Below are positions 1 to 64,000 of a DNA stretch of 64,000 bases, one piece after another. The DNA is from Thiomonas sp. X19 (GTDB taxonomy: Bacteria > Pseudomonadota > Gammaproteobacteria > Burkholderiales > Burkholderiaceae_C). The notes below the pieces were generated by a model, which saw nothing but the letters and a program-made list of their open reading frames with translations, had not been told where the DNA came from and ran no database searches. The position numbers and the translations under genes are program-made. Positions within the stretch are counted from its first letter, which is position 1. The number at the start of each line of letters is the position of its first letter. The DNA is taken from NCBI RefSeq assembly GCF_900089495.1, contig NZ_LT605203.1, positions 871,430 to 935,429 on the forward strand, in the 5' to 3' direction.

Positions 1-1
1 C

Positions 2-247
2 AAGCGCCAGCTCTGGGTGCCGCCGGGCTTTGGGCACGGCTTTTTGACGCTGAGCGAAAGCGCCGAATTTCTCTACAAGACCACCGATTATTGGTACCCC
101 GAGCACGAGCGCAGTCTGCTGTGGAACGATGTCGACCTGGCCATCGCCTGGCCGCTGCAGGATTTGGCGGCAGTGGGGAAGCAACCCGGCCTGGCGGCCA
201 AGGACGCGGCAGCGCCCAGCCTCAAGCACGCCGAGCTGTACGGCTGA
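2..247 (+). CDS. rfbC: dTDP-4-dehydrorhamnose 3,5-epimerase, C-terminal part (gene runs off the window)
   Basis: Only the last ~81 codons are present; the reading frame is open from base 2. The visible part reads KRQLWVPPGFGHGF, then EFLYKTTDYW and ERSLLWND, which are the cupin-barrel and C-terminal signatures of RmlC/RfbC. This enzyme epimerises dTDP-4-keto-6-deoxyglucose at C3 and C5 on the way to dTDP-L-rhamnose for surface polysaccharide. The tyrosine of the YKTTDYW stretch belongs to the active site in the family. The other rml genes would be expected to the left of the window. The family identity is clear; the 5' end cannot be judged. Confidence 0.9.
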   Translation, partial: KRQLWVPPGFGHGFLTLSESAEFLYKTTDYWYPEHERSLLWNDVDLAIAWPLQDLAAVGKQPGLAAKDAAAPSLKHAELYG

Positions 248-380
248 GATCGCGCCCGTCGAGCCCCGCGGGGCGTCTGCCAAGCCGCCCCGGCTGCTAC
301 CATTTTGGTCTGCGCTGCGTGCCTTTAGGGCCATGCGGCAAGTTCGGGTCGAACGACCTTCACGCCTCTGGATCAACACC

Positions 381-770
381 ATGAACCGCGTGCTTCGCAC
401 CAACTCCATGCGTTCGGCAAGCTTTCGGCTCGGGCTCGCCATGCTGCTTTGCTGGATGAGCGCAGGCATGGCGCAAGCCCAGTTGCAACGCCTGTTCCCA
501 AGCGGCAGCCTCAAAGGCATGGCCAGCTTCGGCTCCTGGCCCGACATCACCATCAACTGCGTCCCCTACACCTTGGGTCCAGGTGTGCGCGTGCTCGACG
601 CCGAGCAGCGCGTGGTGCTCACCGGCCAGTTGCCTGGCCTGGAGAGCGCGGTCGTGTTTCTGCGCGACGCCTCTGGCAGCGTGTTCCGCGTTTGGCTCGT
701 CAGCCCCAAGGACCCCTCGCTGGCCACTGTGCCCAATGCCGCCTCGAACTGCGGCTTCGGGGCGGGTTGA
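381..770 (+). CDS. small secreted protein of unknown function
   Basis: A 129-residue protein. I chose the ATG at 381 because it gives a clean Sec signal peptide: basic start (MNRVLRTNSMRSASFR), hydrophobic core (LGLAMLLCWMSAGMA) and an AQA cleavage site near residue 33. The open frame continues upstream to 129, but that part looks like noise and overlaps the rfbC end. The mature part is ~95 residues with two cysteines (in NCVPY and NCGFG), so a periplasmic disulfide is possible. I recognise no family. The ribosome-binding site is weak. It lies 133 bp after rfbC and ~96 bp before miaB, on the same strand. Confidence 0.6.
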   Translation: MNRVLRTNSMRSASFRLGLAMLLCWMSAGMAQAQLQRLFPSGSLKGMASFGSWPDITINCVPYTLGPGVRVLDAEQRVVLTGQLPGLESAVVFLRDASGSVFRVWLVSPKDPSLATVPNAASNCGFGAG

Positions 771-866
771 ATTTGCATGGCCTGCGGGTCGCTGCCCGCC
801 AGATTGACACCTATTACGCCGCAGCGCGCCTGGTCGCGCTGCGGCGCTCCACCTGAATGCATCGCC

Positions 867-2219
867 ATGAAAAAGCTCTACATCAAGACCTTCGGTTGTC
901 AGATGAACGAGTACGACTCGGCCAAGATGGCCGATGTGCTCGACGCCGACCAGTCCTATGAAAAAACCGACAAGCCGGAGGACGCCGATCTCATCCTGCT
1001 CAACACCTGCTCCATCCGCGAGAAGGCGCAGGACAAGGTGTTCAGCGACCTCGGCCGGCTGCGCGCGTTGAAGGCCGGCAAGCCCGGGCTGCGCATCGGC
1101 GTGGCCGGCTGCGTGGCCAGCCAGGAAGGTGCGGCCATCGTCACGCGCGCGCCGTTTGTCGACCTGGTGTTCGGCCCGCAAACCCTGCACCGCCTGCCCG
1201 AGCTGTTGGCGGCACGCGAGCGCACCGGACGGGCGCAGGTGGACATCAGCTTTCCGGAAATCGAGAAGTTCGACCACCTGCCGCCGGCGCGGGCCGAAGG
1301 CGCCACCGCCTTCGTGTCCATCATGGAAGGCTGCAGCAAATATTGCAGTTATTGCGTCGTGCCCTACACCCGCGGCGAGGAAGTGTCGCGGCCGCTGGAA
1401 GACGTGCTGACCGAAGTGGCCGAACTGGCGGCGCAGGGGGTGAAGGAAATCACCCTGCTGGGGCAGAACGTCAACGCCTGGCGGGCCCCGGTGGAGGGCG
1501 AGGAGGGCGATTTCGCCTTGCTGCTGGAGTATGTCGCAGCCATTCCCCGCATCGAGCGCCTGCGCTACACCACCAGCCATCCGAACGAGTTCACCGAGCG
1601 CCTGATCGAGGCGCATGGCCGCATTGCGCAGCTCGTGCCGCATGTGCATCTGCCGGTGCAGCATGGCTCCGACCGCATTCTGGCGGCGATGAAGCGCGGC
1701 TACACCGCGCTGCAGTTCAAGCACATCGTGCGTCGCCTGCGCGCGGTGCGCCCGGGCATCACGCTGTCGTCGGATTTCATCGTCGGCTTCCCCGGCGAGA
1801 CCGACGCCGACTTCGCGCAGCTCATGAAGCTGGTGGACGACGTCGGCTTCGATGCCAGCTACAGTTTCATTTTCAGCCCCCGCCCGGGCACGCCCGCAGC
1901 CAACCTGGTTGACGACACCCCACCCGAGGTGAAGCTGGCGCGGCTGCAAACCCTGCAGGCGCGCATCGAGGCCAACGCGCAGGCGATATCGCAAGCCATG
2001 GTCGGCACGCGGCAGCAGGTGCTGGTGGAAGGCCCCAGCCGCAAGAACGCTGCCGAGCTGCAGGGCCGCAGTGCCAACAACCGCATCGTCAATTTCGCCG
2101 TGCCGGCGCACCGGGCGACCGAGCTGGTGGGTGCGCTGCTGGATGTGCGCATCACCGCGGCGATGCCGCATTCGCTGCGCGGCGAGTGGCTGGAGCATGA
2201 GGCCGCCATCGCGGCATGA
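867..2219 (+). CDS. miaB: tRNA-2-methylthio-N6-dimethylallyladenosine synthase MiaB
   Basis: A 450-residue radical-SAM methylthiotransferase that converts i6A37 to ms2i6A37 in tRNAs reading UNN codons. The N-terminal UPF0004 domain carries the three cysteines of the auxiliary 4Fe-4S cluster (C11, C48, C82). The radical-SAM CxxxCxxC is C156, C160 and C163 in [15 protein letters not shown] tRNA-binding domain occupies roughly the last 65 residues. Length is normal for the family. The start at 867 ([11 protein letters not shown]) matches the conserved N-terminus; the frame is open upstream to 777, but that part has no family resemblance. Confidence 0.97.
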
Positions 2220-2291
2220 GCCGCCACGGCTCGCATCCATCGGCGTCAACCATTTCGCGGCGGGCTGTTGTTCAGCGCCGCCGAGCGCCAG

Positions 2292-3539
2292 TTATTTGAT
2301 CGCCAGGCGCAGTGAATCCCACACGCGCTTGAAGAAACCGGCTTGCGGCACGGCGTCCAGCGCCACCAGCGGGTAGCTGGCAATGGGCTTGCCGTCGAGC
2401 GTGACCTGCAGGGTGCCGATTTTCTGGCCTCGGGCGATGGGCGCCACCAGGGGGTCGGGGCGCTGTACCGTGGTCTTGATCTTGGCGCCGTCGCCGCGCG
2501 GCACGCTCACCGCCAGGGTGTCGAAGCTGCCGAGCTGCACATGGTCTTTCTCGCCTTTCCAGACATGGGCGCCGAGCACCGGCTTGTTGGCCGTCGCCAC
2601 ATGAATGTCGTCGAAGTTCTGGAACGCCCAGTTCAGCAGCTTCTCGCTTTCGGCGCCGCGTGCGTGCTCGCTCGGCGTGCCCATCACCACGGTCAGCAGC
2701 CGGCGCGGGCCGTTGGGGAAGTTGCGCTGCGCCGAGGTGATCATGCAGTAGCCCGCCTCCTTGGTGTAGCCGGTTTTCATGCCGTCCACCGAGGGGTCGG
2801 TGAACAGCAGGCTCACGCGGTTGGGCTGGGTGATGTGGTTGTAGGTGAATTCCTTGACCTTGAAGTAGCGGGTGTAGTCGGCGGGGAAGTCGCGGATGAT
2901 GTGCGCGGCGATGACGGAGAGGTCACGCGCGGTGGTGTGATGGCCCGGGTCGGGCAGGCCGGTCGGGTCCATGAAGTGCGTGCCCTTCAGGCCCCATTGC
3001 TGCGCCTGGCGGTTCATCATGCCGACGAAGGCCGAGACCGAGCCGCCCACGGCCTGCGCCAGGGTCATCGCGGCGTCGTTGCCCGACTGCACGATCATGC
3101 CCAGCAGCAGGTCATTGACCGACACCGGCACACGCGGGTCGATGAACATGCGCGAGCCGCCAGTGCGCCAGGCCTCGTTGGTTTCGGTCACCATCTGGTT
3201 CAGCTTGACGGAGCCGTCTTTCAGCGCCTTGAAGGTGAGATAAGCCGTCATCAGCTTGGTCAGCGAGGCCGGAGCCTCCTGCTGGTCGGCATTCTGCTCG
3301 GCCAGGATCTGGTTGCTGGTCATGTCCAGCACCAGCCAGCTGCGTGCCTGCATATTGGGCAGCGGCACGGATTCGAGCAGTGCCGCCGTGGGCCCGGTGG
3401 GCACATTGCCCACACCCGTGGTGAGCGGGGCGGGTGCGGGCGCGGCGGCAGGTTTCGGGGCGGCCTGGGCGAGGCAGGCGCAGCTCAGCGCTGCCGCCAG
3501 TGCGAGCAGGGCCAGGGATCGGGGCATCTTGAAAGGCAT
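2292..3539 (-). CDS. serine-type D-Ala-D-Ala carboxypeptidase (PBP5/6 family, DacA/DacC-like)
   Basis: A 415-residue low-molecular-mass penicillin-binding protein that trims the terminal D-Ala from peptidoglycan pentapeptides in the periplasm. All three S11 motifs are present: SxxK at S92-K95 (ASLTKLM), SxN at S152-N154 (QSGND) and KTG at K255-G257. The N-terminus is a signal peptide (MPRSLALLALAAALSC) followed by an Ala/Pro-rich linker. The C-terminal ~100 residues are the beta-rich domain II, ending in an amphipathic tail (FFKRVWDSLRLAIK) typical of membrane anchoring. The start is either 3539 or 3527, four codons apart; neither has a strong Shine-Dalgarno. Confidence 0.95.
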   Translation of the reverse strand: MPFKMPRSLALLALAAALSCACLAQAAPKPAAAPAPAPLTTGVGNVPTGPTAALLESVPLPNMQARSWLVLDMTSNQILAEQNADQQEAPASLTKLMTAYLTFKALKDGSVKLNQMVTETNEAWRTGGSRMFIDPRVPVSVNDLLLGMIVQSGNDAAMTLAQAVGGSVSAFVGMMNRQAQQWGLKGTHFMDPTGLPDPGHHTTARDLSVIAAHIIRDFPADYTRYFKVKEFTYNHITQPNRVSLLFTDPSVDGMKTGYTKEAGYCMITSAQRNFPNGPRRLLTVVMGTPSEHARGAESEKLLNWAFQNFDDIHVATANKPVLGAHVWKGEKDHVQLGSFDTLAVSVPRGDGAKIKTTVQRPDPLVAPIARGQKIGTLQVTLDGKPIASYPLVALDAVPQAGFFKRVWDSLRLAIK

Positions 3540-3785
3540 GGTTCGAGCGAGAAAGATGGAAACAGTTGAACAAAGCGGCTGGTGGGCATGGCGGGCTGCG
3601 GCGACCCGGTGCAGCCGAGTCGTGACACTGCGCACCATAGCAGCGCCGCAGATGACAAGCCGTTAAAAAGAATGTCGGTTTGGAGTGCGGCGCCGGTGAA
3701 ATTGTTCGCCTGCGGCTGACGAGATTGCATCGGCCTGTATCTGCAGCGCGGATGCCTGCAGCCAATGGGGTGGACGAGGCGCGCG

Positions 3786-4469
3786 TCAATCGCTCCTGGC
3801 GGTGCCATGCCAGGTGCTGACCCAATCCTTGAGCGGCGTGAGCAGGCCGTGGAAGAAATGCCCCGCCCCGGGCATCACCAACACCGGCTGCTGCTGCGGC
3901 CGCGCCCAGTCCAGCACGGCCGTGAGCGGGACCACCTCGTCCTGTTCGCCGTGGATGACGAGCAGGCGTTCGGCCAGCTGTGTGCCGTCGCCCTGCCGCA
4001 GGGCGGGCACAGGAAAGCTGACCACCGCCGGGCCGACCAGCGTGAGATGGCCGATGCTGCGGCCCTCGGCGTGCATCGATTGTGCGAGTTGCGCAGCGAC
4101 GAAGGCGCCGAAGGAAAAGCCGGCGAGCGCAAGTGGCAGCGTTGTCGGTTCCAGCTCAAGCCGGGCCGCAAGCGTCGCCGTGTAATGGCGTAGCAGGGTG
4201 CGCAGGTCTTCGGTTTCGCCGCGCCCGGCGTCATAGCTGCCTTCGCTGCCGCCGACGCCGCGAAAATTCGGCCGCACGGTGCAGTAGCCCAGCTGCAGCC
4301 AGGCGCGCGCCAAGGTCTGCGCCACCTTGTTGTCCAGCGTGCCGCCGTGCAGAGGGTGGGGGTGGGCGACCAGCGCCAAGCCGCGCGGCGGTTGCGCCGG
4401 CGTATCGACCGCCACCTCGATCCAGCCCACCGGGCCGGCAATGCGCTCGCGCTGGGTGTTGCGGTTCAT
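3786..4469 (-). CDS. alpha/beta hydrolase (COG2945-like)
   Basis: A 227-residue single-domain alpha/beta hydrolase. The nucleophile elbow is GFSFG with Ser119. HPHPLHGGTLDNKV near residue 36 is the typical N-terminal signature of this family, followed by RPNFRGVGGSEG. The acid and base are probably in HGEQDEVVP and GAGHFFHG. No signal peptide, so cytoplasmic. Substrate unknown. Its start overlaps the stop of the upstream ferredoxin-like gene by 4 bp (ATGA), so the two are translationally coupled, an arrangement I infer to be functional. Confidence 0.88.
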   Translation of the reverse strand: MNRNTQRERIAGPVGWIEVAVDTPAQPPRGLALVAHPHPLHGGTLDNKVAQTLARAWLQLGYCTVRPNFRGVGGSEGSYDAGRGETEDLRTLLRHYTATLAARLELEPTTLPLALAGFSFGAFVAAQLAQSMHAEGRSIGHLTLVGPAVVSFPVPALRQGDGTQLAERLLVIHGEQDEVVPLTAVLDWARPQQQPVLVMPGAGHFFHGLLTPLKDWVSTWHGTARSD

Positions 4470-4807
4470 GGTGCGGGTGTTGCGAGTGGCGCAGCGTCGG
4501 GCAGCAGCAGGCGCTCGACCACCTCGCCGGCCTTGAGGTGGCGCTCGACGATTTCGTCGATGTCATGCTGGTCCACATAGGTGTACCAGACGCCTTCGGG
4601 ATAGACCACGCAGGCCGGGCCCTCCTCGCAGCGGTCGAGGCAGCCGGCGCGGTTCACACGCACCTGTCCGGGCCCGGACAGACCTGCGGCTTTCACCGCT
4701 TGTTTGCAGTGGTCGAACGCGGCTTCGGCGCCGCGCGCCGCGCAGCAGGGGCGGCCGCCCTCACGCTGGTTGAGGCAGAAGAAAATATGGTGGGCGTAGT
4801 GGCTCAT
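4466..4807 (-). CDS. thioredoxin-like 2Fe-2S ferredoxin
   Basis: A 113-residue protein of the (2Fe-2S) ferredoxin family with a thioredoxin-like fold, as in the Azotobacter FeS I protein and the NuoE C-terminal domain. Cysteines sit at C11, C21/C22, C34, C56, C60 and C67. The GCLDRCEEGPACVVYPEGVWY stretch is the family hallmark, and C11, C56 and C60 are likely cluster ligands. It is the first gene of a two-gene unit with the alpha/beta hydrolase (4-bp overlap). Redox partner unknown. Confidence 0.88.
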   Translation of the reverse strand: MSHYAHHIFFCLNQREGGRPCCAARGAEAAFDHCKQAVKAAGLSGPGQVRVNRAGCLDRCEEGPACVVYPEGVWYTYVDQHDIDEIVERHLKAGEVVERLLLPDAAPLATPAP

Positions 4808-4819
4808 GCGGTTGACGGT

Positions 4820-8173
<3,354 letters not shown>

Positions 8174-8603
8174 GGGATCTCCAGGGCAGTACCCGCAGGG
8201 CACTGCAAGCAGCGCCCCCTTCATGGGCTAGCAAACCTCGGGACCGTCCTTTGGATTTGCTGGTGAGAGAGCACGCATTCGAACATGCCCAGGTCAGTGT
8301 TGCGCAAGTCGGACAGCGGCTGTTGCTCCGCCGCCTCTGAAACCTTGACGGGCAACAAATCCAGGCTTGGGACGTTGAAAAGCGATGAAACGGGAAAAAC
8401 CATCCCGTATACTTCCGCTGCTTCGTCGCCCTCTGAATTGTTACAACTCAAACACAAATATACGTGGGCGGCTTGCATGCGACAGCGTGCTTGGGTCGGC
8501 AGCGCACGGAGCGACAAATCCTGTCGGGCACCTGTCCGGTCAGCCGCCCCAAGCGGCGCCGCGTGTGGCTGACGAACGAAATTCCCCTGGTCAAGTGAGA
8601 CAA
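8174..8603. other. non-coding leader of the ATP synthase operon
   Basis: About 430 bp with no convincing gene between the divergent CopD-like gene and atpI. It is lower in GC than its surroundings around 8340-8470. It holds the promoter-like sequence at 8385-8413, a short CGGGA...TCCCG inverted repeat at 8391-8407 and an AT-rich stretch near 8430-8465. A 98-codon minus-strand frame here (8221-8517) has no family resemblance. Confidence 0.6.
8385..8413 (+). promoter_or_regulatory. candidate sigma-70 promoter of the atp operon
   Basis: ATGAAA (8385-8390), 17 bp, then TATACT (8408-8413); four and five of six consensus bases respectively. It lies ~190 bp upstream of atpI on the right strand. The spacer contains the CGGGA/TCCCG inverted repeat. 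Sequence inspection only. Confidence 0.45.
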
Positions 8604-9080
8604 GTGCAAGCTTCCGATTCCTGGCAGGACGATGCCGACAAGACCGAGCGCAAGCCGCTGACGCGTGAGCAGGCGCAGGCGTTGATGCTGGCCAAGCCGG
8701 GTGTCTCGGTGTGGACCGTCGTTGGGCTCCAGGCCTTGGTGGGCGCGTTGGTCGCGATTGCGGCGTACGGCATCGCCGGTCTTCCGGCCGCGCTGTCGGC
8801 TTTGTATGGTTGTATCGTGGTCATGTTGCCGGCGGCATTGTTCGCCGGTGGCATGCGCGCCTGGCTGGTGAAGCTGCAACCAGCATTTGCGCTGTTCGGG
8901 TTTGCTTTTGGTGAGCTGCTGAAAATTGCGCTGACCGTGGTTCTTTTGCTCCTGGCGCCTCGCCTGCTTCCCGGCCTGAGCTGGCCGGCGATGTTGGTGG
9001 GCCTGGTGGCGACCTTGCAGGTGTACTGGATCGCTCTTGTATGGCGCGGCAAGCTGCGCGGCAAAGCGCCCAAAGCCTGA
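8604..9080 (+). CDS. atpI: ATP synthase protein I
   Basis: About 158 residues with four membrane helices (VSVWTVVGLQALVGALVAIAA, ALYGCIVVMLPAALFAG, FGFAFGELLKIALTVVLLLL and the last helix to ~150). This is the small AtpI protein that helps assemble the Fo c-ring. The hydrophilic N-terminus with KPLTREQAQAL matches betaproteobacterial AtpI. No ATG fits: the first in-frame ATG (8685) would delete that conserved segment, so I prefer GTG 8604, with GTG 8595 as an alternative. First gene of the atp operon. Confidence 0.85.
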   Translation: MQASDSWQDDADKTERKPLTREQAQALMLAKPGVSVWTVVGLQALVGALVAIAAYGIAGLPAALSALYGCIVVMLPAALFAGGMRAWLVKLQPAFALFGFAFGELLKIALTVVLLLLAPRLLPGLSWPAMLVGLVATLQVYWIALVWRGKLRGKAPKA

Positions 9081-9140
9081 GCCTGTCCTCACTGAATCGG
9101 CCATTTACTGTCCGCGATCGTTCAATCGACTGATCTACCC

Positions 9141-10001
9141 ATGTCTGCAGACCAGCAATCCATCACCGCCGGCGAATACATCATCCACCACCTGACGCAC
9201 TGGACCAGCGGTCCGCGCACGGGTGTGATCGATTTTGGCATCGTCGACATCGACTCGATCACCGTCTCGGTGGCTCTTGGCTTGCTCGCCTGCTTCATCC
9301 TCTGGCGCGTGGCCAGGCACATGACCAGCGGCACGCCCGGCCGCATGCAGGCCGCGGTCGAATTCCTGGTCGAGTTCGTCGATGAGCAGGCACGCGGCAT
9401 CGTGCGCAGCGCCAAGTCGCGCGAGTTCGTCGCGCCGCTGGCGTTCATCTCCTTTGTCTGGATCGTGATGATGAACGCGATGGACTTGTTGCCGGTCGAC
9501 CTGCTGCCGCGTCTGTGGCAAGGCGCTGGCGCCATGGCCGGGCACAACCCCGAGCACATGTATCTGCGCGTCGTGCCGACCGCGGACCTGTCCATTGCCC
9601 TCGGCATGTCCATCACCATTCTGCTGCTGAGTTTGTATTACGGCATGCGGATCAAGGGAGTCGGTGGCTGGGTGCATGAGCTTTTCACCGCCCCGTTCGG
9701 CAACCATTTTCTGCTGTGGCCGTTGAACTTCGCCATGCAGTTGCTCGAATATCTGGCCAAGACCTTGTCGCACGGCATGCGACTGTTCGGCAATCTGTAT
9801 GCCGAAGAAATCCTGTTCATGATCATTGCCCTCATGGGGGCTGCGGGTCTGAGCAGCCTGACCGGGTGGACGCTGTTTTTCGGCAATATCGTGGCGGGTT
9901 TCGCCTGGTCCGTTTTCAGCATGCTGATCATCGTGCTGCAAGGTTTCATTTTCATGATGCTGACCCTGGTCTACATCGGCCAGGCTCACGACCATCATTG
10001 A
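9141..10001 (+). CDS. atpB: ATP synthase Fo subunit a
   Basis: A 286-residue polytopic subunit that forms the proton half-channels against the c-ring. The conserved arginine helix is seen as LAKTLSHGMRLFGNLYAEEI (residues ~208-227), followed by the C-terminal helix with the conserved Gln in QGFIFMMLTLVYIGQA. The N-terminal TAGEYIIHHLTHW is typical of betaproteobacteria. The start at 9141 is the only reasonable ATG. Confidence 0.97.
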   Translation: MSADQQSITAGEYIIHHLTHWTSGPRTGVIDFGIVDIDSITVSVALGLLACFILWRVARHMTSGTPGRMQAAVEFLVEFVDEQARGIVRSAKSREFVAPLAFISFVWIVMMNAMDLLPVDLLPRLWQGAGAMAGHNPEHMYLRVVPTADLSIALGMSITILLLSLYYGMRIKGVGGWVHELFTAPFGNHFLLWPLNFAMQLLEYLAKTLSHGMRLFGNLYAEEILFMIIALMGAAGLSSLTGWTLFFGNIVAGFAWSVFSMLIIVLQGFIFMMLTLVYIGQAHDHH

Positions 10002-10035
10002 TTCAGGTTTGATTTTCCCTTTTCTTTATCACTGA

Positions 10036-10311
<276 letters not shown>

Positions 10312-10357
10312 TTGCAGCGCACCACCCACCGACTGATTCAACGCAAAGGTTAGCGCC

Positions 10358-10828
10358 ATGCATCTGGACGCAACACTGATTGCGCAGCTCGTGGTGTTCT
10401 TGCTGCTGGCGTGGTTCACGGCGAAGTTCGTCTGGCCACCTATCACCAAGGCATTGGACGAGCGCGCCAAGAAAATCGCCGACGGCTTGGCTGCGGCGGA
10501 TCGCGCCAAGGCCGAACTGGCTTCGGCCAACAAGGAGGTCGAGCAGGAGCTTGCCCGTTCGCATCATGAAAGCGCGCAACGTCTGGCCGAAGCCGAGCGC
10601 CGCGCGCAAGCCATCATCGAGGATGCACGCAAGAAGGCCGAGGAAGCCGGCGAGGTCATCATCACCCAGGCCAGGGCCGAGGCCGACCAGCAACTGATCA
10701 AGGCTCGCGAGAGTCTGCGTGACCAGGTTGCCGGGCTGGCCGTGAAGGGCGCCGAGGCCATCCTGCACCGCGAGGTCAATCCGCAGGTTCATGCCGATTT
10801 GCTCGCCCGGCTCAAGGCCGAACTGTGA
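10358..10828 (+). CDS. atpF: ATP synthase Fo subunit b
   Basis: A 156-residue peripheral-stalk subunit. A single N-terminal membrane helix ([22 protein letters not shown]) is followed by a long charged, Ala/Glu/Lys-rich right-handed coiled coil to about residue 130. It dimerises and binds subunit delta. Normal length for the family. Confidence 0.98.
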
Positions 10829-10840
10829 TCGGAGCCCGTC

Positions 10841-11386
10841 ATGGCTGAACTCGCCACCATCGCGCGGCCTTATGCCGAAGCGATCTTCCGGGCCGTACAA
10901 AACCAGCCCGCATCCGAGTCGCTGGAGCATGTCGCCGCGTCGCTGAATGCGCTTGCCGTGATCGCGCGCGACCCGCAAATCCGGACTCTCGCGGGCGACC
11001 CACAGCTTCCTGCCGACAAGCTCGGTGCCCTGCTGCTGTCGGCCATGCCGCAGCAAGCCGGCGCTGCCGTGCGCAACTTGCTGCAGGTCGTGCTCGAAAA
11101 CCGACGCCTGGCCGCCTTGCCTGAAATCGCCGAGCAGTTTCACCAGCTCAAAGACGCCGCGCAGCACCGTGCCGAGGCCGTCATCAGCAGCGCCTTTCCA
11201 CTGGAGCCGGCGCAGCTCGAGGCTTTGTTGCCCGCGCTCGAGCGCAAGTTTGGTTGCAAGCTCTACACCCGTGTCGAAATCGATCCCGGGCTGATCGGCG
11301 GTGTGCGCGTTGCCGTGGGCGACGAGGTGCTCGACACCTCGGTGCGCGCACGGCTCGACGCCATGCGCGTTGCTCTCACAGCCTAA
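10841..11386 (+). CDS. atpH: ATP synthase F1 subunit delta
   Basis: A 181-residue soluble subunit linking the b dimer to the top of F1. It begins [14 protein letters not shown], the conserved helix of the N-terminal domain. The C-terminal part carries the family signature [22 protein letters not shown]. It starts 12 bp after atpF and is followed 49 bp later by atpA. Confidence 0.97.
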
Positions 11387-11435
11387 GCAGCACCGACCGT
11401 CCAAGCCATCACCGCCTAAGTCTTCCGAGGCCACC

Positions 11436-12992
11436 ATGCAACTCAATCCCGCAGAAATTTCCGAACTCATCAAAAGCCGCATCGAGGGCCTTGGTGCCAC
11501 CGCCGACGTCAAGAACCAGGGCACCGTGGTGTCCGTGTCCGACGGCATCGTGCGGGTGCACGGCCTGTCCGACGTGATGCAGGGCGAAATGCTCGAATTC
11601 CCGGCGAACAAGGACGGTCAGCCCACCTTCGGCCTGGCACTCAACCTGGAGCGCGATTCCGTCGGCTCGGTGGTTCTGGGCGAATACGGCCACATCTCCG
11701 AAGGCGACACGGTCAAGTGCACCGGGAAGATCTTGTCCGTCCCGGTTGGCCCGGAACTCATCGGCCGGGTGGTCAACACCCTGGGCGTGCCCATCGATGG
11801 CAAGGGCCCGGTGAATGCGAAGATGACCGACGTGGTCGAGAAGGTCGCGCCCGGCGTGATCTGGCGCAAATCGGTCTCGCAGCCGGTGCAAACCGGGGTC
11901 AAGGCCATCGACGCCATGGTTCCGATCGGACGTGGCCAGCGCGAACTGATCATCGGCGACCGCCAGACCGGCAAGACGGCGGTGGCGGTGGACGCCATCA
12001 TCAGCCAGAAGGGCAAGGACCTGATCTGCATCTATGTTGCCGTAGGCCAGAAGGCTTCGACGGTTGCCAACGTCGTGCGCAAGTTGCAAGAGTACGGCGC
12101 GATGGAGTACACCATCGTTGTCGCCGCCACGGCGTCCGACTCGGCCGCAATGCAGTACCTGGCCCCTTATTCCGGCTGCACCATGGGCGAGTATTTCCGC
12201 GACCGCGGCCGCGACGCCCTGGTGATCTATGACGACCTGACCAAGCAGGCCTGGGCTTATCGCCAGATTTCCTTGCTGCTGCGCCGCCCCCCGGGCCGCG
12301 AAGCCTATCCCGGCGACGTGTTCTACCTGCACAGCCGTCTGCTCGAACGCGCTGCCCGCGTGAACGAGGAATATGTCGAGAAATTCACCAATGGCGAAGT
12401 CAAGGGCAAGACCGGCTCGCTCACCGCGCTGCCCATCATCGAAACCCAGGCGGGTGACGTCTCGGCCTTCGTGCCGACGAACGTGATCTCCATCACCGAC
12501 GGCCAGATTTTCCTCGAGACCGATCTGTTCAACGCCGGTGTGCGCCCCGCCATCAACGCCGGCGTGTCGGTGTCGCGCGTGGGCGGTGCGGCACAGACCA
12601 AGATCATCAAGAAGCTGTCGGGCGGCATTCGTACCGACCTGGCGCAATACCGCGAACTCGCGGCCTTCGCCCAGTTTGCCTCCGACCTCGACGACGCCAC
12701 GCGTCGCCAGCTCGAGCGCGGCCGTCGCGTGGTCGAACTGCTCAAGCAGCCCCAGTACCAACCGGTTCAGGTGTGGCAACTCGCCGCATCGCTGTATGCG
12801 GTGAACAACGGCTATCTGGACGACGTCGACGTCAAGCAGTTGCTGGGCTTCGAGAAGGGCTTGCACGACTATCTGCAGTCCAAGCATGCTGCCCTGGTGG
12901 AGAGCATCGAGTCGAAGAAAGACTTGAGCAAGGACGACGAAGCCCTCTTGAAAACGGCCATCGCCGAATTCAAGAAGAACGGCGCGTATTGA
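11436..12992 (+). CDS. atpA: ATP synthase F1 subunit alpha
   Basis: A 518-residue non-catalytic nucleotide-binding subunit. The Walker A motif is GDRQTGKTA (~170) and the alpha/beta signature [14 protein letters not shown] is near residue 369. The arginine finger lies in that signature region. The start at 11436 ([16 protein letters not shown]) matches the family; the frame is open 45 codons upstream into the atpH end, which is not part of the protein. Confidence 0.98.
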
Positions 12993-13120
12993 TTCATTCC
13001 ACCATTCACCCTGATCCAGTCCATGCGTGCCCACATCGCGTTGTCGCCGGTTGCCGAGCTTGCCCGGCCCGCCAGGCCGTTTGCGACCGAATTGCGCCGC
13101 ATGGCTGAAGGAGATCCTGC

Positions 13121-13999
13121 ATGCCTGGAATGAAAGAAGTTCGCGTCAAGATCAAGAGCGTGCAGAACACGCGCAAGATCACCAAGGCCATGGAAATGGT
13201 CGCTGCCTCCAAAATGCGCAAGGCGCAGGAGCGCATGCGTGCAGCCCGGCCTTACGCCGAGAAGGTGCGCTCCATGACCGCCAACCTGAGCCAAGCCAAC
13301 CCCGAGTACAGCCACCCCTTCATGGTGGCGCGTAGCCCGGTGCGCAAGGTGGGCGTCATCCTGGTGACCACCGACAAGGGCCTGTGCGGCGGCCTCAACA
13401 CCAATATCTTGCGTGCCCTGACCCAGAACATCAAGGAATGGCAGGGTGAGGGCGTTGCCGTGCAGGCCTGCGCCATTGGCAACAAGGGTTTGCAATTCTT
13501 CAACCGCCTGGGTGTCAACGTTGTCTCTCAGTTGGTGCAGATGGGCGACAAACCGCATCTGGACAAGCTCATCGGCCCGGTCAAAGTGGTGCTCGACGCT
13601 TATGAGCGTGGCGAGATCGACGCCATCTACATCGCGTTCAGCAGCTTCGTCAACACCATGAAGCAGCAGCCGCGGGTCGAACAGCTCATCCCGCTGTCCA
13701 AGCAGGCCATGAGCACGTCCGATGCGGAGCGCAAGCAACACAGCTGGGACTACATCTACGAGCCCGATGCCAAGCCGGTGATCGATGCGCTGCTGGTGCG
13801 CTACATCGAGGCGCTGGTCTACCAGGCCGTGACCGAGAACATGGCGTGCGAGCAATCGGCCCGCATGGTGGCGATGAAGGCGGCGTCTGACAACGCCAAG
13901 ACGGTGATCAGTGAACTGCAACTGGTCTACAACAAGAGTCGCCAGGCCGCCATTACCAAAGAATTGTCTGAAATCGTCGGGGGCGCAGCCGCCGTTTAA
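13121..13999 (+). CDS. atpG: ATP synthase F1 subunit gamma
   Basis: A 292-residue central-stalk subunit. It begins [32 protein letters not shown], the conserved N-terminal helix of the coiled coil, and ends with the matching C-terminal helix ([27 protein letters not shown]). Between them is the Rossmann-like domain. It is preceded by AAGGAGATCC. A 128-bp non-coding gap separates it from atpA. Confidence 0.98.
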
Positions 14000-14035
14000 G
14001 GCGCTGCCACCCATCACTGCATATTGGAGAACTAG

Positions 14036-15451
<1,416 letters not shown>

Positions 15452-15531
15452 CCGCTGCGTCTGCCCAGAGCATGCCGAGTCGCTCGCCGACATGGCATGC
15501 ACGTGCAGCCCGAGGCACCCCCGGAGTCATC

Positions 15532-15960
15532 ATGAACACTTTTCAAATCGATGTGGTCAGTGCCGAAGAGCTGATCTATTCCGGGCAAGCGCGTTTCGTC
15601 GCCTTGCCGGGCGAGTCCGGCGAACTCGGCATTCTGCCCGGCCACACGCCCCTCATCACCCGCATCAAACCGGGCGCGGTGCGCATCGAGCGCACGGACG
15701 GCACCAGGACCGAGGACGATTTCGTCTTCGTCGCCGGTGGCGTGCTTGAAGTCCAGCCCAAGCATGTGACGGTTCTGGCCGACACCGCCATCCGTGGCAA
15801 GGACCTGGATGAAGCCAAGGCCCAGGAAGCCCTCAAGCTGGCGCAGGAAAATCGTGCCAATGCCAAGGACGCCCAGGACATTGCCGTCGTCGAAGGTGAG
15901 CTTGCCATGTTGGCGGCGCAACTCGCCGCCATCCGCAAGCTGCGCAACCGACCCCATTGA
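15532..15960 (+). CDS. atpC: ATP synthase F1 subunit epsilon
   Basis: A 142-residue subunit: beta-sandwich N-terminal domain (to ~88) and a C-terminal helical hairpin that can inhibit ATP hydrolysis. [19 protein letters not shown] and [18 protein letters not shown] are family signatures. The start at 15532 follows CCGGAGTCATC. Last gene of the operon, with a strong hairpin directly downstream. Confidence 0.97.
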
Positions 15961-15971
15961 ACGTGCATCCG

Positions 15972-16020
15972 CCCCAACAAAAAGCCCGCTGGCTGGCGCT
16001 GAACGGGCTTTTTGTTGGGG
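15972..16020 (+). terminator. terminator of the atp operon (17-bp stem)
   Basis: Positions 15972-15988 pair perfectly with 16004-16020 over 17 bp, with a 15-nt loop. The stem contains A5/T5, so the U-run lies inside the right arm rather than after it. It starts 12 bp past the atpC stop and 154 bp before the end of the convergent binding-protein gene. It may serve both directions. Confidence 0.85.
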
Positions 16021-16173
16021 GTGTGCGCCGCAATCCCGGCCCCGTTGGAGGTCAAGATCCGGTGGTCAACCGACACGGATCGGCGCTGTGACGGGGCAGG
16101 GAGAGCCGGGCGACTCCTGGGCGACCAAACTTCGCGCGATCGCATCGCCGCCTCATCGTGTTGCCCCGCCGAT

Positions 16174-17337
16174 TCAGTTCACGCGTTCCACCGCGAGCGG
16201 CGTTTTCTTGCCATGCTCGAACATCGAGAGGGTGATGCTCGGGTGCATCAACTCGCCTGTCGAGGTGAAGCGGATATGGGACTTGGTGATGCCGTCGTCG
16301 TCCACGTCCCGGATGGCGTGGAGGTAGACCTTGGGATCCGCCGATCGGGCCTTCATCATGGCATGGGCCAGCACCATGGCTGCGTCATAGGCGTAGGGCG
16401 AGTAGAGCTGGAAAGCGCCTTGGCCGAAGTGTTGGATGTAATCGGCTTTCCAGGCCTGGCCCTTCGGCAACTGGCTCAGGGGCACACCGCCCTGGGCGCA
16501 GATCGTGCCGTTGACCGCATTGCCAGCGAGCGTCGCCATGGCCGGCGCACAAATGCCGTCGCCACCCATGAGCGTGGCCTTCATCCCGAACTGACGCATC
16601 TGCCGCAACAGCGGGCCGGCCTGGCTGTACATGCCGCCATAGAACACGACGTCCGGGTGGAAGTCCTTGATGCGGGTGAGGATGGCGGAAAACTGCGTGG
16701 TCTTGTCGTCGGTGTATTCGTGATCCACCACCGTCATGCCATCGCGTTTCGCCGTGGCGGCAAACACATCGGCGACACCTTCGCCGTAGGCCGTGCGGTC
16801 GTCCACCACCGCAACGCGCTTGGCTTTCAGTGTTTGGTCGGCATAGTTGGCCAGGCCGGCGCCGAGAGCGTCGTCATTGGCAATCATGCGGAAAAACGTC
16901 TTGTAGTCCTGCTGGGCGATTTTCGGGTCGGTGGATGATGGTGTGATCTGCGGGATGCCCGCTGCGCTGTAGATGCGGGCCGCAGGGAAGGTGCAGCCCG
17001 AGGTCTGGTGGCCGACGACGCCGTTCACCTGCTCGTCCACCAATTTCTGCGCCACCAATGTGGCTTGGTTGGGCAGACCCTGATCGTCCTCGGCGTCCAT
17101 GACCCAGCGCACCGGCTGGCCAGCGATGCGGGCATGCTCCGCATTGAGCTTGTCGATGGCCAGTTGCACGCCGTTCACGGCGTCCTGGCCGCTGGCAGAG
17201 AGCGGCCCCGACAGTGGCACCGCCACACCGATGACCACGCGCATCTCGGCAGCCTGCGCGGCTGCGGTGCACAGCATCGGTGCGAGCAGTGCCGCCAAAA
17301 CGGTGCGTTTGCGTCGAACGGCTGGGGTGTGCGGCAT
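16174..17337 (-). CDS. branched-chain amino acid ABC transporter periplasmic binding protein (LivK-like), orphan
   Basis: A 387-residue type I periplasmic binding protein. It has a signal peptide ending AAAQAAEM near residue 31, then VVIGVAVPLSGPLSASGQDAVNGVQLAI, the Leu/Ile/Val-binding family start. The Ser/Thr ligand region is GHQTSGCTFPAA, and YSPYAYDAAMVLA lies near the C-terminus. It captures amino acids or related solutes for a LivHMGF-type importer. No permease or ATPase genes are nearby, so it must work with components encoded elsewhere. The start at 17337 has GGAG 7 nt upstream. Confidence 0.9.
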   Translation of the reverse strand: MPHTPAVRRKRTVLAALLAPMLCTAAAQAAEMRVVIGVAVPLSGPLSASGQDAVNGVQLAIDKLNAEHARIAGQPVRWVMDAEDDQGLPNQATLVAQKLVDEQVNGVVGHQTSGCTFPAARIYSAAGIPQITPSSTDPKIAQQDYKTFFRMIANDDALGAGLANYADQTLKAKRVAVVDDRTAYGEGVADVFAATAKRDGMTVVDHEYTDDKTTQFSAILTRIKDFHPDVVFYGGMYSQAGPLLRQMRQFGMKATLMGGDGICAPAMATLAGNAVNGTICAQGGVPLSQLPKGQAWKADYIQHFGQGAFQLYSPYAYDAAMVLAHAMMKARSADPKVYLHAIRDVDDDGITKSHIRFTSTGELMHPSITLSMFEHGKKTPLAVERVN

Positions 17338-17542
17338 GGCTATCTCCGGAAAGCAGGTCATCTGGGCAAGGCGCGGCGGCGACTTGTACCAGCAGCCGCG
17401 CGATGAAGGGCTGGTTCAGCGTAAGCAAAATTCGGGCGCGCGGTGTTGCCATTCGGGATGGCCCACCGCCGCAACGGGACATGCCATGCGCATGCGCGAC
17501 GACCTCGCGCTCTGTGCAGCAGGGCAGTGGCGCTGCTGCAGT

Positions 17543-18133
17543 TCAATCCACCAGCCTGCCGCGGCGCACACGCAGGCCACGCAGCTGCGCCGCACTCAAG
17601 GTTCCCGCTGAAGCAGCGTCTCTGGCAACCTTGCCGCGGTCCGGGCTGGCCACCTGCAGCGCAGTCAGCCCGCGGTGGGCGTGCGCGTGGCAAATGGCCA
17701 AGCCCAGCGCGTCGGCCGCATCCGGCCCCGGCTGGCCGGGCAGGGCGAGCAGGCGCATGACCATCTCCTGCATCTGCTCCTTGTTGGCGCGGCCGTAGCC
17801 AACGACGGACTTCTTCAGTTGCAAAGCCGTGTACTCCACCACCGGCAAACCGCTGGCGACCAGCGCTGCAATCGCCGCCCCGCGCGCCTGCCCCAGCAGC
17901 AGCGTGGACTGCGGGTTGACGTTGACGAACACGATTTCCACCACCGCGATATCGGCCCGCGCGTCCTGCGCCACCTGACTCACGCCCTCGAACAACGTCT
18001 TCAGCCGATCCGGCAGCGTGCCCTTCGGAATGCGAATCGCGCCGCTTGCCTGGTAATGCAGCCGCTGGCCCCGGGTTTCGAGCAGGCCATAACCGGTGAT
18101 GTTGAGTCCGGGGTCGATACCGAGGATGCGCAT
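17543..18133 (-). CDS. ruvC: Holliday junction resolvase RuvC
   Basis: A 196-residue crossover-junction endonuclease. The four catalytic acids sit at the canonical positions D7, E66, D138 and D141. [12 protein letters not shown] and NKEQMQEMV are family signatures. The C-terminal ~20 residues (after GLTALQ) extend beyond the usual ~175-180. It acts with RuvAB to cut four-way junctions in recombination repair. It follows purH on the same strand, an order I know from Burkholderiales. Confidence 0.95.
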
Positions 18134-18173
18134 GGCGTGTATTGCACCACGGTGAGGGTCCGCCGGCTCGGTT

Positions 18174-19754
18174 TCAGTGGCGGAAGTGGCGCACGCCGGT
18201 GAGCACCATGGCCAGGCCGTGTTCGTCGGCGGCGGCGATCACTTCCGCGTCGCGCATCGAGCCGCCGGGCTGGATCACGGCTTTGGCGCCGGCGGCGGCG
18301 AGCACGTCGACGCCGTCGCGGAAGGGGAAGAAGGCGTCGGAGGCGACGGCGCTGCCGCCTACCGCAAGCCCGGCGTTGGCGGCCTTGATGGTGGCGATGC
18401 GGGTGGCGTCGACCCGGCTCATCTGCCCCGCGCCGACGCCGATGGTCTGGGCGCCGCGTGCGAACACGATGGCATTGGACTTGGTGAACTTGGCCACGGT
18501 CCAGGCGAACAGCAGGTCGGCGATTTCGGCATCGGTCGGTGCGCGCTTGGTCACCACTTTGAGGTCGGCGGTGGTGAGCACGGCGTTGTCGGCCGTCTGC
18601 ACCAGAATGCCGGAGTTCACGCGCTTCACATCATGCGCGTTGCGGCCTTGGGCCCAGGGGGTGGCGCCGTGGCGGTCCACCTGGGCAAGGTCGATGGCGA
18701 GCACGCGCACATTGGCTTTGGCGGCCAGCACGGCCAGCGCCGCGTCGCTGTAGGCGGGGGCGATGAGCACTTCGACGAACTGGCCGCTCACGGCCTTGGC
18801 CGCGGCTTCGTCCACAGCCTGGTTGAAGGCGATGATGCCGCCGAAGGCCGAGGTGGGGTCGGTGGCGAAGGCTTTGCGGTATGCGGCTTCGGCCGTGTCG
18901 CCCAGCGCCACGCCGCAGGGGTTGGCGTGCTTGACGATGACGCAGGCGCCCGTGGCGAAACTCTTGACGCATTCCCACGCCGCGTCGGCGTCGGCGATGT
19001 TGTTGTAGCTCAGCTCCTTGCCCTGCAGTTGCCGCGCCAGCGGCAGCGAGCCGGGGGCGGGATGCAGGTCGCGGTAGAACGCGGCGCTCTGGTGCGGGTT
19101 CTCGCCGTAGCGCAGGTCTTGCAACTTGACGAAGCTGGAGTTGAGCTGGGCGGGATAGGTGGCTTGCGTGCCGTCGACCTGCAGCGCGGACAGATAGTTG
19201 GAAATGGCGGCGTCGTACTGGGCGATGCGGTTGAACGCCGCCACCGCCAGGGCGAAGCGCGTGGCTTGCGACACCGCGCCGCTGGCCTCGAACTCGGCCA
19301 GCGCGGCCTCGTACTGCGCGCAATCGGTGAGCACGCTCACGCCCTGCCAGTTTTTCGCCGCCGAACGCACCATGGCCGGGCCGCCGATGTCGATGTTCTC
19401 GATCGCGTCTTCGAGCGCGCAGCCCGTCTTGGCCACGGTGGCCTCGAAGGGGTAGAGGTTGACCACCAGCCAGTCGATGGCCGCGATGCCGTGCGCGGCG
19501 ATGGCTTGCATGTGCGCCGGCAAGTCGCGCCGCGCCAGCAGGCCGCCATGCACCCTGGGGTGCAGGGTCTTGACGCGGCCGTCGAGCATCTCGGGAAAGC
19601 CGGTGTGCGTCGCCACTTCCGTCACCGCCAGGCCGGCCTCGAGCAGCAGCTTGGCGGTGCCGCCGGTGGACAGCAGCTTCACGCCTTTGGCGTGCAGGCG
19701 GCGGGCAAGGTCGAGGACGCCAGTTTTGTCGGAAACGGAGAGCAGTGCGTACAT
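18174..19754 (-). CDS. purH: bifunctional AICAR transformylase / IMP cyclohydrolase
   Basis: A 526-residue enzyme for the last two steps of IMP synthesis. The N-terminal IMP cyclohydrolase domain (to ~200) begins [20 protein letters not shown] and has STGGTAKLL. The C-terminal transformylase domain carries KHANPCGVA with the catalytic Lys-His pair. Length normal. The start at 19754 matches the family; the open frame continues upstream without resemblance. Confidence 0.97.
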
Positions 19755-19949
19755 GGGGGTCGGGCAGAACTTGGAAAGAAGGGTTTCAGTGATGCGGGGC
19801 AGTCGGTGATGCGGGGTCGTCGGTGAGGTGAGGTGCGCTGGAGCGGAGGTTCGGGGCATGGTCTGGCCCTTGGGCATGCGCCCGGCATGTCCTGGCCAGG
19901 CCGCGCAGACCATGCCCTCACGCAACACCCGCCGCGCGCAAGACGGCAC

Positions 19950-20189
19950 TCATTTGATGAGCTTGTGGTCCTTCAGCTTCTTGCGCAGGGTGTTGCGGTT
20001 GATGCCCAGCCAATCGGCGGCGAGCGACTGGTTGTCCTGGGTGCGGCGCATCACGGTTTGCAGCAGCGGCTTTTCCACGGTCTGCATCACCATGGCGTGA
20101 ATGCCATGCGGTTCGGTGCCGTTGAGGTCGTCGAAATACGCATCGAGGCTGTCGATGACGCATTGCTCGAGGGAGGATTTCTTGCTCAT
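19950..20189 (-). CDS. fis: Fis family DNA-binding protein
   Basis: A 79-residue protein. The C-terminal half is the Fis helix-turn-helix: LLQTVMRRTQDNQSLAADWLGINRNTLRKKLKDH. The N-terminal part (VIDSLDAYFDDLNG) corresponds to the dimerisation helices. It overlaps the dusB stop by one base (TGATG), so it is translationally coupled to dusB as in the enterobacterial dusB-fis operon. As in other betaproteobacteria it is shorter than the 98-residue E. coli Fis. Confidence 0.93.
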   Translation of the reverse strand: MSKKSSLEQCVIDSLDAYFDDLNGTEPHGIHAMVMQTVEKPLLQTVMRRTQDNQSLAADWLGINRNTLRKKLKDHKLIK

Positions 20190-21244
20190 CAGGCTGCTAA
20201 GGGAAGGTGGTCGGGGCTGCGTGCGCTGCTCAGCATGTCGAAATACGCCGTCACGGCGTCGCGCTGCGCCTGCGGCTCGGTCAAGATGTTGAAGCCGGCG
20301 CGGAACGCCGCGGCGCCAGGCAGATCGGCCACGGCCCAGCCCACGTGCTTTCGGGCTGTTTTCGCGCCAGCATCGCCATGGAAAAGATGGTGCGCGTCCA
20401 GGTGCTCCAGCAGCCACGCGCCTTGCTGCTGCATGCTGGGAGGCGCGGGTTCGACGCCGCTTTCCAGCGCCTGGGCGATGCGGCCCAGCAGCCAGGGGCG
20501 GCCTAAAGCGGCGCGGCCGATCATCACCGCGTCGGCGCCGGTCGCAAGCATGACGGCGCGCGCCTTGGCGGCGCTGTCGATGTCGCCATTGGCCACCACC
20601 GGAATGCGCAGCGCCTGCTTGATGGCGGCGATGGTGTCGTACTCGGCGCAGCCGCCATAGCCCTGGTCGCGGGTGCGCCCATGCACCACGACCATCGCCA
20701 CGCCGGCGTCCTGCGCGGCGTGGGCGATGCGCGGCGCGTTGCGCTCAGTGGCGCACCAGCCGGTGCGCATTTTCAGCGTCACCGGCACGCCCAGCGGCTG
20801 CATGGCCTGCACCACGGCTTCGACGATGCGCAGCGCCTGCGTCTCGTCCTGCATCAGCGCCGAGCCGGCCCAGCGGCTGCACACTTTCTTCGCCGGGCAG
20901 CCCATATTGATGTCGATGATCTGCGCGCCGCCCTCCACATTGGCGCGCGCCGCATCGGCCATGTCGGCCGGGTCCACGCCCACCAGTTGCGCCGTCACCG
21001 GGCCGGGTTCGCCGGTGTGGTCGCGGCGGCGCGAGGTCTTGAGCGTGTCCCACAACTCGCGCTTGGACGCGACCATCTCGCTGACGCAGTGCCCCGTGCC
21101 CAGCTTGCGCGCCATCTGCCGCCAGGGCAGGTCGGTGACGCCGGCCATGGGGGCGGCGAACACGCGGTTGGGCAGCACGAAGTTGCCCAGGCGCAGCGCG
21201 GCCGGGCGGGCTTCGGTGGGGGCTTGCGGGCGTGGGGAGGACAT
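20189..21244 (-). CDS. dusB: tRNA-dihydrouridine synthase B
   Basis: A 351-residue FMN-dependent TIM-barrel enzyme that reduces uridines in the tRNA D-loop. LPNRVFAAPMAGVTDLPWRQ is the flavin-binding start. IDINMGCPAKKVCSRWAGSAL contains the catalytic cysteine (second Cys), and VVVHGRTRDQGYGG and DAVMIGRAALGRPWL are family motifs. First gene of the dusB-fis unit. Confidence 0.96.
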   Translation of the reverse strand: MSSPRPQAPTEARPAALRLGNFVLPNRVFAAPMAGVTDLPWRQMARKLGTGHCVSEMVASKRELWDTLKTSRRRDHTGEPGPVTAQLVGVDPADMADAARANVEGGAQIIDINMGCPAKKVCSRWAGSALMQDETQALRIVEAVVQAMQPLGVPVTLKMRTGWCATERNAPRIAHAAQDAGVAMVVVHGRTRDQGYGGCAEYDTIAAIKQALRIPVVANGDIDSAAKARAVMLATGADAVMIGRAALGRPWLLGRIAQALESGVEPAPPSMQQQGAWLLEHLDAHHLFHGDAGAKTARKHVGWAVADLPGAAAFRAGFNILTEPQAQRDAVTAYFDMLSSARSPDHLPLAA

Positions 21245-21304
21245 GGAAGAAACGAGCCTGGGCGCGGTGTCCGCGCTGCCTGTTTTTTGTGCAGGAGGCG
21301 GATT

Positions 21305-21541
21305 CTAGTCCTGCGGGTTCGGGCCGCCATGCGTTCCCGCTCGCGCGTCTTGCGCGGGCTTTGGCGCGGCCTGCGCGGCGGTCTCCCGGCGTTGGCGCAG
21401 AACACGCCACACACGCAGCTTGTCGGCGTCGCCCAGGGTGCTCCAGGCGGCAATTTCGTCCAGTGTGCGCCAGCATCCCTGGCAATAGCCGCTGGTGGTG
21501 TCCATGGTGCAAATCTGGATGCAGGGGGAGGGGACGGACAT
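21305..21541 (-). CDS. DUF1289 family protein
   Basis: A 78-residue protein with the DUF1289 pattern: SPCIQICTMD...GYCQGCWRTLDEIAAWSTLGDADKLRVWRVLRQR. The four cysteines (CxxxC and CxxC) suggest a small metal or iron-sulfur site. The C-terminal 25 residues are Ala/Pro-rich. Function unknown in the family. It lies between dusB and the YbaK-type gene, all leftward. Confidence 0.9.
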   Translation of the reverse strand: MSVPSPCIQICTMDTTSGYCQGCWRTLDEIAAWSTLGDADKLRVWRVLRQRRETAAQAAPKPAQDARAGTHGGPNPQD

Positions 21542-21598
21542 GGCGTGAGGTTGGGTGGAAGCTTGCGGCGCAAGGCCGGGGGCATGTCGGTTGCGGGC

Positions 21599-22114
21599 TC
21601 AGGCGACGGGCGCTGTCGTGACGGCGCTGGGCGCAGCCCCCAGCCAGCGTCGCAGGTCGTCGGGCGCAAGCGGGAACACCGCGTGCGGGTGGCCGGCGGC
21701 GGCCCAGATGCGATCGAAGCGCCACAGGCTTTGGTCGATCAGCGCCAGCGGCGGCTCGCGATGCCCCACCGGACTCACCCCGCCAATGGCGAACCCGGTG
21801 CGCGCGCGCACGAAGCCGGCGTCGGCCCGCGCCAGCGCGCCCACCTGCTGCGCCACCAGCGCTTCGTCCACGCGCCGGTCGCCGGCGCACACCACCAGCA
21901 CGGCGCGGTCGCTATCGACATGACGGAAGACGATGGACTTGGCGATCTGCCCGAGCTGCACGCCCAAAGCGTCCGCCGCCTGCTGCGCGGTACGCGCAGC
22001 GGCGTCGAGCATCACGGGCGACGCGTCATGTCCCAGGGCTTGCAGTGCGGCTGCAACGCGCTGGGCCGAGTCGGACGACAAGAAGATTGATGCCTCAGAG
22101 TCAGGATGCGTCAT
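21599..22114 (-). CDS. YbaK/EbsC-type aminoacyl-tRNA deacylase
   Basis: A 171-residue YbaK/ProX-fold protein. QIAKSIVFRH contains the conserved catalytic lysine, and FAIGGVSPVGH is the family GxxxP/GG loop. Members hydrolyse mischarged aminoacyl-tRNAs such as Cys-tRNA-Pro or Ala-tRNA-Pro; the exact specificity cannot be read here. The start at 22114 gives MTHPDSEASIF; the upstream open frame is not family-like. Confidence 0.9.
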   Translation of the reverse strand: MTHPDSEASIFLSSDSAQRVAAALQALGHDASPVMLDAAARTAQQAADALGVQLGQIAKSIVFRHVDSDRAVLVVCAGDRRVDEALVAQQVGALARADAGFVRARTGFAIGGVSPVGHREPPLALIDQSLWRFDRIWAAAGHPHAVFPLAPDDLRRWLGAAPSAVTTAPVA

Positions 22115-22230
22115 GGCAATGGTCGCAGCCAACGTCGCGCAGATGAAAGCCGCAGGCGGCAGCCCGGGTGATGCAGGCTGGCGTGCAGTCCCATGTCGCT
22201 CCAGATTGCGCTGCGCTTCATCGGGGCGGC

Positions 22231-23199
22231 TCAGGCTGCGGTTTGCGCGGCAGGCGCCTGGGCGGAGCGCGCGTTGTTGTCCGTACTTTGCCACTTCGTC
22301 AGCAGCGCCCGCCCGGCGCGGCTGTTGTTCGGGCGGCCGATGCTGCGGCTGATGAAGTCGCCGGCATCGACCACGGCGCGAAGGTCCACGCCGGTGTGCA
22401 GCCCCAAGCCTTGCAGCATGTAGAGCACGTCTTCGGTGGCGACGTTGCCGGTGGCGCCTTTCGCATAGGGGCAGCCGCCCAGGCCCGCAACCGAGGCGTG
22501 GAAGATGCTCACGCCCACCTGGAGCGCGGCGAGGATATTGGCCAGCGCCTGGCCGTAGGTGTCGTGGAAATGCCCGGACTGCCGCTCGATGGGAAAGGCT
22601 TTAGCCGTGGCCTCGAACACCGCCTGCACCCGGCCCGGTGTGCCCACGCCGATGGTGTCGGCGATGTCGATTTCATCGCAGCCGAGCGCGGCCATGCGTT
22701 GCACCACATCGACCACGGCGGCGGGCAGAACCTCGCCCTGATACGGGCAGCCCAGGGCGCAGGAAATGCTGCCGCGCAGGCGCAAGCCGCCGGCCTTGGC
22801 GGCTTGCGCCACGGGCTCGAAGCGGGCGATGGATTCGGCGATCGAGCAGTTGATATTGCGCCGGGCGAACGCCTCCGACGCGGCGCTGAACACCACCACT
22901 TCGTTGGCGCCCGCAGCCAGCGCCGCTTCCAGCCCCTTCAGGTTGGGCACCAGGGCCGAATACACCGTGCCGGGGTGGCGGCGGATGGCGGCCATGACCT
23001 GCGCGCTGTCGGCCATTTGCGGCACCCATTTGGGCGAGACGAAAGCCGCGGCTTCCACATTGGCAAAGCCCGCGGCGGAGAGGCGGTCGATGAGTTCGAC
23101 CTTGACCGCCAGCGGCACCGGGTTGGCTTCGTTCTGCAGCCCGTCGCGCGGGCCGACTTCGACCAGCTTGACATGGTGGGGAAGGGTCATCGGGCTCAT
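22231..23199 (-). CDS. mvaB: hydroxymethylglutaryl-CoA lyase
   Basis: A 322-residue TIM-barrel lyase that splits HMG-CoA into acetoacetate and acetyl-CoA, the last step of leucine breakdown. Motifs: VEVGPRDGLQNE (catalytic Arg/Asp and metal Asp), HFHDTYGQALAN (metal histidines) and the active-site signature GLGGCPYAKGATGNVATEDV with the catalytic Cys. AGGAG lies 6 nt before the ATG at 23199; it abuts an alternative ATG at 23205, which is less likely. The C-terminal ~20 residues are an Ala-rich tail. It belongs with the methylcrotonyl-CoA carboxylase genes further right. Confidence 0.95.
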   Translation of the reverse strand: MSPMTLPHHVKLVEVGPRDGLQNEANPVPLAVKVELIDRLSAAGFANVEAAAFVSPKWVPQMADSAQVMAAIRRHPGTVYSALVPNLKGLEAALAAGANEVVVFSAASEAFARRNINCSIAESIARFEPVAQAAKAGGLRLRGSISCALGCPYQGEVLPAAVVDVVQRMAALGCDEIDIADTIGVGTPGRVQAVFEATAKAFPIERQSGHFHDTYGQALANILAALQVGVSIFHASVAGLGGCPYAKGATGNVATEDVLYMLQGLGLHTGVDLRAVVDAGDFISRSIGRPNNSRAGRALLTKWQSTDNNARSAQAPAAQTAA

Positions 23200-23250
23200 G
23201 CTCATCTCCTCGTGTTCTCGAACAACATCAGCCTGGCGGACGGGCCGTGT

Positions 23251-24201
23251 TCAATACCCCAGCCGCGCGTCCACCACGCCGCCGGGACGTTCGCCGCGCT
23301 CGATGGCGGCGATCTTGCGCATCACCTGCGCCGCCGCCGGGCCGACCAGGGTTTGCGCCGCCACATGCGGGGTGATGCGCGCACGCGGGTGGCGCCACAG
23401 CGGGTCATCCTGCGGCAGCGGCTCGGTGGTGAACACGTCGAGCGTGGCACTGGCGAGGTGGCCGCTGTGCAGCAAGTCGAGCAAGTCATCCTGGTCGAGC
23501 ACGGCGCCGCGGCTGGCGTTGACGAGGTGCGCGCCTTTCGGCAAGTGGCACAGGACAGCGTAGTCCAGCAAGCCGCGGGTCTGCGCGGTGAGCGGCAACA
23601 ACACCACCAGCACCCGGGTCTGGGCGAGAAAGGCGTCGAGCCGGTCCAGCGGGTAGATCGGCCAGGGGGCGTCGAACCCGGCGCGCGCCTGGCCGCTGCG
23701 GCTGCAGGCCAGCACCGGGAAGTCCATCGCCGCGACGCGTTTGGCGGCGGCAAATCCCATCTGCCCCAGGCCGAGAAAGCCGATGTTGAAACTGCCGCGC
23801 GGCGGCAGCACCAGCGGCTCCCAGCGGCCCTGGCGTTGCAGCGCGGCGTAGTCCGCCATGCGGCGCCAGGCGTGCAGCACGGCCTCGCTCACATAGTCGG
23901 CCATCTGCCGGCCCATGCCGGCATCTTCCAGGCGGATGAGCGGCACCCCGGGCAGGCTGCGCTGCATCTGCGGCAGCACGGCGTCGACTCCGGCGCCGAG
24001 GTTGAACACGGCACGCAGGCCGAGCTGGCTGCTCAGCCAGTCGCTCGGGGGATGCCACACCAGGGCGAAATCGGCCTGGGCTTCGGGCTCGGCGCTGGCG
24101 TCGATGACCTCGACCGCCAGCTTGAGGTCGGCGGCATGCTGCACCAGCGCCTCGCGCCAGCGGCGAAACGGCTCATCAGGATCCCAGACGGCGAGGCGCA
24201 T
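23251..24201 (-). CDS. glyoxylate/hydroxypyruvate reductase (GhrA-like)
   Basis: A 316-residue D-2-hydroxyacid dehydrogenase. The Rossmann motif is GFLGLGQMG. The catalytic Arg lies in VNASRGAVLDQDDL, the Glu in FTTEPLPQDDPLW and the His in ITPHVAAQT. The protein follows the GhrA pattern (NLGAGVDAVLP early, RLEDAGMGRQMADYV) and reduces glyoxylate or hydroxypyruvate with NAD(P)H. The start at 24201 leaves 37 bp after the carboxylase stop. Glyoxylate metabolism fits the nearby aceK, though this link is inference. Confidence 0.9.
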   Translation of the reverse strand: MRLAVWDPDEPFRRWREALVQHAADLKLAVEVIDASAEPEAQADFALVWHPPSDWLSSQLGLRAVFNLGAGVDAVLPQMQRSLPGVPLIRLEDAGMGRQMADYVSEAVLHAWRRMADYAALQRQGRWEPLVLPPRGSFNIGFLGLGQMGFAAAKRVAAMDFPVLACSRSGQARAGFDAPWPIYPLDRLDAFLAQTRVLVVLLPLTAQTRGLLDYAVLCHLPKGAHLVNASRGAVLDQDDLLDLLHSGHLASATLDVFTTEPLPQDDPLWRHPRARITPHVAAQTLVGPAAAQVMRKIAAIERGERPGGVVDARLGY

Positions 24202-24238
24202 GCGCGAGGGGTGGATGGGCGGGCCAGGGTCGATGGGC

Positions 24239-26353
<2,115 letters not shown>

Positions 26354-26354
26354 G

Positions 26355-26492
26355 TCAGCGGACCTCCAGTCTGTGCGCGGCGAGATCGCCTGCCGCGGCG
26401 CTGCGCGCCTGCAGCCGGTTTGGCTGCGCCGCTGCGCGCCCCCTGCGGGGGCGCTGGTCGCCGCGATTGGCGATGAGCACTTTCGAGAACAT
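26355..26492 (-). pseudogene. duplicated start of mccA fused to repeat sequence (45-codon frame)
   Basis: The ATG at 26492 begins MFSKVLIANRG, identical in protein to the first 11 residues of mccA. It then runs into GC-rich repeat sequence (DQRPRRGRAA...) and stops at 26355-26357, one base before the mccA ATG. The DNA of the copy differs by a few bases, mostly silent (for example GTGCTC for GTGTTG). It is either a leftover of a duplication or the start of a lost paralogue. If translated it would be coupled to mccA; no function is implied by the sequence. Confidence 0.6.
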
Positions 26493-26550
26493 CTCAGCAG
26501 GCCTCAGAAAAGAAGAATTGTTTGCGAACCCGATGGTTGACTTTTACAGC

Positions 26551-27255
26551 TCAAGGCTTGTCTTGAACATGCACATCGGTCACATCGTGCATCGGCGGCA
26601 GCGGGCGCGGCGAGGGGGCGGGCGGCATGGGCGGGCCGGGTTCGGGGCGGCCGCTGAACAGGCGCACCATCTTGCCGAGCAGGCTGCGGACGAAGCGAAA
26701 GCTCTTGCGCGCCAGCCACACCATGGCGATGAGGACCAGCACCAGGGCGGCGAAGAACACCAGCGGGTGCGCCCAAGACAGCCACAGGCCGCCGAGCACC
26801 AGCGCGTCTTCGCCGAACGAGGCGCCCACATTCGAGAACGGTTCGGGCGAGGTGTTGATGGCGGCGCGGGTGGTGAGCTTGGTGCCGTGGCTCACGGCAG
26901 CCAGGCTGCCACCAGCCGCTGCCGCCAGTGCGGCGACGAAGCCGTGGTCGAGCCCGAACACGCTGGCCGCGAGCAAGGCGCCCATGGGAATGCGCAAGAG
27001 CGTGGAGATGAAGTCGAGCAGGCTGTCGACGCCCGGAATCTTGTCGCCGATGAACTCGGCCAGCGCCAGCACGCCGGTGATGCCCACCGCCACCGGACTG
27101 GCGAGCACTTGCAGCCCGCCCGGCAGATGGACCCAGCCGGCCAGCCCCGCCACGCCAACGGCGAACAGCACGAGAAAAGCGCGAAAGCCGCTGGCCCAGC
27201 CGAGCGCGGCGGCGAGCGCGAGCAGTTGAAGGGTGTCGGATGCGGGCGGGGTCAT
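26551..27255 (-). CDS. DUF4126 family membrane protein
   Basis: A 234-residue protein with four or five hydrophobic segments. It contains GWASGFRAFLVLFAVG, LAEFIGDKIPGVDSLLDFISTLLRIPMGALLAA and AVSHGTKLTTRAAINTSPEPFSNVG, the DUF4126 pattern. The last ~35 residues are a Pro-rich cytoplasmic-looking tail (PEPGPPMPPAPSPRPLPP). Function is unknown in the family. It lies between mccA and bioB, on the same strand, 30 bp after bioB. Confidence 0.85.
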   Translation of the reverse strand: MTPPASDTLQLLALAAALGWASGFRAFLVLFAVGVAGLAGWVHLPGGLQVLASPVAVGITGVLALAEFIGDKIPGVDSLLDFISTLLRIPMGALLAASVFGLDHGFVAALAAAAGGSLAAVSHGTKLTTRAAINTSPEPFSNVGASFGEDALVLGGLWLSWAHPLVFFAALVLVLIAMVWLARKSFRFVRSLLGKMVRLFSGRPEPGPPMPPAPSPRPLPPMHDVTDVHVQDKP

Positions 27256-27284
27256 GGCGGCGCTGGCCTGCGTGGATCCAAGCG

Positions 27285-28301
27285 TCAAAGCGCGGTCTGC
27301 ATCGGAATGACGCGACGTGGAGCCGGGGCAGCTTGCGGCGCAGCGGCCTGCACGCCCGTGGCCCGCAGCCCGAGCCGCGCGAACAAGGCCCGGTCCGCGT
27401 CGACATCGGCATTGCCGGTCACCAGCAGGGTGTCGCCGTAGAAGATGGAATTGGCGCCGGCGAGGAAACACAGCGCCTGGATGCCGTCGCCCAGTTCCTT
27501 GCGTCCGGCAGACAGCCGCACCCAGGCCTTCGGCATGGTGATGCGCGCGGCGGCCACGGTGCGCACGAACTCGAAGGGGTCGAGGTCGGGCGCACTCTCC
27601 AGCGGCGTGCCGGCCACGCGCACCAGGGAGTTGATGGGCACGGATTCCGGGTAGGGGTCGAGCCAGGCGAGCTGCGCCAGCAGGCCCGCGCGGTCGCGCC
27701 GGCTCTCGCCCATGCCGACGATGCCGCCGCAGCATACGTGCATGCCGGCCTCGCGCACCGCGTGCAGGGTATCCAGCCGTTCCTGATAGGTGCGGGTGGT
27801 GATGATGCTGCCGTAGAACTCGGGCGAGGTGTCGAGGTTGTGGTTGTAGTAGTCCAGCCCGGCGTCGGCCAGGCGCTGCGCCTGCTGGGCGTTGAGCATG
27901 CCCAGGGTCATGCAGGTTTCCAGGCCCATGGCCTTGACGCCTTCGACGATGGCGGCCACCTTGTCGATGTCGCGGTCCTTGGGCTCGCGCCACGCGGCGC
28001 CCATGCAGAAGCGGCTGGCGCCGGCGTCCTTCGCCGCTTGGGCGTTGGCGAGCACGAGGTCGGCGTCCATCAGCTTGTCGGCTTTCACGCCGCCTTCGTG
28101 GTGGGCGGACTGCGGGCAGTAGCCGCAGTCTTCCGGGCAGCCGCCGGTCTTGATCGACAGCAGCGAGGAGAGTTGCACCTCGGTGGGGTCGAAGTGGGCC
28201 CGATGCGTCTGCTGCGCCTGCCACATCAGTTCGGGTAGGGGCAGGGCGAGCAGGGCTTCGATGCGCGCGGGAGTCCAGGAGGAAGAGGTGGTCGTGGTCA
28301 T
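27285..28301 (-). CDS. bioB: biotin synthase
   Basis: A 338-residue radical-SAM enzyme that inserts sulfur into dethiobiotin. The SAM-cluster cysteines are C55, C59 and C62 ([10 protein letters not shown]); [11 protein letters not shown] and [14 protein letters not shown] are family motifs. The start at 28301 (MTTTTSSSW) fits better than the open frame upstream. No other bio genes are near. Its place among carboxylase genes makes sense, since biotin is the prosthetic group of MccA; that co-regulation is an inference. Confidence 0.97.
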
Positions 28302-28320
28302 GGCGGTTTGAGAGACGAAT

Positions 28321-29115
28321 TCAGGAGGGCTGCGCCCAGGAGGGTTTGCGCTTGGCGAGGAAGGCGGCGATGCCTTCGCGCCCTTCGGTGCTGGCGCGGG
28401 CTTCGGCAATGCGTACTGCGGTGTCGGCCAGCAGCGCCTCGTTCAGCGGGCGGTGCGCCACGTCGGCCAACAGCCGCTTGGCGGCAGCCAGCGCCTGCGG
28501 CGAGGCGGCCAGCAGCGCCGCACACCATTGTTGCACCTGGGCATCGAGCGCGGCGGCGTCCGTCGCGACCTCGTGGATCAGGCCCGTCTGCCGCGCCGTG
28601 GGAGCGTCGAAGACCTCGGCGGTGAGGCTGTAGCGCTGCGCCGCGCGCGGCCCCATCGCCCGCAGCACATGCGGGGCGATGGTGGCGGGAATCAGCCCGA
28701 GCTTGACCTCGCTCAGGCAAAAGCGGGCGGACTGCAGCGCCACGGCCAGATCGCACGCCGCCACCAGGCCCACGCCGCCGGCGAAGGCGTCGCCCTGCAC
28801 CCGCGCGATCACGGGCTTGGGGCAATCGGCGATGGCGCGCAGCATGCGGGCGAGCTTGAGCCCGTCGTCGCGGTTCTCGGCGTCGCTGTAGCCGGCCATC
28901 TCGCGCATCCAGTTCAGGTCGGCGCCGGCGCAGAAGGCCGGGCCTTCCGCCGCCAGCACGATGACGCGGACCTGCGCCTCGGCGCCGAGTTCGATGAAGG
29001 CGGCGTGCAGCGCGGCGATGGTGGCGGCGTCGAAGGCGTTGCGCACCTCGGGGCGCGCCAGCCGCACGCTGGCCACGGCGCCGCTGCGGGAAAGGTGGAT
29101 GGGTGCTGCGCTCAT
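28321..29115 (-). CDS. liuC: enoyl-CoA hydratase/isomerase, probable methylglutaconyl-CoA hydratase
   Basis: A 264-residue crotonase-fold protein. [13 protein letters not shown] is the first oxyanion-hole/CoA motif and [17 protein letters not shown] the second. [21 protein letters not shown] is characteristic of the hydratases found in leucine clusters (LiuC/AtuE type). It would hydrate 3-methylglutaconyl-CoA to HMG-CoA, between MCC and HMG-CoA lyase; the assignment to that substrate comes from context. The ATG at 29115 overlaps the DinB gene stop by 4 bp. Confidence 0.88.
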
Positions 29116-29648
29116 TGCTGTTGCTGCTCCTGTTGGCGGCGCTCGGCCTGCAGCATGTAAATCAGGTCGAGTTCGGGGCAGGCGTGGCCCATCATCGTCA
29201 GTGCGGCGGTGATCTGGCCGCGATGGTGGGTGCCGTGGTTGAACACATGCGCCAGGGTGGCGGCATAAGGCGCGGTCACCGGCACGCCCTTGCTGCTGGT
29301 GTAGTTGAACGCGCCTGAGAAGCGGTCTTCCGGCAAGGCTTCGATGAACGGTCCCCACGCCTGCGCCGCGGCGAGCAGGCGTGGGGCCAGCAGGGCGCGA
29401 TCGGGCTCGGCTTCCTGGTCGAGCGCGATGCCGCTTGGCGAAATGCCGAGCGCGAAGCGGCTGAACCACAACTGGTGCTCGCCGACCAGCAGATGGTTCA
29501 AGGTGCCGTGCACGCTCTTGAAAAACAGCCCGCAATCGCGCCGGTAATCGGCCTCCGGCAGCGCGGCCACATGCTCGTCGAGCAGCTTGCGCGTGGCCCA
29601 GGCGTGGTAGCGGGCCATGGTGCGTAGATGGTTGCGCAGGTTGGTCAT
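29112..29648 (-). CDS. DinB/YfiT family protein
   Basis: A 178-residue four-helix-bundle protein. The putative metal histidines are in SVHGTLNHLLVGEHQLW and FNHGTHHRGQITAAL, the DinB triad. MARYHAWATRKLLDEHV is the usual first helix. It ends with a Gln-rich tail (RRQQEQQQQ). Family members include thiol-dependent S-transferases and stress proteins; the specific role is unknown. Overlaps liuC by 4 bp and lies 44 bp after the YciI-like gene. Confidence 0.9.
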   Translation of the reverse strand: MTNLRNHLRTMARYHAWATRKLLDEHVAALPEADYRRDCGLFFKSVHGTLNHLLVGEHQLWFSRFALGISPSGIALDQEAEPDRALLAPRLLAAAQAWGPFIEALPEDRFSGAFNYTSSKGVPVTAPYAATLAHVFNHGTHHRGQITAALTMMGHACPELDLIYMLQAERRQQEQQQQ

Positions 29649-29692
29649 GGTCGAGGCTCCATGGATCGGTGGCGACGGGGGCGGCAGCGGGC

Positions 29693-29983
29693 TCAATGCG
29701 CCTTGAACTGCGCCAGTGCGGGCGCGGTCATGGTGGGGTGGAATTCCACCAGGGTGTATTCGGCCACGCCTGCCGTGTAGAAGGGATCCTCGTGCATCAT
29801 GGCCTCGGCCGCGCCGCGGCTCGCGGCCTGCGCCAGGATCACGCCGCCGGTGCGCGGCTCCATGCGGCCGGACATGAGGAAGCCGCCGTCGGCGTAGCGG
29901 CGGCGCAGGTATTCGCGGTGCGCGGCGAGGTGGACTTCGACCTGGTCGAGCGGGCGGATGTACTTCAGCAGGATGAGGAACAT
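29693..29983 (-). CDS. YciI family protein
   Basis: A 96-residue ferredoxin-like-fold protein: MFLILLKYIRPLDQVEVHLAAHREYLRRRYADGGFLMSGRMEPRTGGVILA, then DPFYTAGVAEYTLVEFHP. The conserved His/Asp pair of YciI proteins is seen as HREYL and EDPFY. Enzymatic role unknown; some members act as dehydrochlorinase-like enzymes. The start at 29983 is in keeping with the family. Confidence 0.9.
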   Translation of the reverse strand: MFLILLKYIRPLDQVEVHLAAHREYLRRRYADGGFLMSGRMEPRTGGVILAQAASRGAAEAMMHEDPFYTAGVAEYTLVEFHPTMTAPALAQFKAH

Positions 29984-30023
29984 GGTCTGAGTGTGCGTTT
30001 GCAGGGCAGGGGATGTGTATGGA

Positions 30024-30422
30024 TCAGTGCCGCCAGACCTTGAGGCCGCGCAGGTCTTCCATCGCGTCGAAGTCGGCATCGTCGTGCAGCAGGGCGTGGT
30101 CGTGCTCGATGCAGTAGCTGGCTTGCAGGATGTCGATGGGGCTGCGGATGGTGCAGCCCATCGCGCGCAGCAGGCGGTCGTGCTGCACGGCTTGCAGGGC
30201 GTTGTGCTCGCCGCCGATGTCCACCGTGCTCAATGCGGCCAGGGTCTTGCGCGCGGCGAGGTGGTCGCGCTCGTGGCGGAAACCGCGCAACACTTCGAAC
30301 AGCACCAGGTCGGCCACGGCCAGCGGCGCCATGTCTTCGAGCAGCCACGCGAGCTGGTCGGTCTGCCGGGTGGTGCGGCCGTTGAAAAAATCGATCCACA
30401 CCGAGGTGTCCACCAGGATCAT
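30024..30422 (-). CDS. vapC: VapC-type PIN-domain toxin
   Basis: A 132-residue PIN-domain ribonuclease. The acidic metal-binding residues are D5 (ILVDTSVWIDFF), E43 (LFEVLRG) and the later Asp residues in SPIDILQAS and HDDADFDAM. It starts at 30422, overlapping the antitoxin gene by 4 bp (ATGA). In the family such toxins cut tRNA or rRNA when freed from VapB. The pair sits inside a catabolic cluster between metabolic genes. Confidence 0.93.
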   Translation of the reverse strand: MILVDTSVWIDFFNGRTTRQTDQLAWLLEDMAPLAVADLVLFEVLRGFRHERDHLAARKTLAALSTVDIGGEHNALQAVQHDRLLRAMGCTIRSPIDILQASYCIEHDHALLHDDADFDAMEDLRGLKVWRH

Positions 30423-30673
30423 TCCGCCGCCTTGCCCCGGGTCGCCGCGGGGCCGTGGGCGTTGCGCGATGCCTGCACCATGGGCGGCGCGGCATCCGCG
30501 GCCAAGGGATCTTCCCAGCGCAGCTTGCCGCGCAGGGCGAGCAGGTCGCGGTAGGCCGCCTGCCTGCGCAGCAGCTTCAAGCCGGCCTCCACCGCGTCCT
30601 TCTTGGTCTTGAACGGGCCGGCGCGCATCGCCGCGTCCATGAGTGCGTCGTCGATGTCGATGTTCGTGCGCAT
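30419..30673 (-). CDS. vapB: VapB-type antitoxin
   Basis: An 84-residue protein. It begins MRTNIDIDDALMDAAMRAGPFKTKKDAVEAGLKLL, the ribbon-helix-helix DNA-binding domain typical of VapB (type II antitoxin, MetJ/Arc fold). The C-terminal half, rich in Ala and Arg, should wrap the toxin. The RHH domain normally represses its own promoter; the AT-rich stretch 30674-30715 upstream (with repeated TGTA/TACA) is the likely operator region. Confidence 0.92.
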   Translation of the reverse strand: MRTNIDIDDALMDAAMRAGPFKTKKDAVEAGLKLLRRQAAYRDLLALRGKLRWEDPLAADAAPPMVQASRNAHGPAATRGKAAE

Positions 30674-30718
30674 GATGTGTATGAAATGATGGATTTGTAC
30701 ACATTGTAGGCTTCCGCC

Positions 30719-32332
30719 TCACATCCGGAACACCCCGAAGCGGGTTTCGGGGATCGGCGCATTGAGCGCTGCCGACAGCCCCAGCGCCAGGGCGCGGCGG
30801 GTTTCGGCGGGGTCGATGATGCCGTCGTCCCACAGCCGGGCGGTGGCGTGGTAGGGGTGACCCTGGGTTTCGTATTGGTCGCGGATGGGCGCCTTGAAGG
30901 CTTCCTCCTCCGCCGCGCTCCAGGCGCCGCCCTTGGCCTCGATGCCGTCGCGCCGCACCGTGGCCAGCACGCTGGCCGCCTGCTCGCCGCCCATCACGCT
31001 GATGCGCGCGTTGGGCCATATCCAGAGCTGGCGCGGGCCGTAGGCGCGGCCGCACATGCCGTAGTTGCCGGCACCGAAACTGCCGCCGATGATGACCGTG
31101 AACTTCGGCACCGCGGCGCAGGCCACGGCGGTCACCATCTTCGCGCCGTTGCGGGCAATGCCTTCGTTCTCGGCTTTTTTGCCGATCATGAAGCCGGTGA
31201 TGTTCTGCAGGAACACCAGCGGCACGCGGCGCTGGCAGCACAGCTCGATGAAGTGCGCACCCTTCAGCGCCGACTCGGAAAACAAAATGCCGTTGTTGGC
31301 GACGACGCCCACCGGCATGCCCTGGATGTGGGCGAAGCCGCACACCAGGGTGGTGCCGTAGCGCGCCTTGAATTCGTCGAGTTCCGAGCCGTCGGTGATG
31401 CGGGCGATGATCTCGCGCACGTCCAGCGGCTTGCGCAAATCCAGCGGCGCCAGGCCGTGCAGTTCCTCGGCCGGGTAGGCGGGCTCGCGTGGTTCGCGCA
31501 ACTCCAGCCCCTGGCGCTTGGCGGCTGCGGCGGCCAGGTGGCCGACGATGCGGCGGGTGATCGCCAGCGCCTCGGTGTCGTCGTGGGCGTAGTGGTCGGC
31601 CACGCCCGAGAGCCGCGTGTGCACGTCGGCGCCGCCCAAGTCTTCGGCGCTCACCACTTCGCCGATGGCGGCTTTCACCAGCGGCGGGCCGGCGAGGAAG
31701 ATGGTGCCCTGGCCCTTGACGATGACCGACTCGTCGCTCATCGCCGGCACATAAGCGCCGCCCGCGGTGCACGAACCCATCACCACCGCAATCTGCGGCA
31801 CACCCGCAGCGCTCATCGTCGCCTGGTTGTAGAAGATGCGGCCGAAGTGGTCGCGGTCGGGAAACACCTCGTCCTGATTGGGCAGATTGGCGCCGCCCGA
31901 GTCCACCAGATAGATGCAGGGCAAGCGGTTTTCGCGGGCGATGTCTTGTGCGCGCAGATGCTTTTTCACCGTCATCGGGTAATAGGTGCCGCCCTTCACC
32001 GTGGCGTCGTTGCACACCACCACGCACTCGCGCCCTTGGATGCGGCCGATGCCGGTGATGATGCCCGCGCCCGGCGCGGCGTCGTCGTACAGGCCCAGCG
32101 CCGCCAGCGCCGAGAACTCCAGGAAAGGCGTGCCGGGATCGAGCAAAGCGGCCACGCGGCTGCGCGGCAGCAGCTTGCCGCGCGCGGTGTGCTTGGCCCG
32201 CGCGGCCTCGCCGCCGCCCAGGGCGGCCACGGCCAGCTTGGCGCGCAAGTCGTCGAGCAACGCGCGCATGGTTTGTGCATTCGCGGCGAAGGCGGCGCTG
32301 CGGAGGTCGATGCTGGATTCAAGACGGGGCAT
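30719..32332 (-). CDS. mccB: methylcrotonyl-CoA carboxylase, carboxyltransferase (beta) subunit
   Basis: A 537-residue crotonase-fold carboxyltransferase. [36 protein letters not shown] and [32 protein letters not shown] are diagnostic for Mcc[24 protein letters not shown] and [27 protein letters not shown] form the C-terminal half. It transfers CO2 from carboxybiotin on MccA to 3-methylcrotonyl-CoA. Separated from mccA by bioB, liuC, dinB-like, yciI-like and vapBC genes. The ribosome-binding site at 32332 is weak. Confidence 0.95.
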
Positions 32333-32366
32333 GGCGGGAATTCGGTCCTGGGGGAGGCAAGGAATT

Positions 32367-32390
32367 GCTGGTTGGCTGGTTGGCTGGTTG
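32367..32390. repeat. three tandem copies of an 8-bp unit
   Basis: GCTGGTTG occurs three times in a row between mccB and the acyl-CoA ligase gene. It is a simple tandem repeat in the 95-bp intergenic gap upstream of mccB and could vary in copy number by slippage. Confidence 0.9.
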
Positions 32391-32427
32391 GCCGCTGGCC
32401 GTATGGCCTGAAGTTGTCGAGCCGGAT

Positions 32428-34125
32428 TCAGGCCGTGCGCTCCGGCTGCACGCCCAACTCCCGCTGCATGGCTTCGCGAATCTTGAATTTCTGCACCTTG
32501 CCGGTGATGGTCATTGGAAAGCTCTGCACGAAGCGGATGTGGCGCGGGATCTTGTAGTGCGCGATCTGGCCTTTGCAGAACTCGCGGATGTCGTCGCCCG
32601 TGGGAGACGTGCCAGCTTTGGCGATGATCCAGGCGCACAACTCCTCGCCGTACTTCGCATCGGGCACGCCCACCACCTGCACGTCCTGCACCATCGGGTG
32701 GCGATAGAGAAATTCCTCCACCTCGCGTGGATAAATGTTCTCGCCGCCGCGGATCACCATGTCCTTGATGCGGCCGACGATGTTCACATAGCCCTCGGCG
32801 TCCATCGTCGCCAGGTCGCCGGTGTGCATCCAGCCCTCGGGGTCGATGGCCTCTTGCGTCTTCTCCGCATCGCCCCAATAGCCGTGCATGACCGAATAGC
32901 CGCGGGTGCAGAGCTCGCCCGGCGTGCCGGGTGGCACGGTGGCCCTGGTTTGCGGGTCGATGATCTTCACCTCCAGATGCGGCTGCACCTGGCCGACGGT
33001 GCTGACGCGCTTGTCCAGCGGCGTGTCGGTGGAACTTTGGCAGCTCACCGGCGCGGTTTCGGTCATGCCGTAAGCGATGGTGATCTCGCTCAAGTGCATA
33101 TCGCGCACCACCCGTTTCATCACCTCGGTCGGGCAGGGGCTGCCGGCCATGATGCCGGTGCGCAGCGTGCCCATGTCGAACTCCGCGAAGCGCGGATGGT
33201 CGAGCATGGCGATGAACATGGTGGGCACGCCATGCAGTCCGGTGCAGGCCTCTTCCTGCACGGTCTGCAGGGTGAGCAAAGGGTCGAACCCATCGTTCGG
33301 ATAAACGATGGTGGCGCCATGCGTGAGGCAGGCCAGGTTGCCCAGCACCATGCCGAAGCAGTGGTACAGCGGCACTGGAATGCACAGCCGGTCGGCCGCG
33401 GTGAGGCGCATGGCCTCGCCGATGAAATAGCCGTTGTTCAGGATGTTGCTGTGGGTCAGCGTGGCGCCTTTGGGGAAGCCGGTGGTGCCGCTGGTGAACT
33501 GGATGTTGATGGGGTCAAACGCGGCCAGCTGCGCCGCCGCCTGCGCCACCATCGGGTCGGCGCCGCTGCCTTGCGCGAGCCAGTCGGCGAAGCGCAGCAT
33601 GCCGGGTTCGGCTTCCAGGCCAAGATGCACCACGAGGCGCAAATCCGGCAGGCGCGCGGCGCGCAGTCCACCCGGGGCGCAAGTGGCAAGCTCCGGCGCG
33701 AGTTCGCGCAGCATGGCCAGATAGTCGCTGGTCTTGAAACGCGTCATCGTCACCAGCGCGCGGCAGCCCACCTTGTTCAGCGCGTACTCCACTTCCGATG
33801 TGCGGTAAGCCGGGTTGATGTTCACCAGGATCACGCCAACCTTGGCCGTGGCCAGTTGCATCAGCACCCATTCCACGCCGTTGTGCGCCCAGATGCCGAC
33901 GCGGTCGCCCTTGCGCAGGCCGCTGCGCAACAGGCTGCTGGCGAGCCGGTCGACCTCGCGCTTGAGTTCGGCGTAGCTCAGGTGCAGGCCCTGGTGGCGC
34001 GACACCAGCGCCTCGTGCTCACCCTGGCGCGCGGCCATCGCATCGAAGAAATCGCCCAGGGTCTGGGTGATGAGCGGCGCGGGCTTGTCGCCGCAGGCAT
34101 AGCTGGTGGTGAGAACGTCGGTCAT
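32428..34125 (-). CDS. AMP-dependent acyl-CoA synthetase
   Basis: A 565-residue adenylate-forming ligase. ATP/AMP motifs: [18 protein letters not shown] (P-loop), YGMTETAP, and [22 protein letters not shown] with the hinge. The C-terminal catalytic lysine is in [12 protein letters not shown]. It activates a carboxylic acid to its CoA ester. The position next to mccB is typical of liu clusters in Burkholderiales; a short or branched acid or acetoacetate are candidate substrates, not determined here. GGAG lies 7 nt before the start. Confidence 0.9.
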
Positions 34126-34186
34126 GGTTGTCTCCAGGGTTCGGGTGCGGCGCTCGGGCACCGTCTGGTTGGATGATGGCAAGACT

Positions 34187-34789
34187 TCAGAATCTCGCCG
34201 TCAGCCAGGCGTCGAGTTGGGGCAGGCGGTCCACGCCCCAGAAAGGCTCGTCGTCCACCACGAAAAATGGCGCGCCGCACACGCCACTTTGCAGCGCGCG
34301 ATCGACATTCGCCTTGAGCTGGGCCTTGATCTGCGCATCGCCGCACCATGCATCCACCTGCGCCGGCTCCAATCCCAGTTTCCGCGCCAGCTCGTGCAGC
34401 ACCGGCATGTCGCTGATGTTGCGGTTGTGCGCAAAGTAGGCGTCGAAGCAGGCATGCACCCAGGGCGCGGCCTTGTCGGGGTGCTCCCGTTGCAACCCGA
34501 TGACCACGCGCGCGGCCTGATAGGTGGCCACGGGGAAGCGCTCGGGATGGCGATAGGGCACGCCGAGAAAACGGGCCGAGCGCGGGATGTCGATGAGGGC
34601 GTAGTCGCCCTTGATCGGCTGGTCCACCAGCGCCTTGGCGCCCGTTGCGGCGAACACCGGCCCCAGCAGGATGGGCACCCATTCGATGCCACGGTCGTGC
34701 TTCGCCGCCAGCGCCTCGATGCGGGTGCTGGCGAGGTAGGAGTAGGGCGAGGTGAAGTCGAAATAAAAGGTGATGGGGCTGACGGGCAT
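34187..34789 (-). CDS. DsbA-family 2-hydroxychromene-2-carboxylate isomerase-like protein
   Basis: A 200-residue thioredoxin-fold protein of the kappa-GST/HCCA isomerase group. [16 protein letters not shown] has the Ser in place of the CxxC of DsbA, and [21 protein letters not shown] is the C-terminal signature. Such enzymes use glutathione in aromatic degradation, but many members have unknown substrates. GGAG lies 7 nt before the start. A run of nine G (34801-34809) separates it from the upstream gene. Confidence 0.88.
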
Positions 34790-34821
34790 GGCGAATCTCC
34801 GGGGGGGGGCTGTTCCCGACG

Positions 34822-36030
34822 TTATAGCGCGCGGGCGATGAGCATTTTCTGCACATCGCTGGTGCCTTCGTAAATCTGGCAAACCCGCACGTCGCGCCAG
34901 ATGCGCTCGACGGGGAAGTCTTCCACATAGCCGTAACCGCCGTGGATCTGCATGGCGTCACTGCACACGCGCTCGGCCATGGTGCTGGCCAACAGCTTGG
35001 CCATCGCGGCTTCTTTCAGGCAAGGCTGGCCGGCATCTTTCAGGCTGGCCGCGTGCCACACCAGCTGCCGCGCCGCCTCGATCTGCATCGCCATGTCCGC
35101 CAGCCGGAACTGCACCGCCTGATGCTCGACGATCGGCTTGCCGAACGCGCTGCGCTCGCGGGCGTAGCGCAAGGCCGCCTCGAACGCCGCACGCGCCATG
35201 CCCACCGCCTGCGACGCAATGCCGATGCGCCCGCCTTCCAGACCGGAGAGCGCGATCTTGTAGCCTTCGCCTTCGGCGCCGATGCGGTTTTCCAGTGGCA
35301 CGCGGCAGGCGTCGAAGCGGATCTGCGCGGTGTCGCTTGCGGTCTGCCCGGTCTTGTGTTCCAAGCGCTCCACGACATAACCCGGCGCATCGGTGGGCAC
35401 GATGAAAGCGCTGATGCCCTTCTTGCCCGCAGCCCGGTCGGTGGCCGCCAGCACGATGGCGACACCGCCGTGCTTGCCGCTGGTGATGAACTGCTTGACG
35501 CCGTCGAGCACGTAGTGGTCGCCGGCGCGCGCGGCAAGCGCCGGGACGCCCCAGGCCTGCCGCGCCCCCTCGGGGGGCGAAGACCGCTCGCGGGCTTCCG
35601 GGGGCGCATGCCTCGCGGTCGTGCGCAGGTTGGACGCATCCGACCCCGCTTGCGGCTCGGTCAGCGCGAACGCCCCGATCGTCTCGCCGCGCGCCACCGG
35701 CTTGAGCCAGCGCTCTTTCTGCGCCTCGCTGCCCCAGGCCATCAAGATCGAACACACCGGGCAGTTGTTGACGCTGACGATGGTGCTGGTGGCGCCGTCG
35801 GCGGCGGCAATTTCCTCGATCGCCAGCGCCAGCGCCAGATAGTCCAGCCCGGCGCCATCCCATTGTGTTGGCACGGCAATGCCCAGGCAGCCGAGCGCGG
35901 CCAGGCCTTGCAAGGCCTGGCGTGGGAAGCGGGCCTCGCGCGCCCAGGCGGCGGCGTGCGGCGCGATTTCCGCTTGCGCGTAGTCGCGCACCGCGTCGCG
36001 GATGAGTCGGTGGTCGTCGGAGAGCAGCAT
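34822..36030 (-). CDS. acyl-CoA dehydrogenase with an in-frame repeat insertion
   Basis: A 402-residue FAD-dependent dehydrogenase. FALTEPQAGSDASNLRT is the first family signature, and QIHGGYGYVEDFPVERIWRD the second; the catalytic Glu is in IYEGTSDVQKML, as in short/medium-chain enzymes. Residues ~141-168 (HAPPEARERSSPPEG...) are out of character, rich in Pro/Arg/Ala, and coincide with GC-rich repeat DNA at 35527-35610. Without them the length would be ~375, the family norm. They fall in a surface loop before GDHYVLDGVKQFITSG. One base separates its ATG from the stop of the RidA gene. Confidence 0.9.
   Translation of the reverse strand: MLLSDDHRLIRDAVRDYAQAEIAPHAAAWAREARFPRQALQGLAALGCLGIAVPTQWDGAGLDYLALALAIEEIAAADGATSTIVSVNNCPVCSILMAWGSEAQKERWLKPVARGETIGAFALTEPQAGSDASNLRTTARHAPPEARERSSPPEGARQAWGVPALAARAGDHYVLDGVKQFITSGKHGGVAIVLAATDRAAGKKGISAFIVPTDAPGYVVERLEHKTGQTASDTAQIRFDACRVPLENRIGAEGEGYKIALSGLEGGRIGIASQAVGMARAAFEAALRYARERSAFGKPIVEHQAVQFRLADMAMQIEAARQLVWHAASLKDAGQPCLKEAAMAKLLASTMAERVCSDAMQIHGGYGYVEDFPVERIWRDVRVCQIYEGTSDVQKMLIARAL
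35527..35610. repeat. GC-rich repeat inserted in frame in the acyl-CoA dehydrogenase gene
   Basis: About 84 bp encoding residues ~141-168, containing the palindrome CGCCCCC/GGGGGGCG near 35564-35580 and a GGGCTTCCGG stretch near 35593-35602. GGGCTTCCGG recurs in the insertion of the adjacent thiolase gene. The length is a multiple of three and has no stop codon. Boundaries are judged from where family resemblance is lost and regained. Confidence 0.65.
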
Positions 36031-36031
36031 G

Positions 36032-36412
36032 TCAGTCGGGCAGCTTGGCGGTCACTTCGATTTCGATGCGCATGCGAGGGTCGATCAAGCCGCAGATTTG
36101 CGCCGTCGCGGCCGGGCGCGCATGGGCAAAGTGCCGGCCGAAGATGGGCGCGAGCTGGTCGAACAAGGCGGCGTCGGTCAGCAGGTAGCGCACCCGCACC
36201 ACATCGTCCAGCGTGCAGCCAGCCTCGCGCAAGGCGGCGGCGATATTGCGAAAGCATTGCCGGGTTTGCTCCGCCGCGTCGTCGCTGATGGTCATGGCGG
36301 CGTAGTCGAAACCCGTGGTGCCGGAGACATGCACATAGCGGTCATCGACCACGGCGCGGCTATAGCCGGCAAGGGTCTCGAAGCTGGAGCCGGAGCTGAT
36401 GTGTTTGTTCAC
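36032..36412 (-). CDS. RidA family protein
   Basis: A 126-residue YjgF/YER057c/UK114 protein. GYSRAVVDDRYVHVSGTTGFDY and the C-terminal PAATAQICGLIDPRMRIEIEVTAKL are family-typical; the Arg of RidA (in the RPA..T region) is present as ARPAATAQ. RidA-type proteins deaminate reactive enamines/imines; this subgroup may have another role. The only sensible start is GTG at 36412, overlapping the thiolase stop by 4 bp (GTGA). Confidence 0.87.
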   Translation of the reverse strand: MNKHISSGSSFETLAGYSRAVVDDRYVHVSGTTGFDYAAMTISDDAAEQTRQCFRNIAAALREAGCTLDDVVRVRYLLTDAALFDQLAPIFGRHFAHARPAATAQICGLIDPRMRIEIEVTAKLPD

Positions 36413-37653
36413 AGCAGTTCCACCGCCATGGCGGTGGCCTCGCCGCCGCCGATGCACAGCGCGGCCACGCCTTTTTTGAGCCCACGCTTGCGCAGTGCGC
36501 CCAGCAGGGTGACGACGATGCGCGCGCCACTCGCGCCGATGGGGTGGCCCAGCGCCACCGCACCGCCATGCACGTTGACGATGTCGTGCGGCAGGCTGAA
36601 TTCGCGCATCGCCGCCATGGTGACGGCGGCGAAGGCCTCGTTGACTTCCCACAAGTCCACGTCGGCCGCCTTCCAGCCGGATTTGTCCAGCAGCTTCTGG
36701 ATCGCGCCCACCGGCGCGGTGGTGAACCACTCCGGCGCCTGCGCGTGCACCGCATGCGAGACGATGCGGGCGATGGGCTTGCAGCCCAGCTTGGCGGCGG
36801 TGGATTGGCGCATCAGCACCAAGGCGGCTGCGCCGTCGGAAATGCTCGACGAGGTGGCGGCAGTGATGGCGCCGTCTTTCTTGAACGCGGGCCTCAAGCC
36901 GGGAATCTTGTCGAGCTTGGCCTTGAACGGCTGCTCGTCGCGGTTGATTTGGACCTCGCCGTCGCCGGGCCGCCCCAAGACGGCGAGAGCGTGGGGGCTT
37001 CCGGAACCGCCACGACCCGCCACGGTGACCGGCGCCATTTCCCAGTCGAAGCTGCCGTCCTCGTTCGCTTTCTTGCTGCGCTCGGTGGAGGCGATGGCGA
37101 AGGCGTCCATCTCGGCGCGGCTGAAGCTGTACTTGCTGACGCAGCTTTCGGCGAACACGCCCATCGCCTTGCCGCCGCCGCTTGGCGAACGCTCGTAGGC
37201 GTCTTCCAGGCCATCGAGCGCCATGTGGTCGTAGAACTGGGTGGCGCCGTACTTCACCCCCTTGCGGACGAAGGCCAGGTGGGGCGCGTTGGTCATGCTC
37301 TCCATGCCGCCGGCCACCATCACATCGGCCGAACCCGCGGCCAGCATGTCGTGGGCGAACATCATCGCCCGCATGCCCGAGCCGCACATTTTCGACAGCG
37401 TCACGGCCCCGGCGGATTGCGGCAGTCCGGCCTTGAGCGCGGCCTGCCGCGCCGGGGCCTGGCCCTGGCCGGCCATGAGGCAATTGCCCATGAGGACTTC
37501 GTTCACGGCGTCGCCGGCAATGCCGGCACGTTGCACGGCAGCCGCGATGGCCGTGGCGCCGAGCTCCCAGGCGGGGACGGCGGCGAAGTCGCCGAGCAGC
37601 CCCCCGATGGGGGTGCGCGCGGCGGAAACAATGACGATGGGATCGGAATTCAT
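36409..37653 (-). CDS. acetyl-CoA acetyltransferase (thiolase) with an in-frame repeat insertion
   Basis: A 414-residue thiolase II. The nucleophile is C90 in [32 protein letters not shown] and [13 protein letters not shown] carry the catalytic His and Cys. Residues ~215-234 ([20 protein letters not shown]) interrupt an otherwise normal VTVAGR...[11 protein letters not shown] loop, and the corresponding DNA (36952-37011) resembles GC-rich repeat sequence. Without them the length would be ~394, the family norm. It can interconvert acetoacetyl-CoA and acetyl-CoA. Overlaps aceK by 4 bp (ATGA). Confidence 0.93.
36952..37011. repeat. GC-rich repeat inserted in frame in the thiolase gene
   Basis: About 60 bp within the thiolase gene. 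It contains GGGCCGCCCC, then GACGGCGAGAGCG and GGGGGCTTCCGG. The GGGCTTCCGG end matches the insertion in the neighbouring acyl-CoA dehydrogenase gene. The inserted length is a multiple of three and keeps the frame. Boundaries are approximate. Confidence 0.6.
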
Positions 37654-39470
37654 GATGCCTCCAGAGCGGTTGTTGAAAGGGGTGCCGCGCCCACCGGCGC
37701 GGACGCGGACTGCGCATGCCGATGGCCGAAGCGGCGCGTCGTGTCATACGGAAACACGTCGAACACATGGCCATCGCGCGTGCGCTGCTGTTGCTGCTGC
37801 CAGTACGCGGCGTCGAGCAGATCGGCGTGGTGGCGCATGAAGACCTCGCGTACCTTGGGGTTGCCGAGCAGGAAGGTGCCGAAGGTTTCGGGAAAGATGT
37901 CGTGCGGGCCCACCGGGTACCAGGGCTCGGCGGCCATTTCGTCTTCTTCGCAGCGCGGCGCGGGCACGTGGCGGAAGTTGCAGTCGGTGATGTATTCGAT
38001 CTCGTCGTAGTCGTAGAACACCACCTTGCCGTGGCGCGTGATGCCGAAGTTTTTCCACAGCATGTCGCCCGGGAAAATATTCGCCGCCACCAGGTCCTTG
38101 ATGGCGTTGCCGTAGTCGATCACCGCCGCTTCCAGTTGCGCCGGCGTGGCTTCCTGCAGGTGGATGTTCAGCGGAATCATGCGCCGCTCGATGTAGCAAT
38201 GGCGAATGATGAGCAAGTCGCCTTCCTCTTCCACCAGCGAGGCGCAAGTGGCCTTGAGTTCGGCGATCAGCTCGGCATCGAAGCGCTCGCGCGGGAAGGC
38301 CACGTTGGAATACTCCAGCGTGTCGGCCATGCGGCCCACGCGGTCGTGCTGCTTCACCAGCAGATACTTGGCCTTGATCTTCTCGCGCGTGGTGTCTTTC
38401 GGGGCGGGGTAGAAGTCGCGAATGACTTTGAACACGAAGGGAAACGAGGGCAGGGTGAACACCAGCATCACCATGCCCCTGATGCCCGGGGCGGTGGTGA
38501 AGCGGTCGCTCGAATGCCGCAAGTGGTAGAGGAAGTCGCGGTAGAACAAGGTCTTGCCCTGCTTGGCCAGGCCGAGCGCACTGTACAGTTCGGAACGCGG
38601 TTTGCGCGGCATCAGCGTGCGCAAAAACTGCACATAGGCCGAGGGCACCGCCATGTCCACCATGAAGTAGGCGCGGGCGAAGGAGAACAGCAGCAGCAGG
38701 TCGTCCTCGTGCAGCAGCACGGTGTCGATGACGAGCCGGCCGCGCGCGTCGTGCAGGATGGGCAGCGCCAGCGGGAACTCCCAGAAGCCGTTGATGATCT
38801 TGCCCACCACATAGGCGCCCTTGTTGCGGTAGAACAGCGAGGACAGCACCTGGATCTGGAAATTGCTGCGCAGCCGCGCGCCCTCCAGCCGCCGCTCCAC
38901 GGCCTCCAGCACCTGGTCGATGTCGCGCTCCAGGTTCTCGAACGGGCGCTGCAGCTGGTGGTTGTGGATGATACGCACCAGCGTGTCGCGCAGGGTTTCG
39001 CGTGTGGGGTAGTAGGCGCGGAAGGTGGGTTGCGCGGCCGGCTCGTCGTACTCGATGTATTCGGTGGACAGGGCCGGGCGCACGAACAGGATGTCGTTGT
39101 GGAAATGCTGCCGGTGCAGGATCTTGGTCGTCACCGAATTGAAGAAGGTTTCGGCCAGCTCGGGTTGCAGATGGTTGGTCAGCAGGCCGATGTAATGCAG
39201 CTTGGCCTGGTGCCAGATGGCCGTGTCCAGATGTCCGGCGTCGAACTCGGTCTGCAGCCGTTCGGTGGCTTCGTCCACCCGGGTGTCGTAGAAGGCGATG
39301 CGCTCGCGCTGCGCCCGCTGCTGCCCGGCCCAGTCGGCCGCCTCGAACCGCGCCTTGGCCTCGCGGCTGACCTCACGGAACAGGCGGTAATGCTTGTTGA
39401 AGCCGTCGAGCATGGCGCGGGCGATGGCGAACGCGACATGCGAATCCAGCCGGGGTGGAAATTGGTTCAT
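37650..39470 (-). CDS. aceK: isocitrate dehydrogenase kinase/phosphatase
   Basis: A 606-residue bifunctional protein that phosphorylates and dephosphorylates isocitrate dehydrogenase, diverting carbon to the glyoxylate bypass. Family signatures: [22 protein letters not shown], the ATP-loop region [24 protein letters not shown], and [21 protein letters not shown] with the catalytic Asp. The C-terminal ~25 residues are variable. I start at 39470 ([11 protein letters not shown]). Coupled to the thiolase gene (4-bp overlap). Acetyl-CoA from leucine or fatty acids is what feeds the bypass. Confidence 0.97.
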
Positions 39471-39706
39471 CGGGCGCGCCCACAAAACAAGAACCTCTCC
39501 GACTGTACCCGCGCCCGCGTTTCAGTTTCAGGAACAGGGCCGGGCGCCATGCCCCGCGGCAGCCTGCGTGCTAGGCTGAACGCCCTTGAGTTGGACAGGC
39601 TGGCCCGCTGCGCCGCAGCACAACGCAAGGCAGGTGCGGCGAGCCGCACGGTGCGCCATGCCCGGTCAGCCCCATCATTCATCTTCACACTTTCAGGAGA
39701 CACGCC

Positions 39707-40870
39707 ATGCCCGGACTGCTTCCCGATGTCGACCCCGACGGCCTGCTGGAATATTCGGTCGTCTACACCGACCGCTCGCTCAACCACATGGCCAAGCGCT
39801 TCCAGCAGGTCATGCGCGATCTGTCCGACATGCTGAAAACCGCTTACAACGCGCACGAAGCCGTGATCGTGCCGGGCAGCGGCAGCTTCGCGATGGAAGC
39901 CGTGGCGCGCCAGTTCGTGCAAGGCCAGAGCGCGCTCATCGTGCGCAACGGCTGGTTCAGCTACCGCTGGTCGCAAATCATCGAGATGGGCAAACTCAGC
40001 GACAAGGTGACGGTGCTCAAGGCACGCCGCACCGCCGAGGCCAGCGAGTCGCCCTTCGCCCCCGCGCCCATCGCCGAGGTGGTCGCCGCCATTCGCCGCG
40101 AGCGCCCCGCCGTGGTGTTCGCGCCGCATGTGGAAACCTCCGCCGGCATGATCTTGCCCGACGACCATCTGCGCGCCATCGGCACGGCGGTGCGCGAAGT
40201 CGGCGGTCTGTTCGTGCTCGACTGCATCGCTTCCGGCGCGATGTGGGTGGACATGCAGGACAACCTGGTGGACGTGCTCGTCTGCGCGCCGCAAAAAGGC
40301 TGGAGCGGCCCGCCCTGCTGCGGCTTCGCCATGCTGGGCGAGCGCGCCGTGGCCAAGCTCGACACCACCCAGAGCGACAGCTTCACCTGCGACCTGAAGA
40401 AGTGGCAGCAGATCATGCAGGCCTACGTCAAGGGCGGCCATGCCTACCATGCCACCATGCCCACCCAGGCACTGGAGCAGACCCGCGATGTCATGCGCGA
40501 AGCCTTCGCCATCGGCCTGCCCAAGCTCAAGGCGGCGCAGATCGAACTCGGCCGCGCGGTGCGTGCCTCGCTGGAACGCCGTGGCGTGAAAAGCGTGGCG
40601 GCAGTTGGTTTTCAAGCTCCAGGCGTGGTGGTGAGCTACACCCGCGACCCCGAGATCCAGAACACCAGGAAGTTCGCCGCCGCTGGCCTGCAAATCGCCG
40701 CGGGCGTGCCCCTGGCCTGCGACGAGCCGGCCGATTTCATGAGCTTCCGCCTCGGCTTGTTCGGCCTGGACAAATGGGCCGACGTACCCGCCGCCGTGCG
40801 TCGGCTGGAGGCCGCGTTCGACGCCGTGGGCCTGGTGCCGGCACCGCAGACCCAGCCGCAGATGGCGTGA
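39707..40870 (+). CDS. class V PLP-dependent aminotransferase
   Basis: A 387-residue fold-type I enzyme of the serine-pyruvate/alanine-glyoxylate aminotransferase group. PGSGSFAMEAVARQF binds the cofactor phosphate, LFVLDCIASGA contains the pyridine-N Asp, and K197 in CAPQKGWSGPP is the Schiff-base lysine. Likely substrates are alanine or serine with glyoxylate, but the family is broad. CAGGAGA precedes the ATG. It is the only rightward gene in the catabolic region and has its own 236-bp upstream gap. Confidence 0.9.
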   Translation: MPGLLPDVDPDGLLEYSVVYTDRSLNHMAKRFQQVMRDLSDMLKTAYNAHEAVIVPGSGSFAMEAVARQFVQGQSALIVRNGWFSYRWSQIIEMGKLSDKVTVLKARRTAEASESPFAPAPIAEVVAAIRRERPAVVFAPHVETSAGMILPDDHLRAIGTAVREVGGLFVLDCIASGAMWVDMQDNLVDVLVCAPQKGWSGPPCCGFAMLGERAVAKLDTTQSDSFTCDLKKWQQIMQAYVKGGHAYHATMPTQALEQTRDVMREAFAIGLPKLKAAQIELGRAVRASLERRGVKSVAAVGFQAPGVVVSYTRDPEIQNTRKFAAAGLQIAAGVPLACDEPADFMSFRLGLFGLDKWADVPAAVRRLEAAFDAVGLVPAPQTQPQMA

Positions 40871-40898
40871 CACGCTTGGCATGAGCGCAGCCATCGAC

Positions 40899-42077
40899 TC
40901 AGGCCGTTTGCGCGAACAGTTCCCGCCCGATCAGCATGCGGCGGATCTCGGACGTGCCGGCGCCAATTTCGTACAACTTGGCGTCGCGCCACAGCCGCCC
41001 CAGCGGGTAGTCGCTGATATAGCCGTTGCCACCGAAAATCTGGATGCCTTCGCCCGCCATCCAGGTGGCTTTTTCGGCGCACCAGAGAATGACCGCGGCG
41101 CAGTCCTTGCGCACGCCTCTGGCGTGGCCGTCGCCTAGGGCGTCGAGGTTTTTGCCCACCATGTAGAGCAGGCTGCGCCCGGCTTGCAGCGTGGTGTAGA
41201 GGTCGGCCAGCTTGGCCTGGATGAGCTGGAATTCGCCAATCGCCTGGCCGAACTGTTTGCGTTCATGCGCGTAGGGCACGACGTTGTCCATCACCGCCTG
41301 CATGATGCCCACCGGCCCCCCAGCCAGCACCGCGCGCTCATAATCCAGCCCGCTCATCAGCACGTTCGCGCCGCCGCCCACGCTGCCCAGCACGTTCTCG
41401 GCGGGTACCTCGACGTCCTGGAACACCAACTCGCCGGTATGGCTGCCGCGCATGCCGAGCTTGTCGAGCTTTTGCGCCACGGAAAAGCCCTTGAATCCCT
41501 TCTCCACGATGAAGGCGGTGATGCCCTTGCTGCCCGCGGCCAGATCGGTCTTGGCATACACGACCAGGGTGTGCGCGTCGGGCCCGTTGGTGATCCACAT
41601 CTTGGTGCCATTGAGCACGTAGGCATCGCCGCGCTTGTCGGCGCGCAGCTTCATGCCGACCACGTCGCTGCCCGCGCCCGGCTCGCTCATGGCCAACGCG
41701 CCCACATGCTCGCCCGACAGGAGCTTGGGCAGGTAGCGCGCCTTCTGCGCGGCATTGCCGTTGCGCCGGATCTGGTTGACGCAGAGATTGGAATGCGCGC
41801 CGTAGCTCAAGGCCACCGAAGCGCTGGCGCGGGAGATTTCTTCCATCGCCACCATGTGAGCCAGATAGCCCATGCCGCTGCCGCCCTCCAACTCCGGCAC
41901 GGTCACGCCGAGCAGGCCGAGGTCGCCGAACTTGCGCCAGAGGTCCATGGGGAACTGGTCGCTGCGGTCGATGTCCGCCGCGCGCGGCGCGATCTCGGCC
42001 TGCGCAAAGTTGCGCACGGCCTCGCGCAGCGCGTCAATGTCTTCGCCGAGTTGAAAGTCCAGTCCGGGCAGGTTCAT
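40899..42077 (-). CDS. liuA: isovaleryl-CoA dehydrogenase
   Basis: A 392-residue FAD enzyme oxidising isovaleryl-CoA to 3-methylcrotonyl-CoA. The catalytic Glu sits in [19 protein letters not shown], the helix-G position unique to isovaleryl-CoA dehydrogenases, unlike the C-terminal Glu of the other dehydrogenase in this window. [17 protein letters not shown] and [35 protein letters not shown] are further signatures. AAGGAG lies 7 nt before the ATG. Directly downstream of the thioesterase gene. Confidence 0.96.
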
Positions 42078-42147
42078 CGCGAGTCTCCTTGGGTATCGTC
42101 TTGTGCGTGGCGTGCGTTGTTTGCCGCGCGCCTCCGGGCGGTGGTGC

Positions 42148-42627
42148 TCAATAGCTTTTCGTCACCGGCATGATGGTCTGTTGCATCACGGCGCACAGCG
42201 TCTCGCGGCCATCGTCGGCCTGGTGAACCACGTTCGCCGCCGTGATGATGATGCGCCGGCCGGCGCGCACCACCCGCCCCCGCGCCAGCAACGTGCCGCC
42301 GCTGCAGGCCGCCAGGAAATTGATCTTGTACTCCACCGTGGCCACCTCCAGGCCTTCGGGCGCGACGGTCATCGCGGCGTAGCCGGCGGCAATGTCGGCC
42401 AGCGCGCCCATCGCCCCACCGTGAAAGCTGCCCTGCTGCTGGCTCACGCGCTCGGAGTGCGGCAGCCGGATGTCGGCCCTGCCATGCGCCAGATGCTCGA
42501 TGCTCGCGTCCCAATGCCGCATCAGGCCTTGGCGCGCAAAGCTCTGCCGCACGGCGGCGTCCTGCGTCGGGGAAAGCGCAGCGGCGGCTTCCTGCGCGCC
42601 CTGGGTTTCGGTGGGTGGCTGCTGCAT
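42148..42627 (-). CDS. PaaI-like hotdog thioesterase
   Basis: A 159-residue hotdog-fold protein. [21 protein letters not shown] is the PaaI active-site region (HGG and the catalytic Asp). The core ends with [28 protein letters not shown]. It would hydrolyse acyl-CoA esters that accumulate during catabolism. First gene of the liuA unit, downstream of a LiuR-like operator. Confidence 0.9.
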
Positions 42628-42687
42628 GGTTCGGTGCCCGGGATGGTGGCAGGTGCGGATGGATGGTCGCGTTGATGGAGAATTTGA

Positions 42688-42703
42688 TTGACGTTTACGT
42701 TAA
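42688..42703. promoter_or_regulatory. LiuR-like operator upstream of the thioesterase-liuA unit
   Basis: TTGACGTTTACGTTAA, an imperfect 16-bp palindrome with two ACGT cores, 61 bp before the thioesterase ATG. It shares 13 of 16 bases with the perfect palindrome in front of the MerR-type regulator gene. MerR-family regulators bind such palindromes in the spacer between -35 and -10; a TTGCCG lies at a fitting place on the minus strand. Confidence 0.7.
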
Positions 42704-42748
42704 CGGCAATCGTAGCAGCCGGATGAGGCGGATGTCGCGCGTTGCCCC

Positions 42749-43153
42749 CTACCGGACCTCTCTGGCGCCTTGTTTCGCCAGCAGGGCGCGAGTCTCGGCT
42801 TCATGGCCGCCAATCTCATCCAGCGTGGTTTGCAGTTCGGCCATGCGCTCCTCGATGTCGCGGCGGTGCGCGCCCAGGACGTCCAGGAAGCGGCGCAGTT
42901 GCGGCACTGTGTCGCGGGGCGACTCGTACATCGTCACCAGTTCCTTGATCTCCGCCAGACTCAGCCCCAGGCGCTTGCCGCGCTGCGTGAGTTTCAGGCG
43001 CGTGCGGTCACCTTGCGAGTACACCCGCTGCCGTCCCTCGCGTTCGGGTTGGAGCAAGCCCGCTTCCTCGTAGAAGCGAATCGCGCGCGGCGTGAGCTCG
43101 AACTCGCGCGCCAGTTCGGCGATGGTGTAGCGGGGTGGCAGCGGTTTGGCCAT
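42749..43153 (-). CDS. liuR: MerR-family regulator, LiuR-like
   Basis: A 134-residue MerR protein. The winged helix reads YTIAELAREFELTPRAIRFYEEAGLLQPEREGRQRVYSQGDRTRLKL; a long dimerisation helix follows (LSLAEIKELVTMYESPRDTVPQL...). No C-terminal metal cysteines, so it is not a metal sensor. Location next to liuA and the two ACGT palindromes make it the probable regulator of branched-chain acyl-CoA degradation. I start at 43153 (MAKPLPP); the ATG at 43201 lies inside the operator and is unlikely. Confidence 0.9.
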   Translation of the reverse strand: MAKPLPPRYTIAELAREFELTPRAIRFYEEAGLLQPEREGRQRVYSQGDRTRLKLTQRGKRLGLSLAEIKELVTMYESPRDTVPQLRRFLDVLGAHRRDIEERMAELQTTLDEIGGHEAETRALLAKQGAREVR

Positions 43154-43185
43154 GGGGAGCGCGGGCCTGGAAGGTCGGGACCGAA

Positions 43186-43201
43186 TTGACGTATACGTCA
43201 A
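43186..43201. promoter_or_regulatory. perfect 16-bp palindrome, LiuR-like operator
   Basis: TTGACGTATACGTCAA, 33 bp upstream of the liuR-like start. It is fully symmetric and nearly repeated at 42688-42703. The position suggests autoregulation, and possibly control of the divergent hydrolase gene starting at 43342. Confidence 0.8.
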
Positions 43202-43341
43202 GTGTAGTCAGAAGGTCTGCAGCGGCCAATCGCAATGGGTGGCAATCGGCCCTGGCCTGAAACCGCCTGGCCTGGCGCGCACAATTTCGGCTTTGGCCAT
43301 GCGCCTTGCCTCCCGCCTTGCTGCGCCCCATATTCCAGCCC

Positions 43342-44238
43342 ATGTCTGCGTCCATGCCCGACCCCATGTCCGAGCCGCTGCAAACCCGCGAGCAATACAG
43401 CGCCGCCTACGACAACTCCGCTGCCGTGTCCAACGCGCAGTCCTTGCTGCACGATTTGCTGGGACGCAGCCACGCCGCGTACGCGCAGCATGACTGCAGG
43501 TGCAACATCCCTTACGGCCCGGGTCCGCGCCAGGTGTTCGACTGGTTTGCGCCCGCGCAGCCAGTGCGAGCGGCCGGCGCCGCCAATGCCGCGCCCATCC
43601 TCGCCTTTCTCCACGGCGGCTACTGGCAATGGCGCAGCAAGGATGATTTCGCCTGCATCGCCACCGGCCCGCTGGCAGCCGGCTTCCATGTGGTGCTGGG
43701 CGAGTACACCCTGGCGCCGCAGGTGCGCATGCCCGACATCGTCGCCGAAGTCGGTTTGCTGCTGGACGCGCTGCAGTCCCACCCTTGGCTCGGCCAGCCG
43801 CAGGGGCAGCCGCCGCGCATCGTGCTGGCTGGGCATTCGGCCGGCGGTCATCTGGCCGCCATGCACCGTGCCCACCCGGCGGTGGCCGCGGTGCTCGCCA
43901 TCAGCGGTCTGTTCGAGCTGGCGCCGATTGCGCGTGGCGCCCTCAACGACGCCTTGCAACTCAGCGAGGACGAGATCGCCGAGTGCAGTCCGCAGCGCCG
44001 CATCCGGCCCGGTCGCATCACCGAGGTGGCCGTCGGCGCGGCCGAACTGCCTGAACTGCAGCGCCAGAGCCGTGCCTATGCCGCAGCGCTCCAGGCCGCA
44101 GGCGAGCCGGCGCAGTTCCACGCGCTGCCCGGGCGCAACCACTTCGACATCCTGCACGAGTTGGAGCGGCCCGAAGGTTCGCTGTTGGCCCTGGCGCGTG
44201 CCCTCGCGAAGCATGCGGGGCTCGGCGCAGCCGGCTGA
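43342..44238 (+). CDS. alpha/beta hydrolase, kynurenine formamidase-like
   Basis: A 298-residue alpha/beta hydrolase. AFLHGGYWQWRSKDDF is the HGGYW oxyanion motif of the kynurenine formamidase/esterase group. The nucleophile elbow is AGHSAGGHLAA and the catalytic His is in GRNHFDIL. No signal peptide. Substrate not certain. Three ATGs lie close together (43342, 43354, 43366); the first is used here. Divergent from liuR, sharing its upstream region. Confidence 0.85.
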   Translation: MSASMPDPMSEPLQTREQYSAAYDNSAAVSNAQSLLHDLLGRSHAAYAQHDCRCNIPYGPGPRQVFDWFAPAQPVRAAGAANAAPILAFLHGGYWQWRSKDDFACIATGPLAAGFHVVLGEYTLAPQVRMPDIVAEVGLLLDALQSHPWLGQPQGQPPRIVLAGHSAGGHLAAMHRAHPAVAAVLAISGLFELAPIARGALNDALQLSEDEIAECSPQRRIRPGRITEVAVGAAELPELQRQSRAYAAALQAAGEPAQFHALPGRNHFDILHELERPEGSLLALARALAKHAGLGAAG

Positions 44239-44275
44239 CGCTTTATGTCGCATTCATGCGCGAAATCGGTCGGAG

Positions 44276-44338
44276 TGTGACAAAACATGGCCATGCCGTA
44301 CGGGCTTCCGGCGCAAAAATTCGACGTTTTTGTGACAA
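44276..44338. repeat. two TGTGACAA copies upstream of the pilin gene
   Basis: TGTGACAA at 44276-44283 and again at 44331-44338, 55 bp apart, with an A5/T5 tract between. They lie 35-110 bp upstream of the sigma-54 promoter match, where activator sites such as those of PilR are expected. Function is inferred from position only. Confidence 0.5.
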
Positions 44339-44365
44339 GTTGCACGTCCAGTCCTAATTTCCGCA

Positions 44366-44381
44366 TGGCGCAACTCTTGCT
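44366..44381 (+). promoter_or_regulatory. sigma-54 (-24/-12) promoter of the pilin gene
   Basis: TGGCGCAACTCTTGCT fits the -24/-12 pattern (TGGCAC, then TTGC, with seven bases between TGGC and TTGC). It lies 79 bp before the pilin ATG. Type IV pilin genes are commonly driven by sigma-54 with PilR, so both sequence and context agree. Confidence 0.75.
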
Positions 44382-44459
44382 GCCCGCCCAGTGCACCCAC
44401 CTGGGGACCAGCGGCGTGTCCAGCGCTACCCCATATCCAAACCAAGATCAGAGGCAGCC

Positions 44460-44930
44460 ATGCTGCAAGCCAAGCGTCCACACCCGCGACGAAACCGACG
44501 CCGCAGCGCCAGCGGGGGTTTCACGCTCATCGAGTTGATGATCGTGGTCGCCATCATCGGCATCCTCGCCGCCATCGCCATTCCCGCCTATCAAACCTAT
44601 GTGATTCGCGCCCAGGTCTCCGAGGGGCTCTCCCTTGCGGGTGGCGCCAAGCTGGCCCTGGGGGACTTTTACGGGCAGAAAGGCTATCTGCCGGCGAGCA
44701 ATGCCTCGCTCAACCTGCCCGGCACCATCCAGGGCAACTACGTCAGCAACGTCACCATGCGCAGCGCCGGCGTGATTCAGGTTCAGTACGGCCGCAAGGC
44801 CAACAGCGACATCCTGGGCAGCACCTTGCTGCTCTCCGCCCGCACCAGCGCCGGCGCCATCGCCTGGACCTGCGTCTCCGGCGGCAGCCAGCCCATCGCC
44901 ACCGCGTACCTGCCAACCTCCTGCACCTGA
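44460..44930 (+). CDS. type IV prepilin (PilA-like)
   Basis: A 156-residue prepilin. The cleavage/methylation motif is [21 protein letters not shown]; PilD would cut after the second Gly and methylate Phe. The mature protein (~136 residues) has the hydrophobic N-terminal helix, a short globular part and two cysteines near the C-terminus (WTCVSGG...PTSCT) for the D-region disulfide. The leader is 20 residues, very basic ([11 protein letters not shown]), longer than the usual 6-7 of type IVa pilins. AGAGGCA lies before the ATG. No other pil genes are nearby. Confidence 0.93.
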
Positions 44931-45289
44931 CCCCTCAGCCGCGCTGCCGCACGCGTGCGGCACAAGCTGGCACGCAATCTGCTAGATGAAGCGTGAACAA
45001 GTTGTGTTGTTCTCTCATCTCCGGGACTTTCGCCCGCCGCAAGGCGGGCTTTTTCTTGGCGGGACCGTGGCCGCTGACAGACACTGGCAACATTCCACCA
45101 CCCCATGGCGAGCCCTTGGGCGCCGAAGGCGGCAAACGCCACGGTACCTGGGAGCATTCGCGCATCGCCCTCCCATCATCATTCACGGCGGCTGCAAACA
45201 AACTGTTGCAGCGTGAACAGGTGGTTTTTCCTAGGATGCAGGCATCGGGCGCCAAGCTTCGGAGCCTGGCATTTTGGGAGGTGATGGTT
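44931..45289. other. non-coding stretch between pilin and aldo/keto reductase genes
   Basis: About 359 bp. It holds the pilin terminator (45032-45054). GCGTGAACAAGTTG near 44990 and GCGTGAACAGGTGG near 45211 are similar 14-bp segments about 220 bp apart. A strong GGGAGG site at its right end serves the reductase. The open frame through here in the reductase frame shows no protein resemblance. Confidence 0.6.
45032..45054 (+). terminator. intrinsic terminator after the pilin gene
   Basis: A 7-bp stem (GCCCGCC 45032-45038 with GGCGGGC 45043-45049), a GCAA tetraloop, then five T. About 100 bp past the pilin stop. Confidence 0.9.
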
Positions 45290-46276
45290 ATGCAAATGCG
45301 ACATCTGGGCACCAGCGGTCCGCTGGTGTCCGCGCTGGGCCTGGGCTGCATGGGTATGTCGGAGTTTTATGGCCCAGCGGATGAGGCGGCGTCGATCGCC
45401 ACCATCCACCGCGCGCTGGACCTGGGCGTGAATTTCCTCGACACCGCCGATATGTATGGCTCGGGGGACAACGAGGAACTGCTGGGCCGCGCCCTGCGCG
45501 GGCGCCGCAACCAGGCGGTGCTGGCCACCAAGTTCGGCAACGTCAGGGGGCCGGACCGCAGCTTTGCCGGGGTCAACGGCCGCCCGGAGTATGTGCTCCA
45601 GGCCTGCGACGCCAGCCTGCGCCGGCTCAAGTTCGACGTCATCGATCTGTACTACCAACACCGCGTGGACCCGCAGGTGCCGATCGAAGAGACGGTGGGG
45701 GCGATGGCCGATCTCGTGCATGCCGGCAAGGTGCGCTGGCTCGGTTTGTCGGAGGCGGCGCCCGCCACCATCCGCCGTGCCCACAAGGTGCACCCGATTG
45801 CCGCGCTGCAGACCGAATACTCGCTATGGAGCCGCGACCCGGAAGGCGAACTGCTCGACACGGTGCGCGAACTCGGCATCGCCTTCGTTGCCTACAGCCC
45901 GCTCGGACGCGGCTTTCTCACCGGCGCGATCCGCAAGCAGGAAGACCTCAGCCCCGGCGACTGGCGGCTGCATTCGCCGCGTTTCCAGGCTGACGCCATT
46001 GCCGCCAATCTGCACCTGGCCGACACCCTGCACGACATGGCCGCCGAGCGTGGCTGCACCGCGGCGCAACTGGCGCTGGCCTGGCTGCTGGCGCAGGGCG
46101 ACGACATCATTCCCATCCCCGGCACGCGGCGCATCAGCCGCCTGGAGGAGAACCTGGGTGCGCTGAAAGTGCCGTTGTCCACCGACGACCTGCTGCGCAT
46201 CCATCAGGCCATGCCTCCGGGTGCGGCCCAGGGCACGCGCTACCCCGAGGCGGCGCTGAAGGCGGTGAACCGGTAG
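45290..46276 (+). CDS. aldo/keto reductase
   Basis: A 328-residue NADPH-dependent TIM-barrel oxidoreductase of the AKR13/YajO-like type. The catalytic tetrad is visible as [18 protein letters not shown] (Asp, Tyr), LATKFG (Lys) and DLYYQHRVD (His). [18 protein letters not shown] is the cofactor-binding C-terminal motif. GGAGG lies 8 nt before the ATG at 45290; the ATG at 45284 is too close. Substrate unknown. Confidence 0.92.
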
Positions 46277-46306
46277 CTGCCCGACAGGGCCCCGAGCCGG
46301 CTCGAT

Positions 46307-46339
46307 GTTCCCCTCGCGCCGTGGGGCGCCGAGGGGAAC
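46307..46339. repeat. GC-rich hairpin after the aldo/keto reductase gene
   Basis: GTTCCCCTCG (46307-46316) pairs with CGAGGGGAAC (46330-46339). No T-run follows. It could help end transcription or be one of the GC-rich palindromes found elsewhere in the window. Confidence 0.6.
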
Positions 46340-46483
46340 GGCATGCGTCAATCCAGCCAAGCTGCCGCAACCGAGGTGGATTCGGACTTGGCCCGGGCGT
46401 AGAGTGGAGGTGGCCCGACCGGCCGTTCACAACACCACCACACCCACAAGGCGCCACGAGCGCCGCACTACACGGAAACCGCC

Positions 46484-47776
46484 ATGCTGCAAAAAGCCAG
46501 CCCGAAGAATCCCCTGTCCTACATCGACCCCCAGCCCGACAGCCCGTGGCAGACCTATCTCGCCCAGGTCGACCGCGTGCTGCCCTATCTGGGCGACCTC
46601 GCCCGCTGGGGCGAGACCCTGCGGCGTCCCAAGCGGGCGCTGATCGTGGACGTGCCCATCGAGATGGACGACGGCACGGTGCAGCACTTCGAGGGCTATC
46701 GCGTGCAGCACAACCTCTCGCGCGGCCCCGGCAAGGGCGGCGTGCGCTACCACCCGCAGGTCACGCTGGAAGAGGTGATGGCGCTGGCGGCGTGGATGAC
46801 GGTGAAGAACGCCGCCGTGGGCCTGCCCTTCGGCGGCGCCAAGGGCGGCATCCGGGTGGAGCCGTCGCGGCTCTCGCGCAAGGAGCTCGAGCGGCTGACG
46901 CGGCGCTACACCAGCGAGATCGGCATCATCATCGGCCCGCAGCAGGACATCCCGGCGCCCGACGTCAACACCAACGCCCAGATCATGGCGTGGATGATGG
47001 ACACCTACTCCATGAACATCGGCGGCACCGCCACCGGCGTGGTCACCGGCAAGCCGGTGCAGCTCGGCGGCTCGCTCGGGCGGGTGAAAGCCACCGGGCG
47101 CGGCGTGTTCGTCACCGGGCGCGAGGCGGCGCGGCGCATCCAGCTGCCGCTGGAAGGCGCGCGCGTGGCGGTGCAGGGCTTCGGCAATGTCGGCTCCACC
47201 GCCGCTGAACTGTTCGCCTACGCCGGCGCCAAACTGGTGGCGGTGCAAGACCACACCGGCGCGCTGCAGGCCGAGCAAGGCCTGGACGTGGCCGCGCTGC
47301 AAGCCCATGTGCAGCAGCATGGCGGCGTGGCCGGTTTCAAGGGCGGGCAGGCCATTGCACCCGACGACTTCTGGAGCGTGCCCTGCGACATCCTCATCCC
47401 CGCAGCCTTGGAAGGGCAGGTCACCGAGGCGCGCGCCCGCATGACCACGGCCAAGCTGGTGCTCGAAGGCGCCAACGGGCCGACCTTGCCGGGGGCCGAC
47501 GACATCCTCGCCGAGCGCGGCGTGCTGGTCGTGCCCGACGTCATCTGCAACGCCGGCGGCGTGACGGTGAGCTATTTCGAATGGGTGCAGGACTTCTCCA
47601 GCTTCTTCTGGAGCGAGGACGAGATCAACGCCCGGCTGGACAAGATTCTCGGCGGCGCTTTCCTCCACATCTGGGACACCGCCGACCGGCTCAAGGTCAC
47701 CCTGCGCACCGCCGCCTTCGTCGTGGCTTGCGAGCGGGTGCTGGAAGCCAGGGCGGAGCGCGGGCTGTATCCCTGA
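46484..47776 (+). CDS. gdhA: glutamate dehydrogenase (Glu/Leu/Phe/Val dehydrogenase family)
   Basis: A 430-residue hexameric-type enzyme interconverting glutamate and 2-oxoglutarate. [13 protein letters not shown] and [13 protein letters not shown] hold the substrate and catalytic lysines; [19 protein letters not shown] the catalytic Asp; [15 protein letters not shown] the dinucleotide-binding motif. Length suits the smaller NAD-linked class, but cofactor preference cannot be settled by eye. Stand-alone gene with a 207-bp upstream gap. Confidence 0.95.
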
Positions 47777-47779
47777 GCA

Positions 47780-47930
47780 CCCCAGCCCTCCCCATGAATG
47801 GGGAGGGCTGGGGTGGGGAGTGTTTGCGTGACGAGACCTTCCCCCTCCCGACCACGGGGTGGGGGAGGAGAAGGCAGCGCTTCGCGGGTTTCGAATGCCC
47901 CTCCCGACCTCCCCCGCGCCGTGGGGGAGG
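47780..47930. repeat. cluster of GC-rich palindromes between gdhA and ubiA
   Basis: A 14-bp perfect stem with a 6-nt loop at 47780-47813 (CCCCAGCCCTCCCC with its complement), and an 8-bp stem at 47908-47930 (CCTCCCCC/GGGGGAGG). Between them are further CCCTCCC/GGGGTGGGGG runs. They separate two convergent genes and may act as terminators or be REP-like mobile repeats. Confidence 0.85.
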
Positions 47931-47936
47931 AGAACC

Positions 47937-48794
47937 TCAGCGCAGCGCGTAGGCGGTTGCCGTGCCGGCGAACACGGCGAAGCCCAGCCAGTGGTTGTGC
48001 TTGAAGGCGGTGAAGCAGCGTGCCGGGTCGCGGCCGCGGATGAGCGTGTAGTGCCAGGCCGCCATGCCGGCCGCAGCCAGCAGGCCGAGCGCGAACGGCC
48101 AGGCCAATCCCAGTTGCAGCCCGTCGGCCAGCCACATCGCCAGGAAGATCGCATAGCTCGCCATCACCGCGGCCACGTCCATGCGGCCGAAGGTGATGGC
48201 CGAGGTCTTGATGCCGATCTTCAGGTCGTCCTCGCGGTCGACCATGGCGTACTCGGTGTCGTAGGCCAGCACCCAGAACAGGTTTCCCGCCAGCAGCCAC
48301 CAGGCCAGCAGCGGCACGTCGCCGCGCACCGCGGCGAACGCCATCGGGATGCCCAAGCTGAAGGCCACGCCGAGAAAGGCCTGCGGCAGCGCCAGCCAGC
48401 GCTTGGTGTACGGGTAGGCGATGGCGATGAGCAGCGCGGCGAACGACAGGCCGATGGTCAGCGCGTTGGTCAGCAGCACCAGGCCGAAGGCGGCCAGCGC
48501 CAGCGCCGCGCCGAGCACCAAGGCCTCGCGCTTGGATACCGCGCCGCTGGTGACGGGGCGGCGCGCGGTGCGGCGCACGTGGCGGTCGAACTCGGCGTCG
48601 GCCACGTCGTTCACGGTGCAGCCGGCCGAGCGCATGAGGATGGTGCCGAGCACGAACACCGCCAGCAGGGTCCAGCCGGGAAAGCCGCCCGCCGCCATCC
48701 ACAAGGCCGAGAGGGTGGGCCACAGCAGCAGCAGCCAGCCGGCGGGGCGGTTCCAGCGGATGAGGTCGAGCCAGAGTTGGAGACGGCGAGGCAT
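47937..48794 (-). CDS. ubiA: 4-hydroxybenzoate polyprenyltransferase
   Basis: A 285-residue membrane prenyltransferase, second step of ubiquinone synthesis. The first Asp-rich motif is [23 protein letters not shown], the second [22 protein letters not shown]. About eight or nine membrane helices. Ubiquinone is the substrate of the cydAB oxidase further right. The start at 48794 ([19 protein letters not shown]) matches the family. Confidence 0.96.
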
Positions 48795-48848
48795 GGCGCC
48801 ATTATTCCCTGCGCCATCCACCGGCCGCTGTTGGCGGCCGGCGAGGCG

Positions 48849-49370
48849 TCAACCTTCCAGCAGCGAGCGCAGCATCCAGGCCGATTTCTCGTGGATGTCC
48901 ATGCGTGCCGACAGCAGATCGGTCGTGGGCTGGTCGCCGGCCTTTTCCGTCAGCGGCAGCAACTCGCGCGCGGTGGCTGCCACCGCTTCGTTGCCCTTCA
49001 CCAGGACGCGAATCATGTCCTCGGCCTTGGGCGGGATCAGCGGCACGTCGCCCAGCTTGGTGAGCTGGCTGTAGGCGGTGTAGGAGCCGGGGGCGGCATA
49101 GCCCAGCGCACGAATGCGCTCGGCCACCGGGTCCACCGCGTTCCACAGCTCGGTGTACTGGGTCATGAACATCATGTGCAGGGTGTTGAACATCGGTCCC
49201 GTCACATTCCAGTGGAAGTTGTGGGTGGTGAGGTAGAGCGTGTAGGTGTCGGCCAGCAGGTGCGACAGGCCCTGGGCGATGGCGGCGCGGTCCTTGTCGG
49301 CGATGCCGATTTGCACATTGCTGGAGGTGGCGTGCAGCTTGGGCACGGCGGTCTTGCTGGTCTTGCTCAT
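48849..49370 (-). CDS. dps: Dps family ferritin-like DNA-protecting protein
   Basis: A 173-residue dodecamer-forming mini-ferritin. LYLTTHNFHWNVTGPMFNTLHMMFMTQYTELWNAVDPVAERIRALG contains the His, Asp and Glu residues of the inter-subunit ferroxidase site. The N-terminus is short and Lys/Ser-rich (MSKTSKTAVPKLH). It oxidises Fe(II) with peroxide and stores iron. The start at 49370 is preceded by AGGAGCCCCG. Confidence 0.95.
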   Translation of the reverse strand: MSKTSKTAVPKLHATSSNVQIGIADKDRAAIAQGLSHLLADTYTLYLTTHNFHWNVTGPMFNTLHMMFMTQYTELWNAVDPVAERIRALGYAAPGSYTAYSQLTKLGDVPLIPPKAEDMIRVLVKGNEAVAATARELLPLTEKAGDQPTTDLLSARMDIHEKSAWMLRSLLEG

Positions 49371-49476
49371 CGGGGCTCCTTGGGTTGGACATGAGGGGTC
49401 ATGGGGACGCACTTCGAGATGAAATTCACGCGACGCCGCTGCCGATGGCACGCAGCTTGCGCGAAAGCCGCGTGTT

Positions 49477-50778
49477 TCAGCGGTTGATGTCGCGCGCCGG
49501 CAGGCCCAGCACCAGCAGCGCACACAGCACCATGAAACCGGCCAGCACCAAAATGCCGCCGTTGGTGCTGTGCGTGGCCTGCTTCACCCAGCCGACGATG
49601 CTGGGGCCGAAGAAACCGGCAAGATTGCCCAGCGCGTTGATCAAGGCGATGCCGGCCGCCGCCGCCGTGCCGGTGAGAAACGCAGTTGGCAGGCTCCAGA
49701 ACAGCGGCAGCACGGTCATGATGCCGCAGGTGGCCAGGGTCAGCGTGAGCACCGCGCCCAGGGTGTTGTCGGTCCACAGCGTGGACAGCAGCAGCCCCAC
49801 GGCACCGAGCAGCGCCGGAATGGCGACGTGCCAGCGGCGCTCGCGCTTCGCATCCGAGTGGCGGCCCACCAGAATCATGGCGATGATGGACACGCCGTAG
49901 GGAATGGCCACCAGCCAGCCGATGGTGAGCGGGTCGCTCACGCCCGTGGTCTTGAACAGCAGCGGCAGCCAGAAGCCCAGGCCGTACAAGCCCATCACCA
50001 CCGAGAAATACACCAGCGCCAGCAGCCACACGCGCGGGCTTGCCATGGCTTGCAGCGCCGAGACATGGGTTTTCGTCTGGGCTTCGCTGGCGATGCGGTC
50101 TTGCAGCAATGTCTTTTCGGCGTCCGACAGCCACCGCGCCTGGGCGATGCCGTTATCCAGAAAGAGCAGCACCACCACGCCGAGCACCACGGCCGGAGCG
50201 CCTTCCAGCAGGAACAGCCACTGCCAGCCAGCCAGGCCCGCGTGGCCGTGGAAGGTGTGCAAAATCCAGCCCGAAACCGGCCCGCCGATCAGGCCCGAGA
50301 GCGCCACGGCCGACATGAACCAGGCCGTCATCTGGCTGCGCTTTGCCGCCGGGTACCAGTAGGTGAGATAGAGGATGATGCCGGGGAAAAATCCCGCTTC
50401 GGCCAGACCCAGCAGGAAGCGCGCCACGTAGAACATGGTGGGGGTCTGGATGAACATCGTGAGGGCGGAGATCAGCCCCCAGGTGATCATGATGCGGGCG
50501 ATCCAGATGCGGGCGCCGACGCGGTGCAGCACCAGATTGCTCGGCACCTCGAACAGGAAATAGCCGAGGAAGAAGATGCCCGCGCCGAAGCCGTAGACGG
50601 CGTCGGAAAAGCCCAGGTCGGATTTCATCTGCAGCTGTGCGAAGCCGACGTTGACGCGGTCGAGATAGGCCACGAAATAGCACAGCATCAGGAAGGGAAT
50701 GAGCCGCCAGCCCACCTTGGTGTAGGTGGCGGACTCGAACGCGCTGGGGCCGCTCGCGGCCATGGGGGCTGTCGACAT
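49477..50778 (-). CDS. MFS transporter, anion:cation symporter family
   Basis: A 433-residue transporter with 12 helices. FVAYLDRVNVGFAQLQMKSDLGFSDAVYGFGAGIFFLGYFLFEVPSNL is the ACS-family start (phthalate, tartrate or 4-hydroxyphenylacetate permeases). LLGLAEAGFFPGIILYLTYWYPAAKRSQ is a second signature. It probably imports an organic acid by proton symport; the substrate cannot be told. GGAG lies 7 nt before the start at 50778. Confidence 0.9.
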   Translation of the reverse strand: MSTAPMAASGPSAFESATYTKVGWRLIPFLMLCYFVAYLDRVNVGFAQLQMKSDLGFSDAVYGFGAGIFFLGYFLFEVPSNLVLHRVGARIWIARIMITWGLISALTMFIQTPTMFYVARFLLGLAEAGFFPGIILYLTYWYPAAKRSQMTAWFMSAVALSGLIGGPVSGWILHTFHGHAGLAGWQWLFLLEGAPAVVLGVVVLLFLDNGIAQARWLSDAEKTLLQDRIASEAQTKTHVSALQAMASPRVWLLALVYFSVVMGLYGLGFWLPLLFKTTGVSDPLTIGWLVAIPYGVSIIAMILVGRHSDAKRERRWHVAIPALLGAVGLLLSTLWTDNTLGAVLTLTLATCGIMTVLPLFWSLPTAFLTGTAAAAGIALINALGNLAGFFGPSIVGWVKQATHSTNGGILVLAGFMVLCALLVLGLPARDINR

Positions 50779-51512
50779 GCTTGTCTCCTGCAGTGTGCCC
50801 CCAGGGGCGGCGGTGCCGCCCCGCCCCCGAGGAGGCCAAGGAAACCCGGGAGCGGCCCGTCGTTTCCTTGGGGAGTGTGTTGTTGTGCCGGCAAGCGTAG
50901 CAGCACGCTGCGGATTTGTCTCCCCAGGCCACGCGGCGCGTGGATCAGGCGTCTGGTTTTTCCGCGGCACATGCGCTTGGTGCGGATGCGCCAGGCGTGT
51001 CTTGCACCGGAGCCGTCGCGACCGGTTTCGGCTAGGGCCTGTTCACGCTATTTCTGCGCCAGCGCCTCGTACAGCGGTGGCGTGAACAGCGCCGAGACGC
51101 GGGTGGCGAGCGGGGCGACACCCCAAGGCAGGCCTATTGCAGGAAAAGCCGGCGGCCGCAACTTCTGACCAGGCGGACCAGGGCTCGTCTGCGCGCAGGG
51201 TGGCGGGCGGCCAATGGAGGTCAGTGTCATGGGTGGTGCGGGGTCGGAAACAATCATAAGAGCCTGGCGAGCCGGATTGCACGAAGACGCCCTGAATGGA
51301 AACAAGGACCGGTATCGTGCGACGTACGGGGGTCGCAGCTTGCAGCCGGCAACATCGGCCCATGCCCGTCATGGATACGCAGCGAGGTATCGGACCGCCA
51401 GGAGGGGCCGCATTACGATGCGATGCGGGTAAACACCAAGATGCCGCGCAGCTGATCCAGGCGAGGTCGACTTCCGCGGCAGGGTTTCCGTCTGACTCGA
51501 GGCACTATCGGC
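50779..51512. other. 734-bp region without a clear gene upstream of cydA
   Basis: The left part holds a GC-rich palindromic unit (50804-50871). The middle, 51040-51310, has two overlapping minus-strand frames (109 and 85 codons); one ends VSALFTPPLYEALAQK, which looks protein-like, while the other carries the preceding plausible sequence, so a frameshifted gene remnant is possible. I found no FNR-type site by eye. The right 200 bp must contain the cydAB promoter, but I cannot place it. Confidence 0.5.
50804..50871. repeat. REP-like double palindrome upstream of the MFS gene
   Basis: Two inverted repeats in tandem: GGGGCGGC/GCCGCCCC (50804-50811 with 50815-50822) and CCAAGGAAAC/GTTTCCTTGG (50836-50845 with 50862-50871). 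It lies in the 5' leader of the MFS gene. Confidence 0.7.
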
Positions 51513-52910
51513 ATGCAAACCGCGATCGACCTTTCTCGCGCCCAGTTCGCGATGACGGCCCTGTTCCACATCGTCTGGCCCATCCTCACCATCAGCCTGG
51601 CCACTTTCCTGGTGATCGTGGAAGCGCTGTGGCTCAAGACCAAGGATGTCGCGTATTACCGCCATGCGCGCTTCTGGGCCAAGTTGCTGGTGCTGAATTT
51701 CGCGGTGGGCGTGGTCTCCGGCATTCCGATGGAAATGGAGTTCGGCACCAATTGGGCCGGCTTCTCCAACTTCGCCGGCGAGTTCTTCGGCAACATCCTC
51801 GGCTTCGAGGGGGCCATGGCCTTCATGCTGGAAGCCGGCTTCATCGGCATCATGCTGTTCGGCTGGGGCAGGGTGGGCCGTGGCGCGCATTTGTTTGCCA
51901 CCGTCATGGTGGCTTTCGGCGCCTCGCTCTCGGCCTTGTGGATCATGGTGGCCAATTCCTGGATGCAGACCCCCGCCGGCGTGACCTTGCAAAACGGCAA
52001 ACTGATCGTCAGCGACTACACGGCCGCCATCTTCAACCCCGACATGGTTTGGGGCGTATCCCACATGTATGTGGCGGCGCTGGAAACCGGGGCTTTCGTC
52101 ATCGCCGGCATCTCGGCGTACTACCTGCTGAACAGGCGCCACCCCGAATTCTTCCTCAAGTCCTTCAAGATCGCGTTGCTGGCATTGGTGGTGATCGCGC
52201 CGCTGCAGGTGTGGATTGGCGACTCCAGCGGCAGCGCAGTGTTCAAGGACCAGCCCGCCAAGGGCGCCGCCATCGAGGGCCACTGGGTCACCAACAAGCC
52301 TGGCGAGGGCGCGCCCTGGGCCTTGCTGGCGTGGCCGAATCAGGCGGCACAGAAGAACGACTGGGCGCTGGAGCTGCCCGACATGTTGAGCGTGCTGGCC
52401 ACGCACACCACCACCGGCAAGGTCATCGGCCTGCGCGACATTCCGCGCGCCGACCAGCCGCCGATGATTCCGCTGCTGTTCTACGCCTTCCGCATCATGG
52501 TCGGCATCGGTTTCTGGTTCGTTGTTCTGGCCTTCTGGACGGCATGGATCTGGCGCAAGACGCGCGGCAAGGCCGATGCGCTGCTGGCGAACCGCAAGCT
52601 GCTGTGGGCCTGGGTGCTGAGCATTCCGCTGCCCTATGTGGCGGTTGAAATGGGCTGGACCGTGCGTGAGGTGGGACGCCAGCCCTGGATCATCGATGGC
52701 CTGCTGCGCACCGATCAGGCGGCTTCGGTGCTAGCGCCCTCCACGCTCACCGCCAGCATGGTGATGTTCGCTGGCTTCTATGTGCTGCTGCTCGCCAGCT
52801 TCGCCGTCTTCGCCCGCCGCTGGTTGCGTGCCGGGCCCGACATGACGCTGGAGCCGCCTGCCGCGCCGCGCCGGGTGCTGGACGTGCAGGGCGGGGTCTA
52901 CGGGCATTGA
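51513..52910 (+). CDS. cydA: cytochrome bd-type quinol oxidase subunit I (CioA-like)
   Basis: A 465-residue membrane subunit. Haem ligands: H19 (ALFHIVWP) and H184 (GVSHMYVAAL), with the Met ligand in the VEMGWTVREVGRQPW region. The quinol loop between helices 6 and 7 is short (GDSSGSAVFKDQPAKGAAIEGHW...), and the protein is shorter than E. coli CydA (522), so it belongs to the cyanide-insensitive CIO-like class. It reduces O2 to water with quinol. Followed 91 bp later by cydB. Confidence 0.95.
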   Translation: MQTAIDLSRAQFAMTALFHIVWPILTISLATFLVIVEALWLKTKDVAYYRHARFWAKLLVLNFAVGVVSGIPMEMEFGTNWAGFSNFAGEFFGNILGFEGAMAFMLEAGFIGIMLFGWGRVGRGAHLFATVMVAFGASLSALWIMVANSWMQTPAGVTLQNGKLIVSDYTAAIFNPDMVWGVSHMYVAALETGAFVIAGISAYYLLNRRHPEFFLKSFKIALLALVVIAPLQVWIGDSSGSAVFKDQPAKGAAIEGHWVTNKPGEGAPWALLAWPNQAAQKNDWALELPDMLSVLATHTTTGKVIGLRDIPRADQPPMIPLLFYAFRIMVGIGFWFVVLAFWTAWIWRKTRGKADALLANRKLLWAWVLSIPLPYVAVEMGWTVREVGRQPWIIDGLLRTDQAASVLAPSTLTASMVMFAGFYVLLLASFAVFARRWLRAGPDMTLEPPAAPRRVLDVQGGVYGH

Positions 52911-53001
52911 GCCTTGCCAGCAGCGCCAAAAAACAGCCACCTGCGGCCTTGGTGGCGCGACGACAACACAACGCCCCGGGTGAACCGGGGTGACGGGAAC
53001 C

Positions 53002-54030
53002 ATGATGGACAGCAGCCTGCAACCCCTCCTCGCCAACACCTGGTTTTTCTTGCTGGGCCTGATCCTGGCGTTCTACGTCATCACGGACGGCTTCGATCTG
53101 GGCATCGGCATCCTCTCGCTCATCACCCGGCGCGAAAACCACCGCAGCGCGATGTTCGAGTCCATCGGCCATGTGTGGGATGCCAACGAAACCTGGCTGG
53201 TGGTGCTGGGCGGGGCCTTGTTCGGCGCTTTCCCGGCGGTTTACGCCACGGTGCTGAGTGCGATGTATGGCCCGGTGATGTTCATGATCGGCGGCCTCAT
53301 CCTGCGCGGCGCATCGTTCGAATTTCGCCACGCCGCGCGCAACAAGCGCGGCTGGGACTGGGCTTTCGGCGCCGGCAGCCTGATCGCCGCGCTGGCGCAG
53401 GGCGCCATCCTCGGCCAGCTCATTTCGGGGTTCAGCGCCGGCTGGATCGGCCTGGCGTTCTCCGCCGTGGCCGCCCTGGGCGTGGCCTCGGGCTATGTCC
53501 TCATGGGCGCCACCTACCTCGTCATGAAGACCAGCGGCAGCCTGGAGCAGGTGTCGCGGCGGCATGCGCGCAAGGCCATCTGGACCACGGTGGTCATGGC
53601 CGGCATCCTCACGCTGGCCACGCCCTTCGCCAGCATCGAGGTGCGCAGCGCCTGGTTCGACCCGCAGCGCATGCCGGTGTTCGTGGTTCTGGGCGCAATA
53701 TCGCTGCTGGCCTTCCTCTACATCCTGCGTTCGGCCAAGCGCGGCGGCGTGCGCGGCCCGTTCCGTGCCTCGGTGCTGCTGTTTCTCGTGTCTTTCGGCG
53801 GACTGGCGTTGAGCATCTACCCGGCCATGATTCCCGGGCACATCACCATCCTGCAGGCGGCCTCCAGCGCGCCCACGCTGCTGTTCATGCTCATCGGCAT
53901 CGGCATGCTGCTGCCGGTGATGATTGGCTACAACGCTTATCAGTACCTGGTGTTTCGCGGCAAGATCCGTGTGCACGACGAGGCCGAGTTCATTGCCGAC
54001 GATGCCGAGCCGAGGGCGCACGCGCATTGA
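53002..54030 (+). CDS. cydB: cytochrome bd-type quinol oxidase subunit II (CioB-like)
   Basis: A 342-residue membrane subunit that stabilises the haem centres. FYVITDGFDLGIGIL and GHVWDANETWLVVLGGALFGAFPAVYA are family signatures. The start is 53002 or 53005 (two ATGs side by side); a GTG at 52990 is possible. No CydX-like small frame follows. Partner of cydA. Confidence 0.95.
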   Translation: MMDSSLQPLLANTWFFLLGLILAFYVITDGFDLGIGILSLITRRENHRSAMFESIGHVWDANETWLVVLGGALFGAFPAVYATVLSAMYGPVMFMIGGLILRGASFEFRHAARNKRGWDWAFGAGSLIAALAQGAILGQLISGFSAGWIGLAFSAVAALGVASGYVLMGATYLVMKTSGSLEQVSRRHARKAIWTTVVMAGILTLATPFASIEVRSAWFDPQRMPVFVVLGAISLLAFLYILRSAKRGGVRGPFRASVLLFLVSFGGLALSIYPAMIPGHITILQAASSAPTLLFMLIGIGMLLPVMIGYNAYQYLVFRGKIRVHDEAEFIADDAEPRAHAH

Positions 54031-54108
54031 GGGCCTCGCGCAGATCCCAGGGGCGTTTGCCGCGGCGCAGCCGCGAAATATCCAGATACCTGCAAGCGAT
54101 ATTTGGCA

Positions 54109-54138
54109 TTGCCACCTAGGGTTTTTACCGGGTAGGAT
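54109..54138 (+). promoter_or_regulatory. candidate promoter between cydB and the cytochrome-like gene
   Basis: TTGCCA (54109-54114), 18 bp, TAGGAT (54133-54138). Just upstream is an AAATATC/GATATTT inverted repeat (54076-54082 with 54098-54104). This suggests the next gene can be transcribed separately from cydAB. Confidence 0.4.
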
Positions 54139-54217
54139 GTCGAACAAAGCGAAGATTTGAGTTTCGTTAATTTCCGTTGCAGTGCCATCCGTTCACATAC
54201 CGTCCGCAAACCCCACC

Positions 54218-55015
54218 ATGCGCTCACTCAACAAGCTGAACCTGCCCGAAAAGCTGTTGCACACCGGCTTTATTTTCTTGGTTTGCATCGGCCTGCTGGC
54301 CGCCGAGGCCTATCTCTACGTCACCCACACCGGGCTCGACGGCAAGAGCGGCGTGACACTCAAGGACATTCAGATCTCCTACTACGGAGATCGCAGTTCC
54401 ACCACGCTTCAGACCGTGCTGCCGACGATGATGAACAACGCCGGCATTCCCGAGGCGCAACGCCCCGCCTTCAAGAAAACCATCGACGACTGGATCGTCG
54501 GCGGCGAAACCAAGGCGCAATTCGACACCACCGTCCAGCCCCTGCTCAAGAGCTGTCTGATGTGCCACAGCGTGGCCATGAGCAAGCAGTTGCACACCCC
54601 GCCGCTGGTGACTTATGAGGACGTGAAAAACGTCGCCAAGGTCAACACCGGCATGTCGTACAGCAGCATGTTCATGGGCGGCATGGTGCACCTGACCATG
54701 TTGGGCGTGATCTTCTGGATTGCCGGCTGGCTCTTCCTTCAGACGCGGGTGAACGACCAGATCAAGGCCATTTCCGTGATCACGCCTTTCCTCGCCATGC
54801 TCCTGGACTATTCCGGTTGGTTCCTCACCAAGCAGAACCCCGATTTCGCCTGGATGGTGCTGGTCGGCGGCGCATTGTCATGCCCCATCGCCATGCTGGA
54901 AATGGGCGTGGCTTTGCTCGACATGTGGATCGGCCTGCCCGGCTTCCTGCAGCAGCGCCTGGTGTCGGAAGTGCCGCCCGCATCCAAGTCCACCCAGCAC
55001 CCGCTGCCGACCTGA
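54218..55015 (+). CDS. membrane-bound mono-haem c-type cytochrome-like protein, function unknown
   Basis: A 265-residue protein. One N-terminal membrane helix (~15-35), a periplasmic domain to ~145 with a single haem-binding C113-L-M-C-H117, then about three more helices (~148-172, 180-200, 210-235). The last helices contain LLDYSGWFLTK and GGALSCPIAMLEMGVALLDMW. The layout suggests electron transfer between the periplasm and the quinone pool or an oxidase, but I do not recognise the family. It follows cydAB by 187 bp. I chose ATG 54218; 54182 is an alternative giving 12 more residues. Confidence 0.8.
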   Translation: MRSLNKLNLPEKLLHTGFIFLVCIGLLAAEAYLYVTHTGLDGKSGVTLKDIQISYYGDRSSTTLQTVLPTMMNNAGIPEAQRPAFKKTIDDWIVGGETKAQFDTTVQPLLKSCLMCHSVAMSKQLHTPPLVTYEDVKNVAKVNTGMSYSSMFMGGMVHLTMLGVIFWIAGWLFLQTRVNDQIKAISVITPFLAMLLDYSGWFLTKQNPDFAWMVLVGGALSCPIAMLEMGVALLDMWIGLPGFLQQRLVSEVPPASKSTQHPLPT

Positions 55016-55199
55016 GCCTTCCGCTCGCGCTCACCACGCGGCGGCGTTGAGTTGCCGCTCTCCCGGGCCGGTGTGCGCGCACCGGCTTTTTCATGTCCGC
55101 AAGCCGCGCCGGCAGGGGTGGAGTTGGCGCATGGCGCGGCGGCCTCATCCCCGCACAGCAGGGGGCTGACAAGCCAGGGGCCACCCCTAGAATCGCCGC

Positions 55200-56606
55200 A
55201 TGTCCGAACGCACCCCACATCCTCCCGCGACGCCGCTGCTGCAGGTCGTCATCCTCGCTGCAGGCAAAGGCACGCGCATGCGCTCGGCGCATCCCAAGGT
55301 GCTGCAGCCTCTGGCCGGACGGCCGCTGCTGGCCCATGTGCTGGCCACCGCCCAGGCCCTGCAGGCGCAGCGCCGCATCGTCGTCGTCGGTCATGGCGCC
55401 GAGTCGGTGCGGTCCCGCTTCGAGGGTGCGGGGGTGGACTTCGCGCTGCAAAGTCCGCAGTTGGGCACCGGCCACGCCGTGCTGCAAGCCGTCCCGCTGC
55501 TGGACGATGCGGCCGTGGCGCTGGTGTTGTATGGCGACGTGCCGCTGGTGCAGCCGGCCGCCTTGGCGCCGCTGGTGGACATTGCCGCCGGCGGACATCT
55601 CGCGCTGCTCACCGTGCATCTGCCCGACCCCACCGGCTACGGCCGCATCCAGCGTGACGCCGCTGGCGCGGTGCAGCGCATCGTCGAGCACAAGGACGCC
55701 AGCACCGCCGAGCGTGCGATCAACGAAGTCAACACCGGCATCCTCGCCGCGCCGGTCGCTGCGCTCAAGCGCTGGCTCGGCGCCTTGCGCTGCGACAACG
55801 CGCAGGGCGAGTACTACCTCACCGACATCGTCGCGCTGGCGATTGCCGACGGCGTGGCGGTGCAAGCCGTGGCGGCGCCCGACGTCCACGACACCCTGGG
55901 CGTGAACGACCGCGCGCAACTGGCCCAGCTCGAGCGCCTGGTGCAGGCACGCCAGGCCAGCGCCCTGCTCACCGCCGGCGTGACCCTGGCCGACCCGGCG
56001 CGCATCGACATTCGCGGCGAGGTGGTCTGCGGCCAGGACGTGTTCATCGACGTCGGCTGCGTGTTCGAAGGTCGCGTGGAACTGGCCGACGGCGTGCGCA
56101 TCGGCCCCTACGCCGTGCTGCGCGACGTGCGCGTGGGCGCCGGCAGCGTCGTGCAGCCGTTTTGCCACCTCGACGGCGCCGCCATCGGCGCCCAGGCGCA
56201 GATCGGCCCCTTCGCGCGCCTGCGACCCCAGGCCACGCTGGCCGACGGCGTGCACATCGGCAACTTCGTCGAGGTGAAAAACGCCAGCATGGGCCCGTCG
56301 TCCAAGGCCAACCATCTGTCCTACGTCGGCGATGCCGAAGTGGGCGCGCGGGTGAACATCGGCGCCGGCACCATCGTGGCCAATTACGACGGCGCCAACA
56401 AACACCGCACCCGCATCGAGGACGACGCCCACACCGGCTCCAACTCGGTGCTCGTGGCGCCCATCACCGTGGGCGCCGGTGCCACCATCGGCGCGGGGTC
56501 CACCGTGACCCGCGCCGTCCCCGCCGGCAAACTCACTGTGGCCCGCGCCCGCGCCGTGACCCTGGAAGGCTGGAAGCGGCCAACCAAAAAAAGCGAAGGA
56601 AGCTGA
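55200..56606 (+). CDS. glmU: bifunctional GlcN-1-P acetyltransferase / GlcNAc-1-P uridyltransferase
   Basis: A 468-residue enzyme making UDP-GlcNAc for peptidoglycan and LPS. The N-terminal uridyltransferase domain has [25 protein letters not shown]; the C-terminal half is a left-handed beta-helix of hexapeptide repeats ending in the acetyltransferase site ([32 protein letters not shown]). Its N-terminus has ~12 extra residues before the core. Forms an operon with glmS, 3 bp apart. Confidence 0.97.
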
Positions 56607-56609
56607 CCC

Positions 56610-58418
56610 ATGTGCGGAATCGTCGGCGCCGCAGCGCGCCACAACATCGTCCCCACCCTGCTGGAGGGCCTGCAGCGGCTGGAATACCGCGGCTACGACT
56701 CCTGCGGCCTGGCGGCGCTGAAGGACGGCGGCATCATCCGTCTGCGCACCACCCAGCGCGTGGCCGACCTGCGCAGGCAGGCGCAGAACCTGGACGCGCT
56801 CACCGGCATCTGCCACACGCGCTGGGCCACGCATGGCGCACCGGCCACGCACAACGCGCACCCCATGATCTCGCGCAGCCAGGTTGCCCTGGTGCACAAC
56901 GGCATCATCGAGAACCACGATGAACTGCGCGCCGAATTGCTGGCAGCCGGCTACACCTTCGACAGCCAGACCGACACCGAAGTCATCGCCCACCTGGTGC
57001 ACAGCCTCTACGCCGGCGACTTGTTCGCCGCCGTGCGCCTGGCCGCCAGCCGGCTGCGCGGCGCCTACGCCATCGCCGTGCTGCACACCGCCGAGCCGGG
57101 TGTGGTGGTGGGCGCGCGCGCCGGCAGTCCGCTGGTGCTGGGCCAGGGGCACGACGGCTTCTACATCGCCTCCGACGGCCTCGCCCTGGCCGGCGCCGCC
57201 CAGCGCGTCGCCTATCTCGAAGAAGGCGACGTGGTGCGCATCAGCCCCGATGCCGTTCAGGTGGTGGACGCCCGCCAGCGAGCCGCCCAGCGCGACTGGC
57301 ATGCCGTCGAGGCCTACAGCGGCGCGGCCGAGCTCGGCCCCTACCGCCACTACATGCAGAAGGAGATTTTCGAGCAGCCGCGCGCCGTGGCCGACACGCT
57401 GGAAGGCATTGCCACCATCGGCCCCGAGTTGTTCGGCGACAAGTCTGGTCAGCTCGCCGGCACGCGCCGCGTGCTCATCCTCGCCTGCGGCACCAGCCAT
57501 TACGCCGGCAGCGTGGCGCGGCACTGGATCGAGACCCTGGCGCGCATTCCGGTGGACGTGGAAGTGGCCAGCGAATACCGCACCCGCGACAGCGTGCCCG
57601 ACTCCGACACCCTGGTGATCGGCGTGTCGCAGTCCGGCGAAACCGCCGACACCCTTTCGGCCCTGCGCCACGCCCGCAGCCTGGGCATGACGCGCCAGCT
57701 CGCCATCTGCAACGTTGCCGGCAGCGCCATGATGCGCGAGTCCGCGCTGCGCTTCCTCACCCACGCCGGGGTTGAAATCGGCGTGGCCTCGACCAAGGCT
57801 TTCACCACCCAATTGGTGGCCCTGTTTTTACTGGCCCTGACGCTGGCCAAGCAGCGCGGCCGGCTCGCCGAGCACGCCGAGTCTGAGCATCTGCAGGCGC
57901 TGCGCCACTTGCCCGTGGCGTTGCAGGCAGCACTGGCGACCGAGCCGCAAATCATCGCCTGGGCCGAAGCCTTCACGCGCAAGAACAACGCCCTGTTCCT
58001 CGGCCGTGGCATGCACTTCCCCATCGCCCAGGAAGGCGCGCTCAAGCTCAAGGAAATTTCCTACATCCACGCCGAGGCCTACCCCGCCGGCGAACTCAAG
58101 CATGGCCCGCTGGCCCTGGTGACCGACGAGATGCCGGTGGTCGCCGTCGCCCCCAACGACGCGCTGCTCGACAAGCTCAAGAGCAATTTGCAGGAAGTGC
58201 GCGCGCGCGGCGGCGAGTTGTACGTTTTCACCGACGCCGGCACCCGCATCGAGTCCAGTCCAGGCGTGCACGCCATCCGCCTACCCGAGCACTACGCCTT
58301 GCTCTCCCCCATCGTGCACGTCATCCCGTTGCAATTGTTGGCCTATCACACCGCAGTGGCCCGCGGAACCGATGTCGACAAGCCGCGCAACCTGGCAAAA
58401 AGTGTCACGGTGGAGTGA
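56610..58418 (+). CDS. glmS: glutamine:fructose-6-phosphate amidotransferase
   Basis: A 602-residue enzyme making glucosamine-6-phosphate. The glutaminase nucleophile is C2 (MCGIVGAA). Two SIS domains follow ([29 protein letters not shown]). The last residues [15 protein letters not shown] are the conserved 3' end that TnsD of Tn7 recognises. Length normal. A Tn7-like repeat cluster begins 23-33 bp after the stop. Confidence 0.98.
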
Positions 58419-58854
58419 CTGCGCGTTGCTACGCCCGGGTTGATTGTGAAGAATAAAGTCCGTCGGGCGAGAATAAAGTCAGTCGGAGTAGTGCAAAGTT
58501 CGTCGAAGTGATTTGCCCCCCCGCCAAGTCTTCATGGCGGACGGTGTGTGCTCTGGCGATAGGATCTGACGTGCCTGTTGGCGTCAGGCAGCTGTCGGCC
58601 ATCAGCGGTCGTCGAGCTACCGAGGCCCAGCGTCAGATCCAGGCTGATTGCTGTCGTTCCCTTTTTGGCTGGTCAATAACCGCGACCAAGGAAAGCCGAC
58701 TTGCACGCTTGCGAAAGAGGCCATCCTCAATGCTTCGGTAACCCACCGATCCTGTTCTCGTTTTAACCGGACACGACGGAAGCTCCATAATGAATGACTT
58801 GCACCCGCGCTCGACCGATGATGCGATGTTCTTGCACGCTTAGGGTTGCCACCG
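58419..58854. other. non-coding gap after glmS (attTn7 region)
   Basis: About 436 bp, lower in GC than most of the window. It contains the three Tn7-end-like repeats (58451-58510) and a 10-bp inverted repeat, GGATCTGACG 58562-58571 with CGTCAGATCC 58631-58640. TTGCACGCTT recurs at 58701 and ~58832. No frame here looks like a protein. The right part must hold the promoter of the CDF transporter gene. Confidence 0.7.
58445..58510. mobile_element. candidate Tn7-like transposon end with three TnsB-like repeats
   Basis: Three abutting 20-bp units: 58451-58470, 58471-58490 and 58491-58510. The first two begin GAATAAAGTC; the third is diverged (GTGCAAAGTT). From memory the TnsB sites of Tn7 share the AATAAAGTC core. 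A terminal TGT is present at 58445-58447, 26 bp after the glmS stop, close to the ~25 bp used by Tn7. TTGAT (58440-58444) would be the target-site copy. The other end was not found in the window. Confidence 0.6.
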
Positions 58855-59814
58855 ATGCCTGAATGGTCCGGTTCCCGTGCCGTGATCTATGCGGCCCTTG
58901 CAGGCAACCTGCTGATTGCGATGAGCAAGTTCGCTGCAGCGGCGTTTTCCGGCAGTTCGGCGATGTGGAGCGAGGGCGTGCATTCGCTGGTCGACAGCGT
59001 CAACGAACTGCTTTTGCTGTATGGCATCCATCGTGCGAAGGCGCCGCCGGATCAGACGCATCCATTCGGGTATGGGCGCGAGCTGTACTTCTGGAGTTTC
59101 ATCGTCGCTTTGCTGGTATTGGCGGTCGGCGCCGGTGTGTCACTGTTCGAAGGGGTGATGCATTTGCGCACCGTGACCCCGATCGAGAACCCCTGGATCA
59201 GTTATGTCGTGCTGGGGATATCGGTCGTGTTCGAGGGCGGCTCGTGGTCGATTGCGCTACGCGAGTTCCGCGCGCGCAAGGGCCGCCTGGGCTATTTCGA
59301 GGCGTTTCGGCAGAGCAAGGATCCAAGCATGTTTACCGTGCTGCTCGAAGACAGCGCCGCGCTCATCGGCCTGCTGATCGCCTTCGCCGGCATTTTGGGT
59401 GCGCAAGTGTTCGACGCGCCGTGGCTGGACGGCACCGCCTCGATCGGTATTGCTGCGGTTCTCGCCATCTCGGCCATGCTGCTGGCGCGGGAAAGCAAGG
59501 GGCTGCTGATCGGCGAACTGGCACACCCGAGGGTGCGCGAGTCCATTCTCGCCATCGCGCAAGGGGATGCAGGCGTACGCAAGGCCAACGGTGTGCTGAC
59601 CATGCAGATGGGACCCAATCAGGTGGTCGTCGCATTGAGTGCTGAATTCGAGGACGCGTTGACCATCCCCGAGGTCGAGGACTGCATCAACCGCATCGAG
59701 AACGCCGCACGGGAAGCGCACGCCGAAATCATCGCACTGTTCATCAAGCCCCAAACCGCGGAGACTTGGCGAGAACGTCGCAAGATTCGGGAGCGCGAGA
59801 TCGACGCACTCTGA
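58855..59814 (+). CDS. cation diffusion facilitator (CDF) family transporter
   Basis: A 319-residue transporter: six membrane helices (to ~210) and a C-terminal cytoplasmic domain. Helix 2 has the metal-site motif HSLVDSVNE (HxxxD); helix 5 has LLEDSAALIG. It would export Zn, Fe, Co or Mn by proton antiport. Metal choice cannot be read. ATG 58855 is used; TTG 58846 is an alternative. First gene of the putative attTn7 cargo. Confidence 0.93.
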   Translation: MPEWSGSRAVIYAALAGNLLIAMSKFAAAAFSGSSAMWSEGVHSLVDSVNELLLLYGIHRAKAPPDQTHPFGYGRELYFWSFIVALLVLAVGAGVSLFEGVMHLRTVTPIENPWISYVVLGISVVFEGGSWSIALREFRARKGRLGYFEAFRQSKDPSMFTVLLEDSAALIGLLIAFAGILGAQVFDAPWLDGTASIGIAAVLAISAMLLARESKGLLIGELAHPRVRESILAIAQGDAGVRKANGVLTMQMGPNQVVVALSAEFEDALTIPEVEDCINRIENAAREAHAEIIALFIKPQTAETWRERRKIREREIDAL

Positions 59815-59980
59815 ACGCCAGTGAAGCGTGCTTCAGTCACGATCGAAAGGGACTTGCAGGCAACCCGAAAACCGGCAATCCCATTCCCGCAGCGCGCTCC
59901 GCGGAGAACTCGCACAGTGGTTTCTCGGGCCGTGTGGATGCAGGCCCACACTCTTTGCGTGGCCCCTCCAGGCCCCCGTT

Positions 59981-60676
59981 TCATAGCAATGCCCCGACCA
60001 GCGCCCCGATGCCCGCAGTCACAGCCATGGCCAGCGCCCCCCAGAACGTCACGCGTATGGCGCCCCGCATCACCCCGGCGCCGCCCACGCGCGCCGCCAG
60101 CGCGCCCAAGAGCGCGAGAAAGAGCAGCGAAGCCCCGGAGACGAAGACGATGACGCTCGCCATCGGAGCCACGGCGGTCACGATGAGCGGCATGGCCGCT
60201 CCCGCGGCGAAGCTGCCGGCCGACGCGAGGGCGGCCTGGATCGGGCGGGCTCTGAGTGTCTCGGAGATGCCGAGTTCGTCGCGGGCATGCGCGCCCAGGG
60301 CATCGTGCGCCATGAGTTGGTCGGCGACCTGTTTCGCGAGCGCGTGATCGAGGCCGCGGCCCACATAGATCGCGGTCAGTTCCTTGTGCTCGCCCTTGTC
60401 GTCTGCTTTCAACTCGGCGCGCTCACCCTCGATGTCGGCCTGTTCGGTATCGGCCTGCGAGTGCACGGAAACATATTCGCCTGCGGCCATCGACATGGCC
60501 CCCGCGACCAGACCCGAGACCGCCGCGACCAATACGTTGCCGTGAGTTCCGTGGGCAGCGGCCACACCCAGCACCAGACTCGCCGTGGAAACGATACCGT
60601 CATTCGCGCCCAATACCGCCGCGCGCAGCCATCCGCTGTTTTCTGTGCGGTGTTTTTCTCTGTGGTGTACTGCCAT
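59981..60676 (-). CDS. VIT1/CCC1 family iron/manganese transporter
   Basis: A 231-residue membrane protein. WLRAAVLGANDGIVSTASLVLGVAAA is the CCC1/VIT1 signature, followed by GAMSMAAGEYVSVHSQADTEQADI (helix 2 and the Glu-rich cytoplasmic domain). The C-terminal half has three more helices. Such proteins move Fe(II) or Mn(II) out of the cytoplasm. The start at 60676 (MAVHHREKHRTENSGW) is in line with proteobacterial homologues. Convergent with the CDF gene; 52 bp before the Nramp-related gene end. Confidence 0.93.
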   Translation of the reverse strand: MAVHHREKHRTENSGWLRAAVLGANDGIVSTASLVLGVAAAHGTHGNVLVAAVSGLVAGAMSMAAGEYVSVHSQADTEQADIEGERAELKADDKGEHKELTAIYVGRGLDHALAKQVADQLMAHDALGAHARDELGISETLRARPIQAALASAGSFAAGAAMPLIVTAVAPMASVIVFVSGASLLFLALLGALAARVGGAGVMRGAIRVTFWGALAMAVTAGIGALVGALL

Positions 60677-60728
60677 TCTTGATGCCTCATGGATAATCGG
60701 ATGGATGCTACTGCCGCAGGGCAAGTCG

Positions 60729-62024
60729 CTACTTCCCCCATGTCGCGAACATGATGATCGCGGCCACCGCCATCACGAACGTGGCGATCCAACCCAGGAT
60801 CTTCAGCCAGGGCGGAAGCACGAACTTGCCCATGATGCGCGGGTTCGTGCCGAGCAGCATGATCACGACCATGATCGGTACCGCGGCAACTCCGTTGATC
60901 ACCGCGCTCCAGTAGAGCGCCTTGATTGGGTCGATGGCGGTGAAATTGAGCGCCATTCCGACCATGCTGGCGACGATCAAGACCGTGTAGAACACCTTGG
61001 CCTGATGCGGTTTGCGTTCCAATCCGCTGGGACTTCCGAGTGCGTCAGCGACGCCGTACGCCGCGGACCCGGCCAATACGGGCACGGCGAGAAGACCGGT
61101 GCCGATGATTCCCGCGGCGAACACGGCGAAAGTAAACGGACCGGCCAGCGGACGCAGCGCAGCCGCTGCCTGCGCGGAAGAATTGATGTCAGTCACGCCG
61201 TGCGCGTGAAGGACCACGGCGGTCGTGACGATGATGAAAAACGCCACGACTTGCGAGAAGACCATCCCCGAGATCGTATCGATGCCGATGCGCTGCAAGG
61301 CGTCCGGACCTTGCTGCGGTTTGCGCTTGAGCGGTTGCCGCTCGTTACTCGTGTCGCGTACTTCTTCCACTTCTTGTGCCGCTTGCCAAAAAAAGAGATA
61401 AGGACTGATGGTTGTACCCATGACGGCCACAATGGCGACCGCATATCTGGCATCGAGCGCGATGTGCGGAAAGAAAACCCCCTGCGCTACGTCGCCCCAC
61501 GGGACCTGGATTGCGAAAACAGTTGCTACATAGGCAAAAAGACTGAGCGTGAGCACCTTGAGGATGGGCGAGTAGTACGAAAAAGGGACGAACACCTGAA
61601 GCGCAAGCGAGAGCAGCGCAAACGCGGCCGTATACGCCAGCGCCGGACCCCCGATCAAGAGTTTGAGGGCGCTCCCCATGGCGCCGATGTCAGCCGCGAG
61701 ATTGATCACGTTGGCAACCAGCAGTGCAAATACCACGCCATACACGATCAAATGCGGGTAGTGCTTCCGAATATTGGCGCCGACCCCGGCACCGGTCACA
61801 CGACCAATGCGCGCACTGATCGTCTGGATCGCGATCATCAGCGGCAGCGCCAGTACTACCGTCCATAAGGTTGCATAGCCGTAGGCTGCGCCAACTTGGG
61901 AGTATGTGGCAATGCCACTGGGATCGTCGTCGGCGGCTCCTGCAATCAGTCCAGCGCTCAGTCGCCGCACGATTGGAGTTTTCGTTTTCGCCAGCTTAGG
62001 AATGCCTTTCAATGGGGCTTTCAT
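60729..62024 (-). CDS. Nramp-related divalent metal transporter
   Basis: A 431-residue protein with about 11 helices. The helix 1 motif is AGAADDDPSGIATYSQVGAAYGY, not the DPGN of MntH; helix 6 reads VMGTTISPYLFFWQA and lacks the MPH methionine. These changes mark the Nramp-related group, of which some members transport Mg2+ rather than transition metals. The start at 62024 (MKAPLKGIPK) has AGGA close by. With the CDF and VIT genes it forms a metal-handling cassette. Confidence 0.92.
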   Translation of the reverse strand: MKAPLKGIPKLAKTKTPIVRRLSAGLIAGAADDDPSGIATYSQVGAAYGYATLWTVVLALPLMIAIQTISARIGRVTGAGVGANIRKHYPHLIVYGVVFALLVANVINLAADIGAMGSALKLLIGGPALAYTAAFALLSLALQVFVPFSYYSPILKVLTLSLFAYVATVFAIQVPWGDVAQGVFFPHIALDARYAVAIVAVMGTTISPYLFFWQAAQEVEEVRDTSNERQPLKRKPQQGPDALQRIGIDTISGMVFSQVVAFFIIVTTAVVLHAHGVTDINSSAQAAAALRPLAGPFTFAVFAAGIIGTGLLAVPVLAGSAAYGVADALGSPSGLERKPHQAKVFYTVLIVASMVGMALNFTAIDPIKALYWSAVINGVAAVPIMVVIMLLGTNPRIMGKFVLPPWLKILGWIATFVMAVAAIIMFATWGK

Positions 62025-62237
62025 TGTCCTGCGCGACTGTGCGCGTTCAGAGTGAATATCCAGCAACCACGCGCTGCTGGTTGGCTTCCTCGTGACGGCG
62101 AACTCCACCGAACGGGTGTAGATCGTCACATGCTTGAACCCATAGGCTGCGCTGCATTTTCCAGCCGTCCGCGAACTCGTCGGAGGCCGAGCAGCCAGAA
62201 CTGCAGAGGCCCTTCGGGCTGTGCACCTTACGCCCGC

Positions 62238-62273
62238 CCTGGAGATTTCACTTCGAGAGACGCCTGGAGATTT
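62238..62273. repeat. CCTGGAGATTT repeated 25 bp apart next to the IS
   Basis: CCTGGAGATTT at 62238-62248 and 62263-62273, ending 9 bp before the IS1380 left inverted repeat. Spaced short repeats like these occur at ends of some IS families (for example IS21), so this may be the end of another element into which the IS1380 copy jumped. Confidence 0.5.
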
Positions 62274-62282
62274 TGGACAATA

Positions 62283-63998
62283 ACCTGAATCCGTGACTTC
62301 CGATAATCCATCGACTTGAAAGCTGATTGTGACGGCCCGATTTTCCCGATTTCCCGCAGGTTCACGGTTCGAGCGCCGTGTCGAAGGGGGCTGTGGGGCT
62401 GTGCGCGAACGATCGGCCCCCTTGATCGGTCATTTCGGGTGGGTTGCGCGCAGCCGTTCCCCCGCCGAGCCCTTGTGGCCAGCGTCTTGGGGTGCTGGGA
62501 AAGCTTGGACTGCGTCTTCAGCCGCTGGCGGCGAACTGCGCATGCAGATCGCAAAAGGCACGGGCTGCCTTGTCGTTGGCGCCCAGTCCCAACCACAGCC
62601 GCCCGCCATGGTTGATCACGCGTGCTGCGCGGATGACAAGTTCCTGGATCACAGTCTTCAGACGCCGTCGCCTGGCCGCATGGCGCACCGGTGCATGCGG
62701 CCCCAGCAGCCCTTGCTGCCCCATGAGGCGCAGCACGTTCATCGTCAGGGCCGCAAGCTGGCAGACAAGATCGTTCGTGTCGAACTTCCCCGAGGGCAGT
62801 CGCTCCAGATCCATGTCGGTTTTGAATTCCGCATGGAACTGCTCGTGCGTAGCGTGCCCGGCGTACAGGTCGATGATCGCCTCGGCGCTGATGGCCTTGG
62901 GCAAGCTTGTCGTCCAGCCCTCCAAGATGATCTCGGGGACCAAAAACTGCTGGCCACGGGCATCGACGGTGCGCTCCGTGATGCGCACAATGCGGCGCAG
63001 GCGATGGGCGATGCCTTCGACCTGCACGGCCACCTCCCAAACCGCCACGCGCTTGCCTGCGCGCGGATGCTGCCACAACAAACCCCCTTCCAGTTCCTGC
63101 CGTCGCAAGACCTCCAGAGGATCGGTCTTGCGGGGATTCCACTTGATCAGAACATCGACCCGGGGCAGTCCTGGCCTGTTGCAGCGCTGCATGTCGGCCA
63201 TCAAGGCGGCCGAGCAAAACCCCGCATCCATGCGCACGAGAATCGGCGCCTTGGGGCCTGCGGTCGACAGGCGCTGCGCCATGGGCACGGCCGTCTCGAG
63301 GTTGTAGGTCGTCTCCGAAGCCGAGTGCTGCGCGCCCGGACGTAGGGCGAACTCCAGGCAAAACCCATGCGTGCCCAGGTAGGCCGCCAGCGGGCAGTAG
63401 CCATCGACCCCCGCGTAGGTGCGGCTCACCCCATCCTTGGCTGTGCCCGAGTTGTCCATCGCGAAGGTGTCGATGTCCAGCGGCACATGACCGCAAGGCA
63501 AAAGACCATAGTCCGGTTGGCTCTTGCGCAGCAGCGCTTCAATCGCCTGGGAGGTGAAGTCAAACCACAGGGCGGCCTGCGCATCCAGGCGCTGGCGCAG
63601 GGTGGGCGAGGACGGCACACCCACCAGACCCAGCGCCTCCTGGAAGAAACGATCGCCTCGAAAGCCTTCGATGGCATCGAAGTCGCTCTTGCTCTGCGCG
63701 AGCAAGCCAACATAGCTGCGCATCAGTGTGCTGGGCGGCAGTCCGCCGCGGCAAGGCCACTGGGCATCCAGGCGTTTGAACAGAGGATCGAGGCGCTTGA
63801 GGTGATGACCGACAAGGGCCAGACCGGCCACCGGCGTCAGGTCATAGTCGAGTTGCTTGACGCGAAATCCAAACCCCATGCCATACCCCGGAACGTTCAC
63901 CCGCTGGGTGAGAAGACAAAGGGGTCATTTTATCGAATAAACCATTATGCATCAACAACTTATGAAAATTCCGCATGCCCGAGCTCACGGATTCAGGT
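62283..63998 (-). mobile_element. IS1380-family insertion sequence, complete
   Basis: Bounded by 14-bp perfect inverted repeats: ACCTGAATCCGTGA at 62283-62296 and its complement at 63985-63998. The 1716-bp length suits the IS1380 family (~1.7 kb). It carries one intact transposase gene. The target duplication cannot be fully checked because the window ends two bases after the right repeat; AATA (62279-62282) on the left is compatible with the AA seen on the right. Confidence 0.88.
62518..63900 (-). CDS. IS1380-family transposase
   Basis: A 460-residue DDE transposase with the IS4-like fold. LDIDTFAMDNSGTAKDGVSRTYAGVDGYCPLAAYLG holds the first catalytic Asp, VRMDAGFCSAALM the second, and HATHEQFHAEFKTDMDLERLPSG the Glu region. 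The frame is intact, so the element may still be active. Start at 63900 (MNVPGYGMGFGF). Confidence 0.95.
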   Translation of the reverse strand: MNVPGYGMGFGFRVKQLDYDLTPVAGLALVGHHLKRLDPLFKRLDAQWPCRGGLPPSTLMRSYVGLLAQSKSDFDAIEGFRGDRFFQEALGLVGVPSSPTLRQRLDAQAALWFDFTSQAIEALLRKSQPDYGLLPCGHVPLDIDTFAMDNSGTAKDGVSRTYAGVDGYCPLAAYLGTHGFCLEFALRPGAQHSASETTYNLETAVPMAQRLSTAGPKAPILVRMDAGFCSAALMADMQRCNRPGLPRVDVLIKWNPRKTDPLEVLRRQELEGGLLWQHPRAGKRVAVWEVAVQVEGIAHRLRRIVRITERTVDARGQQFLVPEIILEGWTTSLPKAISAEAIIDLYAGHATHEQFHAEFKTDMDLERLPSGKFDTNDLVCQLAALTMNVLRLMGQQGLLGPHAPVRHAARRRRLKTVIQELVIRAARVINHGGRLWLGLGANDKAARAFCDLHAQFAASG

Positions 63999-64000
63999 AA

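Follow-up and report, generated by a model that had tools for sequence, protein, structure and literature searches.

As described in two papers (PMC11406308 and PMC2918618), Tn7 is inserted by a cut-and-paste reaction with a 5-bp duplication; TnsD binds the end of glmS, TnsB binds sites in the transposon ends, and Tn7 exhibits target immunity. PMC3384475 cites three Tn7-like islands at attTn7, and according to PMC8649781, an element that lands in or beside another may give multiple left and right ends. PMC1475584 contains a primer with a Tn7 end sequence (tgtgggcggacaataaagtcttaaactgaa), in which the distance from TGT to AATAAAGTC is 11 nt. Here, the region downstream of glmS in Thiomonas sp. 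X19 was analyzed. Since Tn7-like islands at attTn7 are already in the literature, the element in this region is classed as a further example of them; our search found no paper joining Thiomonas and Tn7-like elements, and this statement is confined to that search.

Tandem repeats downstream of glmS

The window, meaning the whole 64-kb stretch of DNA that was analyzed, is C3:871,430–935,429 within the 4.67-Mb genome. The 602-aa ORF at 56610–58418 (forward strand), which we take to be glmS from established knowledge of the family, has the attTn7 site at its 3′ end. GlmS matches of at least 548 of the 602 residues were obtained in 18 of 25 same-genus genomes including its own, and those in the remaining seven were partial or distant. 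The stop codon is followed by a 22-nt spacer (58419–58440), by the right-end terminus TGATTGTGAAG (58441–58451), which starts with TGA, and by three TnsB-site-like units, AATAAAGTCCGTCGGGC (unit 1, 58452–58468), AATAAAGTCAGTCGGAG (unit 2, 58472–58488), and TGCAAAGTTCGTCGAAG (unit 3, 58492–58508), all on the forward strand. Units 1 and 2 hold an exact AATAAAGTC motif; unit 3 is degenerate and reads TGCAAAGTT, without the exact core. The starts of the units are spaced by 20 bp, and across the three 20-bp units, the identity to unit 1 is 20/20, 16/20, and 12/20. A degenerate third unit resembling that of the window (TGCAAAGTC) is also found in the congener G015.

The three tandem 20-bp repeats that the original prediction placed after glmS are real, since the repeat score of the 130 nt after glmS was equalled in none of 500 first-order Markov shuffles, and the core assigned to all of them holds for units 1 and 2 but not for unit 3. 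Two exact copies of AATAAAGTC are present in the window versus 0.04 expected, a number reached in none of 100 shuffles, and GAATAAAGTC is restricted to positions 58452 and 58472 in the whole genome. A TGT, which had been predicted to form the terminus, does occur at 58445, 26 nt past the glmS stop, but it is out of register. The TGA at 58441, 22 nt after the stop, was taken as the terminus because 11 nt separate it from AATAAAGTC, as TGT is separated from AATAAAGTC in the Tn7 end (we assume that the letters of the primer are those of the right end, nearest glmS). The last 5 nt of the spacer (CGGGT, 58436–58440) presumably represent one copy of a target-site duplication, a status that we only infer because no second copy was found.

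Families of ends in the genus

GlmS was searched in 41 genomes, consisting of the own genome, 24 others of the genus, and 16 of the same order. Within the genus, 14 glmS 3′ flanks from 13 genomes were readable (at least 90 nt), three were too short, and three loci were without the glmS end. The tandem array was equalled by at most 3 of 500 Markov shuffles in 12 of the 14 readable flanks; the exceptions were G001 (81/500), which has a type C array by the site model, and G016 (219/500), for which no array after glmS was shown. None of the 11 readable same-order flanks (of 12) reached the array level of the genus, the lowest value being 99/500.

The arrays of the genus sort into families A–E, with type A in the window, G012, and G015, and types B, C, D, and E in the others. 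The type A end is AATAAAGTCnGTCGG, and its terminus lies 22 nt after the glmS stop in all three genus flanks that have type A there. A recognised terminus was located 22–25 nt past the stop in 10 of the 14 readable flanks, those of G001, G014, G016, and G020 being unmatched. A 34-bp pattern of two A units (up to three mismatches) occurs at six places in 5 of 28 genus genomes, all six of them 3′ of glmS and on its strand, and the reversed-pattern control gave no hit. TGA starts the A ends of the own genome, G011, G012, G015, G021, and of other genera, and TCA is found at the A left ends of G021 and G058. The A and B ends have the core TAAAGTC in common. The comparison with close relatives that had been suggested came out in favor of the original prediction: the nearest relative (94% GlmS identity) bears a different array family at the same site and not the same three repeats.

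Empty attTn7 sites were sought in 25 genus genomes (G041–G043 lay outside the glmS examination) by means of glmS and an ABC-permease gene on one contig. Three genomes were usable and none of them had an empty site, the distance between the two genes being about 13.6 kb in the own genome, 17.9 kb in G001, and 167.7 kb in G021.

Stacked elements at attTn7

In G021, about 168 kb are occupied by three elements with both ends and the right end of a fourth, and the right ends face glmS. Element D (35,019 bp) contains tnsABCD and is flanked by CCATG on both sides. Element B has its right array at 36.06 kb and its left array at 89.9 kb, with TnsA-, TnsB-, TnsC-, and TnsD-like hits inside and unequal 5-bp flanks (CCATG and CCAGC). 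Element A1 (21,813 bp) has an exact 5-bp duplication, AGCTT, and for the second A copy, the right end was found and the left end was not identified. In G011, beyond a D element with GTTGT on both sides lie an E right end, then a C left end and an A right end, the E right and C left ends being another mismatched pair. Altogether, exact 5-bp duplications were found for the A element of G021 and for three D elements. In G015, the last A unit is followed at a distance of about 45 bp by the start of the first B unit, and no element body intervenes. The simplest reading of these arrangements is that newcomers insert between glmS and older elements, leaving single ends behind. In G031, which belongs to another genus, glmS arrays occur in both orientations at 1.5–14 kb of locus L133, where an A-like left end is followed by a right-end-like pair; perhaps this is stacking in a second genus.

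The cargo of A1 in G021 (L153 and L154) comprises a helicase-type AAA protein, a kinase, a PP2C phosphatase, and a sigma-54 activator with an RtcR-type match, and looks like a defence or conflict island.

The tnsABCD set of the own genome lies inside a D element at C3:2,157,322–2,203,801 (46,480 bp, GCCAC at both sides), the end type of which, AAATAAAGTnCTATCCTG, is distinct from A and B. This element (loci L007, L008, and L138) is two-ended and stands away from glmS, and its Tns proteins are 97.5–99.6% identical to those encoded at glmS in G021 and G011. Its left flank, as we read the sequence, resembles the middle of a membrane-protein gene. From their translations, its cargo (L007:3014–6197 and L007:9707–11800) includes three tandem tyrosine-recombinase-like genes and a large serine-recombinase-like gene.

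Type A ends beside tns genes

Element A1 of G021 encodes a 684-aa protein that matches the TnsB of the D element in the own genome (E 3e-12 to 4e-12) and, when used alone, weakly matches E. coli TnsB (E 0.017). A1 also holds an AAA (TnsC-like) protein and, adjoining an IS, the second half of a TnsA-like gene. A search of 199 genomes with the A1 TnsB at E 1e-20 gave matches in five, G021, G003, G045, G056, and G058. In the latter four, a TnsA-like ORF precedes tnsB, a TnsC-like gene follows it, and TnsD-like genes lie on the opposite strand. The A arrays of G058 bound 33,396 bp containing TnsD-, TnsA-, TnsB-, and TnsC-like genes, with unequal 5-bp flanks (CGCAA and GCAAA). In G045, an A array is located about 8.7 kb before the TnsD genes and shows the 60/52-bp spacing of the G058 left end; its partner was not identified, and one TnsD protein of G045 matches Pfam TnsD at 3.8e-66. 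The stretches fetched from G003 and G056 yielded no A array, and glmS was not seen in those of G003, G045, G056, and G058 (60 kb examined for the last).

Another 80 glmS loci (996,214 bases; no Thiomonas among their titles, and some identified only at the order level) were scanned with the site models. They had been planned as a negative control; since 17 tandem pairs of types A and B were found in 12 of the 80 loci, all 17 of them 3′ of glmS and on its strand, the loci are treated as a finding and not as a control. In Polaromonas sp. OV174 (L032; G199 C30), an A end lies 22 nt after the glmS stop, and a TnsD hit together with TnsA-, TnsB-, and TnsC-like genes is located about 13–21 kb from it in the same 40-kb stretch, in which the scan found no left end. 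When the genomes behind eight array-bearing glmS loci were searched for the A-lineage TnsB, two matched at E 1e-10, Polaromonas and Neopusillimonas maritima. In the latter, the matches to TnsA, TnsB, TnsC, and TnsD occur 22–29 kb from the start of the stretch and run the opposite way. Six of the eight genomes had no TnsB match, and thus left-over ends lacking tns genes may be common.

Tns proteins of the type A lineage

TnsA and TnsB of the A lineage gave no Pfam or NCBIfam family above the cut-off in the copies tested; one of four TnsB homologues scanned had a Mu-transpos_C match below the cut-off (E 0.0025). A profile built from six A-lineage TnsA proteins (G003, G045, G056, G058, Polaromonas, and Neopusillimonas) retrieved, from a collection of 11 proteins, all three that are TnsA (E 6e-11, 1e-9, and 4e-5; 0.39 for the next protein), with an hhalign probability of 98.4.

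Using the G058 TnsB as the query, 75 homologues were obtained among 7,996 candidates scored. They are mostly unnamed or annotated as "hypothetical protein," one is called TnsB-related, and two are called Transposase (UniRef). PF27135 is listed for nine of the 75, and it gave no match in our Pfam scan. In an alignment of 55 of these homologues, D332, D416, and E452 are invariant, and D416 and E452 lie 36 positions from each other, which fits a DDE transposase. Against E. coli TnsB (7pik), the profile of the 55 A-lineage proteins scored 2.1e-16 across 508 profile positions. The predicted model of an A-lineage TnsB had a mean pLDDT of 84.9 and a pTM of 0.52. Its top Foldseek hit was E. coli TnsB (8.5e-20), followed by CAST TnsB chains and the TnsABCD transpososome, with low query TM-scores of about 0.3.

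Cargo and far boundary of the island

As predicted, no tns gene is visible in the window beyond the repeats. The four larger genes there encode, by Pfam scan, a cation-efflux (CDF) protein (58846–59814, forward strand; PF01545, E 1.9e-36), a VIT1-family protein (59981–60724, reverse strand; PF01988, E 1e-64), an Nramp-family protein (60729–62129, reverse strand; PF01566, E 2.9e-80), the true start of which is possibly further in, and an IS transposase; none belongs to the cas genes that, together with a CRISPR array, mark CRISPR-associated Tn7-like transposons. The insertion sequence occupies 62283–63998 on the reverse strand, and 14-bp inverted repeats bound its DDE transposase (62518–63900). 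The transposase gene recurs beyond the window, in inverted orientation, at C3:938,729–940,111; this IS copy has different ends, since L009 contains each of the exact 14-mers just once. Among the best 120 matches listed, the best named match of the cation-efflux protein was from Thiomonas sp. 15-66-11 (92% identity). The metal-transport cargo block recurs in three other genomes, always on a contig separate from glmS; in G011 this contig is large, and in G016 and G020 it is too short to gauge the distance. No end array was found beside the block in these three stretches, except for one weak single unit. In a plasmid search with the junction as the query, 9 of 10 records matched the cation-efflux part only and one matched the glmS end only.

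The sequence past the window contains, as read from translations, a second IS family, a catalase-like frame broken close to the second IS copy, and a transposase gene of the IS30 type. The far boundary of the island had been expected to be a matching A end; it is instead an inverted B-type left end on the opposite strand at C3:942,913–943,068, which is 83% identical over 156 bp to the B left end of G021. No B right end was found in the own genome, in which this left end is the sole B terminus. The A right end and this B left end are 13.2 kb apart, and the GC content of the stretch between them is 0.616; in the initial 56 kb of the window it is 0.666. A gene that we read from its translation as an ABC permease begins 0.4 kb past the B left end. 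In G001 and G021, too, the permease and its ATPase neighbor follow the island, and G001 has further neighbors in common.

Two other features of this region were noted. Frames at L009:12484–13253 resemble an MNT-HEPN toxin–antitoxin pair in translation, and L009:12612–13073 shows 72% DNA identity to sequence following the second A right end in G021. Past the island, L009:16508–19767 (C3:945,507–948,766) holds SenA-, SenB-, and SelD-like genes, presumably a selenoneine-type set, and this set has counterparts in G001.

Origin of the island and alternative explanations

As judged from sequence comparison, positions 58441–58508 very probably represent a divergent type A right end of a Tn7-like element at attTn7, and the island beside them the decayed remnant of an A/B stack. 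The assignment to a Tn7-like right end, already made in the original prediction, is supported by the same end type standing beside tnsA/B/C/D-like genes in Polaromonas, Neopusillimonas, G045, G058, and the decayed copy of G021. A type A element would have been inserted 22 nt past the glmS stop by a TnsD-type selector, in a cut-and-paste reaction with a 5-bp duplication, both steps being modeled on Tn7 biology. The units are predicted to be binding sites of the A-lineage TnsB from their position, spacing, and co-occurrence with tns genes. Most likely, A and B elements were stacked at attTn7, as in present-day congeners, and a deletion or an IS-linked rearrangement may have removed the inner A-left and B-right ends and both tns sets, as their absence suggests. 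The remaining hybrid island would consist of the A right end, the metal-transport cargo, insertion sequences, and the B left end. An A left end too degenerate for the scans could remain in it.

The original prediction left open whether the element is long, decayed, or equipped with tns genes at its far end, and of these, decay is what the extension past 64 kb points to. That the A element is instead still complete and able to move, its left end and tns genes being located at a greater distance, is very unlikely. Such a length would not be unusual, as the two-ended A element of G058 spans 33.4 kb and the tns genes of Polaromonas lie 13–21 kb from the right end, but in the own genome, genes located past the island in G001 and G021 are reached 13.6 kb after glmS. 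No inverted A unit scoring at least 10 bits was detected in the island. Genome-wide, the A terminus pattern (up to three mismatches) yielded, besides the two array hits, two lone matches with three mismatches, at 0.44 and 2.50 Mb, and the reversed control gave one. Searches of the island for tns relics were negative at E 0.05 with A-lineage, B-element, and A1 proteins and at E 1e-5 with D-element proteins. Pfam TnsA and TnsD matches in the own genome are confined to 2.17 Mb, with none near glmS, a weak TnsA-domain match below the cut-off lies at 3.07 Mb, and the A-lineage TnsB has no match at E 1e-20. An extension without a matching far end and without tns genes had been named beforehand as an outcome that would refute a Tn7-like end, and this is the outcome for the copy in the window; the right-end reading is kept because relatives supply both.

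A second alternative, in which the A right end and the B left end form a working hybrid element moved in trans by another TnsABC, is similarly improbable. The TAAAGTC core present in both end types and the one tnsABCD set of the genome would suit it, but that resident set belongs to an element with the third end type, AAATAAAGTnCTATCCTG, and the 5-bp flanks of the A-right/B-left pair differ (CGGGT and GGTGA). That the units are native to the 3′ region of glmS, as regulatory repeats or a terminator, can practically be dismissed: 12 of the 14 readable genus flanks do bear some array, but the families vary by species and even the nearest relative has another one, the 11 readable same-order flanks stay below the genus score, inverted arrays close tns-bearing elements tens of kilobases away, and the paired ends and target duplications of relatives largely refute this idea.

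This island illustrates that an end array by itself, read by eye, can reveal an attTn7 island overlooked by gene annotation: no tns gene was found inside, and none of the tested TnsA and TnsB copies of the lineage passes a Pfam cut-off. Within the genus, the range runs from stacks of two-ended elements down to lone ends, and this natural series lends itself to studying the sharing of one attachment site by unrelated Tn7-like elements, the decay of such islands, and the possible exclusion of newcomers by left-over ends. A broader proposal, which we offer tentatively and regard as rather unlikely in its entirety, is that type A is a distinct, largely unannotated lineage of Burkholderiales (TGA..TCA termini, TnsA and TnsB hard to detect with Pfam, and its own TnsD directed to attTn7), that attTn7 is a site of serial stacking in the genus, and that orphan ends persist, still bind TnsB, and exclude the same lineage. 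If true, the orphan ends would be scars giving target immunity against the type A lineage. The two A right ends of side-by-side A elements in G021 speak against strict exclusion.

Comparison with known Tn7-like systems

Compared with what is typical of Tn7-like elements, the window has, next to the terminus, an array of short predicted TnsB-type sites (starting at 58452, 58472, and 58492) and an insertion point 22 nt after glmS, within the range of about 20–25 nt. Inverted partner ends exist in G021 and G058, and apart from the two 3-mismatch hits none was found in the own genome; tnsA/B/C with tnsD/tniQ are present in A-type relatives and were not found in the island. Termini of the form TGT..ACA, as in Tn7, are usual, whereas type A ends have TGA and, on the left, TCA.

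The resemblance to Tn7 of E. coli lies in the position just 3′ of glmS, the tandem sites with the core AATAAAGTC, and the 11 nt from terminus to core; through relatives, it extends to the 5-bp duplication (A element of G021) and to the TnsB similarity and DDE residues of the A lineage. The element is divergent, as had been predicted: beyond the core, its unit continues with nGTCGG in place of TTAAAC of Tn7, and its terminus is TGA in place of TGT. Moreover, the copy in the window has neither tns genes nor a partner end, and in G058 and Polaromonas, unlike in Tn7, a long distance separates the tns genes from the right end, and tnsD runs on the other strand. The G058 element, from another genus of the same family, shares the type A end, has arrays at both ends with tns genes inside, and differs in the lack of glmS in the 60 kb examined and in its unequal 5-bp flanks. 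The element of Polaromonas sp. OV174 has kept the TnsD-, TnsA-, TnsB-, and TnsC-like genes that the copy in the window lacks, and the two agree in bearing a type A end exactly 22 nt after the glmS stop.
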